Source of the DNA: Gemmatimonadota bacterium
Lineage (GTDB): Bacteria; Gemmatimonadota; Gemmatimonadetes; Gemmatimonadales; GWC2-71-9
DNA length: 46,521 bases
Direction: 5' to 3'
Assembly (NCBI GenBank): GCA_003222055.1
Contig: QHUT01000072.1
Location: 1 to 46,521, forward strand
Below are positions 1 through 46,521 of the stretch, one piece after another. Made by a program: the position numbers and the translations under genes. The notes beneath the pieces were generated by a model, which saw only the letters and a list, made by a program, of their open reading frames with translations, made no database searches and was not told where the DNA came from. Numbering within the stretch: position 1 is the first letter of the stretch; every line of letters begins with the position of its first letter.

Positions 1-477
1 CGCGATGCCGAAGTCCGCGACCACGGCCGTGCCACCTGAGAGCATGATGTTCTCCGGCTTGATGTCGCGGTGCACGATCCCGTGGCTGTGCGCGTACGCC
101 AGCGCGCCCGCGACCTCGGTCGCGATCCGCAGCGCGTCCTCCAGGGGGAGCTGTTGCTCCCGCGTCAGACGATCGCGGAGCGACTCGCCTTCGACGTACG
201 GCATGACGTAATAGAGGATGCCGGCGGCCGAGCCCGAGTCGTACAGGGGCAGGATGTGGGGGTGCTGCAGCCGCGCGGCGATCTCGATCTCGCGCAAGAA
301 CCGGTCGGGGCCGAGCACCGCGGCGAGGTCCGCGCGGAGGACCTTGATCGCCACGGCGCGGTGGTGTTTCCGGTCCTCCGCCCGAAATACCGTCGCCATC
401 CCCCCGTGCCCGACCTCTCGCTCGACCGCGTAGCGGTCGGCGAGGGCCTCACGCAGGGATTCGAGCAGGTCGGCCAC
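1..477 (-). CDS. Ser/Thr protein kinase, PknB type (N-terminal part, cut by window edge)
   Basis: Cytoplasmic Hanks-type kinase domain; phosphorylates Ser/Thr of unknown partners. The 159 visible residues hold the glycine loop GHGGMATVF (about residues 23-31), the VAIK lysine, the catalytic HRDIKPEN and the DFG metal motif just before the edge. The rest of the gene lies outside the window. Start: GTG at 477 is the only usable start, because an in-frame stop lies 21 bases upstream (498-496); no clear ribosome site is seen. It is divergent from the histidine kinase at 571. Family assignment is secure from the motifs; target and C-terminal domains are unknown. Confidence 0.93.
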   Translation of the reverse strand, partial: MADLLESLREALADRYAVEREVGHGGMATVFRAEDRKHHRAVAIKVLRADLAAVLGPDRFLREIEIAARLQHPHILPLYDSGSAAGILYYVMPYVEGESLRDRLTREQQLPLEDALRIATEVAGALAYAHSHGIVHRDIKPENIMLSGGTAVVADFGIA

Positions 478-570
478 GGGACGTGTGGGCCTAGCTTACC
501 GTCCCTCGCACGCCGCCGCCAGCGTCGCTCTTGTCCCGCTGCCCGCCGCTCGCCTAGTTATAGACCGCGC

Positions 571-2397
571 ATGACGAACTCACCGCCGGCGTTGCCAGGT
601 CTGTGGGCGCGGTCGTGGCGGCTGTTCCGCGCCCCGAGCATCAGCCAGCTGTTCGGCGCGGCCTTCATCGTCATCGCGGTCGCGGGTCTCGCCGAGCGGG
701 TCGCGATCTGGCAGAGCGCGCAGCGCACCCAGGCCGACATGATCGACCTGAGCCAGCGCCTCGAGCGGCTGGACCGGTTCTCCCCCTCCCCCGCCCTGCG
801 CGCCCAGCTCGCCGCGATGCAGGAGCTCACCGCCGAGGTAGGGGACGAGGCGATCCAGGCGGCGGTCCAGAGCACGGTCATCTTTCTAGGGATCCTCGTG
901 GTGCTCGGGGTGGGGCTGTGGTACAACCGGCGGCGGCTGGCGACGCCGTTCGCCCACGTCGTGGGCGCGCTCGAGCGCGTGGCGGCGGGGCAGTACGCGG
1001 AGCGGCTGCGCGAGGATCAGCCGGAGGAGTTCGGCACCATCGCCCGCGGCGTCAACCGCATGGCGGCCGCGCTGACGTGGCGCGAGTGGATCCAGGCCCA
1101 CACGGCCCGGCTGCTCGCCGCGCTGAACGTGCCGCCGCAGGACTCCGCCCCGGGCGGCAGCTTCGGCGCGGCGCTCGCGGTCCTCGCCGACGCCACCGGC
1201 GCCATCGCCCTGGCGCTGTATCAGCCGAGCTACGACACCAACGAGTGGGCTCCGACGGGCATGCACCGCACCACCGCCCGGCCGCTCGCCCGCGACGTGG
1301 TCCGCCAGCTCGTGGGGGACGCCGCCCAGGTGATCCACCATGACGGCGCGGCGGCCTCCGGCGTGCGCAGCCAACTCCAGCTGTCCCCTGACGCACCGCT
1401 CGCGACCGGGTGCGTCGCCCTCGTGCCGCTGCGCGCGCGCGAGCGCCTGGTCGGGCTGCTCGCGGTGGTCGTCGCCGGTTCGCTGACCGCCGACGCACGC
1501 GCGACGCTGGAGCAGGCGGCGCCCAATCTGACCATCGCGTGCGAGCGCGAGTCCGCGCATCTGCACACCCGCCGCCTCGCGGTGGAGGTGCGGCGCGCCG
1601 CCCAGCGGCTCGAGACCCAGAACGCCAAGCTCGAGGAGCAGCGCCAGGAGCTGACGCGGCTCAATGCGGAGCTCGATCAGGCGGGTAAGCTCAAGGATCA
1701 GTTCCTCGCCAACGTCTCGCACGAGCTGCGCACCCCGTTGAACAGCGTCATCGGGTTCAGCGACCTGCTCCTGACGATGGCCTCGCCGGACAGCCCGCTC
1801 ACCGATACCCAGCGCGATTACCTCGAGACCATCGCGCGCAACGGCCGTCACTTGCTGGAGTTCATCAACGAGTTGCTCGACCTCTCCAAGATCGCCGCCG
1901 GGCGCATGGAGCTCCGGCTCGAGCCGCTGGCGCTCGATGCGCTGTTCCGCGAGGTGGCCGACACCGTGCGCGCCCAGCTCGAGGCCCGCAAACACAAGCT
2001 CGCGATCGAACCGCTGCGCGAGCCGCTGATCGTCACGGCCGACCGTGGGCGCCTCCGCCAGGTGCTCCTGAACCTGCTGTCCAACGCCATCAAGTTCACC
2101 ACCGACGGCGGGCGCATCGCGCTCAGCGCGCAGCTCGCCGGCGATCGCGTGCGGGTGGCGGTGAGCGACAGCGGCATCGGCATCGCCCCCGACGACCAAG
2201 AGAAGCTGTTTCAGGAATTCGTGCAGCTCGACGGGAGCCCCAGCCGCCGCTACGAAGGCACCGGCCTCGGCCTCGCGCTGTCGAAGCGACTCGTCGAGCT
2301 GCAGGGTGGGGCCATCGGCGTGGAGAGCCAGCTCGGCAAGGGCAGCACCTTCTGGTTCACGGTCCCGCGCAGCGAACTCACGCCGGAGCGCGCCTGA
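571..2397 (+). CDS. Membrane histidine kinase (TM-TM-HAMP-GAF-like-HisKA-HATPase)
   Basis: Sensor kinase, 608 residues. Two membrane segments (about 27-47 and 101-117) bracket a short periplasmic stretch. A HAMP linker follows (about 120-170), then a GAF-like region (about 180-325) and a coiled coil (about 335-375). HisKA carries the phospho-acceptor in FLANVSHELRTPLN (His384). HATPase shows an N box (NLLSNAIKFT, about 501-510), DSGIGIAP (533-540) and GTGLGLALSKRL (563-573). The open frame extends upstream to 70, but that part is antisense to the Ser/Thr kinase and has no domain, so ATG 571 is chosen. The next gene, a lone receiver, overlaps its stop by one base (TGATG), so the two are almost certainly partners. 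Confidence 0.95.
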   Translation: MTNSPPALPGLWARSWRLFRAPSISQLFGAAFIVIAVAGLAERVAIWQSAQRTQADMIDLSQRLERLDRFSPSPALRAQLAAMQELTAEVGDEAIQAAVQSTVIFLGILVVLGVGLWYNRRRLATPFAHVVGALERVAAGQYAERLREDQPEEFGTIARGVNRMAAALTWREWIQAHTARLLAALNVPPQDSAPGGSFGAALAVLADATGAIALALYQPSYDTNEWAPTGMHRTTARPLARDVVRQLVGDAAQVIHHDGAAASGVRSQLQLSPDAPLATGCVALVPLRARERLVGLLAVVVAGSLTADARATLEQAAPNLTIACERESAHLHTRRLAVEVRRAAQRLETQNAKLEEQRQELTRLNAELDQAGKLKDQFLANVSHELRTPLNSVIGFSDLLLTMASPDSPLTDTQRDYLETIARNGRHLLEFINELLDLSKIAAGRMELRLEPLALDALFREVADTVRAQLEARKHKLAIEPLREPLIVTADRGRLRQVLLNLLSNAIKFTTDGGRIALSAQLAGDRVRVAVSDSGIGIAPDDQEKLFQEFVQLDGSPSRRYEGTGLGLALSKRLVELQGGAIGVESQLGKGSTFWFTVPRSELTPERA

Positions 2398-2768
2398 TGG
2401 CCACGATCGTGGTGGTGGAAGACCAGCCCGACAACCTGAAGCTCATCACGGCCCTGCTCACCATGAAGGGACACCGCGTGATCGGCCTGCCGTCGGGCGA
2501 GCCGCTGGTGGCGACGCTCGTGGCCGAGCAGCCGCCGCCCGCGCTGGTGCTGCTCGACATTCAACTGCCCGGCCGCGACGGCTTCAGCGTCCTGGCCGAT
2601 GTGAAGCGGCTCGCGGGTACGCATCCCTGGAGAGTGGTGGCCCTCACGGCGCACGCCATGCCGGGTGATCGCGAACACGCGCTGGCGGCGGGATTCGACG
2701 GCTACATCACGAAGCCGATCGACGTCCGCGGCTTTGCGGAAGAGGTGGCCCGCTACCTGGCGCCCTGA
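2397..2768 (+). CDS. Single-domain response regulator (REC)
   Basis: Stand-alone CheY-like receiver, 123 residues, with no output domain. Acidic pair E8/D9, phospho-acceptor D54 (in LVLLDIQLPGRDG), switch T84 (ALTAHAM) and K106 (ITKPID) are all present. Its ATG shares one base with the stop of the histidine kinase, so translation is coupled and the kinase is its likely phosphodonor. Without a DNA-binding domain it probably acts by protein contact or as a phosphorelay intermediate. Its 3' end overlaps the convergent DUF4097-like gene by 16 bases. Confidence 0.95.
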   Translation: MATIVVVEDQPDNLKLITALLTMKGHRVIGLPSGEPLVATLVAEQPPPALVLLDIQLPGRDGFSVLADVKRLAGTHPWRVVALTAHAMPGDREHALAAGFDGYITKPIDVRGFAEEVARYLAP

Positions 2769-3676
2769 GGCGCCTTGTGCAGGTGGATCGAGCCGTTCAC
2801 TGTCTCGAGGCGCACCTTCCGGCCGCCGCGACCGAGCGTGCCCTCGACGTCATGGGCCGTGAACTTGCCGTTCACCGTCAGCGGGTATTCGGTCACGATC
2901 GCACCGTTGATCGTCTTTGCGCTCACCTGCGCGTCGAGCCAGGGCGGCAGCTCGGCCGTGACCGAGCCGTTGATCGTCTTCAGTGACACCGCTCCGGTAT
3001 CGCCGAAGGCGTCCATGCGGACCCGCACGCCGCCATTCATGGAAGTGGCCTTGACCGGGCCCTGCGCCGTCACGGCGTCCACCTCGCCACTGACCGTGTG
3101 CAGCACCAGGGGCGCGCGCCCACCTCTCACTCGCAGATCACCCACCATGGTCGACGCACCCAGGCGTACGTTGGCGGGGAGCCGAACGGTAAAGTCCACG
3201 GCCACGTCGTTGCGATTCGTCCGGTGCATCTCGTAATCGGCGTCTTGTGGGCCGCAGCGCGAGTCGCCGCCGGGCCACAGGGCGCACACCGCGACGCCAC
3301 CGTCGTACGGCTCGGCCACGAGCCGCACGCCCCCGGTGTCCGACGACCGATAGCTCTTCACCGCGGTGATTTCGACCTGGTCGCCTTTGGCGGGCTCGAC
3401 CGTGACCGAGCCGCGCGTGTCGCGGATCCACACCCACTGCTTGGGCGCGACCTTGGCCCGATACATCCAGGTCCCACCCGCTATGCGGGGACCGGCGTCG
3501 GAGCCGGGGTCGAATTCATTGCGCAGGTCGCGCAGCGCCATGGGCAGGCGGTCCGTGACGCCCTGCCGCACGCGACTCACGAAGTGCCGCGCCAGCAGCC
3601 AAACGCAGAGGACGCCGCAGAACAACGCGGTCCCCCGAATGATTTCCTTGCGCCACGTGTCCCAGAACCCGCTCAT
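2753..3676 (-). CDS. Membrane-anchored DUF4097-like beta-repeat protein
   Basis: 307 residues. One N-terminal membrane segment (about 14-30, GTALFCGVLCVWLLARHF) is followed by a long region of repeated short beta units such as LKTINGSVTAELP, AKTINGAIVTEYP and LETVNGSIHLHK. This pattern is typical of the DUF4097 family of right-handed beta structures, often found near envelope-stress or membrane proteins; its biochemical role is not known. It probably faces the periplasm. The 3' end overlaps the convergent receiver gene by 16 bases. Confidence 0.8.
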   Translation of the reverse strand: MSGFWDTWRKEIIRGTALFCGVLCVWLLARHFVSRVRQGVTDRLPMALRDLRNEFDPGSDAGPRIAGGTWMYRAKVAPKQWVWIRDTRGSVTVEPAKGDQVEITAVKSYRSSDTGGVRLVAEPYDGGVAVCALWPGGDSRCGPQDADYEMHRTNRNDVAVDFTVRLPANVRLGASTMVGDLRVRGGRAPLVLHTVSGEVDAVTAQGPVKATSMNGGVRVRMDAFGDTGAVSLKTINGSVTAELPPWLDAQVSAKTINGAIVTEYPLTVNGKFTAHDVEGTLGRGGRKVRLETVNGSIHLHKAPQGAR

Positions 3677-3778
3677 CCGCTCCCCCTGTTTCCGGAGCTA
3701 GATACTGGCAGGTCTTACGCTGCTTGGCGAGGCGGGGTTTCCGAAACTGGGGGTGGGAGCGGCCGACGGCGGCGGGAA

Positions 3779-3794
3779 GGGGGCCGAAGCCCCC
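3779..3794 (-). terminator. GC-rich hairpin behind the small secreted gene (possible terminator)
   Basis: Six perfect base pairs GGGGGC/GCCCCC close a CGAA tetraloop. It lies 9 bases past the stop of the 3804-4094 gene, but there is no good T tract, so termination is only possible, not shown. Confidence 0.3.
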
Positions 3795-3803
3795 CTCCAC
3801 GCC

Positions 3804-4094
3804 TCAGGAGATCGTACGGAACGTCGACCGGTCCGCGCCGACGCATCGCACCGTCGGGCGACTGAGTATCCGCGCATGGGCGGCTGCGTGGATGTCACCG
3901 CGGGACGATTCCACGGTGATGGGATCGAGCACACCACCATACCATACCTCGCCCGGGTTGCCGCTCGCCGGGATCGGGGCCGGAGGATTCGCTCGTGTCT
4001 GGCGGCCCGGATCCACAGACGACACCGCGAGCTCGGCGGCGTAGCCGTAGCCAGTCGTGAGCGCGATGCCGAGCATCAAAGCGTAGATGCGCAT
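3804..4094 (-). CDS. Small secreted protein of unknown function
   Basis: 96 residues, no recognised family. The N terminus MRIYALMLGIALTTGYGYAA looks like a signal peptide with cleavage near residue 20, leaving a short Pro/Gly-rich mature part with no cysteine pairs. Start: a longer frame begins at 4169, but ATG 4094 has a strong ribosome site GGGAGG six bases upstream and begins exactly at the signal peptide. The flanking gaps are short and show no other gene. It may be lineage-specific; expression is not proven. Confidence 0.5.
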   Translation of the reverse strand: MRIYALMLGIALTTGYGYAAELAVSSVDPGRQTRANPPAPIPASGNPGEVWYGGVLDPITVESSRGDIHAAAHARILSRPTVRCVGADRSTFRTIS

Positions 4095-4211
4095 AGAGTG
4101 CCTCCCGAACTGCTGGTAAGACCGCACGCGTCGACTTGTAAGACGTGGCAAGGTGCCTAATGGTTGCATCGGACAGGTCAGGAGGCTGTAAAGAGCAGGT
4201 AGGACCGGGGG

Positions 4212-4553
4212 TTACGCCTCCGCCCAGGTCACCTTGAACTCGCCGCCGCACCGCTGGCACGCCATGGTGCGTGGACGCCCTTCGATCGACTGTCGCCCGC
4301 GGCAGCTCGGGCACACGGCATAGCGGTCGCCCCAGGTCTGCGGCAGCCGCACCGCGTCGCTCGGGCGCGCGACCACGCTCCACGTGCGAGGCGGACTGTC
4401 GATCACCTGCAGGAATGCGGACGGGACTTCGAGCGGCCGCCCGCGCACTTCGACGATTGCCTGGAGCGGCCCGAGCTGCGTGATACGATACCACGCGCCG
4501 CGGCGCAGCCTGACGTTGAGGTCGGCCGCCAAACGAGCCCACAAGCCGGCCAT
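4212..4553 (-). CDS. Small protein with C-terminal zinc ribbon
   Basis: 113 residues, function unknown. The C-terminal part has two knuckles, CPSC and CQRCG, spaced like a zinc ribbon, so a structural zinc and nucleic-acid or protein contact are likely. The N-terminal part (about 15-55) has the rhythm of a small beta barrel. Start: two ATGs lie six bases apart (4559 and 4553). The ribosome site GGAGGA at 4561-4566 is 1 base from the first but 7 bases from the second, so 4553 is preferred. It stands alone, divergent from the acetyltransferase-like gene. Confidence 0.6.
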   Translation of the reverse strand: MAGLWARLAADLNVRLRRGAWYRITQLGPLQAIVEVRGRPLEVPSAFLQVIDSPPRTWSVVARPSDAVRLPQTWGDRYAVCPSCRGRQSIEGRPRTMACQRCGGEFKVTWAEA

Positions 4554-4773
4554 GTGCATGTCCTCCGCGGCGAGTCGAGCTAAGGATACTCTAAGTGACC
4601 TGGGGTGCCGTGTGCCGGGTCACAGGCGCGACGTCCTGTGGTGTATCCGCAGCGCGACAGGATACCCGCCGACTTCGAGCTGCTGCGTGGACGCGACACA
4701 GTAAGTCGTTGCGTCGATGCTACGACGTGGCACAAACTCTGCACTTCGCGCACGCACCCGGAGACTCCAGGCC

Positions 4774-5616
4774 ATGACGATAGCAGCCGTATCGGGTCGT
4801 GACGCCGTGTGGACCGACCGTGCAGAGGACCCGCCACGGTTTTCGCGCCGTTGGTTTCGCCGCGTCGCAGCGGACTTCCGGCGCGAGCGCGCGGCGTTCG
4901 GGCTGCGCAGCACGCTTCGGGAATTCGCGTTCCGCGCGATCCATCACGTCGTTTCCTTCAAGGTGTTGCGCGGGATTTACCTCGCCGGAGCGGACGCGCG
5001 GTTCACCGAGTGCCCCACCGGCTTTACCGGCGGTTTTCTCGACAGCGAGACGCTCGAGCGGGTGTCCCTGGATCGGCGGTACGATTTGCCGCCCGAGTTT
5101 GTGAGCGAGGCGCTCGGCCGGGGTGATGCGTGCTACGGCGTACTGGACGGCGATCGCGTCGTGTCGTACGGGTGGTATACGCACGCGCCGACCAAGATCA
5201 ACGACGACCTGTGGCTGCACTTCGACCAGGCGTATGTGTACCGCTACAAGGGACTCACGCTGGAGCCATATCGCGGACGGCGGTTTCACGCGATCACCAT
5301 GGCCCGCACGCTCGACGCGTGGCGCGCGCGGGGCTACCGGGGGATGCTCGCCTACGTCGAGGCCAACAATCTCAGCTCCCTCAAGTCCGTGTATCGGTTG
5401 GGCTATGAGACCTTCGGGCGCGTCTTTATCCTCCGCATCCTGCGACGGCATCTGATCTTCAACAGTCCCGGGTGCAAGGCGTTCGGATTCCGCGTGGTGG
5501 CGGAGCGACGACGCGCGCGGTCGCGCGCGTGGACATGGGGCGCGGCGCTGGGCCGCTGGATGCTGGCGCCCCTGTTCGCCGGCAGCGACGGGGACCGCCG
5601 GGGGACGGGCCGCTAG
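4774..5616 (+). CDS. GNAT-like acetyltransferase fold protein
   Basis: 280 residues. The segment about 120-235 resembles an N-acetyltransferase core: GDRVVSYGWY, then LEPYRGRRFHAITMARTLDAWRARG, where the acetyl-CoA loop would lie, then LAYVEANNLSSLKSVYRLGYE, a usual GNAT C-terminal motif. The acceptor is unknown. Start: the frame opens at 4717, but ATG 4774 has GGAG ten bases upstream and drops an Arg-rich leader. The C terminus (after about 240) is basic and not recognised. A barrel-protein gene follows after 7 bases, so they may be cotranscribed. Confidence 0.65.
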   Translation: MTIAAVSGRDAVWTDRAEDPPRFSRRWFRRVAADFRRERAAFGLRSTLREFAFRAIHHVVSFKVLRGIYLAGADARFTECPTGFTGGFLDSETLERVSLDRRYDLPPEFVSEALGRGDACYGVLDGDRVVSYGWYTHAPTKINDDLWLHFDQAYVYRYKGLTLEPYRGRRFHAITMARTLDAWRARGYRGMLAYVEANNLSSLKSVYRLGYETFGRVFILRILRRHLIFNSPGCKAFGFRVVAERRRARSRAWTWGAALGRWMLAPLFAGSDGDRRGTGR

Positions 5617-5623
5617 GCCAGAC

Positions 5624-6250
5624 GTGAACCGCGCCGTGTTGACGCTCGGCGTCGTGACCGGTCTCGCGGTACCCGCCGCCGCGCAGTGGCTCGGCGAACC
5701 GATGTGGAACAATCCCTCGGGCGGTGGGTTCGTCGTCAGCGCCGATTATGCCAAACCCGACGACAACTATGGCGGCGGCACTGCCTGGGGCGCGCGGCTG
5801 TCGGTGGGCCTCGGAACCGCCACCTTTACCATCGGTGCGGCGAGCTGGGAGGGTTTGACGTCCATCGGTGGGAACGTGGCAATTCAGTTGATCGGCGGCA
5901 CGCTGCTGCCGATCCCCTCCCCGGGAATCCGAGCGAACTTACAGGTCGGCGTGGCGCGCACTGAATTGGCGAACGTCGTGGTTTCCCCGTCAGGCACGGC
6001 GGTCACGGGCGCGGTGGGCGTCGGTGTACGGCTTCCGGCGCCGGGGTTCAGCGTCGAGCCCTACGTCTCCCCGGGGATCCGGTATCACAGCGAGGTGAGT
6101 ACGGGAGGAAGCAGCACGGAGTTCGGGTACGCGATTGGCGCCAACATCGGGTTCGGGTCGTGGGGCGTGCATCTGGCATACGACAACGAGAAGATCAAGG
6201 GTGGGGGCAACGCCGGCGTGCTCGGCGTGGGAGCTCAGGTGACACCCTAG
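5624..6250 (+). CDS. Predicted outer-membrane beta-barrel protein, small
   Basis: 208 residues, starting at GTG. The N terminus (VTGLAVPAAAQ) is a signal peptide ending near residue 20. The rest alternates Gly-rich and hydrophobic strands (FVVSADYAKP, LSVGLGTATFTIGAASW, VGVRLPAPGFSVEPYVSPGIRYH) and ends with VHLAYDNEKIKGGG..., as in eight-stranded porin-like barrels. No specific family is recognised. The ribosome site is weak, which fits coupling to the gene 7 bases upstream. Confidence 0.65.
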   Translation: MNRAVLTLGVVTGLAVPAAAQWLGEPMWNNPSGGGFVVSADYAKPDDNYGGGTAWGARLSVGLGTATFTIGAASWEGLTSIGGNVAIQLIGGTLLPIPSPGIRANLQVGVARTELANVVVSPSGTAVTGAVGVGVRLPAPGFSVEPYVSPGIRYHSEVSTGGSSTEFGYAIGANIGFGSWGVHLAYDNEKIKGGGNAGVLGVGAQVTP

Positions 6251-6311
6251 CTGCCGCGTATCGATGCCGAGGGCAGGACTCGAGTTCAATCAGCCGCCCT
6301 GGGAGGTCGTC

Positions 6312-7202
6312 ATGATCAAGTACGTCGTGCCCTTCCTTCTTCTGGTTGCCTGCCGTGAGGGCACGGGGCCCGGTGGCCGACCCACGATCGTGTTCACGAG
6401 GTTCCAACCAACCGCATCCGGTCCCGACTTGGATATCTATGTGACAGATTCTCTCGGCGGACACGTGACGAACGTCACGCGCAACCCCGCGCTCGATGAC
6501 GATCCGGCATGGTCGCCCGATGGGTCGAAGATCATGTTTAGTTCCGCCGGCCGGGACACCACTGGGCGATGGCATCTCTTCCTGATGCGCGACGATGGCG
6601 GCGGGCTGATGCCGCTCACGTCCGGTGCGGGGAGCGAGTGGGGGCCCGCCTGGTCGCCGGACGGCGCGAAGATCGCCTTTATCTCGAGCAGCCGCCTCTC
6701 AGTCATGAATGCGGACGGTACTGGCGTTACGCCGCTCTTCACCGATGCCTTCGTCGAAGACCACCCCTCGTGGTCACCGGATGGACGTATCGTGTTCTTT
6801 TCTAACCGGGGCGCAAGCGGTCAGAGTAGCGGACACCTCTACGTGATCAACACAGATGGGAGTGGTCTCACATCGATTGGTGACACGTCCGCAACCGAGG
6901 AGACGCCTTCCTGGTCACCTGACGGTCGCAGGATTGCCTTCTCGTCGAACCGAGACACGCGCGCGTTTCAGATTTGGATAATGAATCCCGATGGCAGCAG
7001 CCCAATGCGCCTTACGAGTGACTCCGGCGGCAATGGCGACCCGGCGTGGTCACCCGACGGCAGCACGATCGTGTTCGTGTCGGGTCGGGATGGCCTTTCG
7101 TTTTCGGAGATCTATGTCATGAAACCGGACGGGAGCAACCAGACCCGGCTGACCCACATACCCACATTGACATTCAAGCTCAAGCCTCATTGGCGGCCGT
7201 GA
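6312..7202 (+). CDS. TolB-like beta-propeller lipoprotein (PD40 repeats)
   Basis: 296 residues. A lipobox (LLLVAC, Cys about 13) predicts lipid anchoring. At least five PD40/WD40-like blades follow, each with W-S-P-D-G: DPAWSPDGSKIMFSS, GPAWSPDGAKIAFIS, HPSWSPDGRIVFFSN, TPSWSPDGRRIAFSS and DPAWSPDGSTIVFVS. Such propellers bind proteins in the periplasm or at the cell surface; no TolB amino domain is present, so it is not TolB itself. Start: ATG 6312 has GGGAGG five bases upstream and leads straight into the lipoprotein signal, unlike the earlier ATG at 6264. Confidence 0.88.
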   Translation: MIKYVVPFLLLVACREGTGPGGRPTIVFTRFQPTASGPDLDIYVTDSLGGHVTNVTRNPALDDDPAWSPDGSKIMFSSAGRDTTGRWHLFLMRDDGGGLMPLTSGAGSEWGPAWSPDGAKIAFISSSRLSVMNADGTGVTPLFTDAFVEDHPSWSPDGRIVFFSNRGASGQSSGHLYVINTDGSGLTSIGDTSATEETPSWSPDGRRIAFSSNRDTRAFQIWIMNPDGSSPMRLTSDSGGNGDPAWSPDGSTIVFVSGRDGLSFSEIYVMKPDGSNQTRLTHIPTLTFKLKPHWRP

Positions 7203-7207
7203 CGGAG

Positions 7208-7232
7208 TGCTCGGGGCAGGATGCGAACCTGC
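7208..7232 (-). other. Remnant of a tRNA 3' end (T arm plus acceptor strand)
   Basis: On the minus strand this reads as a T arm, GCAGG-TTCGCAT-CCTGC (5-bp stem, 7-base loop), followed by CCCGAGC and A, the layout of a tRNA 3' end. No anticodon or D arm is present upstream. It lies 17 bases past the end of tRNA-Leu and resembles, but is not identical to, that tRNA's own 3' end. It may be a relic of a lost tandem tRNA or of an integration event. Confidence 0.5.
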
Positions 7233-7248
7233 GGCGTAGCCGGGACAA

Positions 7249-7334
7249 TGCCGAGGGCAGGATTCGAACCTGCACGGGAGTCGCCTCCCAAGGGATTTTA
7301 AGTCCCTTGCGTCTACCAGTTTCGCCACCCCGGC
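7249..7334 (-). tRNA. tRNA-Leu (anticodon UAA)
   Basis: 86 bases. Acceptor stem GCCGGGG/CCTCGGC (one G-T pair) with discriminator A; anticodon arm AGGGA-CTTAAAA-TCCCT with anticodon TAA; a long variable arm as expected for leucine; T arm GCAGG-TTCGAAT-CCTGC. CCA is not encoded. The gene stands alone between a propeller lipoprotein and a PspB-like gene. Confidence 0.97.
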
Positions 7335-7352
7335 GCCTGCTTCGTCGCTCGT

Positions 7353-7652
7353 CTAGCTCTGCGGTGGGACGATTCGCTCCGCCTCCCGCTGCTTGGTGAG
7401 CAGGCGTTCCGCGAAATCCAGTCGTTCCTCGACCTCGCCGAGTCGCTTCCGCAAGTCGTCGAGCTCGCCCAGTCTCGCCTCCACCTCTTCGAGCGCCTCC
7501 GCGACCTCACGCTTCGCTCCCCTCCGTCCGCCGGGCCGATCGGCGTGCCGCAGCTGGTCGGCTGGGATCAGCCGCCTGGCGACCACCTGGGCCACCGCGA
7601 CGGTCAAGACGATGAACCCCACTCCGACGGCCCACACCGGTATCTCAAACAT
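7353..7652 (-). CDS. Small membrane-anchored coiled-coil protein (PspB-like layout)
   Basis: 99 residues. One N-terminal membrane helix (about 5-27) precedes a charged linker and a heptad-rich coiled coil (about 48-90, with EEVEARLGELDDLRKRLGEVEERLDFAERLL). The size and the C-terminal ERLDFAERLL recall the phage-shock protein PspB, but the match is by layout only. Start ATG 7652 has a strong AAGGAG seven bases upstream. No pspA or pspC is visible in the window. Galactokinase ends 27 bases upstream. Confidence 0.7.
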   Translation of the reverse strand: MFEIPVWAVGVGFIVLTVAVAQVVARRLIPADQLRHADRPGGRRGAKREVAEALEEVEARLGELDDLRKRLGEVEERLDFAERLLTKQREAERIVPPQS

Positions 7653-7679
7653 GCGCCGTCTCCTTCGCGCACGAGCGTC

Positions 7680-8867
7680 TTAACATACATGGCCGGCGCC
7701 CCGCTCGGTGACGATCTTGCCGCGTGCCCCACCGGACGGCCGCACCCGGGTGATCGAGGGCTCGCGCCCATACTCGGCGGCAAACGCGCGCCGGATCTCC
7801 TTCGAGACCTTCGCCTCACCCTTCCCTTTTCCCCCGTCCCTCTTCCCCAGGAGCACCAGCACCGCGCCGCCCCAACCCGCACCCGTGAGCCGCGCGCCCA
7901 GCGCGCCGGCCCGCCGCGCCGCGGCGACCACGACATCCAGCTCGGGCGCGCTGCACTCGTACAGGCGCCGACACGACTCGTGCGCCTCGTACAACAGCTC
8001 TCCGAAGCGCCGCATGCGCCCGCGGGTCAAGAGCTGCGCACCAAACCGGGTGCGCGCCGTCTCGCCCACGACGTGCAGCGCGCGCGAGCGCAGCGGCTCG
8101 GGAAGGGCGCGCTTCAAGCGCGGCAGCCAGCGGGCGGGCCAGCTCGCGAGCCACACCAGCTCCGGCAGCTCGAGCTTGAGACGCGCGACGGCCGCCTCGC
8201 ACTCGGCGCGCCGCTCGTTCAACGCGCCCCTCGTGAGCTCATGTCGCGTGCCTGTGTCCACCAGCAACAGGCGCCCCGGCAGGGGAATGTGGCGCGCCGC
8301 GAGCGACGCGCACTCGAGCAATAGCGCGTGCCCCGGCCGCGCCAGCGCGGCGCACATCTGGTCCATGATCCCGCAACCCACACCCACGTAATCGTGTTCG
8401 GCGCGAAACGCGGCGCCCGCGAGCTGGCGCGGGCTGAGCCGCACCCCGGCGAGCAGGCTCAACGCCTGTGCCGCTGCCACCGTCAACGCGGCCGAGGAGG
8501 CGAGCCCCGCGCCGACGGGCACGTCGCTCGCGACGGCCACTCGGGCTCCGGCACCGGCAGGCGCCGCGCCCGTCGCGTCCAGCTCGCGCATGACGCCGGC
8601 GAGGTACGCGCCCCACCCGGCGGGGCGTGCGTCGCGCCATGCAACGCGCGCCCGCTCCCCGTCGCGCGTCGAGATCAGCTCGAGCACGCCGGCGTCGCCG
8701 GGGCCGACCGCCACGGTGGTGCGCAGCGCCGTCGCCACCGGCAGCACCGGACCGCCGTTGTAGTCGGTATGCTCGCCGAGCAGGTTGACGCGCCCGGGCG
8801 CCGACGCCACGACCCGGGGCGCCACACCGAACGTCGCGCGGAACAGGGCTGACGCGTTGCCAATCAT
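7680..8867 (-). CDS. galK: Galactokinase (GHMP kinase)
   Basis: Phosphorylates galactose to galactose-1-phosphate with ATP (Leloir pathway), in the cytoplasm. 395 residues. Signature APGRVNLLGEHTDYNGG lies near residue 20-36, the GHMP ATP loop PVGAGLASSAAL near 117-128, GIMDQM and the substrate-closing LTGAGWGGA near the C terminus. Start: ATG 8867 gives the usual family N terminus; a TTG at 8897 is in frame but adds ten unrelated residues. A Gly/Lys-rich stretch (GKRDGGKGKGEAK) near the C terminus is encoded by G runs that could form a quadruplex. No galT, galE or sugar transporter is nearby. Confidence 0.93.
   Translation of the reverse strand: MIGNASALFRATFGVAPRVVASAPGRVNLLGEHTDYNGGPVLPVATALRTTVAVGPGDAGVLELISTRDGERARVAWRDARPAGWGAYLAGVMRELDATGAAPAGAGARVAVASDVPVGAGLASSAALTVAAAQALSLLAGVRLSPRQLAGAAFRAEHDYVGVGCGIMDQMCAALARPGHALLLECASLAARHIPLPGRLLLVDTGTRHELTRGALNERRAECEAAVARLKLELPELVWLASWPARWLPRLKRALPEPLRSRALHVVGETARTRFGAQLLTRGRMRRFGELLYEAHESCRRLYECSAPELDVVVAAARRAGALGARLTGAGWGGAVLVLLGKRDGGKGKGEAKVSKEIRRAFAAEYGREPSITRVRPSGGARGKIVTERGAGHVC
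7819..7848 (-). repeat. G-quadruplex-type G runs inside galK
   Basis: The coding strand has five runs of at least three G separated by 2-4 bases. They encode the GKRDGGKGKGE stretch. A similar run with the same KGKGE translation is in mutS2 at 41217-41245. Confidence 0.6.
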
Positions 8868-8887
8868 AGGGTTGACAGGGATTCGGT

Positions 8888-8916
8888 TTGACAACAATTC
8901 GGGCCAATGCTACCGT
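8888..8916 (+). promoter_or_regulatory. Probable sigma70-type promoter for the fadL-like gene
   Basis: TTGACA at 8888-8893 and TACCGT at 8911-8916 are 17 bases apart; transcription would start near 8923, about 43 bases before ATG 8966. A second TTGACA lies at 8872-8877, without a good -10 box. Confidence 0.55.
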
Positions 8917-8965
8917 TGGCCAGCCGATTCCACCACCTCTCCAAGGCCACCCGGAGACAAACCGT

Positions 8966-10396
8966 ATGCGGGCGTGCGTCAGGTACGCGCTGGTGCTGTT
9001 TGCCGCGACCCCGACTTTGCTAGGTGCGCAGGGTTTCGCCATTTACGAGCAAGGAACGTGCGCGATGGGACGGGCGGGTGCTGGGGTGGCGGCGCCCTGC
9101 TCGGACGGTTCAGGGATGTTCTTCAACCCCGCCGGCCTGGCCGGGCTCACCGGCGGGCACGTCACCGTCGGCGCGACGCTGCTCGACGTCCAGGGCGGCT
9201 TCACCGACGACGTGTTCCAGCAGAAGGCCACGCTCGACGATCCGCTCCTCGCAGTGCCGCAAGTCTATATCTCGTACGCAGCTACGCCCAAGCTCGGGGT
9301 CGGGGTCGGGTTGTTCGCGCCCTACGGGCTCGAGACCAGATGGCCCACGACCTTCGATGGGCGGTTCGCCGGGTACAAGAACTTGCTCCGGTCGATTTAC
9401 ATCCAACCCACCATCGCGTTTCAGCTGTCGCCGCAGGTCTCCCTCGGCGCAGGCTTCGACATCGTGCTCGGCAAAGTGGAGCTGAACCAGCGACTCGATC
9501 TGGCAGATGTGCCCATCCCGGCCACCATCCTCCCCGTGCCCCCGGGAACTCCGACCCCCGTGTTCGGACAGTTCGGTATCGCGCCCGGGACGGACTTCGC
9601 CAACGCGCACCTCGAAGCGACCAAGACGACCGTGGCGGCGCACTTCGGCGCGATCGTGAAGCTGAGCGATCAACTTTCGTTTGGGGCGAATTTCCTGACC
9701 CAGGCGAAGTTCGACTATTCCGGCACCGCGACCTTTACCCAGGTGTCGACCAACCTCGTGGTGCCGGCGGATCTCAGCATCGGCGCGATCACGATCCCGG
9801 CGGGCACGCCGATCGACGCCTTCCTCAGGGTGCCGCCGCTCAACCTGTTCGACCCGACAAGCGGGGTGTTCAGGACGCAGCCGGTGACCACCACGATCAG
9901 GAATCCGTCGCAGCTCGCGCTGGGTCTGGCGTACAAGGTCGCCGCCGGCTGGACGCTGTTGGGCGATTACCAATTCACCTGGTGGAGCCAGTTCGACCAG
10001 CTCGACATCACGTTTCCGCAGGACGCCTCGGGCCTCTTGGCCCGCCACCTGGTCGAGAACTATCGCAATACCAGCGGCTTCCGCTTCGGCACCGAGTGGG
10101 CCAAGGACGCGAAGTGGACGTTCCGCGGCGGCTATCTGCATCACGATGGCGCCGCCCCCACCGAGACCGTGACGCCGCTCCTGCCGGAGGCACAGCGTAA
10201 CGAGTTTACGGCGGGCACCACGGTCAAGCTGACCGACGACCTGAGCGCCGATCTCGCGTATCAGTACATCCGACAGGACGACCGGCGTGGCCGTACACGA
10301 GAGCCACTGCTCGGCGCTGCGACGGCCGCCATGAACAACGGTCTCTACGACTTCCACGCGCACCTGTTCGGGGTGTCGCTGAGCTACGCGTTCTAA
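8966..10396 (+). CDS. FadL/TodX-type outer-membrane channel for hydrophobic compounds
   Basis: 476 residues. Brings long-chain fatty acids or hydrocarbons across the outer membrane. A signal peptide (MRACVRYALVLFAATPTLLGAQ) ends near residue 22. The mature start GFAIYEQGTCAMGRAGA and the NPAGLAGL motif (about 52-59) are FadL hallmarks: the N-terminal hatch segment and the conserved NPA. Alternating strands follow to a terminal SLSYAF, a standard barrel-insertion end. Start ATG 8966 has GGAG ten bases upstream and fits the signal peptide; the frame opening at 8888 would begin inside the promoter. An SGNH hydrolase lipoprotein gene follows after 12 bases, suggesting a lipid-use unit. Confidence 0.93.
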   Translation: MRACVRYALVLFAATPTLLGAQGFAIYEQGTCAMGRAGAGVAAPCSDGSGMFFNPAGLAGLTGGHVTVGATLLDVQGGFTDDVFQQKATLDDPLLAVPQVYISYAATPKLGVGVGLFAPYGLETRWPTTFDGRFAGYKNLLRSIYIQPTIAFQLSPQVSLGAGFDIVLGKVELNQRLDLADVPIPATILPVPPGTPTPVFGQFGIAPGTDFANAHLEATKTTVAAHFGAIVKLSDQLSFGANFLTQAKFDYSGTATFTQVSTNLVVPADLSIGAITIPAGTPIDAFLRVPPLNLFDPTSGVFRTQPVTTTIRNPSQLALGLAYKVAAGWTLLGDYQFTWWSQFDQLDITFPQDASGLLARHLVENYRNTSGFRFGTEWAKDAKWTFRGGYLHHDGAAPTETVTPLLPEAQRNEFTAGTTVKLTDDLSADLAYQYIRQDDRRGRTREPLLGAATAAMNNGLYDFHAHLFGVSLSYAF

Positions 10397-10408
10397 GGGA
10401 GCCCGACG

Positions 10409-11647
10409 ATGACGATCCGCCGCATGTCGCTCGCCGCCGGACTGGTCCTGGCCGCCGTGGGCTGCAACAACGAAGGCCTGTTGACGTCGACGCCTCCGCA
10501 GTACAAGGGCGGGGCCATGTTTCAGCGCTACGTATCCCTCGGCAATAGCATCACGGCGGGCTTCCAGTCGGGGGGGATCAACGACTCGACCCAGAAGCAG
10601 TCGTACGCCGTGAAGCTGTCCGTGGCGATGGCGGGCGATTCCTTCTACCGCCCGAGCCTCACGATTCCCGGCTGCCCGCCCCCGATCGATACACTGTTCA
10701 CGGCGTCCGGGGCCCCGCACCGGCTCGGTGGCACTGCTGCGCCGCCGTGCTCGCTCCGCAGCGCGCCCCTCCCGCCCTACATCAGTAACGTCGCGGTGCC
10801 GGGAGCGACCGTATTCGACCCGATGCACGCCGGTCCGACGCCTTCGGCCAACGCGCTGACGCTGCTCATCCTCGGCGCCCGCTCGCAGATCCAAGCGATG
10901 CGCGCCGCACAGCCGACGTTCGTGAGCGCCTGGATCGGCAACAACGACGTGCTCGGCGCGGCCACCGACACCGCCAACGCCGGTAACCCGGCGGAGGTGA
11001 CGGACACGGCCGTGTTCCGGGCGCGCTACGACTCGCTGCTGGCCGACATCGACTCCACTCCTTCCGTTCAGGGTGCCATCCTTATCGGCGTCGCTGACGT
11101 AGCGGCGATCCCGTACTTCTCCTACGGCGTTACGTACTTCGGGGCGTTTCTCCAGTCCAAGCTGCCGCCCGCGATGGTCGTCTCGGCGAACTGCGCTCCG
11201 CGCACCTCCGGGGGCATCGGGGACACGGTGCTCGTGGCGTTTCAATATGGGTTCGGATTGATCGGCGCCGCGGCGGCCGGCGTGCCCGACACGCTGGACT
11301 GCACCAACGCCCACAACATCGACCCCGCGGAGCTGGCCAACATCCACGCGACGGTGGCGGCGTACAATGCTGTGATCAGTGCCCGGGCGGCGGCACGGCA
11401 GTGGGCATACTTGGATCCCAATGGGCCGCTAGCCACGCTCCGCGGCGACACGACCCAGGTGCGCATCTTCCCGAACACCGCGGCGACGAGCTGCAACGGC
11501 ACCGCCTCGGGGAGCCCATTCGGGCTGGCGTTTTCCTGTGACGGCATTCACCCCAGTAACGCGACCCATCACCTGATCGCGCAGGTGATCGTGCAGACCA
11601 TCAACGCCACCTACGGGTCGGCGATCCCCGTTACAGGGGTGCCCTGA
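10409..11647 (+). CDS. SGNH/GDSL-family hydrolase lipoprotein
   Basis: 412 residues; probable esterase or lipase held in the envelope. A lipobox (LAAVGC, Cys about 19) follows a short signal. The four SGNH blocks are visible: VSLGNSITAG with the nucleophile Ser, VAVPGATV (Gly), WIGNNDVLG (Asn) and DGIHPSNATHH near the C terminus with the Asp-His pair. The middle part is longer than in small GDSL enzymes. ATG 10409 has GGGAG seven bases upstream. Position right behind the FadL-type gene suggests it releases fatty acids for that channel; the substrate is inferred. A terminator-like hairpin follows. Confidence 0.9.
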   Translation: MTIRRMSLAAGLVLAAVGCNNEGLLTSTPPQYKGGAMFQRYVSLGNSITAGFQSGGINDSTQKQSYAVKLSVAMAGDSFYRPSLTIPGCPPPIDTLFTASGAPHRLGGTAAPPCSLRSAPLPPYISNVAVPGATVFDPMHAGPTPSANALTLLILGARSQIQAMRAAQPTFVSAWIGNNDVLGAATDTANAGNPAEVTDTAVFRARYDSLLADIDSTPSVQGAILIGVADVAAIPYFSYGVTYFGAFLQSKLPPAMVVSANCAPRTSGGIGDTVLVAFQYGFGLIGAAAAGVPDTLDCTNAHNIDPAELANIHATVAAYNAVISARAAARQWAYLDPNGPLATLRGDTTQVRIFPNTAATSCNGTASGSPFGLAFSCDGIHPSNATHHLIAQVIVQTINATYGSAIPVTGVP

Positions 11648-11680
11648 CGCGAACCGCGAGCCTCCGGCGGGGTAGCGAAC

Positions 11681-11711
11681 ACGGCATCCGCCGCCCGGCG
11701 GGTGCCGTTTT
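11681..11711 (+). terminator. Rho-independent terminator behind fadL-SGNH
   Basis: A long GC-rich stem (11681-11708, 13 pairs around a central CC, one T-G pair) is followed by TTTT. It ends only five bases before the ATG of the next gene, so it either terminates the upstream unit or controls entry into the downstream gene. Confidence 0.75.
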
Positions 11712-11715
11712 GCTA

Positions 11716-13311
11716 ATGAGACTCGCCCAAATGCTCGCCCTCGCGTTCCCCGCCCTGACGGGCGGGGCCATGCTCGCCGCTCAGGCGGTCGAGCGGACCG
11801 ACGTCCCGGGCCGCGGGATCCTGCGCGTGACGTTCGATCCGCGTATCATGACCTGGAACGACGAGTTCACCGATGCAGGGCGACGCCGGCTCGGCTTCGG
11901 TCTCACGGGAGACACCGTGGGCAGTCGCTACATCCCCGCCTTGGCCCAGCTCGAGCAGAACGTGCGGACCGTGACCGGCGACCTGGTCCCCGTCATTCGG
12001 CCGCAGGTGCTGGGCTCCCCCGACCGACAGCCGCTGCTCCCGCGCTTCGTGGCGAGCCTCGGGGCCGGCCTCTTGAGCGTGCGCCAGGAGCGCCGCACCT
12101 ACCCCGTCACCGCCGAGCTCGGCGTCACGAGCCGCCTCTCGGTGAGCCTGACGGTGCCGATCGTGCGGCTCGCGACGCGCAGCGCCATGCAACTGTCCAA
12201 CACGAGCGCCAATCTCGGGCTCAACCCCCGCCTCAATGTCGCCGGCGCGGACGCGGCCTACCTCGCTTTCTTCACGCAGTTCGACACGACGCTGGCGCGC
12301 TTCGAGCAGAACATCAATGCCGGGTTGTACGGCTCCTGTACCCCTTCGTGCCCGGCACGTGACAGCCTGACGTACTGGCGTTCCGTGCGCGACGCCCTCC
12401 ACGGCACCGTGTACGGCGTGGCGCAGGTCGGCTCGCCCTTCATGCCGCTCGACTCTTCCAGCGCGGGTCGCGGCATCGACAGCGCGGTCGCCCGCATCAG
12501 GCGCGACATGTCCACGTTCGGCGTCGCCGGCTTCGATACCACGTTTCTCTTGCCGACGGACACGGTGAGCGGCGCCCTGCTGCAGGCGGCGATCGTCGAC
12601 AGCGCCATCGGGTTCGGATACAACCGGATTCCCTTCCGTACCGGTTTTCGCTACGGGCTCGGCGACGTCGAGCTCGCCGCCAAGTACCGTCTCCTGGCCG
12701 GCGCTCACTACGCCGCCGCCGTGAAGGCACTGGTGCGCCTTCCCACCGGGGCGCGGGACTCGGCCGACGACCTGCTCGCTCCCTCGATCGGCGATCACCA
12801 GACCGATCTCGAAGGGCAGCTGACCCAGGAGCTGATTGCAGGCCCACTGTGGCTCAACCTCGCCGTCCGCGCCGGGCTGCAGCGCCCCGGGACGCGTGTG
12901 CGCCGCGTGGCGCCCCCGAACGCGTTTCTCGTGCCGGTGGCCGCCACGGCGAGCCTGCGGTGGGATCCGGGAGACTACGTCGGCGTGGACGTGGCGCCGT
13001 TGGTCCGGCTCGCACCCGAGTTCGCGGCCGGCTTCACCGCGGGCTACTGGACCAAGCAGCAGGACCGCTACGCGTTCCAGTCACCCCAGGATTCCATCGC
13101 GCTCGCGACGCGCCTGGGAGCGCCGACCGCCGCGAGCCTGCTCGACCAGGGCACTTCGGAGCACCGGCTGCGGCTCGGCTTTGCGATGACCTATCACGGT
13201 GCCATGGTCGAAGGCGGCCTTTCGATCGAGCAGACCGTCAGCGGCGGGGGCTTCGTCCCGGGCGCGACGGTGTATCGGCTGGTGATGCGGACGTCGCGGA
13301 AGCTTTTCTGA
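11716..13311 (+). CDS. Predicted outer-membrane protein, large, family not recognised
   Basis: 531 residues. A signal peptide (MRLAQMLALAFPALTGGAML) ends near AAQ. The rest has amphipathic strands with Gly/Arg turns (TAELGVTSRLSVSLTVPIVRL, FRYGLGDVELAAKYRLL, LRLGFAMTYHGAMVEGGLSIEQT), and it ends in Phe, all in keeping with a barrel. Two cysteines sit close together in GSCTPSCPARD (about 208-217). ATG 11716 is chosen because it opens the signal peptide; no ribosome site is visible because a hairpin occupies that region. ATG 11731 is an alternative. The last 74 bases are antisense to the end of recN. Confidence 0.7.
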   Translation: MRLAQMLALAFPALTGGAMLAAQAVERTDVPGRGILRVTFDPRIMTWNDEFTDAGRRRLGFGLTGDTVGSRYIPALAQLEQNVRTVTGDLVPVIRPQVLGSPDRQPLLPRFVASLGAGLLSVRQERRTYPVTAELGVTSRLSVSLTVPIVRLATRSAMQLSNTSANLGLNPRLNVAGADAAYLAFFTQFDTTLARFEQNINAGLYGSCTPSCPARDSLTYWRSVRDALHGTVYGVAQVGSPFMPLDSSSAGRGIDSAVARIRRDMSTFGVAGFDTTFLLPTDTVSGALLQAAIVDSAIGFGYNRIPFRTGFRYGLGDVELAAKYRLLAGAHYAAAVKALVRLPTGARDSADDLLAPSIGDHQTDLEGQLTQELIAGPLWLNLAVRAGLQRPGTRVRRVAPPNAFLVPVAATASLRWDPGDYVGVDVAPLVRLAPEFAAGFTAGYWTKQQDRYAFQSPQDSIALATRLGAPTAASLLDQGTSEHRLRLGFAMTYHGAMVEGGLSIEQTVSGGGFVPGATVYRLVMRTSRKLF

Positions 13312-14959
13312 GCAGCTCGGTCGCATGGCCGAGGGCGCTGTCCATGTCGGGATCGCCCAGCATGCGGGCCAGCTCGCGGGTCCGCGCCTCTCCGGTGACG
13401 GCCCGTACGTCGCTGGTCGCGACCCCGCCGCGCGCTCCCTTGGCCACGACCAGCTGGTGCCCGGCGTACGCCGCAATCTGTGGCAGGTGCGTGATGACGA
13501 GTGCCTGGCGTCGCTCGTCGCGCGTCACCGCCGCCAGCGCCTCGCCCACTCGCCCGCCCACTTCCCCCCCGATGCCCTGATCCACCTCGTCGAACACGAG
13601 CGTCGGCACGGCGTCGTGCTCCGCCAGCACGACCTTGAGGGCAAGCATGAGGCGCGACAGCTCGCCACCCGAAGCGACTTTGGCCAGCGGGCGCGCGTCG
13701 AGGCCCACGTTTAGCTGCACGACGAAGGTGACGTCCTCGCCACCGTGTGCGCCGTGCGCGGTGCGCGGTTGCAGCGTCACACCAAACCGGCCTCCCGGCA
13801 TGCCGAGCGCCGGCAGGAGTTGGTTCACAGCCTTGGCTAGTCGCTCGACGCCCTCTTGGCGCTTGGCAGTGAGCGCCGTGCAGGCGCGCGCGAAATCGGC
13901 CGCGGCCGTCGCCCGCTGCCCGGCGATCTCGCGCAGGTCCAGGTCCGCCGTGTCGAGCAGCTCGAGCTCGCGCGCGGCGCGGTCCCGGGTGGCGAGCACG
14001 TCGGGCAACGCGGGACCGTACTTCTGCGTGAGGCGGTACAGCGCATCGCGGCGCTGTTCCACCGCCGCGAGCCGGCTGGGATCGCCCTCGATCCCCGCGC
14101 CGTAGTCGCGCGCCGTCTGCGCCAGCTCCTCCACGTTGGCGAACGCTCCGTCCACCAGGGTCCGCCAGGGCTCGACCGACGGGTCGAGCTTCGCCAGGCT
14201 CGCGAACAGCTTTGCGGCGCGGGCCAGGCCCGCCGTATTCACGGTCTCGAGCGCCTGCTCCAGCTCGCGCGACAGCCTGCCCAGCTCGTCGGCGTGCGCG
14301 AGACGTTTCGCCTCCGTTTCGAGCGCCTCCGTCTCGCCGACTCGCGGCCCGGCGCGCGAGATCTCCTCCACCACGTGGCGAAGGTAGTCCGCCTTGCGCT
14401 GCACGTCGTCGCGCTGCGCGAGCAGCGCCTCCTCCCGCTGCTCGAGCTCCCGTAAGCGCGCGTGCGCGTCGCGCACCGCGGCCCGCTCCACGGCCGCCGC
14501 GGCGTAGAGGTCGAGCATGTCGCGCTGTGCGTCGGCCTTGAGCAGCGACTGGGTCTCGTGCTGCCCGTGCAGGTCAACCAGCAAGGCCCCGAGCTGCGTC
14601 AGGATGCCCACCGTGGTGGGGCTGCCGTTGACCCAGGCGCGGGAGCGCCCCTCCCCGCTGATCTCGCGCTTGAGGACGAGGCGCCCGTCCTCGACGTCCA
14701 CCCCAAGGGCGGTAAAAGGCGGTAGAAGGCGGGAGAGGGCGGTAGGGGACAATTCGAACGCGCCTTCGATCACGGTCTTTTGAGCGCCGGGACGGACGAC
14801 GTCACTGGACGCACGCTCGCCCAGGAGCAGGGCCAGGGCGTCCACGAGCATGGACTTGCCCGCCCCGGTCTCGCCGGTGAGGACGTTCAAGCCAGGAGTG
14901 AGGGACAGGGTGACGTCGGCGATGACGGCGAGGTCGCGGACGCGCAGCTCCGTCAGCAC
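13238..14959 (-). CDS. recN: DNA repair protein RecN (SMC-like ATPase)
   Basis: Acts in double-strand-break repair on the chromosome. 573 residues. Walker A (GLNVLTGETGAGKSML, about 22-37), a long central coiled coil (about 150-390), the ABC signature VASGGELSRLMLALK and Walker B LVFDEVDQGIGG are all present. Start: GTG 14959 shares a base with the nadK stop (TAGTG) and gives the family start VLTELRVRDLAVI; the frame itself opens earlier, inside nadK. The last about 24 residues (ASATSASPADTPSRPGRSP...) are not typical of RecN and arise where the frame runs 74 bases into the antisense of the outer-membrane gene. Confidence 0.94.
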   Translation of the reverse strand: MLTELRVRDLAVIADVTLSLTPGLNVLTGETGAGKSMLVDALALLLGERASSDVVRPGAQKTVIEGAFELSPTALSRLLPPFTALGVDVEDGRLVLKREISGEGRSRAWVNGSPTTVGILTQLGALLVDLHGQHETQSLLKADAQRDMLDLYAAAAVERAAVRDAHARLRELEQREEALLAQRDDVQRKADYLRHVVEEISRAGPRVGETEALETEAKRLAHADELGRLSRELEQALETVNTAGLARAAKLFASLAKLDPSVEPWRTLVDGAFANVEELAQTARDYGAGIEGDPSRLAAVEQRRDALYRLTQKYGPALPDVLATRDRAARELELLDTADLDLREIAGQRATAAADFARACTALTAKRQEGVERLAKAVNQLLPALGMPGGRFGVTLQPRTAHGAHGGEDVTFVVQLNVGLDARPLAKVASGGELSRLMLALKVVLAEHDAVPTLVFDEVDQGIGGEVGGRVGEALAAVTRDERRQALVITHLPQIAAYAGHQLVVAKGARGGVATSDVRAVTGEARTRELARMLGDPDMDSALGHATELLRKASATSASPADTPSRPGRSPRR

Positions 14960-15831
14960 TACTGGCGCTCGCGGTCGGAGAGGTCGCCCCACTGCAGCTT
15001 CTTGCGCATGCGGGCGAAGAAGCCTTCGGGTCCGAGCCGCACGAGCAGGACCGGCTGCTCGGCGCGTTTGACCACCAGCCGCTCACCGGCCTGCATGGTG
15101 GTGCCGACCTGGCCGTCGAAGGACACGAGCACGTCCTCCGTCCAAGGAGGAATCGGCTCCACGGTGACGCTGGCCTGGGAGGGCACCACCAGCGGGCGCA
15201 CGGCCAGCGTGTGGGGACAGATGGCGGCGACGACGATGGCGTCGACGCCGGGGACGACGATCGGCCCGCCGGCGGAGAGGGCGTAGGCCGTCGAGCCGGT
15301 GGGCGTCGCCACGACGATCCCGTCCGCCGAGTACTGGCCGACCTCGTCGCCGTCGACCGACACGCGCAGCCGGATGACGCGGGCCACGCCGCCCTTGTGG
15401 ACCACGGCGTCGTTCAGGACCACCGGCTCGGGGCGGGTCTTGCCCTGCTTGTCCAGGATGAACGGCGCGAGGGCGAGGCGCGACTCGGTGGCGTACGCCC
15501 GGCGCACCAGGACGTCGAGCGCCCAGTCCAGCGTCTGCGCGTTGGCGGTGGTGAGGAAGCCGACGCGCCCCAGATTCACGCCGAGAATGGGGGTGCGGGC
15601 GCCGTTGAGGCTACGCGCGCCGCGCAGCAGGGTGCCGTCGCCGCCCAGCGTGACGAGGCACTCGAGCTGGGGCGCGCCGTGCAGCGGGGCGGGCGCGGGC
15701 TCGGGCCAGAGCACCGCGATGTGCTCCTCGGTGAACAACGTAAGACCCAGCCGGGGCGCGACCTGCGCGAGATGCGCGAGGATGCTCTTGAGATCGCGGT
15801 AGCTCGGGTTGCCGACCACCCCGACGTTCAT
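14959..15831 (-). CDS. nadK: NAD kinase
   Basis: ATP-dependent phosphorylation of NAD to NADP, cytoplasmic. 290 residues, the family length. The hallmark LGGDGTLLRGAR lies near residue 68-79, LNDAVVHKG near 140 and SADGIVVATPTGSTAY near 169-184. ATG 15831 overlaps the dxs stop by four bases (ATGA), and its own stop overlaps the recN start, so dxs-nadK-recN is a coupled unit. Confidence 0.95.
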   Translation of the reverse strand: MNVGVVGNPSYRDLKSILAHLAQVAPRLGLTLFTEEHIAVLWPEPAPAPLHGAPQLECLVTLGGDGTLLRGARSLNGARTPILGVNLGRVGFLTTANAQTLDWALDVLVRRAYATESRLALAPFILDKQGKTRPEPVVLNDAVVHKGGVARVIRLRVSVDGDEVGQYSADGIVVATPTGSTAYALSAGGPIVVPGVDAIVVAAICPHTLAVRPLVVPSQASVTVEPIPPWTEDVLVSFDGQVGTTMQAGERLVVKRAEQPVLLVRLGPEGFFARMRKKLQWGDLSDRERQ

Positions 15832-17729
15832 GAGTGCGCGGGCGATTCCTCCGCCGCGAGCGCACGCACGCGGGCGGCGATCGCGCTGCCCGTGAGGCCG
15901 ACGTCCGCGAGCTGCTGGGCGCGGGGCGCGTGCTCGTAGGTCCGATCGGGCGCCCCGAGCAGGCCGACGCGCACCTCCGGGGCCACCGTGGCGACGAGTC
16001 CCGCAAGCTGGGCGCCGAAGCCGTTGGTTACGGTCCCGTCCTCCACCGTGACGAGCAGGCGATGGTCGCGCACCAGGCCGTCCAGCAGCTCGCGGTCCAT
16101 CGGCTTCATGAACCGGCAGTTCACGACGGTGACGTCGAGCCCGTCGGCGGCGAGCAACTCCGCCGCGGCCACCGCCGGCTGGCACATCGCGCCGACCGCG
16201 AGCAGCGCGCATTCCCGACCCTTGCGCAGGATTTCCCACGTGCCGTAGGGGATGGGCGCCACTTCGGCCGCGGGGGGAGCCTCACCCGGGGCCCGGTCGC
16301 GCGGGTATCGGATCGAGAACGGCCCGTCGGCATGCTCCAGGGCGCAGCGCAGCAGCCCGATCAATTCGGCGCTGTCCTTGGGGGCCGTCACCGTCATGTT
16401 CGGGACCGCGAGCAGGTACGCGATGTCGTACAGACCCATGTGCGTCTGGCCGTCTTCGCCGACCATGCCGGCGCGGTCGAGACAGAACAGCACCGGCAGT
16501 CGCTGGATCGCCACGTCGTGGATGATGCTGTCGTACGCGCGCTGCAGGAACGTTGAATAGATCGCGACCACCGGGCGGATCCCCTGCGTGGCGAGCCCGG
16601 CGGCGAACGTCACGGCGTGCGCCTCCGCGATGCCGACGTCGAAGAACCGATCGGGCCATTTTTTCTGGAACACGCCGGTGCCCGTGCCCGACGGCATGGC
16701 CGCGGTGATCGCCACGAGCTTGGGGTACTCCCCGGCGAGCTGCCCCAGCGCTTCGCCGAACACCGCCGTCCACTGCGGCGGTCCCGCTTTGACGGGTCGC
16801 AGCTCGCCCGTGACGGGGTCGTAGGGCGCGCGGGCGTGATACTTCTCCGTGTCGGGATGCGGCAGGGGGAAGCCTTTGCCCTTCTCAGTAATCACGTGCA
16901 CCACGCGGGGGCCTCTGAGCGTCTTCACGATCTCCAGGGTCTGCACCATTTGCGCGATGTTGTGCCCGTCGATCGGCCCGAAATAGCGGAACCCCAGCTC
17001 CTCGAACAGCATTCCCGGCGACCAGAAGTTCTTGATGCTCTCCTCCATCGTCTTGGCGAAATCGACGAGCTTCTGCCCGCCGACGACATGGGAGACGGAC
17101 TCGATCAGCCCCTTCATGCGCTCGCGGATCCGCACCGTGATCGGACTCGCGATGATGGAGCCCAGGTACTTGTTGATGGCGCCGACGTTGGGCGCGATCG
17201 ACATGCCGTTGTCGTTCAGCACCATGATGACGTCGCGACCCGAGTGGCCCGCATTGTTCATCGCCTCGTACGGCAGGCCGCACGTGAGCGCGCCGTCGCC
17301 CACCACGGCGACGACCTTGAACTGCTCGCCTTTGAGGTCGCGTGCCGTGGCGATCCCGAACGCGGCCGAGAGGCCCGTGCCCGCGTGCCCCGCGCCGAAC
17401 TGGTCGTGGGGACTCTCGTCGCGCCGCAGGAATCCCGACAGGCCAGCCGGCTGACGCAGCGTGGGGAGGCGGTCGTTGCGGCCGGTGAGGATCTTCCACG
17501 GGTAGCCCTGGTGCCCGACGTCCCACACGATCCGGTCGCGCGGCGAGTCGAAGCAGTAGCACAGCGCGACCGTCAGCTCGACGACCCCCAGCCCGGCCCC
17601 GATGTGCCCCCCCGTCTGAGAGACGACCTCGATCAGACGGCGGCGCACCTCGTCGGCGAGCGGCTGGAGCTGGTCCTTGGAGAGCCGCCTGACGTCCGCG
17701 GGACCCGCGATCGAATCAAGAAGAGCCAA
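15828..17729 (-). CDS. dxs: 1-deoxy-D-xylulose-5-phosphate synthase
   Basis: First step of the MEP isoprenoid pathway: pyruvate plus glyceraldehyde-3-phosphate, with thiamine diphosphate. 633 residues, the usual length. Seen: WDVGHQGYPWKILTGR, the ThDP motif VGDGALTCGLPYEAMNNAG, the transketolase Pyr domain with DVGIAEAHAVTFAAGLA and the DRAGMVGEDGQTHMG loop. Start: TTG 17729 has GGAAAGG a few bases upstream and begins LALLDSIAG. The frame stays open to 17816, but that extra part is the translated palindromic repeat at 17747-17824 and is not protein-like. ispA, for the same pathway branch, lies 114 bases upstream. Confidence 0.95.
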   Translation of the reverse strand: MALLDSIAGPADVRRLSKDQLQPLADEVRRRLIEVVSQTGGHIGAGLGVVELTVALCYCFDSPRDRIVWDVGHQGYPWKILTGRNDRLPTLRQPAGLSGFLRRDESPHDQFGAGHAGTGLSAAFGIATARDLKGEQFKVVAVVGDGALTCGLPYEAMNNAGHSGRDVIMVLNDNGMSIAPNVGAINKYLGSIIASPITVRIRERMKGLIESVSHVVGGQKLVDFAKTMEESIKNFWSPGMLFEELGFRYFGPIDGHNIAQMVQTLEIVKTLRGPRVVHVITEKGKGFPLPHPDTEKYHARAPYDPVTGELRPVKAGPPQWTAVFGEALGQLAGEYPKLVAITAAMPSGTGTGVFQKKWPDRFFDVGIAEAHAVTFAAGLATQGIRPVVAIYSTFLQRAYDSIIHDVAIQRLPVLFCLDRAGMVGEDGQTHMGLYDIAYLLAVPNMTVTAPKDSAELIGLLRCALEHADGPFSIRYPRDRAPGEAPPAAEVAPIPYGTWEILRKGRECALLAVGAMCQPAVAAAELLAADGLDVTVVNCRFMKPMDRELLDGLVRDHRLLVTVEDGTVTNGFGAQLAGLVATVAPEVRVGLLGAPDRTYEHAPRAQQLADVGLTGSAIAARVRALAAEESPAHS

Positions 17730-17746
17730 GGTACCCTTTCCGACAG

Positions 17747-17824
17747 ATTGCGGATTGTGGATTGTGGATTGCGGATTCGAAGGGCGGGTGTCCAATCCGC
17801 AATCCGCAATCCGCAATCCGCAAT
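17747..17824. repeat. Palindromic element A1 (31-16-31), between ispA and dxs
   Basis: Two 31-base arms (17747-17777 and 17794-17824) are inverted copies with two mismatches. Each is four 8-base units of type ATTGCGGA. The 16-base centre is CGAAGGGCGGGTGTCC. Degenerate pieces of the unit continue to about 17840. The element occupies most of the 114-base ispA-dxs gap and ends 17 bases before the TTG start of dxs, so in RNA it would form a long hairpin in front of dxs. Confidence 0.95.
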
Positions 17825-17843
17825 TGGTTAATCCGCAACTGGT

Positions 17844-18767
17844 TCAATTCGGCCTCGTCACAATGTAGTGCGCCAGGCCCGCGAGCGTAGCAGAAACTAA
17901 CCCCGCCTGCCGCAGGCGGTCCACCGCCCGTGCCGCCAGACGCTCCGCTTCGGCCCGCGCGGCGCCCACGCCCAGCAGGGTCGCGAACGTCGACTTGCCG
18001 TCCGCCGCGTCCTTCCCCGCTGTCTTGCCCAGCTGGTCGGAAGTCGCGGTCGCGTCGAGCACGTCGTCGTAGATCTGGAAGGCGAGCCCCACGTCGGCCC
18101 CGTAGCCGCGCAGCGCCTCGCACGCGGCGCCCGGCGCTCCCGCCGCCATGGCGCCGATGACGCAGGCGGCCGAGATGAGCGCGCCGGTCTTGCGGCGATG
18201 GACGTCCTCCAGCGCCGCCGGTGTCAGCCGCCGACCCTCGGCCTCGAGGTCCAGCGCCTGCCCGCCGATCATGCCCCCGGCGCCGGCCGCGCGAAACAGC
18301 TCGAGCGCGATCCGCCGGCGGGCGTCGGGCGTGAGCGCCGCGAGCCCCGCGTCGAGCACCCGCGCGCCCAGGGCGACCATGTGATAGCCCGCCACGACCG
18401 CGGTCCGCACGTCGAAGGCACGGTGCGTCGTGGGCCGCCCGCGGCGCAGGTCGTCGTTGTCCATGCAGGGAAGATCGTCGTGCACGAGCGAGTAGGCATG
18501 CACCACCTCGACCGCGGCCGCGAGCTCGGCCACGTGCTCCGACGCGCCCCCCCCGCCCACCGCCTCGGCCGCGGCAAAGACGAGCGTCGGCCGCAGCCGC
18601 TTCCCGGTGGAGAGCAGGCTGTAGCGCATGGCCGCGGGCACCGGGCCGGGCCACCACTGCCCCGCCCGCACCCCCCAGGACTCCAAGACCGCGTCCACGC
18701 GGGTCCGGGCCTCGGCGAGGTACGCCTCCAGTGCGCGGTCAGCCGTCGAGGTCTTCAACCCGGACAT
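17844..18767 (-). CDS. ispA: Polyprenyl (farnesyl/geranylgeranyl) diphosphate synthase
   Basis: Condenses IPP with allylic diphosphates. 307 residues. First Asp-rich motif DDLPCMDNDDLRRGRPTTH and second motif FQIYDDVLDAT are intact, with GKRLRPTLVFAAAEA (about 54-68) ahead of them. The FARM region has the DDxxxxD form used by bacterial FPP/GGPP synthases; exact chain length cannot be told. ATG 18767 overlaps the end of xseB by 29 bases, the classical xseB-ispA-dxs order. No strong ribosome site, so coupling is likely. Confidence 0.93.
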   Translation of the reverse strand: MSGLKTSTADRALEAYLAEARTRVDAVLESWGVRAGQWWPGPVPAAMRYSLLSTGKRLRPTLVFAAAEAVGGGGASEHVAELAAAVEVVHAYSLVHDDLPCMDNDDLRRGRPTTHRAFDVRTAVVAGYHMVALGARVLDAGLAALTPDARRRIALELFRAAGAGGMIGGQALDLEAEGRRLTPAALEDVHRRKTGALISAACVIGAMAAGAPGAACEALRGYGADVGLAFQIYDDVLDATATSDQLGKTAGKDAADGKSTFATLLGVGAARAEAERLAARAVDRLRQAGLVSATLAGLAHYIVTRPN

Positions 18768-18972
18768 TGCCGGCCTGATCGGCGAGGACCTGCTTGACCT
18801 GGGCCTCGGCGGCGGTGAGGCGCTCCCGCGCCTGCCGCAGGCGCTCGACCCCTTCCTCGAACAGCTTGAGGGCGGCGTCCAGGTCGAGCTCCTCGCCCTC
18901 GAGCCGGCGCACGATTTCCTCGAGCCGCTCGAGCTGCTCGGCAAAGTTGAGAGGCTCGCGGGCGCGCGCCAT
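18739..18972 (-). CDS. xseB: Exodeoxyribonuclease VII small subunit
   Basis: 77 residues. Binds the large subunit XseA in the single-strand exonuclease VII complex. Typical sequence: NFAEQLERLEEIVRRLEGEELDLDAALKLFEEGVERL. Its start shares one base with the xseA stop (TGATG), and ispA begins inside its 3' end. Confidence 0.95.
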   Translation of the reverse strand: MARAREPLNFAEQLERLEEIVRRLEGEELDLDAALKLFEEGVERLRQARERLTAAEAQVKQVLADQAGNVRVEDLDG

Positions 18973-20129
18973 CAGGATTCCGTCACCCGGGCGGCCACGG
19001 TGCCATCGGTGACGCGCAGTCGGAACGGCAGCGCCGGCGTGAACTGCGCGACCCGCTTCAGCACGCGGCCCTGCTCGTCCCGCGCCAGCGCATAGCCGCG
19101 CTCGAGGATGCGAAGCGGCGACAGCGCGTCGAGCCGACCGGCGAGGCCGGCGAGCGCCTGTCGGTGCCGCTCCAGCCGCCGCTCCAGGACGCCGGTGAGG
19201 CGGTCGAAGCCGCGATCAAGGCGCTCGGCCACCCGACTGGAGCGTGCCGCGAGCCCCCGCGCCAGCCGCGCGCCGAGATGGTCCAGGTCGACCAACACCT
19301 CGGCGGCATCGGGCGTAGCCGCCTCGGCGGCCGCGGAGGGCGTGGGCGCGCGCAGGTCGGCCACCAGATCGCACAGCGTCACGTCGGTCTCGTGTCCGAC
19401 GGCCGAGATCACGGGCACGGGAAGCGCCGCCACGGCGCGGGCCACGCGCTCGTGATTGAAGGTCCAGAGATCCTCGCGCGAGCCGCCGCCGCGCCCGATG
19501 ATGACCAGATCGAGGCCCTGGAGCCGCGTCACCAGGGCGAGCGCCCCGCGAATCTCGCCCTCCGCCCCATCGCCCTGGACGCGCGTCGGGACCACGAGCA
19601 GTTCGGCGACGGGCCAGCGCCGGGTGGTCACCGCGATGATGTCGCGCAGCGCCGCTCCGTCGGGGCTCGTCACGACCGCGATGCGCCGCGGGTAGCGGGG
19701 CAGACGCCGCTTGCGCGCCGGATCGAGCAGCCCGTCCTTGGTGAGCGCCGCCTTGGCCTTCTCGAACGCGACCTGCCACAGTCCACCGGCTTCGGTCGAC
19801 AGCAGGTCCAGCACGGTGAGGCGAAACTCCCCCTTCTCTTCCCACAGGGTGGGCCGGGCGAAGACGAACACCTGCATGCCGTCCGCGGGGGGCGCGGGTA
19901 GCCGGCGGTTGTCCTTCTGGAACATGACGCAGCGCAGCTGCGCGGTCCGGTCGCGCAGCCCGAAGTACCAATGCCCGCTCTGCCACGCCTTGAATCCGCT
20001 CACCTCGCCCCGCACCCACAGCGGCGCGAGCCCCGCCTCGACCACGGCCCGCGCGCGCCGGGTCACCTGCGTCACGGTCCAGGCGCCCTCGGGGGAGACC
20101 CCGGCGAACAGATCTAAGATTTCGCCCAT
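18972..20129 (-). CDS. xseA: Exodeoxyribonuclease VII large subunit
   Basis: Catalytic subunit for degradation of single-stranded DNA in both directions. 385 residues. An N-terminal OB fold ([23 protein letters not shown], about 38-60) precedes the exonuclease domain with [34 protein letters not shown] and [14 protein letters not shown]. The C-terminal coiled coil is shorter than in E. coli. It overlaps the folD end by 16 bases and is coupled to xseB. Confidence 0.95.
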
Positions 20130-21001
20130 TGGCGAGCTGCCTGGACGGTATTGAAAAGCAGCATCGTGATGGTCATGGGACCCACGCCTCCCGGTACGGG
20201 CGTGATGGCTCCCGCCACCTGCTTCGCCTCGTTGAACTTCACGTCCCCCACGAGGCGGTAGCCCTTCTTGGTGGCGGGGTCGTCCACGCGATTCGTGCCC
20301 ACGTCGATTACCACCGCGCCGGGCTTGATCATGTCACCCGTCACGAACTCCGGCTTTCCCATCGCCACGATCAGAATGTCGGCCAGGCGGGTCACCGCCT
20401 TGATCTCGCGCGTGCGCGAGTGGCACACCGTGACGGTGGCGTTGCCGCCCGGCCCGTCCTGCAGCAGCAGGGCGGCCATGGGACGGCCGACGATGTTGGA
20501 GCGGCCCACGATCACGGCATGCTTGCCGGTCGTGTCGATCCCGCTGCGCACCAGCAGCTGTTGCACGCCGAACGGCGTGGCGGGCCGAAACCCCGTGGGG
20601 TCCCCGATCGACACCTTGCCGACGTTCTCGGGGTGGAAGCCGTCCACATCCTTGGCGGGCGCCACGCGACCCAGCACCTTCTGCGAGTCGATCTGCTTGG
20701 GCAGCGGCAGCTGTACCAGGATGCCGTGGATCTTCGAATCCGCGTTGAGCCGATCCACCAGCGCCAGCAGCTCGGCCTGCGTCGTCTCCTTCGGGAGGCG
20801 TACCGTCTCGTGGTGGAGCCCTGCTTCCTCGCAGGCCTTGCCCTTCATCCGGACGTAGGTGGCGGAGGCGGGGTTGTCACCGACGAGGACGGCGGCCAGG
20901 CCCGGCGTGACGCCCCGGCTGGCGAGGGCGCGCAGCTCGCCCTCGAGCTCCGCGCGCATCGCAAGGCCCGTGGCGGTGCCGTCGATCAGCCTAGCGGGCA
21001 A
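20114..21001 (-). CDS. folD: Methylenetetrahydrofolate dehydrogenase/cyclohydrolase
   Basis: Bifunctional one-carbon enzyme interconverting 5,10-methylene-THF and 10-formyl-THF with NADP. 295 residues. Seen: [13 protein letters not shown] with the catalytic Lys, [36 protein letters not shown] for the cofactor and the C-terminal [12 protein letters not shown]. Start is TTG 21001, overlapping the rny stop by 11 bases; no in-frame ATG lies nearer than residue 15, which would cut the first helix. Confidence 0.95.
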
Positions 21002-22505
21002 AGTCCACCGCGCGGGTCTCGCGGATGACGACGACCTTGATCTGCCCCGGGTATTGCAGCTCGCGCTCGATCTTGCGCGCGATCTGGTCGGAGAGCTCGC
21101 CCGCCTTCCCGTCGTCGATCGCGCTCGGTGTCACGACGACGCGCACCTCCCGGCCCGCCTGAATCGCAAAGACCTTCTCGACGCCCGCGAACTCGCCGGC
21201 GAGCTGCTCGAGCTGCGTGAGCCGCTTGACGTAGGTCTCGAACGCCTCGCGCCGGGCCCCCGGACGCGACCCGGAGACGGCGTCCGCCGCCTGCACGATC
21301 ACGCTGATCGGCGACTCGTGCGCCACGTCGTCGTGGTGCGCCGCGATGCAGTTGATCACGATCGGATGCTCGCCGTGCTTGGTCGCCACCTCCACTCCCA
21401 GCTGCACGTGGGTGCCGTCGTGCTCGTGGGTGAGCACCTTGCCGACGTCGTGCAGCAGCGCGCCGCGCTTGGCGAGCTGCGCGTCGAGCTTCAGCTCGGT
21501 AGCCATGATCCCGGCGAGCCAGGCGACTTCCTTCGAGTGCTCGAGGATGTTCTGGCCGTAGGATGTGCGGTAGCGCATCCGGCCCACCAGCTTGACCAGC
21601 TCGGGGTGCATACCCTTGATGCCGGTCTCGTACACGGCCTGCTCCCCCGCCTCCACGATCGACGCCTCCACCTCCACGCGCGCCTTCTCCACGACTTCCT
21701 CGATGCGACCCGGATGAATGCGCCCGTCGGCGATCAGGCGCTCGAGCGCGAGGCGCCCCACCTCGCGCCGCACCGGGTCGAAGCACGACACGACGACCGT
21801 GTCGGGGGTGTCGTCGATGATCACGTCCACACCGGTCGCGGCTTCGAACGCCCGGATGTTGCGGCCCTCCCGACCGATGATCCGGCCCTTCATCTCGTCG
21901 GAGGGCAGCGCGACTGTCGAGACGGTGGTCTCGGCCGTGGATTCCGGGGCGAGCCGCTGGATGGCGAGCGCGAGGATTTTCTTCGCTTCCTTGTCGGCGT
22001 TGCGGCGCGCCTGCTCTTTCAGGTCCCGCCCGAGGGCGGCGGCCTCGTTCCGGGCCTCGTCCTCGAGGTGTCGCAACAGCTCCTGCTTGGCCTCCTGCGC
22101 CGTGAGCCCGGCGACGTGCTCGAGCCGGGCACGAACGGCGAGCTCCTGCGCGGCGAGCGCCTGCTCGCGCTCCTCGAGCGCGCGGCCCCGCTGCTCGATC
22201 CCCCGCGCGCGCTCCTCCAGCCCCGTCAGCCGCTGCTCGACCACCTGCTCGCGCCGCTCGGTCTCGCGGCGGCGGCGCGCCGCGTCCTGCTCGAACGTCT
22301 CGCGCGCCTGCATCAGCTCCTCGCGCGCCGCCAGCACCACGCGCTGGCGCGCGTCCGCCAGGAGCCGCTCGCTCTCCGCCGCCGCCGCCCGCGCCGCGGC
22401 GTCCGCCGTGCGCCGCTCGACCCGGCGCCCCACCGCGTAGAACGCCACGCCGGCCGCGACGCCTCCGCCGAGGAGGCCTGCGACAATCCCCAGCACGTCC
22501 ACCAT
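20991..22505 (-). CDS. rny: Ribonuclease Y
   Basis: Membrane-bound endoribonuclease that starts mRNA decay. 504 residues. N-terminal membrane helix (about 5-24), long coiled coil (about 30-200), KH domain ([19 protein letters not shown]) and HD domain with the metal pair in [17 protein letters not shown]. Start: ATG 22505 has GGAG nine bases upstream and leads straight into the membrane helix; an in-frame GTG at 22523 has a poorly spaced site. zapA ends 49 bases upstream. Confidence 0.95.
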
Positions 22506-22554
22506 AGGATCTATCTCCAGCACCGCTCCGCGTGGCAGGCGGAGCGAGACTCGT

Positions 22555-22866
22555 CTAGAGCTGCCCGACGACCGCCTTGCGCTTCCCGGGGGGAAGCAAC
22601 TTCGCCAAATCGTCCGCGAGCGCGGCGAGCCGGGCGGCGACTTCGCGCTCGCCCTTCTTCGCCTGGAACAGCTCGTTCGTGATGTCCAGCGCCGCCAGGA
22701 TCGCCGCCTTGTGCGTCTCCACGATGGGACCCTGCGCCAGCACTTTCTTGAGCGCCTCGTCCACGTACGCCGCGACCTCGCGGGTGTACTCGGGCGCCAG
22801 ATCGGACCGCACCGTGTACTCGTCGCCCCCGATCATCACCTTGACCGCGTGCTTCTTGGTGCTCAT
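22555..22866 (-). CDS. zapA: Cell division protein ZapA-like
   Basis: 103 residues. FtsZ-ring stabiliser in the cytoplasm. The N-terminal half (KHAVKVMIGGDEYTVRSDLAPEYTREVAAYVDEAL) matches the ZapA fold, followed by a helical tail (HKAAILAALDITNELFQAKKGE). ATG overlaps the previous gene's stop by four bases. The pheT-zapA-rny neighbourhood is common in bacteria. Confidence 0.9.
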   Translation of the reverse strand: MSTKKHAVKVMIGGDEYTVRSDLAPEYTREVAAYVDEALKKVLAQGPIVETHKAAILAALDITNELFQAKKGEREVAARLAALADDLAKLLPPGKRKAVVGQL

Positions 22867-23246
22867 GGGACGCCTCCACCTACGCCGGCGGCCCCCCCCG
22901 TCCCCGATCCCCCGGCCGCGCGTCCACCGCCGTTGCCGCCCGAATCGCGCGCCTGCTCCTCGAGGAACGTGAGTCGTGAGAGGAGGTCGTGCACGCGCAG
23001 GCGCGCCGCCTCCACGCGCTGCCGCAGCGCCTTGTTCTCCTGCTCCAGGTCCGCCACGCGGCCGCGCGCCTCGAGATCGAGCTTGGCCCCGCCCGCACCG
23101 CCGCCGCGCGCGCCACTCTCCTTCAAGTCGGCTTCGGCCTTGAGGGCGCGCGCGCGCCAGCCCGTCAGCTCCTCCGCTACGTGGCGGAGGATCGTCTCGA
23201 GCTGGTCGAGCACCTGTCCATCAGCCCTCTCTCCGTCGTACGCCAA
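22863..23246 (-). CDS. Coiled-coil protein between pheT and zapA (ZapB-like by position)
   Basis: 127 residues with the chosen start. Heptads run from about residue 12 to 95 (LDQLETILRHVAEEL, LEQENKALRQRVEAARLRVHDLLSRLTFLEE) and a Gly-rich tail closes the protein. It is coupled to zapA by a four-base overlap, so a ring-associated coiled coil partner is a fair guess, but no family match is certain. Start: TTG 23246 has GGAGGA five bases upstream and lies inside pheT; GTG 23213, with a poorer site, would give 116 residues and no overlap. Confidence 0.65.
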   Translation of the reverse strand: MAYDGERADGQVLDQLETILRHVAEELTGWRARALKAEADLKESGARGGGAGGAKLDLEARGRVADLEQENKALRQRVEAARLRVHDLLSRLTFLEEQARDSGGNGGGRAAGGSGTGGAAGVGGGVP

Positions 23247-25668
23247 GCTCGTCCTCCAGAGCCGCGAGCCCCCGGGCCAGCGCCGCGTCCACCTCCGCCT
23301 CGCGCAGCGTGCGCTCCGGGTCGCGGAAGCTGCAGTGCCACGCGACACCGCGATGGCCGGCGGGGATCCCGGGCCCACGATACTCGTCGAACACGTCGAA
23401 GCGCTCGAGCAGCGGGCCCACGGCGCGCTGCAACACCGCGGCTACCTGCGCGGCGCTCACCCCCCCCGGCAGCACCAACGCCACGTCTCGCTCGGCCGGC
23501 GGCTGTACCGGGAGCGGACGATACACCACGGGAGCCCGGCCCGTCAGCGCCAGGCGGACCTCGAGCCCGAACAACGGGGCGGCCCAGACCGGGGCATCGG
23601 CTTCGAGGGGGCCAGCCCGCCCCACCACCTCTCCTCCCCGTTGCACCGCCACCCACCCCGACTCCCCGCCCGTTGCAGGTTCCACGGTACAACCGGGGGC
23701 GGCGAGGTCTACCGCTAACTCAAAGTGGTGCTTCAAGTCCCATATGTCCATATCAGGTAGTTTCGCACCCTCGGACCAATGCGGCGGCCGGCGGGCGCCC
23801 GTGAGGACAGCGGCGACGGAGGTCCACTCTTCCACGGGGGACCCAGATTCCTTTCGGAACACGGTCCCGACCTCGAACAGTCGGATATCGCGGTTGCGAT
23901 TGGCCCAGTTGTACTCGACCCGTCGCATCAACCCCGGCAGCAGTCGGCGCCGCAGGTGGGCGTCCTCGGCCGACAGCGGGTTGAGAATCGTCACCGAGTC
24001 CGGCCCGTCCGGAGGGCCGAGCGGCATCGTGCGGGCCTCGAGCAGGCCGAGGCGGACCAGGCCCTGGCGGACGCGGGCGCGGGCCTGCTCCTCGGGCGCG
24101 TCGGGGACGGTCCCCGGACGGTAGGGACGCAGCTCATCCGGGAAGGCGTCGTACCCCTTCAGCCGGGCGACCTCCTCGATCAGGTCCACCTCCCGGGTCA
24201 CGTCGGGGCGCCACGCCGGCACCTGGACCGCGAGCCGACCGTCCTTCGGCGCCAGGAAGAAGCCGACGGCGGTGAGCCGTCGCTCGATCTCGCCCGGCTC
24301 GACGGGCATGCCGAGCAAGTGGGCGACGCGCTCCGGCCGGAGAAAGATGGTCTTCTCCTGCTGCGGCTCGGGCCACAGGTCGAGCGGCGGCTCGCGCAGC
24401 TCCCCGCCGGCCACCGCGACGATCAGTTCGATGGCGCGACGCAGCGCGTCCGGCATACCGAGCATGTCGATCCCGCGCTCGAAGCGGTAGCTCGACTCGC
24501 TCGACAGCTCGAGCGCGCGACGGGTGCGCCGGATCCGGGTGGGCTGGAAGTAGGCGCACTCCAGGACCAGGTCGGTCGTGGCCGGGCTCACCTCCGAATC
24601 GGCGCTCCCCATGACTCCCGCGATGATCGTAGGCCGCTTGGCGTCGCAGATCGTGGTCATGTCCGGGGTGAGCGTCCGGGTCAGCCCGTCGAGTGTGACG
24701 ATCTTTTCTCCGGGCTTGGCCCGCCGTACCACGACCGCGGACCCGTTGAGTCTCGCCAAATCGAATGCGTGCAGCGGCTGGTTGAGCTCGAACAGGATGT
24801 AGTTCGTGGCATCGACGACGTTGTTGATCGGACGCTGCCCGATCGAACTCAGACGGCCGGTGAGCCACCCGGGGCTGGGGGCGACCTTCACGCCGCGAAT
24901 CACGGCGATCATGTAGCGCGGAGCGCCTTCCGGATCTTCGAGACGTACCTCGACACCATCGACAACGCCCGAGGTGACGCGCCCGCTCGGGGCGGAGGCG
25001 CGCCTCCGGCCGGCGGGGACGCCGCCCTCGGCGGCCCTCGCCGCGCTCCCCCCCCGAGCGGTGCCGCCGGCCGGAGCCGCGCCTCCAGCGATCGGGGGAA
25101 GCTTGACCGTCCCGCCCAGGACCGCCGCCAGCTCGCGGGCGACCCCCTTGTGGCACAGCAGGTCGGGGCGGTTCGCGGGGACGTCGATGACGATCTGATG
25201 ATCGGCGACGGGCACGGCGTCCACGAACCGGCTCCCCGGCGGCGCGGCGGTGTCGAGCTCGAGGATGCCCGCGTGGTCCTCGCCGAGGCCGAGCTCTTTG
25301 GCCGAGCAGAGCATGCCGTTGGATTCGACGCCGCGGATCTTGCGGCGCTCGAGCTTCAGCCCGCCCGGCAGCGTGGCGCCGACCGGCGCGTAGGGGTAGG
25401 TCTTGCCCGCCTGCACGTTGGGAGCGCCGCACACCACCTCGACCGGTCCGCCGGCTCCACCGGCGTCGACGCGACACAGCGACAGCCGATCGGCGTTAGG
25501 ATGCTTCTTCACCTCCAGCACGCGTCCGATCAGGACGTCGCCGAGGTCCGGGTGCAGGGGCACGACGGCATCCACGGCCGCGACGTGCATCGTGAGCCGC
25601 TCGGCGACCTCGCGTGCGTCCAGCGGGCGACCCAGCAGCGCCTCCAGCCAGCGGCGTGAGACGATCAC
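23221..25668 (-). CDS. pheT: Phenylalanyl-tRNA synthetase beta chain
   Basis: 815 residues. With PheS it charges tRNA-Phe. N-terminal EMAP-like tRNA-binding domain (about 40-150, LEVKKHPNADRLSLCRVD), B3/B4 domain, B5 and the FDX-ACB end (LPVQPPAERDVALVLP). GTG start overlaps the pheS stop by four bases. Odd: between about residues 194 and 233, at the edge of the B3 region, is an Ala/Gly/Arg-rich insert (PIAGGAAPAGGTARGG...) encoded by a 23-base inverted repeat (24994-25086). The reading frame is preserved, so the protein should be functional. Confidence 0.95.
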   Translation of the reverse strand: MIVSRRWLEALLGRPLDAREVAERLTMHVAAVDAVVPLHPDLGDVLIGRVLEVKKHPNADRLSLCRVDAGGAGGPVEVVCGAPNVQAGKTYPYAPVGATLPGGLKLERRKIRGVESNGMLCSAKELGLGEDHAGILELDTAAPPGSRFVDAVPVADHQIVIDVPANRPDLLCHKGVARELAAVLGGTVKLPPIAGGAAPAGGTARGGSAARAAEGGVPAGRRRASAPSGRVTSGVVDGVEVRLEDPEGAPRYMIAVIRGVKVAPSPGWLTGRLSSIGQRPINNVVDATNYILFELNQPLHAFDLARLNGSAVVVRRAKPGEKIVTLDGLTRTLTPDMTTICDAKRPTIIAGVMGSADSEVSPATTDLVLECAYFQPTRIRRTRRALELSSESSYRFERGIDMLGMPDALRRAIELIVAVAGGELREPPLDLWPEPQQEKTIFLRPERVAHLLGMPVEPGEIERRLTAVGFFLAPKDGRLAVQVPAWRPDVTREVDLIEEVARLKGYDAFPDELRPYRPGTVPDAPEEQARARVRQGLVRLGLLEARTMPLGPPDGPDSVTILNPLSAEDAHLRRRLLPGLMRRVEYNWANRNRDIRLFEVGTVFRKESGSPVEEWTSVAAVLTGARRPPHWSEGAKLPDMDIWDLKHHFELAVDLAAPGCTVEPATGGESGWVAVQRGGEVVGRAGPLEADAPVWAAPLFGLEVRLALTGRAPVVYRPLPVQPPAERDVALVLPGGVSAAQVAAVLQRAVGPLLERFDVFDEYRGPGIPAGHRGVAWHCSFRDPERTLREAEVDAALARGLAALEDELGVRRREG
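24994..25086. repeat. In-frame inverted repeat inside pheT
   Basis: Arms 24994-25016 and 25064-25086, 23 bases each, are inverted copies with one mismatch; core GGCCGGCGG. The spacer of 47 bases is also GC-rich and contains smaller hairpins. It encodes about residues 195-225 of PheT, which form a low-complexity insert. Confidence 0.85.
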
Positions 25669-26693
25669 CGGACCCCGCCCGCGAACTGCGCGAGGAAGCG
25701 CACGTCGCTCTCATAGAACAGACGGATGTCGGCGATGCCGTGGCGAGTCATGGCGATGCGCGCCGGGCCCATGCCCCAGGCGAATCCCGAGTACCGCTCG
25801 CTCGAGACGCCGCAGTTCTCGAGCACGGCCGGATGCACCATGCCGGAGCCGAGGATCTCCATCCAGCCCGTCTGCTTGCAGGTGGCGCACCCCACGCCCT
25901 TGCAGATCTGGCACTGCACGTCCATCTCGGCCGACGGTTCGGTGAACGGAAAGAACGACGGCCGGAACCGCACCCGGGTGTCGGCGGTGAAGAAGCGCCG
26001 AGCGAAGGTGGCCAGCGTGGCCTTGAAATCGACGAAGCTGATTCCCTCGTCCACGGCCAGGCCCTCGATCTGCTCGAACACGGGGGAGTGCGACGCATCG
26101 AACGGGTCGCGCCGGTACACCTGGCCGGGAATGACGACGCGGATGGGCGGGGGGTAGCGCTCCAGGGTACGGATCTGCACCGGCGACGTGTGCGTGCGGA
26201 GCAGGAGGTCGTCGCCAAGATAGAACGAATCCTGCGCGTCGAGCGCGGGATGGTCCTTAGGAAAGTTGAGCGCGAAGAAGTTGTACCGCTCGGTCTCGGC
26301 TTCCGGCCCGACCGCGCGGGTGAAGCCCAGCTCGCGAAAGATGTCGCAGATCTCGTCAACGACCTGGGTGACGAGATGGAGGCCGCCGCGCCAGACGGCG
26401 CGCCCGGGCATGGTGAGGTCGAGGCCGGCCACGGAACCGGCAGCGCGCTTGAGCTCGCGCTCCCGGGCCGCGATGGCGGCCGCGAACTCGAGCTTCAGCG
26501 CGTTCGCGGCCGCGCCGACTTCTTTTCTGGAAGACGGGTCGAGCGTCGGGACGCGCCCGAGAATCTGGGTGAGTGCGCCGGCCTTGCGTCCGAGGATCTC
26601 GGTCTTGAGATCGTGGAGCCGGCGCTCGTCCGCCTGCGGAATCTCCTGCAGACGCTCCCGCAGCTCGGCGAGGGCCGCCAGGAGGTCGCGCAT
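25665..26693 (-). CDS. pheS: Phenylalanyl-tRNA synthetase alpha chain
   Basis: Catalytic chain of PheRS. 342 residues. N-terminal coiled coil (about 1-85), then class II motifs: motif 2 region RVVIPGQVYRRDPFDASHSPVFEQIEGL and motif 3 FAWGMGPARIAMTRHGI. A Cys-rich turn (CQICKGVGCATCKQTGW) before EILGSGMVHP is usual in many bacterial PheS. Start: ATG 26693 lies two bases after the rplT stop and gives the usual N terminus; the frame stays open into rplT, without sense. Confidence 0.96.
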   Translation of the reverse strand: MRDLLAALAELRERLQEIPQADERRLHDLKTEILGRKAGALTQILGRVPTLDPSSRKEVGAAANALKLEFAAAIAARERELKRAAGSVAGLDLTMPGRAVWRGGLHLVTQVVDEICDIFRELGFTRAVGPEAETERYNFFALNFPKDHPALDAQDSFYLGDDLLLRTHTSPVQIRTLERYPPPIRVVIPGQVYRRDPFDASHSPVFEQIEGLAVDEGISFVDFKATLATFARRFFTADTRVRFRPSFFPFTEPSAEMDVQCQICKGVGCATCKQTGWMEILGSGMVHPAVLENCGVSSERYSGFAWGMGPARIAMTRHGIADIRLFYESDVRFLAQFAGGVR

Positions 26694-26695
26694 GG

Positions 26696-27049
26696 TCAGA
26701 GTGCCTGCTTGGCGACCTCCGCGAGCTGCTCGAACGCCACGGGATCGCGCACGGCGAGGTCGGCGAGCACCTTGCGGTTGATCTCGACGCCGGCCTTGCG
26801 GAGCCCATTCATCAGGCGGCTGTAAGACAGCTGATGCTGCCGCGCGGCGGCGTTGATGCGCGTGATCCAGAGACGGCGGAAGTCCGCCTTGCGGCGGCGG
26901 CGGTCGCGGTAGGCGTACTTCTGGGCGCGCTCGACCGACTCTTTCGCGGCCTTCCACAGCTTGGAACGCCCGCCAAAGTAGCCCTTGGCGAGCTTCATGA
27001 TCTTGTTCTTGCGCTTCAGGCGCGCGACGTTGCTCTTGACGCGGGGCAT
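26696..27049 (-). CDS. rplT: 50S ribosomal protein L20
   Basis: 117 residues, full length. Basic N terminus [20 protein letters not shown] and the conserved [30 protein letters not shown] 27049 has AAGGAG eight bases upstream. Needed for early 50S assembly; part of infC-rpmI-rplT-pheST. Confidence 0.97.
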
Positions 27050-27059
27050 GAGTCGCTCC

Positions 27060-27254
27060 TTACGCCATCAACAGGCGCTTGAGCCGTCGTTCGTCGGCGT
27101 GCGATACGAGCGCCGCTTTCCGCAAGTGCCGCTTCCGCTTGGGATGCTTCTTCGTCAGGATGTGGCTCTTGTACGCGTGGTGACGGCGCAATCGGCCCGT
27201 CCCCGTCAGCCGGACGCGTTTGCGGAGCGCGCGCTTGGATTTCTGTTTGGGCAT
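27060..27254 (-). CDS. rpmI: 50S ribosomal protein L35
   Basis: 64 residues, full length, strongly basic: [20 protein letters not shown] and [22 protein letters not shown]. It lies between infC and rplT as usual. A repeat element (27261-27328) is placed directly in front of it, so the upstream ribosome site is not the standard one. Confidence 0.97.
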
Positions 27255-27260
27255 GTCAAC

Positions 27261-27328
27261 CTCAGGGGTCAGGGGTTGGGGGCCAGGGGCGGGGGACCAA
27301 TCCCCGATCCCTGATCCCCGATCCCTCA
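27261..27328. repeat. Palindromic element B, between infC and rpmI
   Basis: Imperfect inverted repeat. The left arm is made of units like AGGGGTC, the right arm of GATCCCCG/GATCCCTG. The ends CTCAGGG and CCCTCAG mirror each other imperfectly. The centre GGGCGGGGGACCAATCC matches the centre of elements A1 and A2 (GGGCGGGTGTCCAATCC) at 15 of 17 bases although the arms differ. Confidence 0.75.
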
Positions 27329-27331
27329 GTT

Positions 27332-27820
27332 TCATTTCGGTGCCAGGACCATCGACATGTTGCGACCCTCGAGCTTCGGGTCCTGCTCGATCTTGGCGAT
27401 ATCCTTCAGCTCGTTGGCCACCCGGTCCAGCACCTCGCGTCCCAAATCGATGTGGGCCATCTGCCGGCCCCGGTACATCATCGTCACCTTGACCTTGTTG
27501 CCGTCCTGCAGGAACTCGCGCGCGTGGCGTGTCTTGAACGCGAAGTCGTGATCGTCGATCCCCGGGCGGTACTTCACTTCCTTCAAGTGGATGACGTGCT
27601 GCTTTTTCTTGGCCGCCCGCGCCGCCTTCGCCTGCTCGAATTTGAACTTCCCGTAATCCATGATCTTCGCGACCGGGGGTCGCGCGAGCGGGGCTACCTC
27701 GACCAGGTCGAGGCCCCGCTCCTGGGCCGCTGCCAACGCCTCCTCGACGGTCAGCACGCCGAGCTGCGCTCCGTCCGGGGCGATCACCCGAATCGGACTG
27801 ATGCGGATCTGCCGGTTCAC
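27332..27820 (-). CDS. infC: Translation initiation factor IF-3
   Basis: Keeps 30S subunits free and proofreads initiation. 162 residues from GTG 27820, with the N domain (VNRQIRISPIRVIAPDGAQLGVLTVEEAL), linker and C domain (KEVKYRPGIDDHDFAFKTRHAREFL). The start is doubtful. GTG 27820 has no ribosome site, while the frame continues upstream as LAIESPNNKAPRVR, like other IF-3 N termini. A strong GGAGGAG (27871-27877) lies 8 bases before an in-frame CTG (27862) and 14 before ATC (27856). A rare start codon is typical of infC and lets IF-3 control itself. Confidence 0.93.
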   Translation of the reverse strand: MNRQIRISPIRVIAPDGAQLGVLTVEEALAAAQERGLDLVEVAPLARPPVAKIMDYGKFKFEQAKAARAAKKKQHVIHLKEVKYRPGIDDHDFAFKTRHAREFLQDGNKVKVTMMYRGRQMAHIDLGREVLDRVANELKDIAKIEQDPKLEGRNMSMVLAPK

Positions 27821-27879
27821 CCGGACGCGGGGCGCTTTGTTGTTTGGGCTTTCGATCGCCAGGTGCCGATCTCCTCCTC

Positions 27880-27924
27880 AAGAAGAAAAGAAAAAGCGGA
27901 CTCCGCCGGCCTCGGGAATCCGCT
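27880..27924 (-). terminator. Terminator/attenuator hairpin in the infC leader
   Basis: A 10-bp stem (27915-27924 with 27895-27904, one G-T pair) with a 10-base loop is followed on the minus strand by a T-rich tract (TTTTTCTTTTCTTCTT). It sits directly before the infC ribosome site. It could end transcripts of the MBL-fold gene or act as an attenuator for the infC operon. Confidence 0.75.
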
Positions 27925-27966
27925 CGACCTCACCCCCGCCCCCTCCGCGACGCGGGAGTGGAGGAG

Positions 27967-28003
27967 CGGGAGTCAGGCTTCGGAACCCTGGAGCACTCTC
28001 CCG
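27967..28003 (-). promoter_or_regulatory. Structured leader segment upstream of infC
   Basis: CGGGAG at 28003-27998 pairs with CTCCCG at 27972-27967 and encloses a second hairpin with CAGG/CCTG. Together with the terminator hairpin downstream it resembles an attenuation leader. I do not recognise a known riboswitch or ribosomal-protein leader class. Confidence 0.35.
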
Positions 28004-28066
28004 ACCTGTAGAGAGGCGGCGGGTGAGGCGCGCGCGGCGCCCGCTTGCCGTATTGTCGCGGGCAAG

Positions 28067-28957
28067 TTAGCCCGCCACGAGCGGCTCCACAAGCCCGAAC
28101 CCCTTCCCGTCGCGCCCCAATCGCCCCGCGATCACCGTCGCGTCGTGCTCGAAGAACAGCAGCCACGCCTCCGCCTCCGCCCGTTGGTACAGGCGGCGTT
28201 TCGACTCGAGCGTCACCAGCGGCTCCAGGTCGTAGCCCATGATCCACGGGAGCGGCACGTGGGCGGCGGTCGGCACCAGGTCCGCCAGGAAGCAGGCACG
28301 CTCCCCGGCGCTCTCGACCAGGACCGACTGGTGAAAGGGGACGTGCCCCGGCGTGGGGAGGCAGCGGATGCCGGGCAGCGGCTCGGTGTCGCCCGCCACG
28401 AGGCTGAACGACACGGGCTCAAAATTGGGCGGCAGGTAGCTCGCGGCCGTGCGCTCGTTCGTGTGACGAGCGAACTCGAGCTCTCCCTTCTGCACCATGT
28501 AGGTCGCCCGTGGAAACGTGACCCGGATGGCCCCTCCATCACCTCCACCACCTCCACCATCCTCCACACCCTCCCGATAGGTATTGCCGCCGGCGTGATC
28601 GAAGTGGAGGTGAGTGTTGATCACCCAGCGCACGTCGCCCGGCGCGTGGCCGAGCTCGGCCAGGGCGTCCTCGAGGCACGTCCGGCCGTCCTTCCCCTCG
28701 TTCACGACCCCGTAGATGTCCTTGAACTTGGCATCCTCCTTGTTCCCGAGCCCGGTGTCCACCAAGACGAGGCCGTCGTCATGCTCGATCAGGAGGCAGC
28801 GCAGCGCCAAGGGGATCCGGTTCCGGTCGTCCGCCGGGATACGCCGTTGCCACAGCGGCTTGGGCACCACGCCGAACATGGCGCCGCCGTCGAGGGCCTG
28901 GCGGCCGGCCTCCAGGGCGTGGCACGTGAGGCGGCCCACTTTGAACGTCGTGTGCAT
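28067..28957 (-). CDS. MBL-fold metallo-hydrolase
   Basis: 296 residues. The zinc motif THLHFDHAGG spans residues 115-124; a later TPGHVPFHQSVLV and FLADLVPTAAH supply further metal ligands. Similar proteins include quorum-quenching lactonases and other hydrolases; the substrate cannot be told. Residues 132-142 are an insert of nearly pure Gly/Asp encoded by a CACCTC-type simple repeat, right after the metal loop. ATG 28957 shares a base with the exonuclease stop and has no ribosome site, which points to coupling. Confidence 0.88.
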   Translation of the reverse strand: MHTTFKVGRLTCHALEAGRQALDGGAMFGVVPKPLWQRRIPADDRNRIPLALRCLLIEHDDGLVLVDTGLGNKEDAKFKDIYGVVNEGKDGRTCLEDALAELGHAPGDVRWVINTHLHFDHAGGNTYREGVEDGGGGGGDGGAIRVTFPRATYMVQKGELEFARHTNERTAASYLPPNFEPVSFSLVAGDTEPLPGIRCLPTPGHVPFHQSVLVESAGERACFLADLVPTAAHVPLPWIMGYDLEPLVTLESKRRLYQRAEAEAWLLFFEHDATVIAGRLGRDGKGFGLVEPLVAG

Positions 28958-29646
28958 CAGGAGGGAATTGCGGATTGTGGATTGCGGATTGCGGATTCGA
29001 AGGGTGGGCGTCCAATCCGCAATCCGAAATCCGCAGTCCGCAATTTGTGCCGCGGCAGATCATGCAGCTGGCGCAAGTCGTCCAGCGTCTCCAAACCCCG
29101 CTCCGCCGCGCGGCCCAGCAGGGCGCGCAGGATGTACGCCGTCGCGAGCGCGTCGCCGAAGGCGCGATGGCGAGCCGGGTTCTCGACGCCGAAGAACGCC
29201 GCAACCTGCTCCAGGCGGCGATGGCGCAGTTCGGGCACGAGGCGGCGGGTGAGCCGGATGGTGCACAGGGGCGGACCCTGGGGCGCCGGGACTCCCGCCG
29301 CCGCGCATTCCCCCGCGAGAAAGCCCCAGTCGAAGCGGGCGTTGTGGGCAACGAAGATCGCGTGTGCGAGCACGCGGGCGAGACCGGGAGCCACGTCCGC
29401 GAAGCGGGGGCGTCCGGCGACCAGCTGGTCGGTGATCCCGGTCAGGCGCACGACGGCGGCGGGCACCGACACGCCCGGATCGAGCAGCGTGTCGTAGGCC
29501 AGGTGGACCGTCCCACCCTCGAGCATCGCGACCGCGACTTCGAGAACGCGCCCGCCGGGCGGTGCGCTCCCGGTCGTCTCGAGGTCCACGACGGCGAAGC
29601 GGCAGAGCTCGAGCGGGACGGGGGGCGGCACCGCGCTAGAGGTCAT
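28957..29646 (-). CDS. DEDDh 3'-5' exonuclease (DnaQ/PolC epsilon-like)
   Basis: 229 residues. Exo I VVDLETTG (D21, E23), Exo II VAHNARFDWGFL and Exo III HRAFGDALAT give the four acidic residues and the His. A stand-alone proofreading-type nuclease for DNA or RNA ends. The domain ends near residue 200 (LHDLPRHKL); the remaining about 27 residues are translated palindromic repeat A2, so the native stop has been lost or moved. It overlaps the end of the arginine deiminase gene by 11 bases. Confidence 0.92.
   Translation of the reverse strand: MTSSAVPPPVPLELCRFAVVDLETTGSAPPGGRVLEVAVAMLEGGTVHLAYDTLLDPGVSVPAAVVRLTGITDQLVAGRPRFADVAPGLARVLAHAIFVAHNARFDWGFLAGECAAAGVPAPQGPPLCTIRLTRRLVPELRHRRLEQVAAFFGVENPARHRAFGDALATAYILRALLGRAAERGLETLDDLRQLHDLPRHKLRTADFGLRIGRPPFESAIRNPQSAIPS
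28967..29044. repeat. Palindromic element A2 (31-16-31), in the 3' end of the exonuclease gene
   Basis: Same layout as A1: arms 28967-28997 and 29014-29044, centre CGAAGGGTGGGCGTCC (14 of 16 bases as in A1). It encodes the last part of the DEDDh exonuclease (about RTADFGLRI...SAIRNPQSAI) and stops 10 bases before the start of the MBL-fold gene. Confidence 0.95.
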
Positions 29647-30868
29647 CCCGGCGCAATGGCAGCGTCATGCAGCGCGGACCGCCGCCGCCTCGGACCAGCT
29701 CGCTCCCCTCCATAGTGATCACCGCCCGCTCCCCCTCCGCCAGCGACTCCTCCCCGGTGAGCAGGTTCACCGCCGAGATGGTCTTGAACCCCGAGTGCTC
29801 GAGCTCGCGCAGCGTGGCCTCGTTGCGGGCGTAGGTGACCACGATGCCCGGCCGCACGGCGATGAAGTTACAGGCCGACGACCATTGCTCCCGCTCCTGA
29901 AGCGCGCGATCGGAGCCGCCGCAGAACACCGGCTCGAGTGGCTGATCGACCGCCTGCATGGCCGCGAAAAAGTTCGGCATCTCCTTCACGCCCTTCGATC
30001 TCTTGCGGCGGTGCAGCACGGCCAGCCGCTCCGGTCCCACGAAGTGCGGCGGATAGATGCAACACAGCTCGCGGTCGAGCTGCGTGAAGATCATGTCCAG
30101 GTGAATGGCGGTCCGCTCGTTGGGGAGCACCACGACGATCACGTCCTTCACGCCGCAATGCTCGAACACCAGGTCGCACAGGTGGTCGAGCGCGGCGGGG
30201 CTGGAGCGCTCGCTGAAGCCGAGCAGCAGCAGATCGGGACGCAGGGGATGCACGTCCCCGCCCTCCAGCGTGTAGTTGTTACGCTTCTCCTCGGAGCCGT
30301 CGTACAGGATGCCGGCGTTCTCGAGACAGGGGTGATAGCGAAACAGCGCCTTGACGAGCAGCTCCTCGGTCCAGCGCACGCCGTAGCGCATCGACCCGAT
30401 GATCGAGTGCTCGCCGATGACGATACCCACGTCGCGCGTGAAGAACAGGTTGGGGAGCGGGGGCAGTGCGTAGCCGGTCTCGTTCAAGGCGCGGGCAATG
30501 GGCCCCGCCTCTTCCAGGGCGCCCTCGACCATGCGGCCGACGAGCGCCTCGGGCAACAGGGTCGCGAGCTGCTTGGCGAGCGCGTCGGACGGCACCACCT
30601 CGAGCGCCCGCGTCACCAGGAACTCGCGCACATCGGGCCGGGCCACCAGCTCGGTGAGGAGCGTGCGCACCTCGTAGACCTGGGCGAAGCGCTCCAGCAC
30701 GGTGACGAAGCGCCGGTGCTCGCGCTGCGCGAGCTCCAGGTCGATGATGTCGTCGTACAGGTAGTCTTCCCGGCTGCCGGGGGTGACCGCGACGAGCTCG
30801 CGTCCGGGCGTGTGGACCAGCACGGCCCGCAGCGGACCGATTTCGGAGGTGACGTGGACGCGGGCCAT
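29636..30868 (-). CDS. arcA: Arginine deiminase
   Basis: Hydrolyses arginine to citrulline and ammonia. 410 residues, the usual length. Seen: LPPLPNLFFTRDVG, YTLEGGDVHPL, ERTAIHLDMIFTQLD with the catalytic His, and GGPRCMTLPL with the nucleophile Cys400. No arcB, arcC or antiporter is nearby, so ATP gain through the full pathway is not shown. ATG 30868 has no ribosome site at a usual distance; a GGAGG lies 21 bases upstream (30890-30894). rex is 43 bases upstream, and redox control is possible. Confidence 0.93.
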   Translation of the reverse strand: MARVHVTSEIGPLRAVLVHTPGRELVAVTPGSREDYLYDDIIDLELAQREHRRFVTVLERFAQVYEVRTLLTELVARPDVREFLVTRALEVVPSDALAKQLATLLPEALVGRMVEGALEEAGPIARALNETGYALPPLPNLFFTRDVGIVIGEHSIIGSMRYGVRWTEELLVKALFRYHPCLENAGILYDGSEEKRNNYTLEGGDVHPLRPDLLLLGFSERSSPAALDHLCDLVFEHCGVKDVIVVVLPNERTAIHLDMIFTQLDRELCCIYPPHFVGPERLAVLHRRKRSKGVKEMPNFFAAMQAVDQPLEPVFCGGSDRALQEREQWSSACNFIAVRPGIVVTYARNEATLRELEHSGFKTISAVNLLTGEESLAEGERAVITMEGSELVRGGGGPRCMTLPLRRDDL

Positions 30869-30911
30869 GGGCGGAATCTAAGCGAGCATCCTCCGCATTC
30901 CACATTGTATT

Positions 30912-31532
30912 TCAGCGGTTCGCCAACGCGAAGCTGAGGGTTTCCAGCTCCAGCGCCATGTTCACCGACTTCACGACCACGTCGGCCGGAACGGTCAGCT
31001 GCGCCGGCGCGAAGTTGAGGATCGCCTTTACGCCGGCACGCACCAGCCGATCCACCACGTCTTGCGCCGCGTCCGCGGGAGTGACGACGATGGCGATGTC
31101 GGTGGGCTCCCGGGCGAGGTCCGCCTCGAGATGGCGCACGTCCCGCACGACGAGGCCGTTCCAGCGGGAGCCGATTTTCTTCGGGTCTCTATCGTAGATG
31201 GCGCCAACGTGAAACCCGCGTTGCCGGAAGCCGGGATATTGAATCAGGGCCCCGCCGATGCGACCGGCGCCGACCAGCACGACCCGGTAGGTGCGGCGTA
31301 ACCCCAGAATGTCGCGGATCTTGGCCGCGAGCTCGGGGACCGAGTAGCCGAGCCCGCGCTTGCCGAACGAGCCGAAAAACGAGAGGTCCTTGCGCACCTG
31401 TGCCGACGTCGTGCCGCCCCGCCGGGCCAGCTCGGCGGAGGAGATGGTGGTCTGGCCTTGTGCGGCGAACTGTTCGAGGAACCGCAGGTACAAGGAGAGC
31501 CGCCGCACGGTACTCTCGGCAATCTTCCGCAT
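30912..31532 (-). CDS. rex: Redox-sensing transcriptional repressor Rex
   Basis: Binds DNA when NADH is low and lets go when NADH rises. 206 residues. N-terminal winged helix (IAESTVRRLSLYLRFLEQF, SAELARRGGTTSAQVRKDLSFFGSFGKRGLGY) and a Rossmann domain (VVLVGAGRIGGALIQYPGF). Start: ATG 31532 gives the family N terminus; the frame extends upstream into rsmA. There is no ribosome site because a perfect Rex operator occupies that place. Autoregulation is therefore very likely. Confidence 0.95.
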   Translation of the reverse strand: MRKIAESTVRRLSLYLRFLEQFAAQGQTTISSAELARRGGTTSAQVRKDLSFFGSFGKRGLGYSVPELAAKIRDILGLRRTYRVVLVGAGRIGGALIQYPGFRQRGFHVGAIYDRDPKKIGSRWNGLVVRDVRHLEADLAREPTDIAIVVTPADAAQDVVDRLVRAGVKAILNFAPAQLTVPADVVVKSVNMALELETLSFALANR

Positions 31533-31533
31533 A

Positions 31534-31551
31534 TTGTGAACAATTTCACAA
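31534..31551 (-). promoter_or_regulatory. Rex operator
   Basis: TTGTGAA-CAAT-TTCACAA is a perfect 18-base match to the Rex-box pattern. It ends one base before the rex ATG and its TGA is the stop codon of rsmA. Bound Rex would block transcription into its own gene. Confidence 0.92.
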
Positions 31552-32373
31552 TCGCGCACTCCAACGCAAGAGCCGCGCGAACTCGGCAGCCCCGAGTGTC
31601 TCGGGCCGCGCCGCCGCCGCGAGCCCCAGCTCGCGCAGCCCCGCGCCCACCACCGCCGCCGACCGCCCCGTCGCCGCCATGACCACGTTGCGCAGCTGCT
31701 TGCGCCGCCGCGTGAAGCACGCGGTGACGAAGCCGCGAAATGCCGCGAGCTCCTCGGGCGCCACGAGGGGCTGCGGGAGCGGCGTGAGCCGCAGCAAGGC
31801 GCTGTCCACACGCGGTCGCGGGTGGAACGCACCGGCCCGCACCGTCGACAGGCGCTCCACACGACACACCGCTTGCACACCGACCGACAGGGCGCCGTAC
31901 GTCTTCGATCCCGGCGCCGCCGCGACGCGCGCGGCGACCTCGGCCTGGACGAGAAACACGATGCGCTCGGGCAGCGGCGGCGTGAGGGCTTTGTCGATCA
32001 GGGGAGAGGTGATGGCGTAGGGGATGTTGCCGACGATCTTCCATTGCGGATTGTGGATTGCGGATTGCGGATTTGCAGAGTGGATCTCGAGAAGCGTGTG
32101 CCAATCCAGACGCAGCGCGTCCCCGTCTAAGACCGCTACATTGTCCAATCCGCAATCCGCAATCCGCAATCCGCAATCTCTGGCGAGCCGTCGATCCTTC
32201 TCCACCGCTACCACCTTGGCGACCCGCGGCGCAAGCGCCGCCGTGAGCGTTCCAGTCCCCGCCCCGATCTCGATCACCACGTCGTCGGGCGCGGGGTCGA
32301 GCGCGTCGACGATCTTCTCGAGAATGGTGCGATCGGTGAGGAAGTGCTGGCCGAGCCGTTTGTCGGGAATCAC
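31546..32373 (-). CDS. rsmA: 16S rRNA dimethyladenosine transferase (KsgA)
   Basis: Dimethylates two adenines in helix 45 of 16S rRNA. 275 residues. Motif I VIEIGAGTGTLTAAL (about 33-47), VAVEKDRRLA, the GDAL motif and NIPYAITSPL (motif IV, about 116-125) are intact. Start GTG 32373 overlaps the stop of the SpoIIE-type gene by four bases. Odd: residues about 66-76 (DCGLRIADCGL) and about 101-110 (NPQSAIHNPQ) are translations of two palindromic-repeat arms flanking the native NVAVLDGDALRLDW. Both lie in surface-loop positions of the Rossmann fold. Its stop lies within the Rex operator. Confidence 0.93.
   Translation of the reverse strand: MIPDKRLGQHFLTDRTILEKIVDALDPAPDDVVIEIGAGTGTLTAALAPRVAKVVAVEKDRRLARDCGLRIADCGLDNVAVLDGDALRLDWHTLLEIHSANPQSAIHNPQWKIVGNIPYAITSPLIDKALTPPLPERIVFLVQAEVAARVAAAPGSKTYGALSVGVQAVCRVERLSTVRAGAFHPRPRVDSALLRLTPLPQPLVAPEELAAFRGFVTACFTRRRKQLRNVVMAATGRSAAVVGAGLRELGLAAAARPETLGAAEFARLLRWSARL
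32043..32177. repeat. Palindromic element A3, split, in frame inside rsmA
   Basis: Arms 32043-32073 and 32147-32177, 31 bases each; the left arm is identical to that of A2. The 73-base spacer encodes the conserved rsmA GDAL segment instead of the short 16-base centre. Both arms keep the reading frame. Confidence 0.93.
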
Positions 32374-33923
32374 GCCTTGAGGATGACCACGGTGCGGTCG
32401 TCGGTGGGCGCGGAGCCGCCGGTGAAGCCGGCCAGGTCGGCGTGCACCGACTCGAGGATCTCCAGCGCCGGGCGTGCCCGCAGGCGGGCGACGTGGCCGA
32501 GCACGCGCTCCTCCCCGAACCGATCGCCCCGGCCGCCCATCGCCTCGGCCACCCCGTCGGTGAAGAGGCACAGGATCGCGTCCTTGCGCGTCCAGGGCCG
32601 GGTCACGTCCGCGCCCGGCGCGGTGGCGAGGCCGAGCGGCGGGCGAGTGGCCTCGAGCCGGGTGGCCTCCCCGGTCCGGGTGGACACGAGAAAGGCGTGG
32701 GGATGACCCGCGTTGCCGAACGTGATGCGCCCCCCCTGCGGGTCCACGACGGCATAGAACACGGTCAGGAACATCTCCGTGTTGGCGAGCTCCTCGGCGA
32801 GGGACTCTTCGAGGCGGCGCAGCACTTCCGTGGGCGTCTCCGCCGATTCGGCGTGGATACCGGACGCAGCCATCACGAGCGCCATGATCAGCGCGGCGCT
32901 GAAGCCATGGCTCGTCACATCGCCGATCATGACGCCGATCCGCCCGGCGCGCAGGTTCAGCAGGTTGTAGAAGTCACCGCCTACCGATTCCGCCTGGCGG
33001 CAGCGGGCCGCCACGTCGACGCGCGCCGCGAGCACGAGCGGCGACGGCAGCAGCCTCAGCTGGAGGTCGCGCGCCAGCTCCACCTCGCGGCGCACGCGCT
33101 GCTGCCCCAGGTCCTGCGCGACGAGGCGCGCGTTCTCGATCGCGGCGCCGATCTGGTTCGCGATCGCCGCGACCAGCTTGCGATCACCCGCCGTGAACGC
33201 GTCCTCGCCCACCCGGTCCGTGAGGTTGATCACCCCGATCGGCTTGCCACGCGCGCCGGGCGCCGCGTACAGCACGGGCACCGACAGGAAGGCGTCGCCG
33301 CGGTAATTCCGGCCCTCGGAGCAGCCGGGATTGACGGCTTTGGGATCGGTGGGGTCGTAGCTCACGATCCGCATTTCGCGGAACACGCGCGCCGCCACCG
33401 AGCAGAGATCGTCGACCTCGATCGGCTCGAGGTCGCCCGGCTGCATGCCGCGCGCCGCAACGATGCGCAACACGTGCGCTTCGGGGTCGTGCACGAGCAG
33501 TGTGGCGCGGCGCGCCCCCACCACCGTCGAGACCTCGCGCAGGATCCGCTCCGCCGCCTCGTCCAGCCGGATCGTATGGCCGAGGATCTCGCTGATCGTG
33601 TAGATCAGATCGATCTCCTCGTAGCGCTCCGACAGCTCCGCCGCGACCTGGGCGGCGTCGCGCTCGGCGGACAACACGGCGCCGACGATCTGGGCGAGCT
33701 CCCCAGCCATCCCCGGGCGTGCGCCCGGGGTCAGTGGGTTCCCGCCATCCCCGATCTCGAGCCACACGCCCTCGACCTCGGGAATCGGCTCGAGCCATGC
33801 CGAGCCGCGCGCGGGATCGACCGCGCCCGTCCGCAGGCGCAAGCGCGCCCCGGCGAGCCGCTCCAGCACCGGCAGCAACCGCTCGAGGCGTTCCCCGGTC
33901 AGCCCGCCAGGAGCGTCAGGCAC
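32370..33923 (-). CDS. SpoIIE/RsbU-type PP2C phosphatase with GAF domain
   Basis: 517 residues, cytoplasmic. Dephosphorylates an anti-sigma antagonist. A GAF domain (about 115-275) senses an unknown signal; a coiled linker (VRREVELARDLQLRLLP) leads to the PP2C domain with SVGGDFYNLL (about 313-322), IGDVTSHG (333-340) and FTDGVAEAMGG, the Mn-binding Asp residues. GTG start overlaps the kinase gene by 25 bases. Its natural target is the STAS protein two genes upstream. Residues about 64-71 (LTPGARPG) come from a small palindrome that also occurs behind dnaJ. Confidence 0.93.
   Translation of the reverse strand: MPDAPGGLTGERLERLLPVLERLAGARLRLRTGAVDPARGSAWLEPIPEVEGVWLEIGDGGNPLTPGARPGMAGELAQIVGAVLSAERDAAQVAAELSERYEEIDLIYTISEILGHTIRLDEAAERILREVSTVVGARRATLLVHDPEAHVLRIVAARGMQPGDLEPIEVDDLCSVAARVFREMRIVSYDPTDPKAVNPGCSEGRNYRGDAFLSVPVLYAAPGARGKPIGVINLTDRVGEDAFTAGDRKLVAAIANQIGAAIENARLVAQDLGQQRVRREVELARDLQLRLLPSPLVLAARVDVAARCRQAESVGGDFYNLLNLRAGRIGVMIGDVTSHGFSAALIMALVMAASGIHAESAETPTEVLRRLEESLAEELANTEMFLTVFYAVVDPQGGRITFGNAGHPHAFLVSTRTGEATRLEATRPPLGLATAPGADVTRPWTRKDAILCLFTDGVAEAMGGRGDRFGEERVLGHVARLRARPALEILESVHADLAGFTGGSAPTDDRTVVILKA
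33711..33730. repeat. 8-bp-stem palindrome P1, in frame in the SpoIIE-type gene
   Basis: CCCCGGGC-GTGC-GCCCGGGG, followed by TC. Copy P2 at 44288-44307 has the same arms and following TC, with two loop differences. Confidence 0.7.
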
Positions 33924-34357
33924 ACCGAGTTTCCCTTGGCGTTGAAGGCGACATCGTCCACCAGACGTCGCAAAACGAACAGCCCCCGCCCGTCTTCGAG
34001 TTCCAGGCGCTCGGGGAGCGTGGGATCCGGGACCTCGTCCGGGTCGAATCCGTCTCCCTCATCGGTCACGTGCAGGCGGACGACGTCGTGCCCGACCTGG
34101 ACCAGCACGCGCACCACGCGGGCGGGGTCGTGGTGGTTCCCGTACGCGATGGCGTTGGCGAGGGCTTCGGCGAGGGCGGTGCGGAAGTTGAAGCGGATGC
34201 GGCGCGGGGAGAGGGGGCCCGACGGGAGGCGCCCCGCGATCAGCTCGACCGCCGGGCCGACGTACTTCAAGTCGCTCGGCACATCGAGCGACAGCTCGGT
34301 TTCGGTCTCACCTCCCCCCGCCCGGCGGCGGACGTCGAGGTGCAGCGGCGTGGTCAC
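33899..34357 (-). CDS. RsbW/SpoIIAB-like serine kinase, anti-sigma type
   Basis: 152 residues. HATPase fold of partner-switching kinases: N box ALAEALANAIAYGN (61-74), DEGDGFDP (99-106) and GRGLFVLRRLVD (123-134). It would phosphorylate the STAS protein and hold a sigma factor or another partner. No sigma gene is in the window. GTG start lies three bases past the STAS gene, and it overlaps the phosphatase gene. Confidence 0.9.
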   Translation of the reverse strand: MTTPLHLDVRRRAGGGETETELSLDVPSDLKYVGPAVELIAGRLPSGPLSPRRIRFNFRTALAEALANAIAYGNHHDPARVVRVLVQVGHDVVRLHVTDEGDGFDPDEVPDPTLPERLELEDGRGLFVLRRLVDDVAFNAKGNSVCLTLLAG

Positions 34358-34360
34358 GGG

Positions 34361-34696
34361 CTAGAAGGCGGCGAGCGCCTCCTCGGACGTCCTGGTGATG
34401 GCGAAGAGGGTATCCAGCTTGGTCAGCTCGAACAGCGTCTGCAGGTCCTCGTTCAGGCCGCACAGCCGCAGATCCCCGCCCTGCTCGCGGATCTTCTTGG
34501 AGAGCGACACGAGGACGCCGAGGCCGGAGGAGTCGATGTAGCCGGTCTTCGTGAAATCGACCACGAACTTCCGGCCGCCGCCCTCCAGCGCGTCGAGCAC
34601 CTTCTGCTTCAGCTCCTGGCGATTGCCGACGATCAGCTGGCCGTCGACGCCGACAACGACGACGCTGTGCTTGTCTTTGCGCAACGTGAAGCTCAT
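34361..34696 (-). CDS. STAS-domain anti-sigma factor antagonist
   Basis: 111 residues. SpoIIAA/RsbV-like; phosphorylation of a Ser in DSSGLGVL (55-62) should switch it off. N-terminal FTLRKDKHSVVVVGVDGQL forms the first strands. ATG 34696 has GGGAG six bases upstream and overlaps the pta stop by four bases (ATGA). With the two downstream genes it makes a complete partner-switching module. Confidence 0.93.
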   Translation of the reverse strand: MSFTLRKDKHSVVVVGVDGQLIVGNRQELKQKVLDALEGGGRKFVVDFTKTGYIDSSGLGVLVSLSKKIREQGGDLRLCGLNEDLQTLFELTKLDTLFAITRTSEEALAAF

Positions 34697-35610
34697 GGCT
34701 GCTCCCCGGCTTGAAGGACGGCGACCGCGACGGTGTCCACAATATCGTCGGCGCTGGCGCCCCGCGACAGGTCGGCGACGGGTCGCGCCAGCCCCTGGAG
34801 AATCGGCCCGATTGCCTCCCACCCACCCAGCCGCTGCACCAGTTTGTATCCGATGTTGCCACTGTCAAGATCGGGGAACACGAGCACGTTGGCCCGGCCC
34901 GCCACCCCGGAGCCCGGCGCCTTGCGCGCCGCAACGTCCATCACCAGGGCCGCGTCGGTCTGCAGCTCGCCGTCGAACGGGAAGTCGGGGCGCCGGGCGG
35001 CCAGGAGCTCGAGCGCCCGGCGCACGCGCTCCACGCGCGGTCCGGTGGCGCTCCCCTTGGTGCTGTACGAGAGGAACGCCACCACCGGCTCGTCGCCCAC
35101 GATGCGACGGCGGTCGTGCGCCGCCGCGAGGGCCGCCTCGGCAAGCTGCTCGGACGTCGGCTCGGGGACGACCGCGCAATCGGTGAACGTGAGCACCACG
35201 TCGTCGCGCACCATGTAGAACGCACCGCTCACGGTCGTGATTCCGGGCGCCGTGCCCACGGTGCGCAGGGCGGCGCGGATCGTGTCGCCGCTCGGAAACG
35301 TGGCGCCCCCGACCATCACATCGGCGCGCCCCAGCGCCACCAGCGCGCCGCCGTAGGTCAGGGGATGCGCGAGGGCGGTCGTGGCGGCGGCGTCGGTGGG
35401 AAACTTGTCCGCGTGACGGGACCGGAGCAGGCGGATCATCTCCGGCAGCGGGGAGCGGGGAGCGGTCCCGTCCAGGAGCTGGACCGCCCCCAGCCCCAGT
35501 TGCTCGATGCGGGTGGCCGCGGCGCGTACGCGGTCGTCCTGTCCCTCGGGCAGTACAATGCGGCGGCGCGCGCGCCGGGCCCGCTGGTACAGCACCTCAC
35601 GGAACGTCAC
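34693..35610 (-). CDS. pta: Phosphate acetyltransferase (PTA/PTB domain)
   Basis: Acetyl-CoA plus phosphate to acetyl phosphate. 305 residues, only the catalytic domain. Seen: RRIVLPEGQDDRVRAAA, VGGATFPSGDTIRAALRTVG, VAFLSYSTKGSATGP and VFPDLDSGNIGYKLVQRLGG. A butyryl-transferase role cannot be excluded, but the SGNIGYKL ending favours Pta. No ackA is visible. GTG start overlaps the coaD stop by four bases, and the STAS gene is coupled to its end. Confidence 0.92.
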   Translation of the reverse strand: MTFREVLYQRARRARRRIVLPEGQDDRVRAAATRIEQLGLGAVQLLDGTAPRSPLPEMIRLLRSRHADKFPTDAAATTALAHPLTYGGALVALGRADVMVGGATFPSGDTIRAALRTVGTAPGITTVSGAFYMVRDDVVLTFTDCAVVPEPTSEQLAEAALAAAHDRRRIVGDEPVVAFLSYSTKGSATGPRVERVRRALELLAARRPDFPFDGELQTDAALVMDVAARKAPGSGVAGRANVLVFPDLDSGNIGYKLVQRLGGWEAIGPILQGLARPVADLSRGASADDIVDTVAVAVLQAGEQP

Positions 35611-36086
35611 TTCCCGAACTTTTGCCTGAGGGCCTGGCCCACCGCCGGGTGCACGAGCTGCGACACATCGCCTCCGAAGCGGGCCACTTCGCGCACGAGG
35701 CTCGAACTCAGGTAGGTGAGGTCGAACGCCGGCACGAGGAACACCGTCTCGACCCCGGGCGCGAGATTGCGGTTCATGAGCGCCATCTGGAACTCGTATT
35801 CGAAGTCGCTCACCGCGCGGAGACCGCGCACGATCAGGGTGGCGCCGGCGGCGCGCACGAAGTCGGCCAGGAGACCGTCGAACGAGCGGACCTCGACGCG
35901 CGGATCGGCCGTGGCCTTCTGAATCAACGCCACGCGCTGCTCCAGCGTAAACAGCGGCTGCTTCGCGACGTTGACGGCCACCGCCACGATCACGCGGTCG
36001 GCGAACGTGAGCGCCCGCCGGATCAGGTCCTCGTGCCCCCGCGTGATGGGATCGAACGAGCCCGGGTAGACGGCGACGCGCGTCAC
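35607..36086 (-). CDS. coaD: Phosphopantetheine adenylyltransferase
   Basis: Fourth step of CoA synthesis: adenylates 4'-phosphopantetheine. 159 residues, full length. YPGSFDPITRGHEDLI carries the nucleotidyltransferase H-x-x-x-H type motif, followed by VRGLRAVSDFEYEFQMALMNR and YLSSSLVREVARFGG. GTG 36086 overlaps the rsmD stop by four bases. Confidence 0.96.
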   Translation of the reverse strand: MTRVAVYPGSFDPITRGHEDLIRRALTFADRVIVAVAVNVAKQPLFTLEQRVALIQKATADPRVEVRSFDGLLADFVRAAGATLIVRGLRAVSDFEYEFQMALMNRNLAPGVETVFLVPAFDLTYLSSSLVREVARFGGDVSQLVHPAVGQALRQKFGK

Positions 36087-36601
36087 GGGGCGTAGATGAA
36101 GGTGACGGCGGTGTCGCCGTAGCGGCGCGTGTCGTCGCCCGGGATCGGCTGGTCCGCGGGGTGCTCGATCGAGAAGATGTGCGCGAAGGCGTTGACGCGG
36201 AACACGGCGACCAGCCGGGCGGCCTCCTGCCCGGCGTACGGGGGGTCGGCGAACGCCACGTCGTACTGGCCCGGGTGGAGTCGCTCGGCGAAGCGGAGCG
36301 CGTCCGCGCGGTGGATCGCGGCGCGGTCGTCCACGTCGAGCGTCTTGACGTTGGCCTTGAGCGTAGCGAGTGCGAAACGGTGCAGCTCCACGAAGTCCGC
36401 GCTCGCGGCCCCGCGCGACAGCGCTTCGAAGCCGAGCGCTCCGGAGCCCGCGAACAGGTCGAGCACCCGGGCCCCCCTGATCGAGCGCTGCAGGATGGAG
36501 AACCACGCCTCCCGCACGCGGTCCGCCGTGGGCCGCACTTTGTCGGTCGCCGGCGTCTTGAGCCGCCGCCCCTTGAACTCTCCGGCGATGATGCGGATCA
36601 T
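36083..36601 (-). CDS. rsmD: 16S rRNA (guanine966-N2)-methyltransferase RsmD
   Basis: 172 residues. MIRIIAGEFKGRRLKTP start, SAM motif VLDLFAGSGALGFEALSRGA and catalytic FADPPYAG. ATG 36601 is the family start; upstream sequence is repeat element A4. The rsmD-coaD pair is common in bacteria. Confidence 0.95.
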   Translation of the reverse strand: MIRIIAGEFKGRRLKTPATDKVRPTADRVREAWFSILQRSIRGARVLDLFAGSGALGFEALSRGAASADFVELHRFALATLKANVKTLDVDDRAAIHRADALRFAERLHPGQYDVAFADPPYAGQEAARLVAVFRVNAFAHIFSIEHPADQPIPGDDTRRYGDTAVTFIYAP

Positions 36602-36625
36602 GCCCGACCCTTCCACCTCTCTCCA

Positions 36626-36709
36626 ATTGCGGATTGCGGATTGTGGATTGCGGATTGTACATGGAGGGTCGTGCGCCCAATCCGCAATCCGCAATCCGCA
36701 ATCCGCAAT
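36626..36709. repeat. Palindromic element A4, between recJ and rsmD
   Basis: Arms 36626-36656 and 36679-36709 (31 bases each, one mismatch) with a 22-base centre GTACATGGAGGGTCGTGCGCCC. It fills most of the recJ-rsmD gap, ending 5 bases past the recJ stop and beginning 25 bases before rsmD. Confidence 0.93.
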
Positions 36710-36714
36710 TTGTC

Positions 36715-38421
36715 TCACGCGCTCGGCGCCATGGATGCGACACGGGCCTGAAGGGTTGCCCGCCCCTGCCACTCGTCGCGCTCCAGCCGGAACGCCACGT
36801 CCAGCCGCTCGGCGAGCCACTGGTCCGGAATCGCGTCGGCCCACTGGAACGCGATGGCCGGCAGCGCGCCCGACTCGTCGTCCAGGGTGAACCGCAGGTG
36901 GTTCGTGCCCACGCGCCGCGCGCCCACGGCGCGGGCGCCGCGCACGCCGAACACCGGCGCGGGATTGCCGGCGCCGCACGGCTCCAGATAGCGAATCAGC
37001 TTCTCCAGCTCCTCGCTCACGAGGCCCAGGGGTAGCTCCAGGTCCACGCGCTGCGCCGGTACCAGGTCGTCGGGGCGCAGAAGCTCGCCTGCGACGGCGA
37101 GAAACGCAACACGAAAGTCCTCGTAGCGCTCCCGCCGAAGCGTGAGCCCCGCCGCCATGGTGTGGCCGCCGTATTTCTCGAGATGGGGCGCCACGCGATG
37201 CAGCGCCGCGTGGAGGTCGAAGCCCGCGATGCTCCGTCCCGAGCCGCGCCCGGTGCTCCCTCCCTCGTCCCAGCCGATGAGAAAGGTGGGCCGGCCGTAG
37301 CGCTCCACCAGCCGCGACGCCACGATGCCGATCACGCCGGGATGCCACGCGTCCGCCGCGAGCACCAGCGCCCGGTCCTCCGGCCGCAGCACGCGCTCGG
37401 CCTGCTCGACCGCCTCGTCGAGGATGCGCTGGTCCAGCGCCTGGCGCCGCGCGTTGAGCGTCTCCAGCTCGCGCGCGATCGCGGCGGCCTCGGCGGGATC
37501 ATCGGAGAGCAGCAGCCGCAGTCCCAAGTTCGCGTCGTCGATGCGACCCGCGGCATTGAGCCGCGGCGCCAGGATAAACCCCACGTGACCGGACTTGACG
37601 GGCTTCCCCGTCAAGCCGGCGGCGTCGACCAGCGCGCGCACGCCCGTCCAGCGCGAATCGGCCAGCATCTTGAGCCCGTGGCGCACGAGAATGCGGTTCT
37701 CGCCGGTGAGGGGGACGACGTCGGCCACGGTCGCCAGGGCCACTAGATCGAGAAAGTGCAGCGGCAGGTTGGGCGACAGGCCGAGCGCGGGCACGAGCGC
37801 CTGCACGAGCTTGAACGCCACGCCCGTCCCGCAGAGGTGCTTGTCCTCCGAGGCGCAGTCGGCGCGGCGGGGGTCGAGGACGGCCGAGGCGGGCGGGAGG
37901 ACGTCGCCGGGGAGGTGGTGATCGGTCACGATCACGTCCAGCCCCGCGGCGCGGGCGGCGCCGACCGCGTCGACGGCCGTGATGCCGCAGTCGCAGGTGA
38001 TGACGAGGCCCGCGCCCACGCGCCGCGCCTCCGCGAGGCCGGCGGGGCCGAAATCGTAGCCGTCGCGCAGGCGGTGCGGCACGAACGCCCGGACGTTGCC
38101 GCCCACGCTGGACAGCACGCGCGTGAGCAGCGCGGCGGCGCACTGCCCGTCGACGTCGTAGTCCCCGTGGACCAGGATCGGGGCGCGCGCGCGCACGGCG
38201 GCCGCGATCAGGTCCACGGCCCGGGGCATGTCGGCCCACGCCAGCGGATCGGACAGCCGCTCCAGCTCCGGGCGGAGAAACGCCCGGGCGAGCGCCGGCG
38301 CGGCGAGGCCGCGCTGCACGAGGATCGCGGCCAGCGGCTCGGGAATGTGCAGGTCGGCGGCGAGCGTCGACGTGAGACGCGGGTCGGGCGGCGCGGCGAC
38401 CGTCCAGCGGGCCGGGATCAT
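36715..38421 (-). CDS. recJ: Single-stranded-DNA-specific exonuclease RecJ
   Basis: 5'-3' exonuclease for recombination and repair. 568 residues. DHH motifs: HGDYDVDGQCAAALL, CDCGIT, TDHHLPGDVLP; DHHA1 part with KYGGHTMAAGLTL; C-terminal OB fold. It overlaps the start-side gene by four bases (ATGA at 38418-38421). Confidence 0.95.
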   Translation of the reverse strand: MIPARWTVAAPPDPRLTSTLAADLHIPEPLAAILVQRGLAAPALARAFLRPELERLSDPLAWADMPRAVDLIAAAVRARAPILVHGDYDVDGQCAAALLTRVLSSVGGNVRAFVPHRLRDGYDFGPAGLAEARRVGAGLVITCDCGITAVDAVGAARAAGLDVIVTDHHLPGDVLPPASAVLDPRRADCASEDKHLCGTGVAFKLVQALVPALGLSPNLPLHFLDLVALATVADVVPLTGENRILVRHGLKMLADSRWTGVRALVDAAGLTGKPVKSGHVGFILAPRLNAAGRIDDANLGLRLLLSDDPAEAAAIARELETLNARRQALDQRILDEAVEQAERVLRPEDRALVLAADAWHPGVIGIVASRLVERYGRPTFLIGWDEGGSTGRGSGRSIAGFDLHAALHRVAPHLEKYGGHTMAAGLTLRRERYEDFRVAFLAVAGELLRPDDLVPAQRVDLELPLGLVSEELEKLIRYLEPCGAGNPAPVFGVRGARAVGARRVGTNHLRFTLDDESGALPAIAFQWADAIPDQWLAERLDVAFRLERDEWQGRATLQARVASMAPSA

Positions 38422-39122
38422 TCCCGCGCGTACAAGAGCACGCCGCAGGCCTCGCAGCCCTCGATCGACGCGCCGCGCTGAATCAGGGCCCGCCGCTGCG
38501 TGGGGACAGCCGTGAAGCAGTGACCGCAGGCGTCGCCGTGGAGTGGATACAGCGCGAGCGGCGCCTTGCCCCGGCGGATGCGCTCGTAGCGCGACAGCAG
38601 GCCGGCGCCCACCCGGGTCGCGGCGCGCTCGCGCTCCGCGACGGTCTGCTCGCGCTGCGCGGCGATCGCGTCACGCCTCCCGGCGAGCGCCTCGCGCAGC
38701 GGCGCCTGTTGCGCGCGCACCTCCTGAAGCGCCTTTTCGGCCTCCGCGGCCTTGCGCTCGGCCTCCGTTACCGCGTCGCCGGAGCGCATGAACTCGGCTT
38801 CTTCCTTGGCCAGCACGGAGCGGGCGAGGTCCAGCTCCGCCATGAGGGTCGATGCTTCTTTCGCGCCCCGCACCCACTCGAGCCGTTGGCGCCGCTGCTC
38901 CTGCATGGTGCGGTAGTTGGCGATCTTGCCTTCGAGCTCGTCGCGCCGGTCGATCGCGGCCTGAATCGCCGCCTGCGCGCCGGCGAGGGCGCGCTCGGCC
39001 GCCGCCTGCGCCTCGTCCAGGGCCTGGAGCTCGGGCGCGAGCGCCGCGAGGCTCTCGTCCGTCGCCGTGACCGCCTGGTCCTTCTCCTGCAGGGCCAACA
39101 ACGCTTCAAGTTCCGGGTGCAC
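38418..39122 (-). CDS. Coiled-coil protein with C4 zinc ribbon (CT398-like)
   Basis: 234 residues. A long helical hairpin (about 10-180) is followed by a zinc ribbon (CGHC and CEACG). This family often lies next to dnaG or rpoN; its exact role is not established. Start: GTG 39122 has GGAGGA about four bases upstream and lies inside the dnaG 3' end (17-base overlap); the longer frame has no ribosome site. Confidence 0.85.
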   Translation of the reverse strand: MHPELEALLALQEKDQAVTATDESLAALAPELQALDEAQAAAERALAGAQAAIQAAIDRRDELEGKIANYRTMQEQRRQRLEWVRGAKEASTLMAELDLARSVLAKEEAEFMRSGDAVTEAERKAAEAEKALQEVRAQQAPLREALAGRRDAIAAQREQTVAERERAATRVGAGLLSRYERIRRGKAPLALYPLHGDACGHCFTAVPTQRRALIQRGASIEGCEACGVLLYARE

Positions 39123-40860
39123 CTCTCCTCCTCGCAGCGATCTTGTAACGCGGGTAACGTTTGCGGAGCTCGTCGAACACGCGCCGCTTCTCCGCAATCA
39201 GGGACGCCTGGCGCTCGGGACTCTCGAACGGCAGCTGGTCGTCGAGCTGCTCCAGCTGCCGCTCCAGTCGCCGCGCTTCCATCCAGGTCACGGCCAACTC
39301 ATACATTTCGTTGGGATCGCGCCCGCTCAGGCCTTCCTCCCTGAGCTGCTCGTAGGCGCGCGCGGACGTGTCGTCCAGGGCGAGCACCGCGTCGTCGGCC
39401 ACGGCTTCGAACACGGCCCGGTACGGGAGGAACTCGAGCTCTTCCGCGTCGACGGCCTCGACCACGCGCGCCCGCCACGCATCGCCCTCGAGCATGAGCA
39501 ACAAGAGGGCCTTCTCGGCGCTGGCGGGCAACGCGGGAAACGGGACACGGGAAACGGAAGACGTGGGCGTCCTACTCGTTTCCCGTTTCTCGTTTCCCGT
39601 TTCCCGTTCCAAGACGTCCTTCCGCACGCCCGCCGCCTCCGCCGCACGCGAGATGTACAGCTCCCGCGTAATCGGATCTTTGGCCGCCCGGATCGTGGGG
39701 AGCAGCCGGTCGAGCGCCCGGCGCCGTCCCGGGAGGCTCGAGAAGAAGGCCTTGCGGTCGAGGATCTGGATCTTTCGCTCCAGCGGGTCGACCGCGTCCT
39801 TGAGGATGGCTTCGAGCCCCGGCGCGCCGCGTTGCTGGACCAGGGTGTCCGGGTCCTCTCCGGCGGGAAGCGTGGCCACGCTCACGCGCAGGCCCTGCCG
39901 CAGCAACTCGTCGCCGGCGCGGAACGTCGCGCGCAGTCCGGCGTCGTCCGAGTCATACAGCAGGGTGACGTGGGGCGTGTGACGCGCGAGCAGCTGCGCC
40001 TGATCCGACGTGAGACCGGTGCCGAGCGGGGCCACGACTTCCTCGATTCCGGCGAGCGACAGGCGCAGCACGTCGAAATACCCTTCCACCAGGATGGCGC
40101 GCTCCGCCTTGCGCATCGCGTGCTTCGCGACGTGCAGGTTGTAGAGCAGCTTCCCCTTATGGAACACAGGGGAATCGGGCGAGTTGAGGTATTTCGGCTC
40201 TCCTTCACCGAGGATGCGGCCCCCGAACGCCACCACGCGTGCGCGCAAATCGTGGATCGGAAACAGCAGCCGCCCCCGGAAGCGGGGCAGCAGAGTGCCG
40301 TCCTCTCGTTTAACGAGCAGGCCGGCCTCGAGCAACACCTCGTCACGCACGCCCAACCCTTTCATTGCGTCGAGAAACGCCTTGCCCCTCGGCGCGTAGC
40401 CCAGGGCCAGCGGCAGGACGACGTCCAGCTCCACGCGTCGGGACGCGAGGTAATCGCGGGCGACCTGCGCTTCGGGGCTCTCGCGCAGCTGACGCGCGAA
40501 CCAATCGGCGGCGGCTGCCACGGCCCCGTACAGCGGCTCACGCGGGTCGGGGCCGGTGGGTCCCCGCTCCGGGATGGCGATCCCGACGCGGCGCGCGACC
40601 TCGCGCACCGCCGTGGGATAGTCCATGCCGAGCCGCTTCATGAAGAAGGTGAAGACGTCGCCGCCCTCGTGGCACACGAAGCAGTAGTACATCCCTTTCT
40701 TCGGGATGACGGTGAAATTGCGGTGCGTGCCGCCGTGAAACGGGCAGGGAGCGCGGAAGTCGGCTCCCGTGCGTTTGAGCTCCACGTGCTCGCCGATGAT
40801 CCCCACGATGTCCGCCGCTTCCCGGACCTGCTCGATCACGTCGTCGGGAATGAGACTCAC
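39106..40860 (-). CDS. dnaG: DNA primase
   Basis: Makes RNA primers at the replication fork. 584 residues. Zinc finger C39, H42, C60, C63 (CPFHGGTHRNF, YYCFVCHEGGD), RNAP core, Toprim ILVEGYFDVLRL with LYDSDDAGLRAT, and a C-terminal helicase-binding part (about 445-584). Between core and C-terminal part, residues about 417-444 (RETGNEKRETSRTPTSS...) are translated repeat element C. It is at a linker, so function is likely kept. ATG overlaps the mutS2 stop by four bases. Confidence 0.95.
   Translation of the reverse strand: MSLIPDDVIEQVREAADIVGIIGEHVELKRTGADFRAPCPFHGGTHRNFTVIPKKGMYYCFVCHEGGDVFTFFMKRLGMDYPTAVREVARRVGIAIPERGPTGPDPREPLYGAVAAAADWFARQLRESPEAQVARDYLASRRVELDVVLPLALGYAPRGKAFLDAMKGLGVRDEVLLEAGLLVKREDGTLLPRFRGRLLFPIHDLRARVVAFGGRILGEGEPKYLNSPDSPVFHKGKLLYNLHVAKHAMRKAERAILVEGYFDVLRLSLAGIEEVVAPLGTGLTSDQAQLLARHTPHVTLLYDSDDAGLRATFRAGDELLRQGLRVSVATLPAGEDPDTLVQQRGAPGLEAILKDAVDPLERKIQILDRKAFFSSLPGRRRALDRLLPTIRAAKDPITRELYISRAAEAAGVRKDVLERETGNEKRETSRTPTSSVSRVPFPALPASAEKALLLLMLEGDAWRARVVEAVDAEELEFLPYRAVFEAVADDAVLALDDTSARAYEQLREEGLSGRDPNEMYELAVTWMEARRLERQLEQLDDQLPFESPERQASLIAEKRRVFDELRKRYPRYKIAARRRGAPGT
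39531..39610. repeat. Palindromic element C, in frame inside dnaG
   Basis: Arms made of a 7-base unit (CGGGAAA left, TTTCCCG right) flank a centre with GTGGGCGTCC, the same ten bases as in the centre of A2. It encodes the linker of DnaG. Confidence 0.8.
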
Positions 40861-43244
40861 GCGGTGAACTCCACGATCGTGACCCCGTGCCCGCCCTGGT
40901 TGGGCGGGGCAAAGCCGAAACGCTCGACCCGGGTGTCGGCGGACAGGATGTCGTGCACCAGCTGGCGCAGCGCCCCAGTGCCCTTGCCGTGGATCACACG
41001 GAGATAGGGCAGGTCGGCGAGCACGGCGTCGTCGAGCGCCTTGACGAGCCGGGCTTCGGCTTCATCGGCGCGCAGCCCGCGGAGCGAAACTTCGGTCGTC
41101 GCCGTCGCCGTCGGATGCCCCGCTCCGGTCGGCGGCCGCGCCTGGCTCGGCGGCCGTCGCGGGGCACTCGACGGCGACGGCTGTTTGCGACTGCGCAACT
41201 GCTCCAACGACAGCCACCCTTCCCCCTTCCCCTTTCCCGCTTCCCGCGTCTCGGTTTCTTCCAGGGCTTGCTCGACGAGTCGGCGCGCCTCTTTCGCCGT
41301 CGCCTCGTCCACCGCCGCACGCGCCCGGCCGAGAGCCTCCTCGACCTTCTTGCGGGCCTCGAGCAGATAGGCCCGGGTCTGATCGCGGGCGCCTTGCTCG
41401 AGGCTGCGCGCGCGGGCCTTCACCTCCCGCTCCCGCTCAGCCACCTCCTCGCCGCGCCCGTCGACCCGCGCCGCGTCGTCCCGCACCCGTTCTTCGCGCG
41501 CCGCGAGGTCGCGCTCCCGGGCCTCGAGCTCTCGCGCCCGTGCTTCCACGGTCGCGAGCAGCGCATCGAGGGTCCGCTCGCGGTCGGGCACGGCGCGCTC
41601 GGCGATGTCCAGGACCTCGCCCGCGATGCCCAGACGCCGGGCAATGGCGAGCCCGTAGGAGCGTCCCGGGACGCCTTTGAGTAGCCTGAACGTCGGCGTG
41701 AGCGTTTCGGCGTCGAACTGGAGGGAGGCGTTCACGATCCCAACCGTCTCGGCGGCGAGCTGCTTCAGGGCGCCGAGGTGCGTCGTCGCCAGGGTGACCG
41801 CGCGCCGCCGCGCCAGCGTCTTGAGGACGGCGGCCGCGAGCGCGCCTCCTTCCGCTGGATCGGTCCCGCTCCCGATCTCGTCGAGCAGCACGAGAGAGCC
41901 CGAGCCGGCGCGCTCGAGCATGTCGCGCAGCACGGCGACGTGCGCCGAGAACGTGGAAAGACTGGCGGCGATGGACTGGCGATCGCCGATGTCCGCGAAC
42001 ACGCCGTCGAACACCGGCAGGGTCGACTGCGGCCCGATGGGTGGGACGATGCCGCTCTGCGCCATGAGGCACAGCAACCCCACGGCCTTGATGAGCACCG
42101 TCTTGCCACCGGTGTTCGGGCCGGAGATGAGGACCGTGAATTCGTCCGGGGCGAGCACGAGGTCGAAGGGGACGACCGCACCAGCTTTCCCCCTCTCCAC
42201 CTCCACGTCCTCACCCCTTGACCCCCTCTCCACTTCGTGGAGGACGTCCTCACCCCCTGACCCCCTCTCCACTTCGTGGAGAGGGGGAACGAAAGGAGAG
42301 ATGAGCAGCGGATGGCGGCCGTCGTGGATCTCGAGCGGTCCCGTCGCGATCGCGGGGGCGAAGCCGTTGACGAGCACGGCGTAGCGGGCGCGGGCGCACA
42401 GGTCGTCGAACGCGATGCACATCTCCCAGGCGGCCGCGAGCGTCTCGCGCACCGGGCGCAGCAGCCCGGTGAGGTCGCGGAGCACCTGCAGCACCTCCCG
42501 CTGCTCCGCCGCCTCGTGCTCGCGCAGCGCATTCCCCAGCCCTATGGCCTCCGGCGGCTCGACGAACAAGGTGGAACCGGTGGCCGACTCGTCGTGCACG
42601 ATGCCACCGACCTTGGCCCACGCGGTGCCGCGCACCGGAATGACGTAGCGACCGCCCCGCACGGTGACGGCCGCGTCGGGGGCGCGCTCGGACGGATCGA
42701 GCCGGCCGAGGATGCTCTCGAGCCGCTGCACGAGCCGCTGGCGCGCCTCGCGCACGGCGCGGCGGGCGCCGGCCACGCCGCGCGACGCTCCGTCGAGCAC
42801 CTGGCCGTCGGGATCGAGCGACTGGGCGAGCCGGGTCTCGAGCGTCTTCGGAGGCACGGCGGCCCGCAGCGCGGCGGTGCGCGGCGCGTCCGCGGCCAGT
42901 CGGCCCAGATCGGCCGCGACGATGCGCGCCGCCACGAGCGCCCGGCCCAGCCCGGCCAGGGCCGGACCGTCGAGCGCACTGCCGGGCACGGCGAGCAGCG
43001 CGAGCGCGGGCCCGATGTCGGGGACCGGCTCGGCGCGGATGGTGTCGTCGCGGAGCAGCAGGGCCGCGAGCTCCGCCACTTGCGCGAGAGCGGCGCCGAT
43101 CGCCGCGATGTCGGCGACGGGCGTCCGGCTCCGGACGCGCGCCGCGCCCAGCGGCCCGGCGGCGTGCACCGCCACCCGCTCCAGCGCGGCCGGGAATTCG
43201 AGTGTCTCCAGCACGGAGGGCGCGACCCCGCCGGGTGCGGTCAT
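40857..43244 (-). CDS. mutS2: Endonuclease MutS2
   Basis: MutS-like ATPase with nuclease tail; limits recombination and, in some species, acts on collided ribosomes. 795 residues. Walker A ISGPNTGGKTVLIKAVGLL (about 373-391), Walker B LVLLDEIGSGTDPAEGG, long coiled coil (about 520-660) and C-terminal Smr domain with VSLRGLRADEAEARL and IHGKGTGALR. Just before Walker A lies an insert of about 35 residues (LHEVERGSGGEDV twice) from a tandem hairpin repeat. Near the Smr domain a KGKGEG stretch is encoded by G runs. It overlaps yqeY by four bases. Confidence 0.95.
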   Translation of the reverse strand: MTAPGGVAPSVLETLEFPAALERVAVHAAGPLGAARVRSRTPVADIAAIGAALAQVAELAALLLRDDTIRAEPVPDIGPALALLAVPGSALDGPALAGLGRALVAARIVAADLGRLAADAPRTAALRAAVPPKTLETRLAQSLDPDGQVLDGASRGVAGARRAVREARQRLVQRLESILGRLDPSERAPDAAVTVRGGRYVIPVRGTAWAKVGGIVHDESATGSTLFVEPPEAIGLGNALREHEAAEQREVLQVLRDLTGLLRPVRETLAAAWEMCIAFDDLCARARYAVLVNGFAPAIATGPLEIHDGRHPLLISPFVPPLHEVERGSGGEDVLHEVERGSRGEDVEVERGKAGAVVPFDLVLAPDEFTVLISGPNTGGKTVLIKAVGLLCLMAQSGIVPPIGPQSTLPVFDGVFADIGDRQSIAASLSTFSAHVAVLRDMLERAGSGSLVLLDEIGSGTDPAEGGALAAAVLKTLARRRAVTLATTHLGALKQLAAETVGIVNASLQFDAETLTPTFRLLKGVPGRSYGLAIARRLGIAGEVLDIAERAVPDRERTLDALLATVEARARELEARERDLAAREERVRDDAARVDGRGEEVAEREREVKARARSLEQGARDQTRAYLLEARKKVEEALGRARAAVDEATAKEARRLVEQALEETETREAGKGKGEGWLSLEQLRSRKQPSPSSAPRRPPSQARPPTGAGHPTATATTEVSLRGLRADEAEARLVKALDDAVLADLPYLRVIHGKGTGALRQLVHDILSADTRVERFGFAPPNQGGHGVTIVEFTA
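41217..41245 (-). repeat. G-quadruplex-type G runs inside mutS2
   Basis: The coding strand has five G runs (3, 3, 4, 5, 3) separated by 2-4 bases, encoding AGKGKGEG. Similar to the galK site at 7819-7848. Confidence 0.6.
42189..42287. repeat. Tandem hairpin repeat in frame inside mutS2
   Basis: Three copies begin at 42189, 42222 and 42261 with CCCCCTCTCCAC. The last forms a perfect 12-bp stem with GTGGAGAGGGGG and a TTC loop. On the coding strand it gives LHEVERGSGGEDV-type repeats. Confidence 0.85.
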
Positions 43245-43678
43245 GCGGCCGACAGCTCTTCGCGCACGATCTGGTTCACGACCTTGCCGTCCGCCCGGCC
43301 CTTGAACCTGGGCATGACCTGTCCCATGACCTTGCCCACGTCGTGCGCCCCGCCAGCGATGGCGTCTCGGACGGCGCGGCGGATCTCTTCCGGATCTACG
43401 GCGGCTGGCAGGAACTCCTCGAGCACCTTGACTTCGCCCAGCTCGGCGTCGGCCCGATCGCGCCGGCCGGCGGTGGCGTACTGCTCGGCCGCCTCGCGGC
43501 GGCGCTTGATGGCGCGCCGCAGGACTTCCACGGTCTCGTCGTCCGAGGGCGGGTGCTGAAGCTCGAATTCGCGGTTCTTGAGGTCTGCGAGGATCGTGGA
43601 GAGGAGGAGGGTACGCGCCTGATCGCGGTGTTTCCGGGCCTCGTTCATCGCGGCACGCAGCCGCTCGGGCAAGCTCAT
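43241..43678 (-). CDS. GatB/YqeY domain protein
   Basis: 145 residues, single YqeY domain: helical N half (LRAAMNEARKHRDQARTLLLSTILADLKNRE) and a C half like the GatB tRNA-binding tail (DVGKVMGQVMPRFKGRADGKVVNQIV). Its role is unclear, perhaps tRNA amidation. ATG 43678 is chosen over GTG 43681 three bases upstream. The rpsU-yqeY pairing, often with dnaG nearby, is a conserved macromolecular-synthesis neighbourhood. Confidence 0.93.
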   Translation of the reverse strand: MSLPERLRAAMNEARKHRDQARTLLLSTILADLKNREFELQHPPSDDETVEVLRRAIKRRREAAEQYATAGRRDRADAELGEVKVLEEFLPAAVDPEEIRRAVRDAIAGGAHDVGKVMGQVMPRFKGRADGKVVNQIVREELSAA

Positions 43679-43682
43679 CACG

Positions 43683-43871
43683 TCACGCGGCGCGCGGGCG
43701 CTGGCCCTTGCGGCGCGCCGCGTTCATTTTGCGTTTGCGCCGCTCGCTCGGCTTCTCGTAATGACGGTGCTTCCGCAGGTCGGAGAGGATCCCCGCCTTT
43801 TCGCATTTCTTCTTGAAGCGCTTCAGCGCGCGCTCAAAGCTCTCGTCATCATGAATGATGACTTCCGGCAT
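43683..43871 (-). CDS. rpsU: 30S ribosomal protein S21
   Basis: 62 residues. [22 protein letters not shown] start, then [19 protein letters not shown], all typical. Ribosome site near GAGAAGGG before ATG 43871. It lies ahead of yqeY, mutS2 and dnaG. Confidence 0.97.
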
Positions 43872-43933
43872 ACCCTTCTCGCTAACTGTGATAGTCCCAA
43901 AAACTTAGCCGCGCCCATCGGCCCGTGCAACCC

Positions 43934-44275
43934 TCAGCCGGGCGGCCACTTCATCGGCCGACCTCCCAGCAGGTGCAGATGCAGATGGAACACCGTTTGA
44001 CCGCCGTCGGGATTGGTGTTGACCACCACGCGATACCCGCGCTCCGCGATCCCCTCTGCGCGCGCCACCTCGCGCGCGAACGCCAGCAGCCCGCCGAGCA
44101 GCCGCGGGTCCTTCGCGTCGTTGAGCGATGCGAGGTGGTCGGTGGGGATCACGAGGACGTGCGTCGGGGCCTGCGGGTTCAAATCCCGGAATGCGAGCAT
44201 CCCGTCGCCCCGCTTCACTACCGTCGCCGGGATCTCCCCGGCGGCGATCTTGCAGAACACACAGGCTCCGGGCAT
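43934..44275 (-). CDS. HIT family protein (histidine triad nucleotide-binding)
   Basis: 113 residues. [16 protein letters not shown] start and the triad [17 protein letters not shown] at the end, typical of HinT-type purine phosphoramidases. The ribosome site GAGGGA is just upstream of ATG 44275, and the P2 palindrome is just beyond that. Confidence 0.95.
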
Positions 44276-44287
44276 GGTCCCTCTTTA

Positions 44288-44307
44288 CCCCGGGCTCGCG
44301 CCCGGGG
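44288..44307. repeat. 8-bp-stem palindrome P2, between dnaJ and HIT gene
   Basis: CCCCGGGC-TCGC-GCCCGGGG followed by TC. Second copy of the palindrome found in frame at 33711-33730. Confidence 0.7.
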
Positions 44308-44311
44308 TCGG

Positions 44312-45335
44312 TTAGCGTCCGAACGCCTGGCGCAGCTGCTCCCAGAACTTTTTCCCGGTGTGCTCGTCGGCTGACGGCGAGCCCTCGACCTTGGCGAGCT
44401 GCTCGAGCAACGCCCGCTGCTCCGCCGTCAGCTTGGTGGGTGTCCACACGTGCACGCGCACGTGGAGATCGCCGCGGCCGCCCTCGCCCACCCGGGGCAG
44501 CCCCTTGCCGCGCAGCCGGTACACGGCGCCGGTCTGCGTGCCGGGTTGCAACGGCGATCAAGTCGCCCGGCGGACCATTGCGCGGCCCGGGCGCCCCGGC
44601 CCCGCGCATCGTGAGATAGTGATGATCCGCGACGCCCGCGGGGACGTTGATCTCCACGGTTTTCTCGGCGCGGACTCGGCCCTCTCCCTGGCACTTCGGG
44701 CACGGCTGGGCGATTACGCTCCCCTCCCCGGCGCAGGTGGGACAAGGCGAGACGGACACGAACTGCCCGAACATGGAGCGCGCGGCGCGCCGCACCTCCC
44801 CCGAGCCCCCGCACGTGCCGCAGCTCGTGGGGCGCGACCCCCGCGCGGCGCCGCTGCCGCTGCATTCCGCGCAGCGTTCGTAGGTGCGCACCTTGATCTT
44901 CTTGGTGGTGCCGCTCGCCACCTCGGCGAGATCGAGCTTGAGCGTCACCTTGAGGTCCTGACCGCGGTGCTGCTCGGCGCGGCCGCGACCGCCGCCTCCA
45001 AAAAGGGCGTCGAAGCTGCCCAGGCCGCCGAAGTCCCGCATGAACACATTCAGCGCCTCGGCGAGGTCGAAGTGCGCGAACCCGAAGTCGCTCCCGCCGG
45101 CCCCCCGCCGCAGACCGGCCGCGCCGTAGCGGTCATACGTGGCGCGCTTCTCGGGATCGCGCAGGACTTCGTACGCCTCGGTGATCTCCTTGAACTTCGC
45201 TTCCGCCGCCTCCTTCTGATCCGGGCCCACGCGATCGGGGTGATGCTGCATCGCGAGGCGGCGGTAGGCCTTCTTGATCTCGGCTTCGTCCGCGTCGCGC
45301 TGGACGCCGAGCAGGGCGTAGTAGTCGTGCGTCAC
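44312..45335 (-). pseudogene. dnaJ: DnaJ chaperone gene with internal deletion and frameshift
   Basis: J domain with HPD ([13 protein letters not shown]), G/F region and four zinc motifs ([32 protein letters not shown]) are intact from GTG 45335 to about 44555. There the frame GDLIAV shifts. The other frame continues with [33 protein letters not shown] and ends at 44312. About 45-50 residues that normally lie between (a strand-rich part of the substrate-binding domain) are missing. Read straight, the first frame runs on to 43905 through the HIT gene as nonsense. Either the gene is damaged or the assembly has lost about 150 bases. The start overlaps the hrcA stop by four bases. Confidence 0.85.
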
Positions 45336-46369
45336 TCGAGCAGCTCCCCGACCAGACGACTCGTGTGATCCACCAGGGCGACGATCTTGTCGTACGGCAT
45401 GCGCGTCGGACCCATGACGCCGATGACGCCGGCGAGCGCGCCGAGCCGGTACGACGCCGTGACCAGCGTGAAGGGGGCGAGCTTCGGGTCCTGGTGCTCG
45501 GTGCCGATCGTGATCGTGAGCCCCCGGCCGAGCCGCTGGGCGAGTGCTTCGCGCAACAGGTCGCGTCGCTCCGTGACCTCCATGAGCCCTTGCAACCGTT
45601 CCTTGGTGGCGAACTCCGGCTGGCCAGCCAAGAGCTGCGCGCTCCCCAGCACGACGCCCACGCCCGCGTTCCCGGCCGTGGGCATGTCGAAGAGCTCGTC
45701 GGCCTCCTGGATGAAGATGTTGAGCAGCTCGCTCGAGTCGGGGTCGGGCGTGGCATCGCGCAGCCGCTCGGGCAGTGTTCCGCGGATTTCGCGCAACGTG
45801 AGCCCTGCGAGCCGCTCGTTCAGCACCACGCCGACCTGGGCCACCGCTTCCGGGGCCAAATGTGCAGGCACTTCGACGAAGATCGAGCGCACCACTCCGC
45901 TCTTGAGAGTCAGCACCAGCAGCAGCCGCTCCGACGACGCCTGCAACAGCTCGAGCCGCTCGAGCACCGCGGCGTCGAGCGTCGGACCGACGGCGACGCC
46001 GAGCTCCTTCGTGAGCACGCCCAGCACCTGCGCCGCGCGTTCGAGGATCTGGTCCACCACGTTGTGGTCGCCCAGCTCCTCGCGGATCTGGTGCGACTCC
46101 GACGCCGAGACCGGCGGCAGCCGCATCAGCGAGTTCACGTACACCCGATAGGCGAGGTCCGTGGGGATGCGCCCGGCGGAGGTGTGGGGGTGGTACAGGT
46201 ACCCCTTCTCCTCCAGGTCGCTCATGGTATTGCGGATGGAGGCAGGCGACAGGGAGAGCCTGAACCGTTTCGAGACAGTGCGACTCCCCGCCGGTTCGGC
46301 GGTTTCGACGTAGGTCTCGATCACGGCCTCGAGGACCTGCCGCTCGCGCTCGTTCAGGGACGCTGTCAT
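45332..46369 (-). CDS. hrcA: Heat-inducible transcription repressor HrcA
   Basis: Represses groE/dnaK-type operons. 345 residues. N-terminal winged helix ([60 protein letters not shown]) and a GAF-like core. Start: ATG 46369; an in-frame GTG at 46414 would begin in the hemW end. No standard CIRCE element is visible in front; a shorter palindrome overlaps the probable promoter. Confidence 0.95.
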
Positions 46370-46388
46370 ATCAGCCAAGCTATTACCT

Positions 46389-46424
46389 GCTAACAATTTA
46401 GCTCGTTGTGGCACAGCCGGTCAA
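46389..46424 (-). promoter_or_regulatory. Probable hrcA promoter with palindrome
   Basis: TTGACC (46424-46419) and TAAATT (46400-46395) are 18 bases apart. The palindrome GCTAA-ATTG-TTAGC (46402-46389) overlaps the -10 box and contains the hemW stop codon. It is not the standard CIRCE pattern (TTAGCACTC-N9-GAGTGCTAA). Confidence 0.45.
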
Positions 46425-46521
46425 GTCACGCACCAGGGCGTCGAGCCGGAGCCACCCTTCAGGCGTGCACACCAAGCGCTCGTCTCGCAGATGCGCCCAA
46501 CCCCGCTCCAGCCACAGGACG
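46398..46521 (-). CDS. hemW: HemW-like radical SAM protein, C-terminal end (cut by window edge)
   Basis: Forty codons are visible: LERGWAHLRDERLVCTPEG, then WLRLDALVRDLTG to a TAA at 46400. The pattern W-L-x-L-D-A-L-V after a winged-helix turn is the usual end of HemW/HemN-like proteins. A hemW-hrcA order is common. Evidence is only this short tail. Confidence 0.7.
   Translation of the reverse strand, partial: VLWLERGWAHLRDERLVCTPEGWLRLDALVRDLTGCATTS

Follow-up and report, generated by a model that had tools for sequence, protein, structure and literature searches.

The palindromic elements of Rickettsia each consist of one contiguous inserted palindrome. PMC6649704 and the work that it cites report that protein genes can tolerate palindromic DNA in frame and that the arms of these elements lose identity over time. 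Inverted repeats also occur in functional genes of nematomorph mitochondria, where they have been gained and lost with the arms kept matching, and both arms of these coding palindromes, which reach 284 bp, encode conserved parts of the protein (Mikhailov et al. 2019, PMC6649704). The G-rich heptameric repeats of Xanthomonas and Nostoc belong to one unit class (GGGAATC, GGGGAYT), are preferentially four units long and are under-represented in coding regions; each Xanthomonas genome contains 70–75 convergent inverted pairs, and the intergenic places that these occupy are shared by two species, with the sequence varying (Rehm et al. 2015, PMC4692102). In the 23S rRNA intervening sequences of Coxiella and Leptospira, an ORF for the intervening-sequence protein (IVP/S23) lies within complementary arms, forming a 28-bp stem in Coxiella (PMC4990558). 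REP and REPIN sequences are dispersed short inverted pairs, some of which lie within genes (PMC3733652).

The window analysed here, a stretch of 46,521 nt from a Gemmatimonadota bacterium, belongs to the 3.69-Mb assembly G000 and includes an rsmA gene that contains two inverted heptad arrays:

31546..32373, minus strand: rsmA (ksgA), 16S rRNA dimethyladenosine transferase; GTG start at 32373 likely
32147..32177, minus strand: arm 1, 5' in the gene, 31 nt, AATCCGCAATCCGCAATCCGCAATCCGCAAT; (GGATTGC)4-type, the G-rich strand being the coding strand
32074..32146, minus strand: native spacer, 73 nt, encoding LDNVAVLDGDALRLDWHTLLEIHSA, GDAL motif included
32043..32073, minus strand: arm 2, 3' in the gene, 31 nt, ATTGCGGATTGTGGATTGCGGATTGCGGATT; reverse complement of arm 1 with one mismatch

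The product was identified as RsmA/KsgA using TIGR00755 (230.6 bits versus a cut-off of 171). The sequence-only reading of this DNA, namely that full-length arms in opposite orientation lie in frame within rsmA around native GDAL code, was borne out, as the arms are complementary at 30 of 31 positions (97 %) and the minus-strand reading frame stays open through both of them. Arm 1 encodes approximately DCGLRIADCGL and arm 2 encodes NPQSAIHNPQ, corresponding to residues 75–85 and 110–120, respectively, of the protein P0001 (66–76 and about 101–111 when counted from the GTG at 32373). A structure prediction, also proposed in that reading, was obtained as an AlphaFold model built from 17 sequences (pLDDT 86.6); arm 1 corresponds to the end of helix 70–82 and the next turn, and arm 2 to a low-confidence loop (pLDDT <50 for residues 111–116) ahead of strand 120–125. 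The predicted RNA fold of the stretch containing the arms has a z-score of -8.9. Neither the translated repeat peptide nor heptamers in Gemmatimonadetes could be found in the literature searched. Unlike the Rickettsia elements, the rsmA arms are split around native code and stay matched. The spacer belongs to the native gene and each arm is an addition compared with homologues, so a contiguous palindrome inserted as a single piece fails to explain the pair, in agreement with what had been argued from the sequence. The arms also differ from those of the nematomorph palindromes, as they encode dispensable repeat peptides of approximately 10 residues and their unit belongs to a dispersed family, and from the 23S rRNA intervening sequences, as they hold native code and no IVP gene.

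The rsmA genes of relatives, all from metagenome assemblies or genomes of unknown source, were aligned and the same residues encoded by unrelated codons were sought, but the relatives instead have different arms, which likewise match one another. Self-complementary arms were found at these two RsmA loops in 16 of the 54 Gemmatimonadota genes compared, with units GGATTGC, GGAACGC, GGAATGC/GGAGTGC, GGTGTCA, GGTGCGC and GAAGAGT, the last forming a perfect 32-bp pair of irregular arms (32/32) in L051. An assembly artefact is unlikely because the site recurs, with the ORF kept, in many separately assembled genomes. When a tree of RsmA was computed without the arm columns, the arm trait clustered (5 changes versus 14 with shuffled labels) and at least 10 changes of unit were counted; G000 and G009 are sisters (99 % support), yet have different units. 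Complementarity of an arm to its own partner averages 21.6, versus 10.1 across species (permutation p=5e-5). The arm regions have median lengths of 57 and 60 nt where arms are present versus 42 and 31.5 nt in armless relatives, a difference in medians of approximately 15 nt at the first loop and 30 nt at the second, and the residues encoded there follow the unit and are shortened where relatives have no arms. Decayed arm remnants are present in L018 (G003), and L054 and L057 have empty sites inside the arm-bearing clade. The rsmA genes of L046 and L023 (G005) are without approximately 34 codons, in frame, that cover arm 1 and the spacer; this is either a real deletion between the arms or an assembly collapse.

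The rsmA arms belong to a large family in G000. A three-unit pattern, with no more than 1 mismatch allowed, gave 115+102=217 matches in the genome versus 0 for the reversed control, and 44 heptad hairpins were found in a 443-kb sample versus 0 in a shuffled control of about half that size; these counts rule out a chance match for the rsmA arms. The arms are tandem heptads of about four units. Of the 44 sampled hairpins, 31 have the unit GGATTGC and the remainder GGGAAAC, GGAATGC, GGGACGA and others. GGATTGC arms are 27–35 nt long (mostly 31–33 nt) with a period-7 identity of about 0.9. Approximately 17 of 85 arms in G000 are single, nearly all of the others have an inverted partner no more than 450 nt away, and neighbouring arms in direct orientation are essentially absent among the 85. 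Polarity is convergent with the G-rich arm first (41:0 in G000 and 68:4 in relatives). Loops in G000 are typically 16 nt, others being 20–60 nt and some >100 nt. Four further hairpins lie in the window:

17747..17824, no strand assigned: GGATTGC hairpin, 16-nt loop, directly upstream of a dxs-like ORF
28966..29045, no strand assigned: GGATTGC hairpin, 16-nt loop, upstream of an MBL-fold-like ORF
36625..36710, no strand assigned: GGATTGC hairpin, 20-nt loop, upstream of an rsmD-like ORF
39534..39606, no strand assigned: GGGAAAC hairpin (second unit class), 25-nt loop, inside a long ORF continuing from dnaG-like sequence

The dominant unit varies by genome. Exact 19-mers of GGATTGC/GGAACGC/GGARTGC number 50/4/27 in G000, 4/58/1 in G009 and 1/2/115 in G006, and the unit at rsmA is the dominant one in seven of the nine genomes with countable arms. 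Contigs from a viral collection (L195–L217) contain GGATTGC arms, about 32 nt long and in many cases unpaired, and further heptad units (GGGAACC, GGCTGAA, GAATGCA and GGTAGCC). Many GGAATGC and GGAACGC hairpins with loops of 35–50 nt (L040–L052, L139–L158) share an inner core of approximately GAGGTCG...CGACCTC that lengthens the palindrome.

Pairs with the anatomy seen in rsmA, in frame and enclosing native code, were also found in hflX, rsmB, rarA and cca in the sampled part of G000, and pairs of this anatomy occur at dozens of further sites. In hflX, rarA and cca of relatives, self-matching pairs with other units are present at the same loops in most species with a recognisable stem. The GGG-class pairs of the hflX/rarA/cca region are uniform in unit within a genome (GGGAAAC in G001, GGGATGC in G007). 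At one intergenic site (site A), families and loops (16, 8, 38, 40 and 50 nt) vary by species, and one species has just 5 nt. The sites in G009 and G007 that are empty or nearly so are too diverged for a target-site duplication at the ends to be called.

In the sister species G009, contig C83 is syntenic with the window and 92–93 % identical in DNA sequence. The hairpin sites at 17747, 28966, 32043 and 36625 are filled in both sisters, with GGATTGC in G000 and GGAACGC in G009. Over rsmA codons 46–120 approximately, the sisters are only 57–63 % identical, versus 84–99 % for most of the remainder, and G009 is 82–89 % identical to G001 over the same codons. Informative sites, counted without the arm columns, group G000 with G009 versus G009 with G001 in the ratio 3 to 21 inside this tract and 39 to 4 outside it (Fisher p=1.5e-10 with G028 as outgroup; 2.7e-6, 2e-8, 1e-3 and 0.04 with four other outgroups). 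Judged from these sites, the swapped tract has the phylogeny of another species, and a donor can be assigned firmly for rsmA only. Pure hypermutation near hairpins is disfavoured, as the site pattern of another species in the rsmA tract favours import. Identity also drops at hflX and rarA, where the sister units differ; there is no drop at cca, where the arm peptides of the sisters agree (out-of-frame columns for G007 and G001 were left out of this comparison).

Across 42 kb of sister alignment, identity falls from about 94 % to 60–70 %, mostly no more than 150 nt from hairpins. When the alignment was divided into 100-nt windows, low identity or failure to align was recorded in 27 of 74 lying <150 nt from a hairpin, none of 81 at 150–500 nt and 12 of 267 at >500 nt. 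These windows show a local hotspot at the hairpins, and the local drop taken together with the phylogeny of the rsmA tract indicates that arm, spacer and near flank are replaced together. Beside the hairpin at 28966, approximately 0.5 kb (29046–29627 of the window) is absent from the orthologous site in the sister species. A remnant half arm of GGAATGC type lies at 30885–30905 of the window; the sister species carries a complete GGAACGC hairpin at that place, and the half arm is a trace of loss and unit change.

On balance, we lean towards the reading that convergent heptad pairs are kept in place, with block recombination at the hairpin renewing them. The rsmA arms would be one occupied site of a genome-wide family with about four units, 31–32 nt per arm and the G-rich arm first. 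With respect to the first origin, we infer that an ancestor of this Gemmatimonadota lineage gained the pair at two tolerant places in RsmA (a helix end and a surface loop), one on each side of native code, without breaking the frame, and that the site was retained afterwards while its content was renewed. Renewal would involve recombination with alleles from other lineages whose arms have another unit, in which the arm-spacer-arm stretch and tens of nucleotides of flank are swapped in one piece. Because this stretch would be replaced as one block, both arms would always change together, and they would stay matched mainly because both travel in that block, possibly helped by some template switching that copies one arm to the other. 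The likely hotspot is the hairpin itself, which may be extruded, cut by a nuclease that acts on hairpins (such as SbcCD) and repaired from a homologue, the cutting step being suggested by general knowledge of palindrome processing. However, a genome-wide switch of the dominant unit at many sister sites is a heavy demand on imports alone, hinting that some process within the genome homogenises the units, and the intergenic loops also change in length and sequence, which is more like re-insertion than allelic exchange.

Rewriting in place is rather unlikely. A changed unit would spread along an arm by slippage and be copied to the partner by hairpin template switching, the spacer remaining unchanged. 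It has been proposed that template switching maintains hairpins and that repeats in coding palindromes undergo conversion (PMC8794818, PMC6649704), and some irregular arms match perfectly, such as those in L051. Heptad deviations common to both arms at the paired position number 76 versus 34 expected from shuffled units, with the choice of register uncontrolled and favouring shared deviations, but a further 267 are confined to one arm. Moreover, sisters with different units differ in the spacer too, that of rsmA having a foreign phylogeny, and the fixed polarity is unexpected from fold-back copying alone.

A trans-acting writer, such as an IVP protein or another enzyme, that copies one heptad template to many sites would account for a single unit dominating each genome and for the dominant unit differing among genomes, even between sister species, though we consider its involvement improbable. 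Genes for IVP (PF05635, the four-helix-bundle 23S rRNA intervening-sequence protein) number 5–11 in nine of ten genomes of the window's genus and two in the tenth, an incomplete assembly. A strong inverted repeat spans the IVP gene at 26 of 29 testable loci, versus 10 of 1500 random intervals; in L145, for example, an IVP ORF (TIGR02436) is enclosed by arms. These genes resemble the 23S rRNA intervening sequences in lying between matching arms, as seen from the gene and its flanks. Their arms vary copy by copy and about half have a period of 7. Beside IVP genes in L159–L188, some arms have a period of 8 or 9 nt and others are long (57–75 nt) and aperiodic. The number of IVP genes tracks the pattern counts (Spearman 0.70, or 0.42 without the window's genus, with kinship not corrected for). 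A search for Y1/RAYT transposases found four in G000 and none in the hairpin-rich genomes G001, G006 and G007, which argues against RAYT-driven REPs and is in keeping with a writer of another kind. Between rarA and cca, an IVP element occurs in G000, G001, G006 and G024, and its unit differs in each of the four; it is absent from G009 and G007, yet the arms in the neighbouring genes persist there. In addition, neither a template nor an enzyme for such a writer was identified, and recombination accounts for the rsmA swap without one.

Independent insertion of complete elements at preferred sites, with two separate events in neighbouring loops in the case of genes, is very improbable, as the arms in rsmA, hflX and rarA match in unit at the same loop pair in several species and direct-orientation neighbours are essentially lacking, even though lone arms occur and the families and loops at site A, down to 5 nt in one case, differ by species. 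Two events hitting adjacent rsmA loops had been put forward from the sequence, and this suggestion did not hold up, as the pair is inherited across genera, its arms change together and the swap between the sisters involves arms and spacer as a block. The companion suggestion, that one arm is the mobile or copied unit, fared better in part. Lone arms exist, not only in G000 but in large numbers in unrelated contigs, and so a single arm may have been the original unit; at rsmA, by contrast, the pair is inherited and changes jointly.

Returning to pairs kept in place and renewed by block recombination, the arrangement of the IVP genes suggests that the IVP elements are autonomous relatives of the heptad pairs. 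The IVP/S23 genes are the best candidates for both the autonomous form and a trans-acting factor, any role for IVP being putative. A tentative and somewhat doubtful extension is that IVP proteins belong to a class of hairpin elements, mobile or self-maintaining, with variable matching arms renewed in trans, and that pairs of this kind colonise genes around native segments, making these exchangeable between species.

The Gemmatimonadota pairs resemble the Xanthomonas and Nostoc heptamers in being tandem heptads of about four units that form convergent pairs at stable places with variable sequence. They differ in having many unit classes, in enclosing native housekeeping code, in block replacement and in the association with IVP. 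The unit also differs, as the runs of at least three G that characterise GGGAATC/GGGGAYT are not present in the dominant GGATTGC of G000, which has runs of two, GGG being confined to a minority class. REP/REPIN units, in turn, are not heptad arrays. A description of pairs that enclose native code and have unrelated units at conserved sites, or of a link to IVP, was not found in the open-access literature, which is not proof of novelty. The best reading is that the pairs are a new variant of convergent heptameric repeats.

Housekeeping genes in these bacteria, thus, carry long hairpins at fixed places, with a sequence that is free to change while the arms match, and the blocks replaced between species, which are sharply local, are marked by the heptad hairpins. 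The poorly understood genes for the IVP/S23 four-helix bundle are placed in a genomic context other than rRNA, and the means by which bacteria maintain matching inverted repeats become testable. If the proposed link holds, arm pairs associated with IVP would turn the native gene segments that they enclose into cassettes exchangeable between species.
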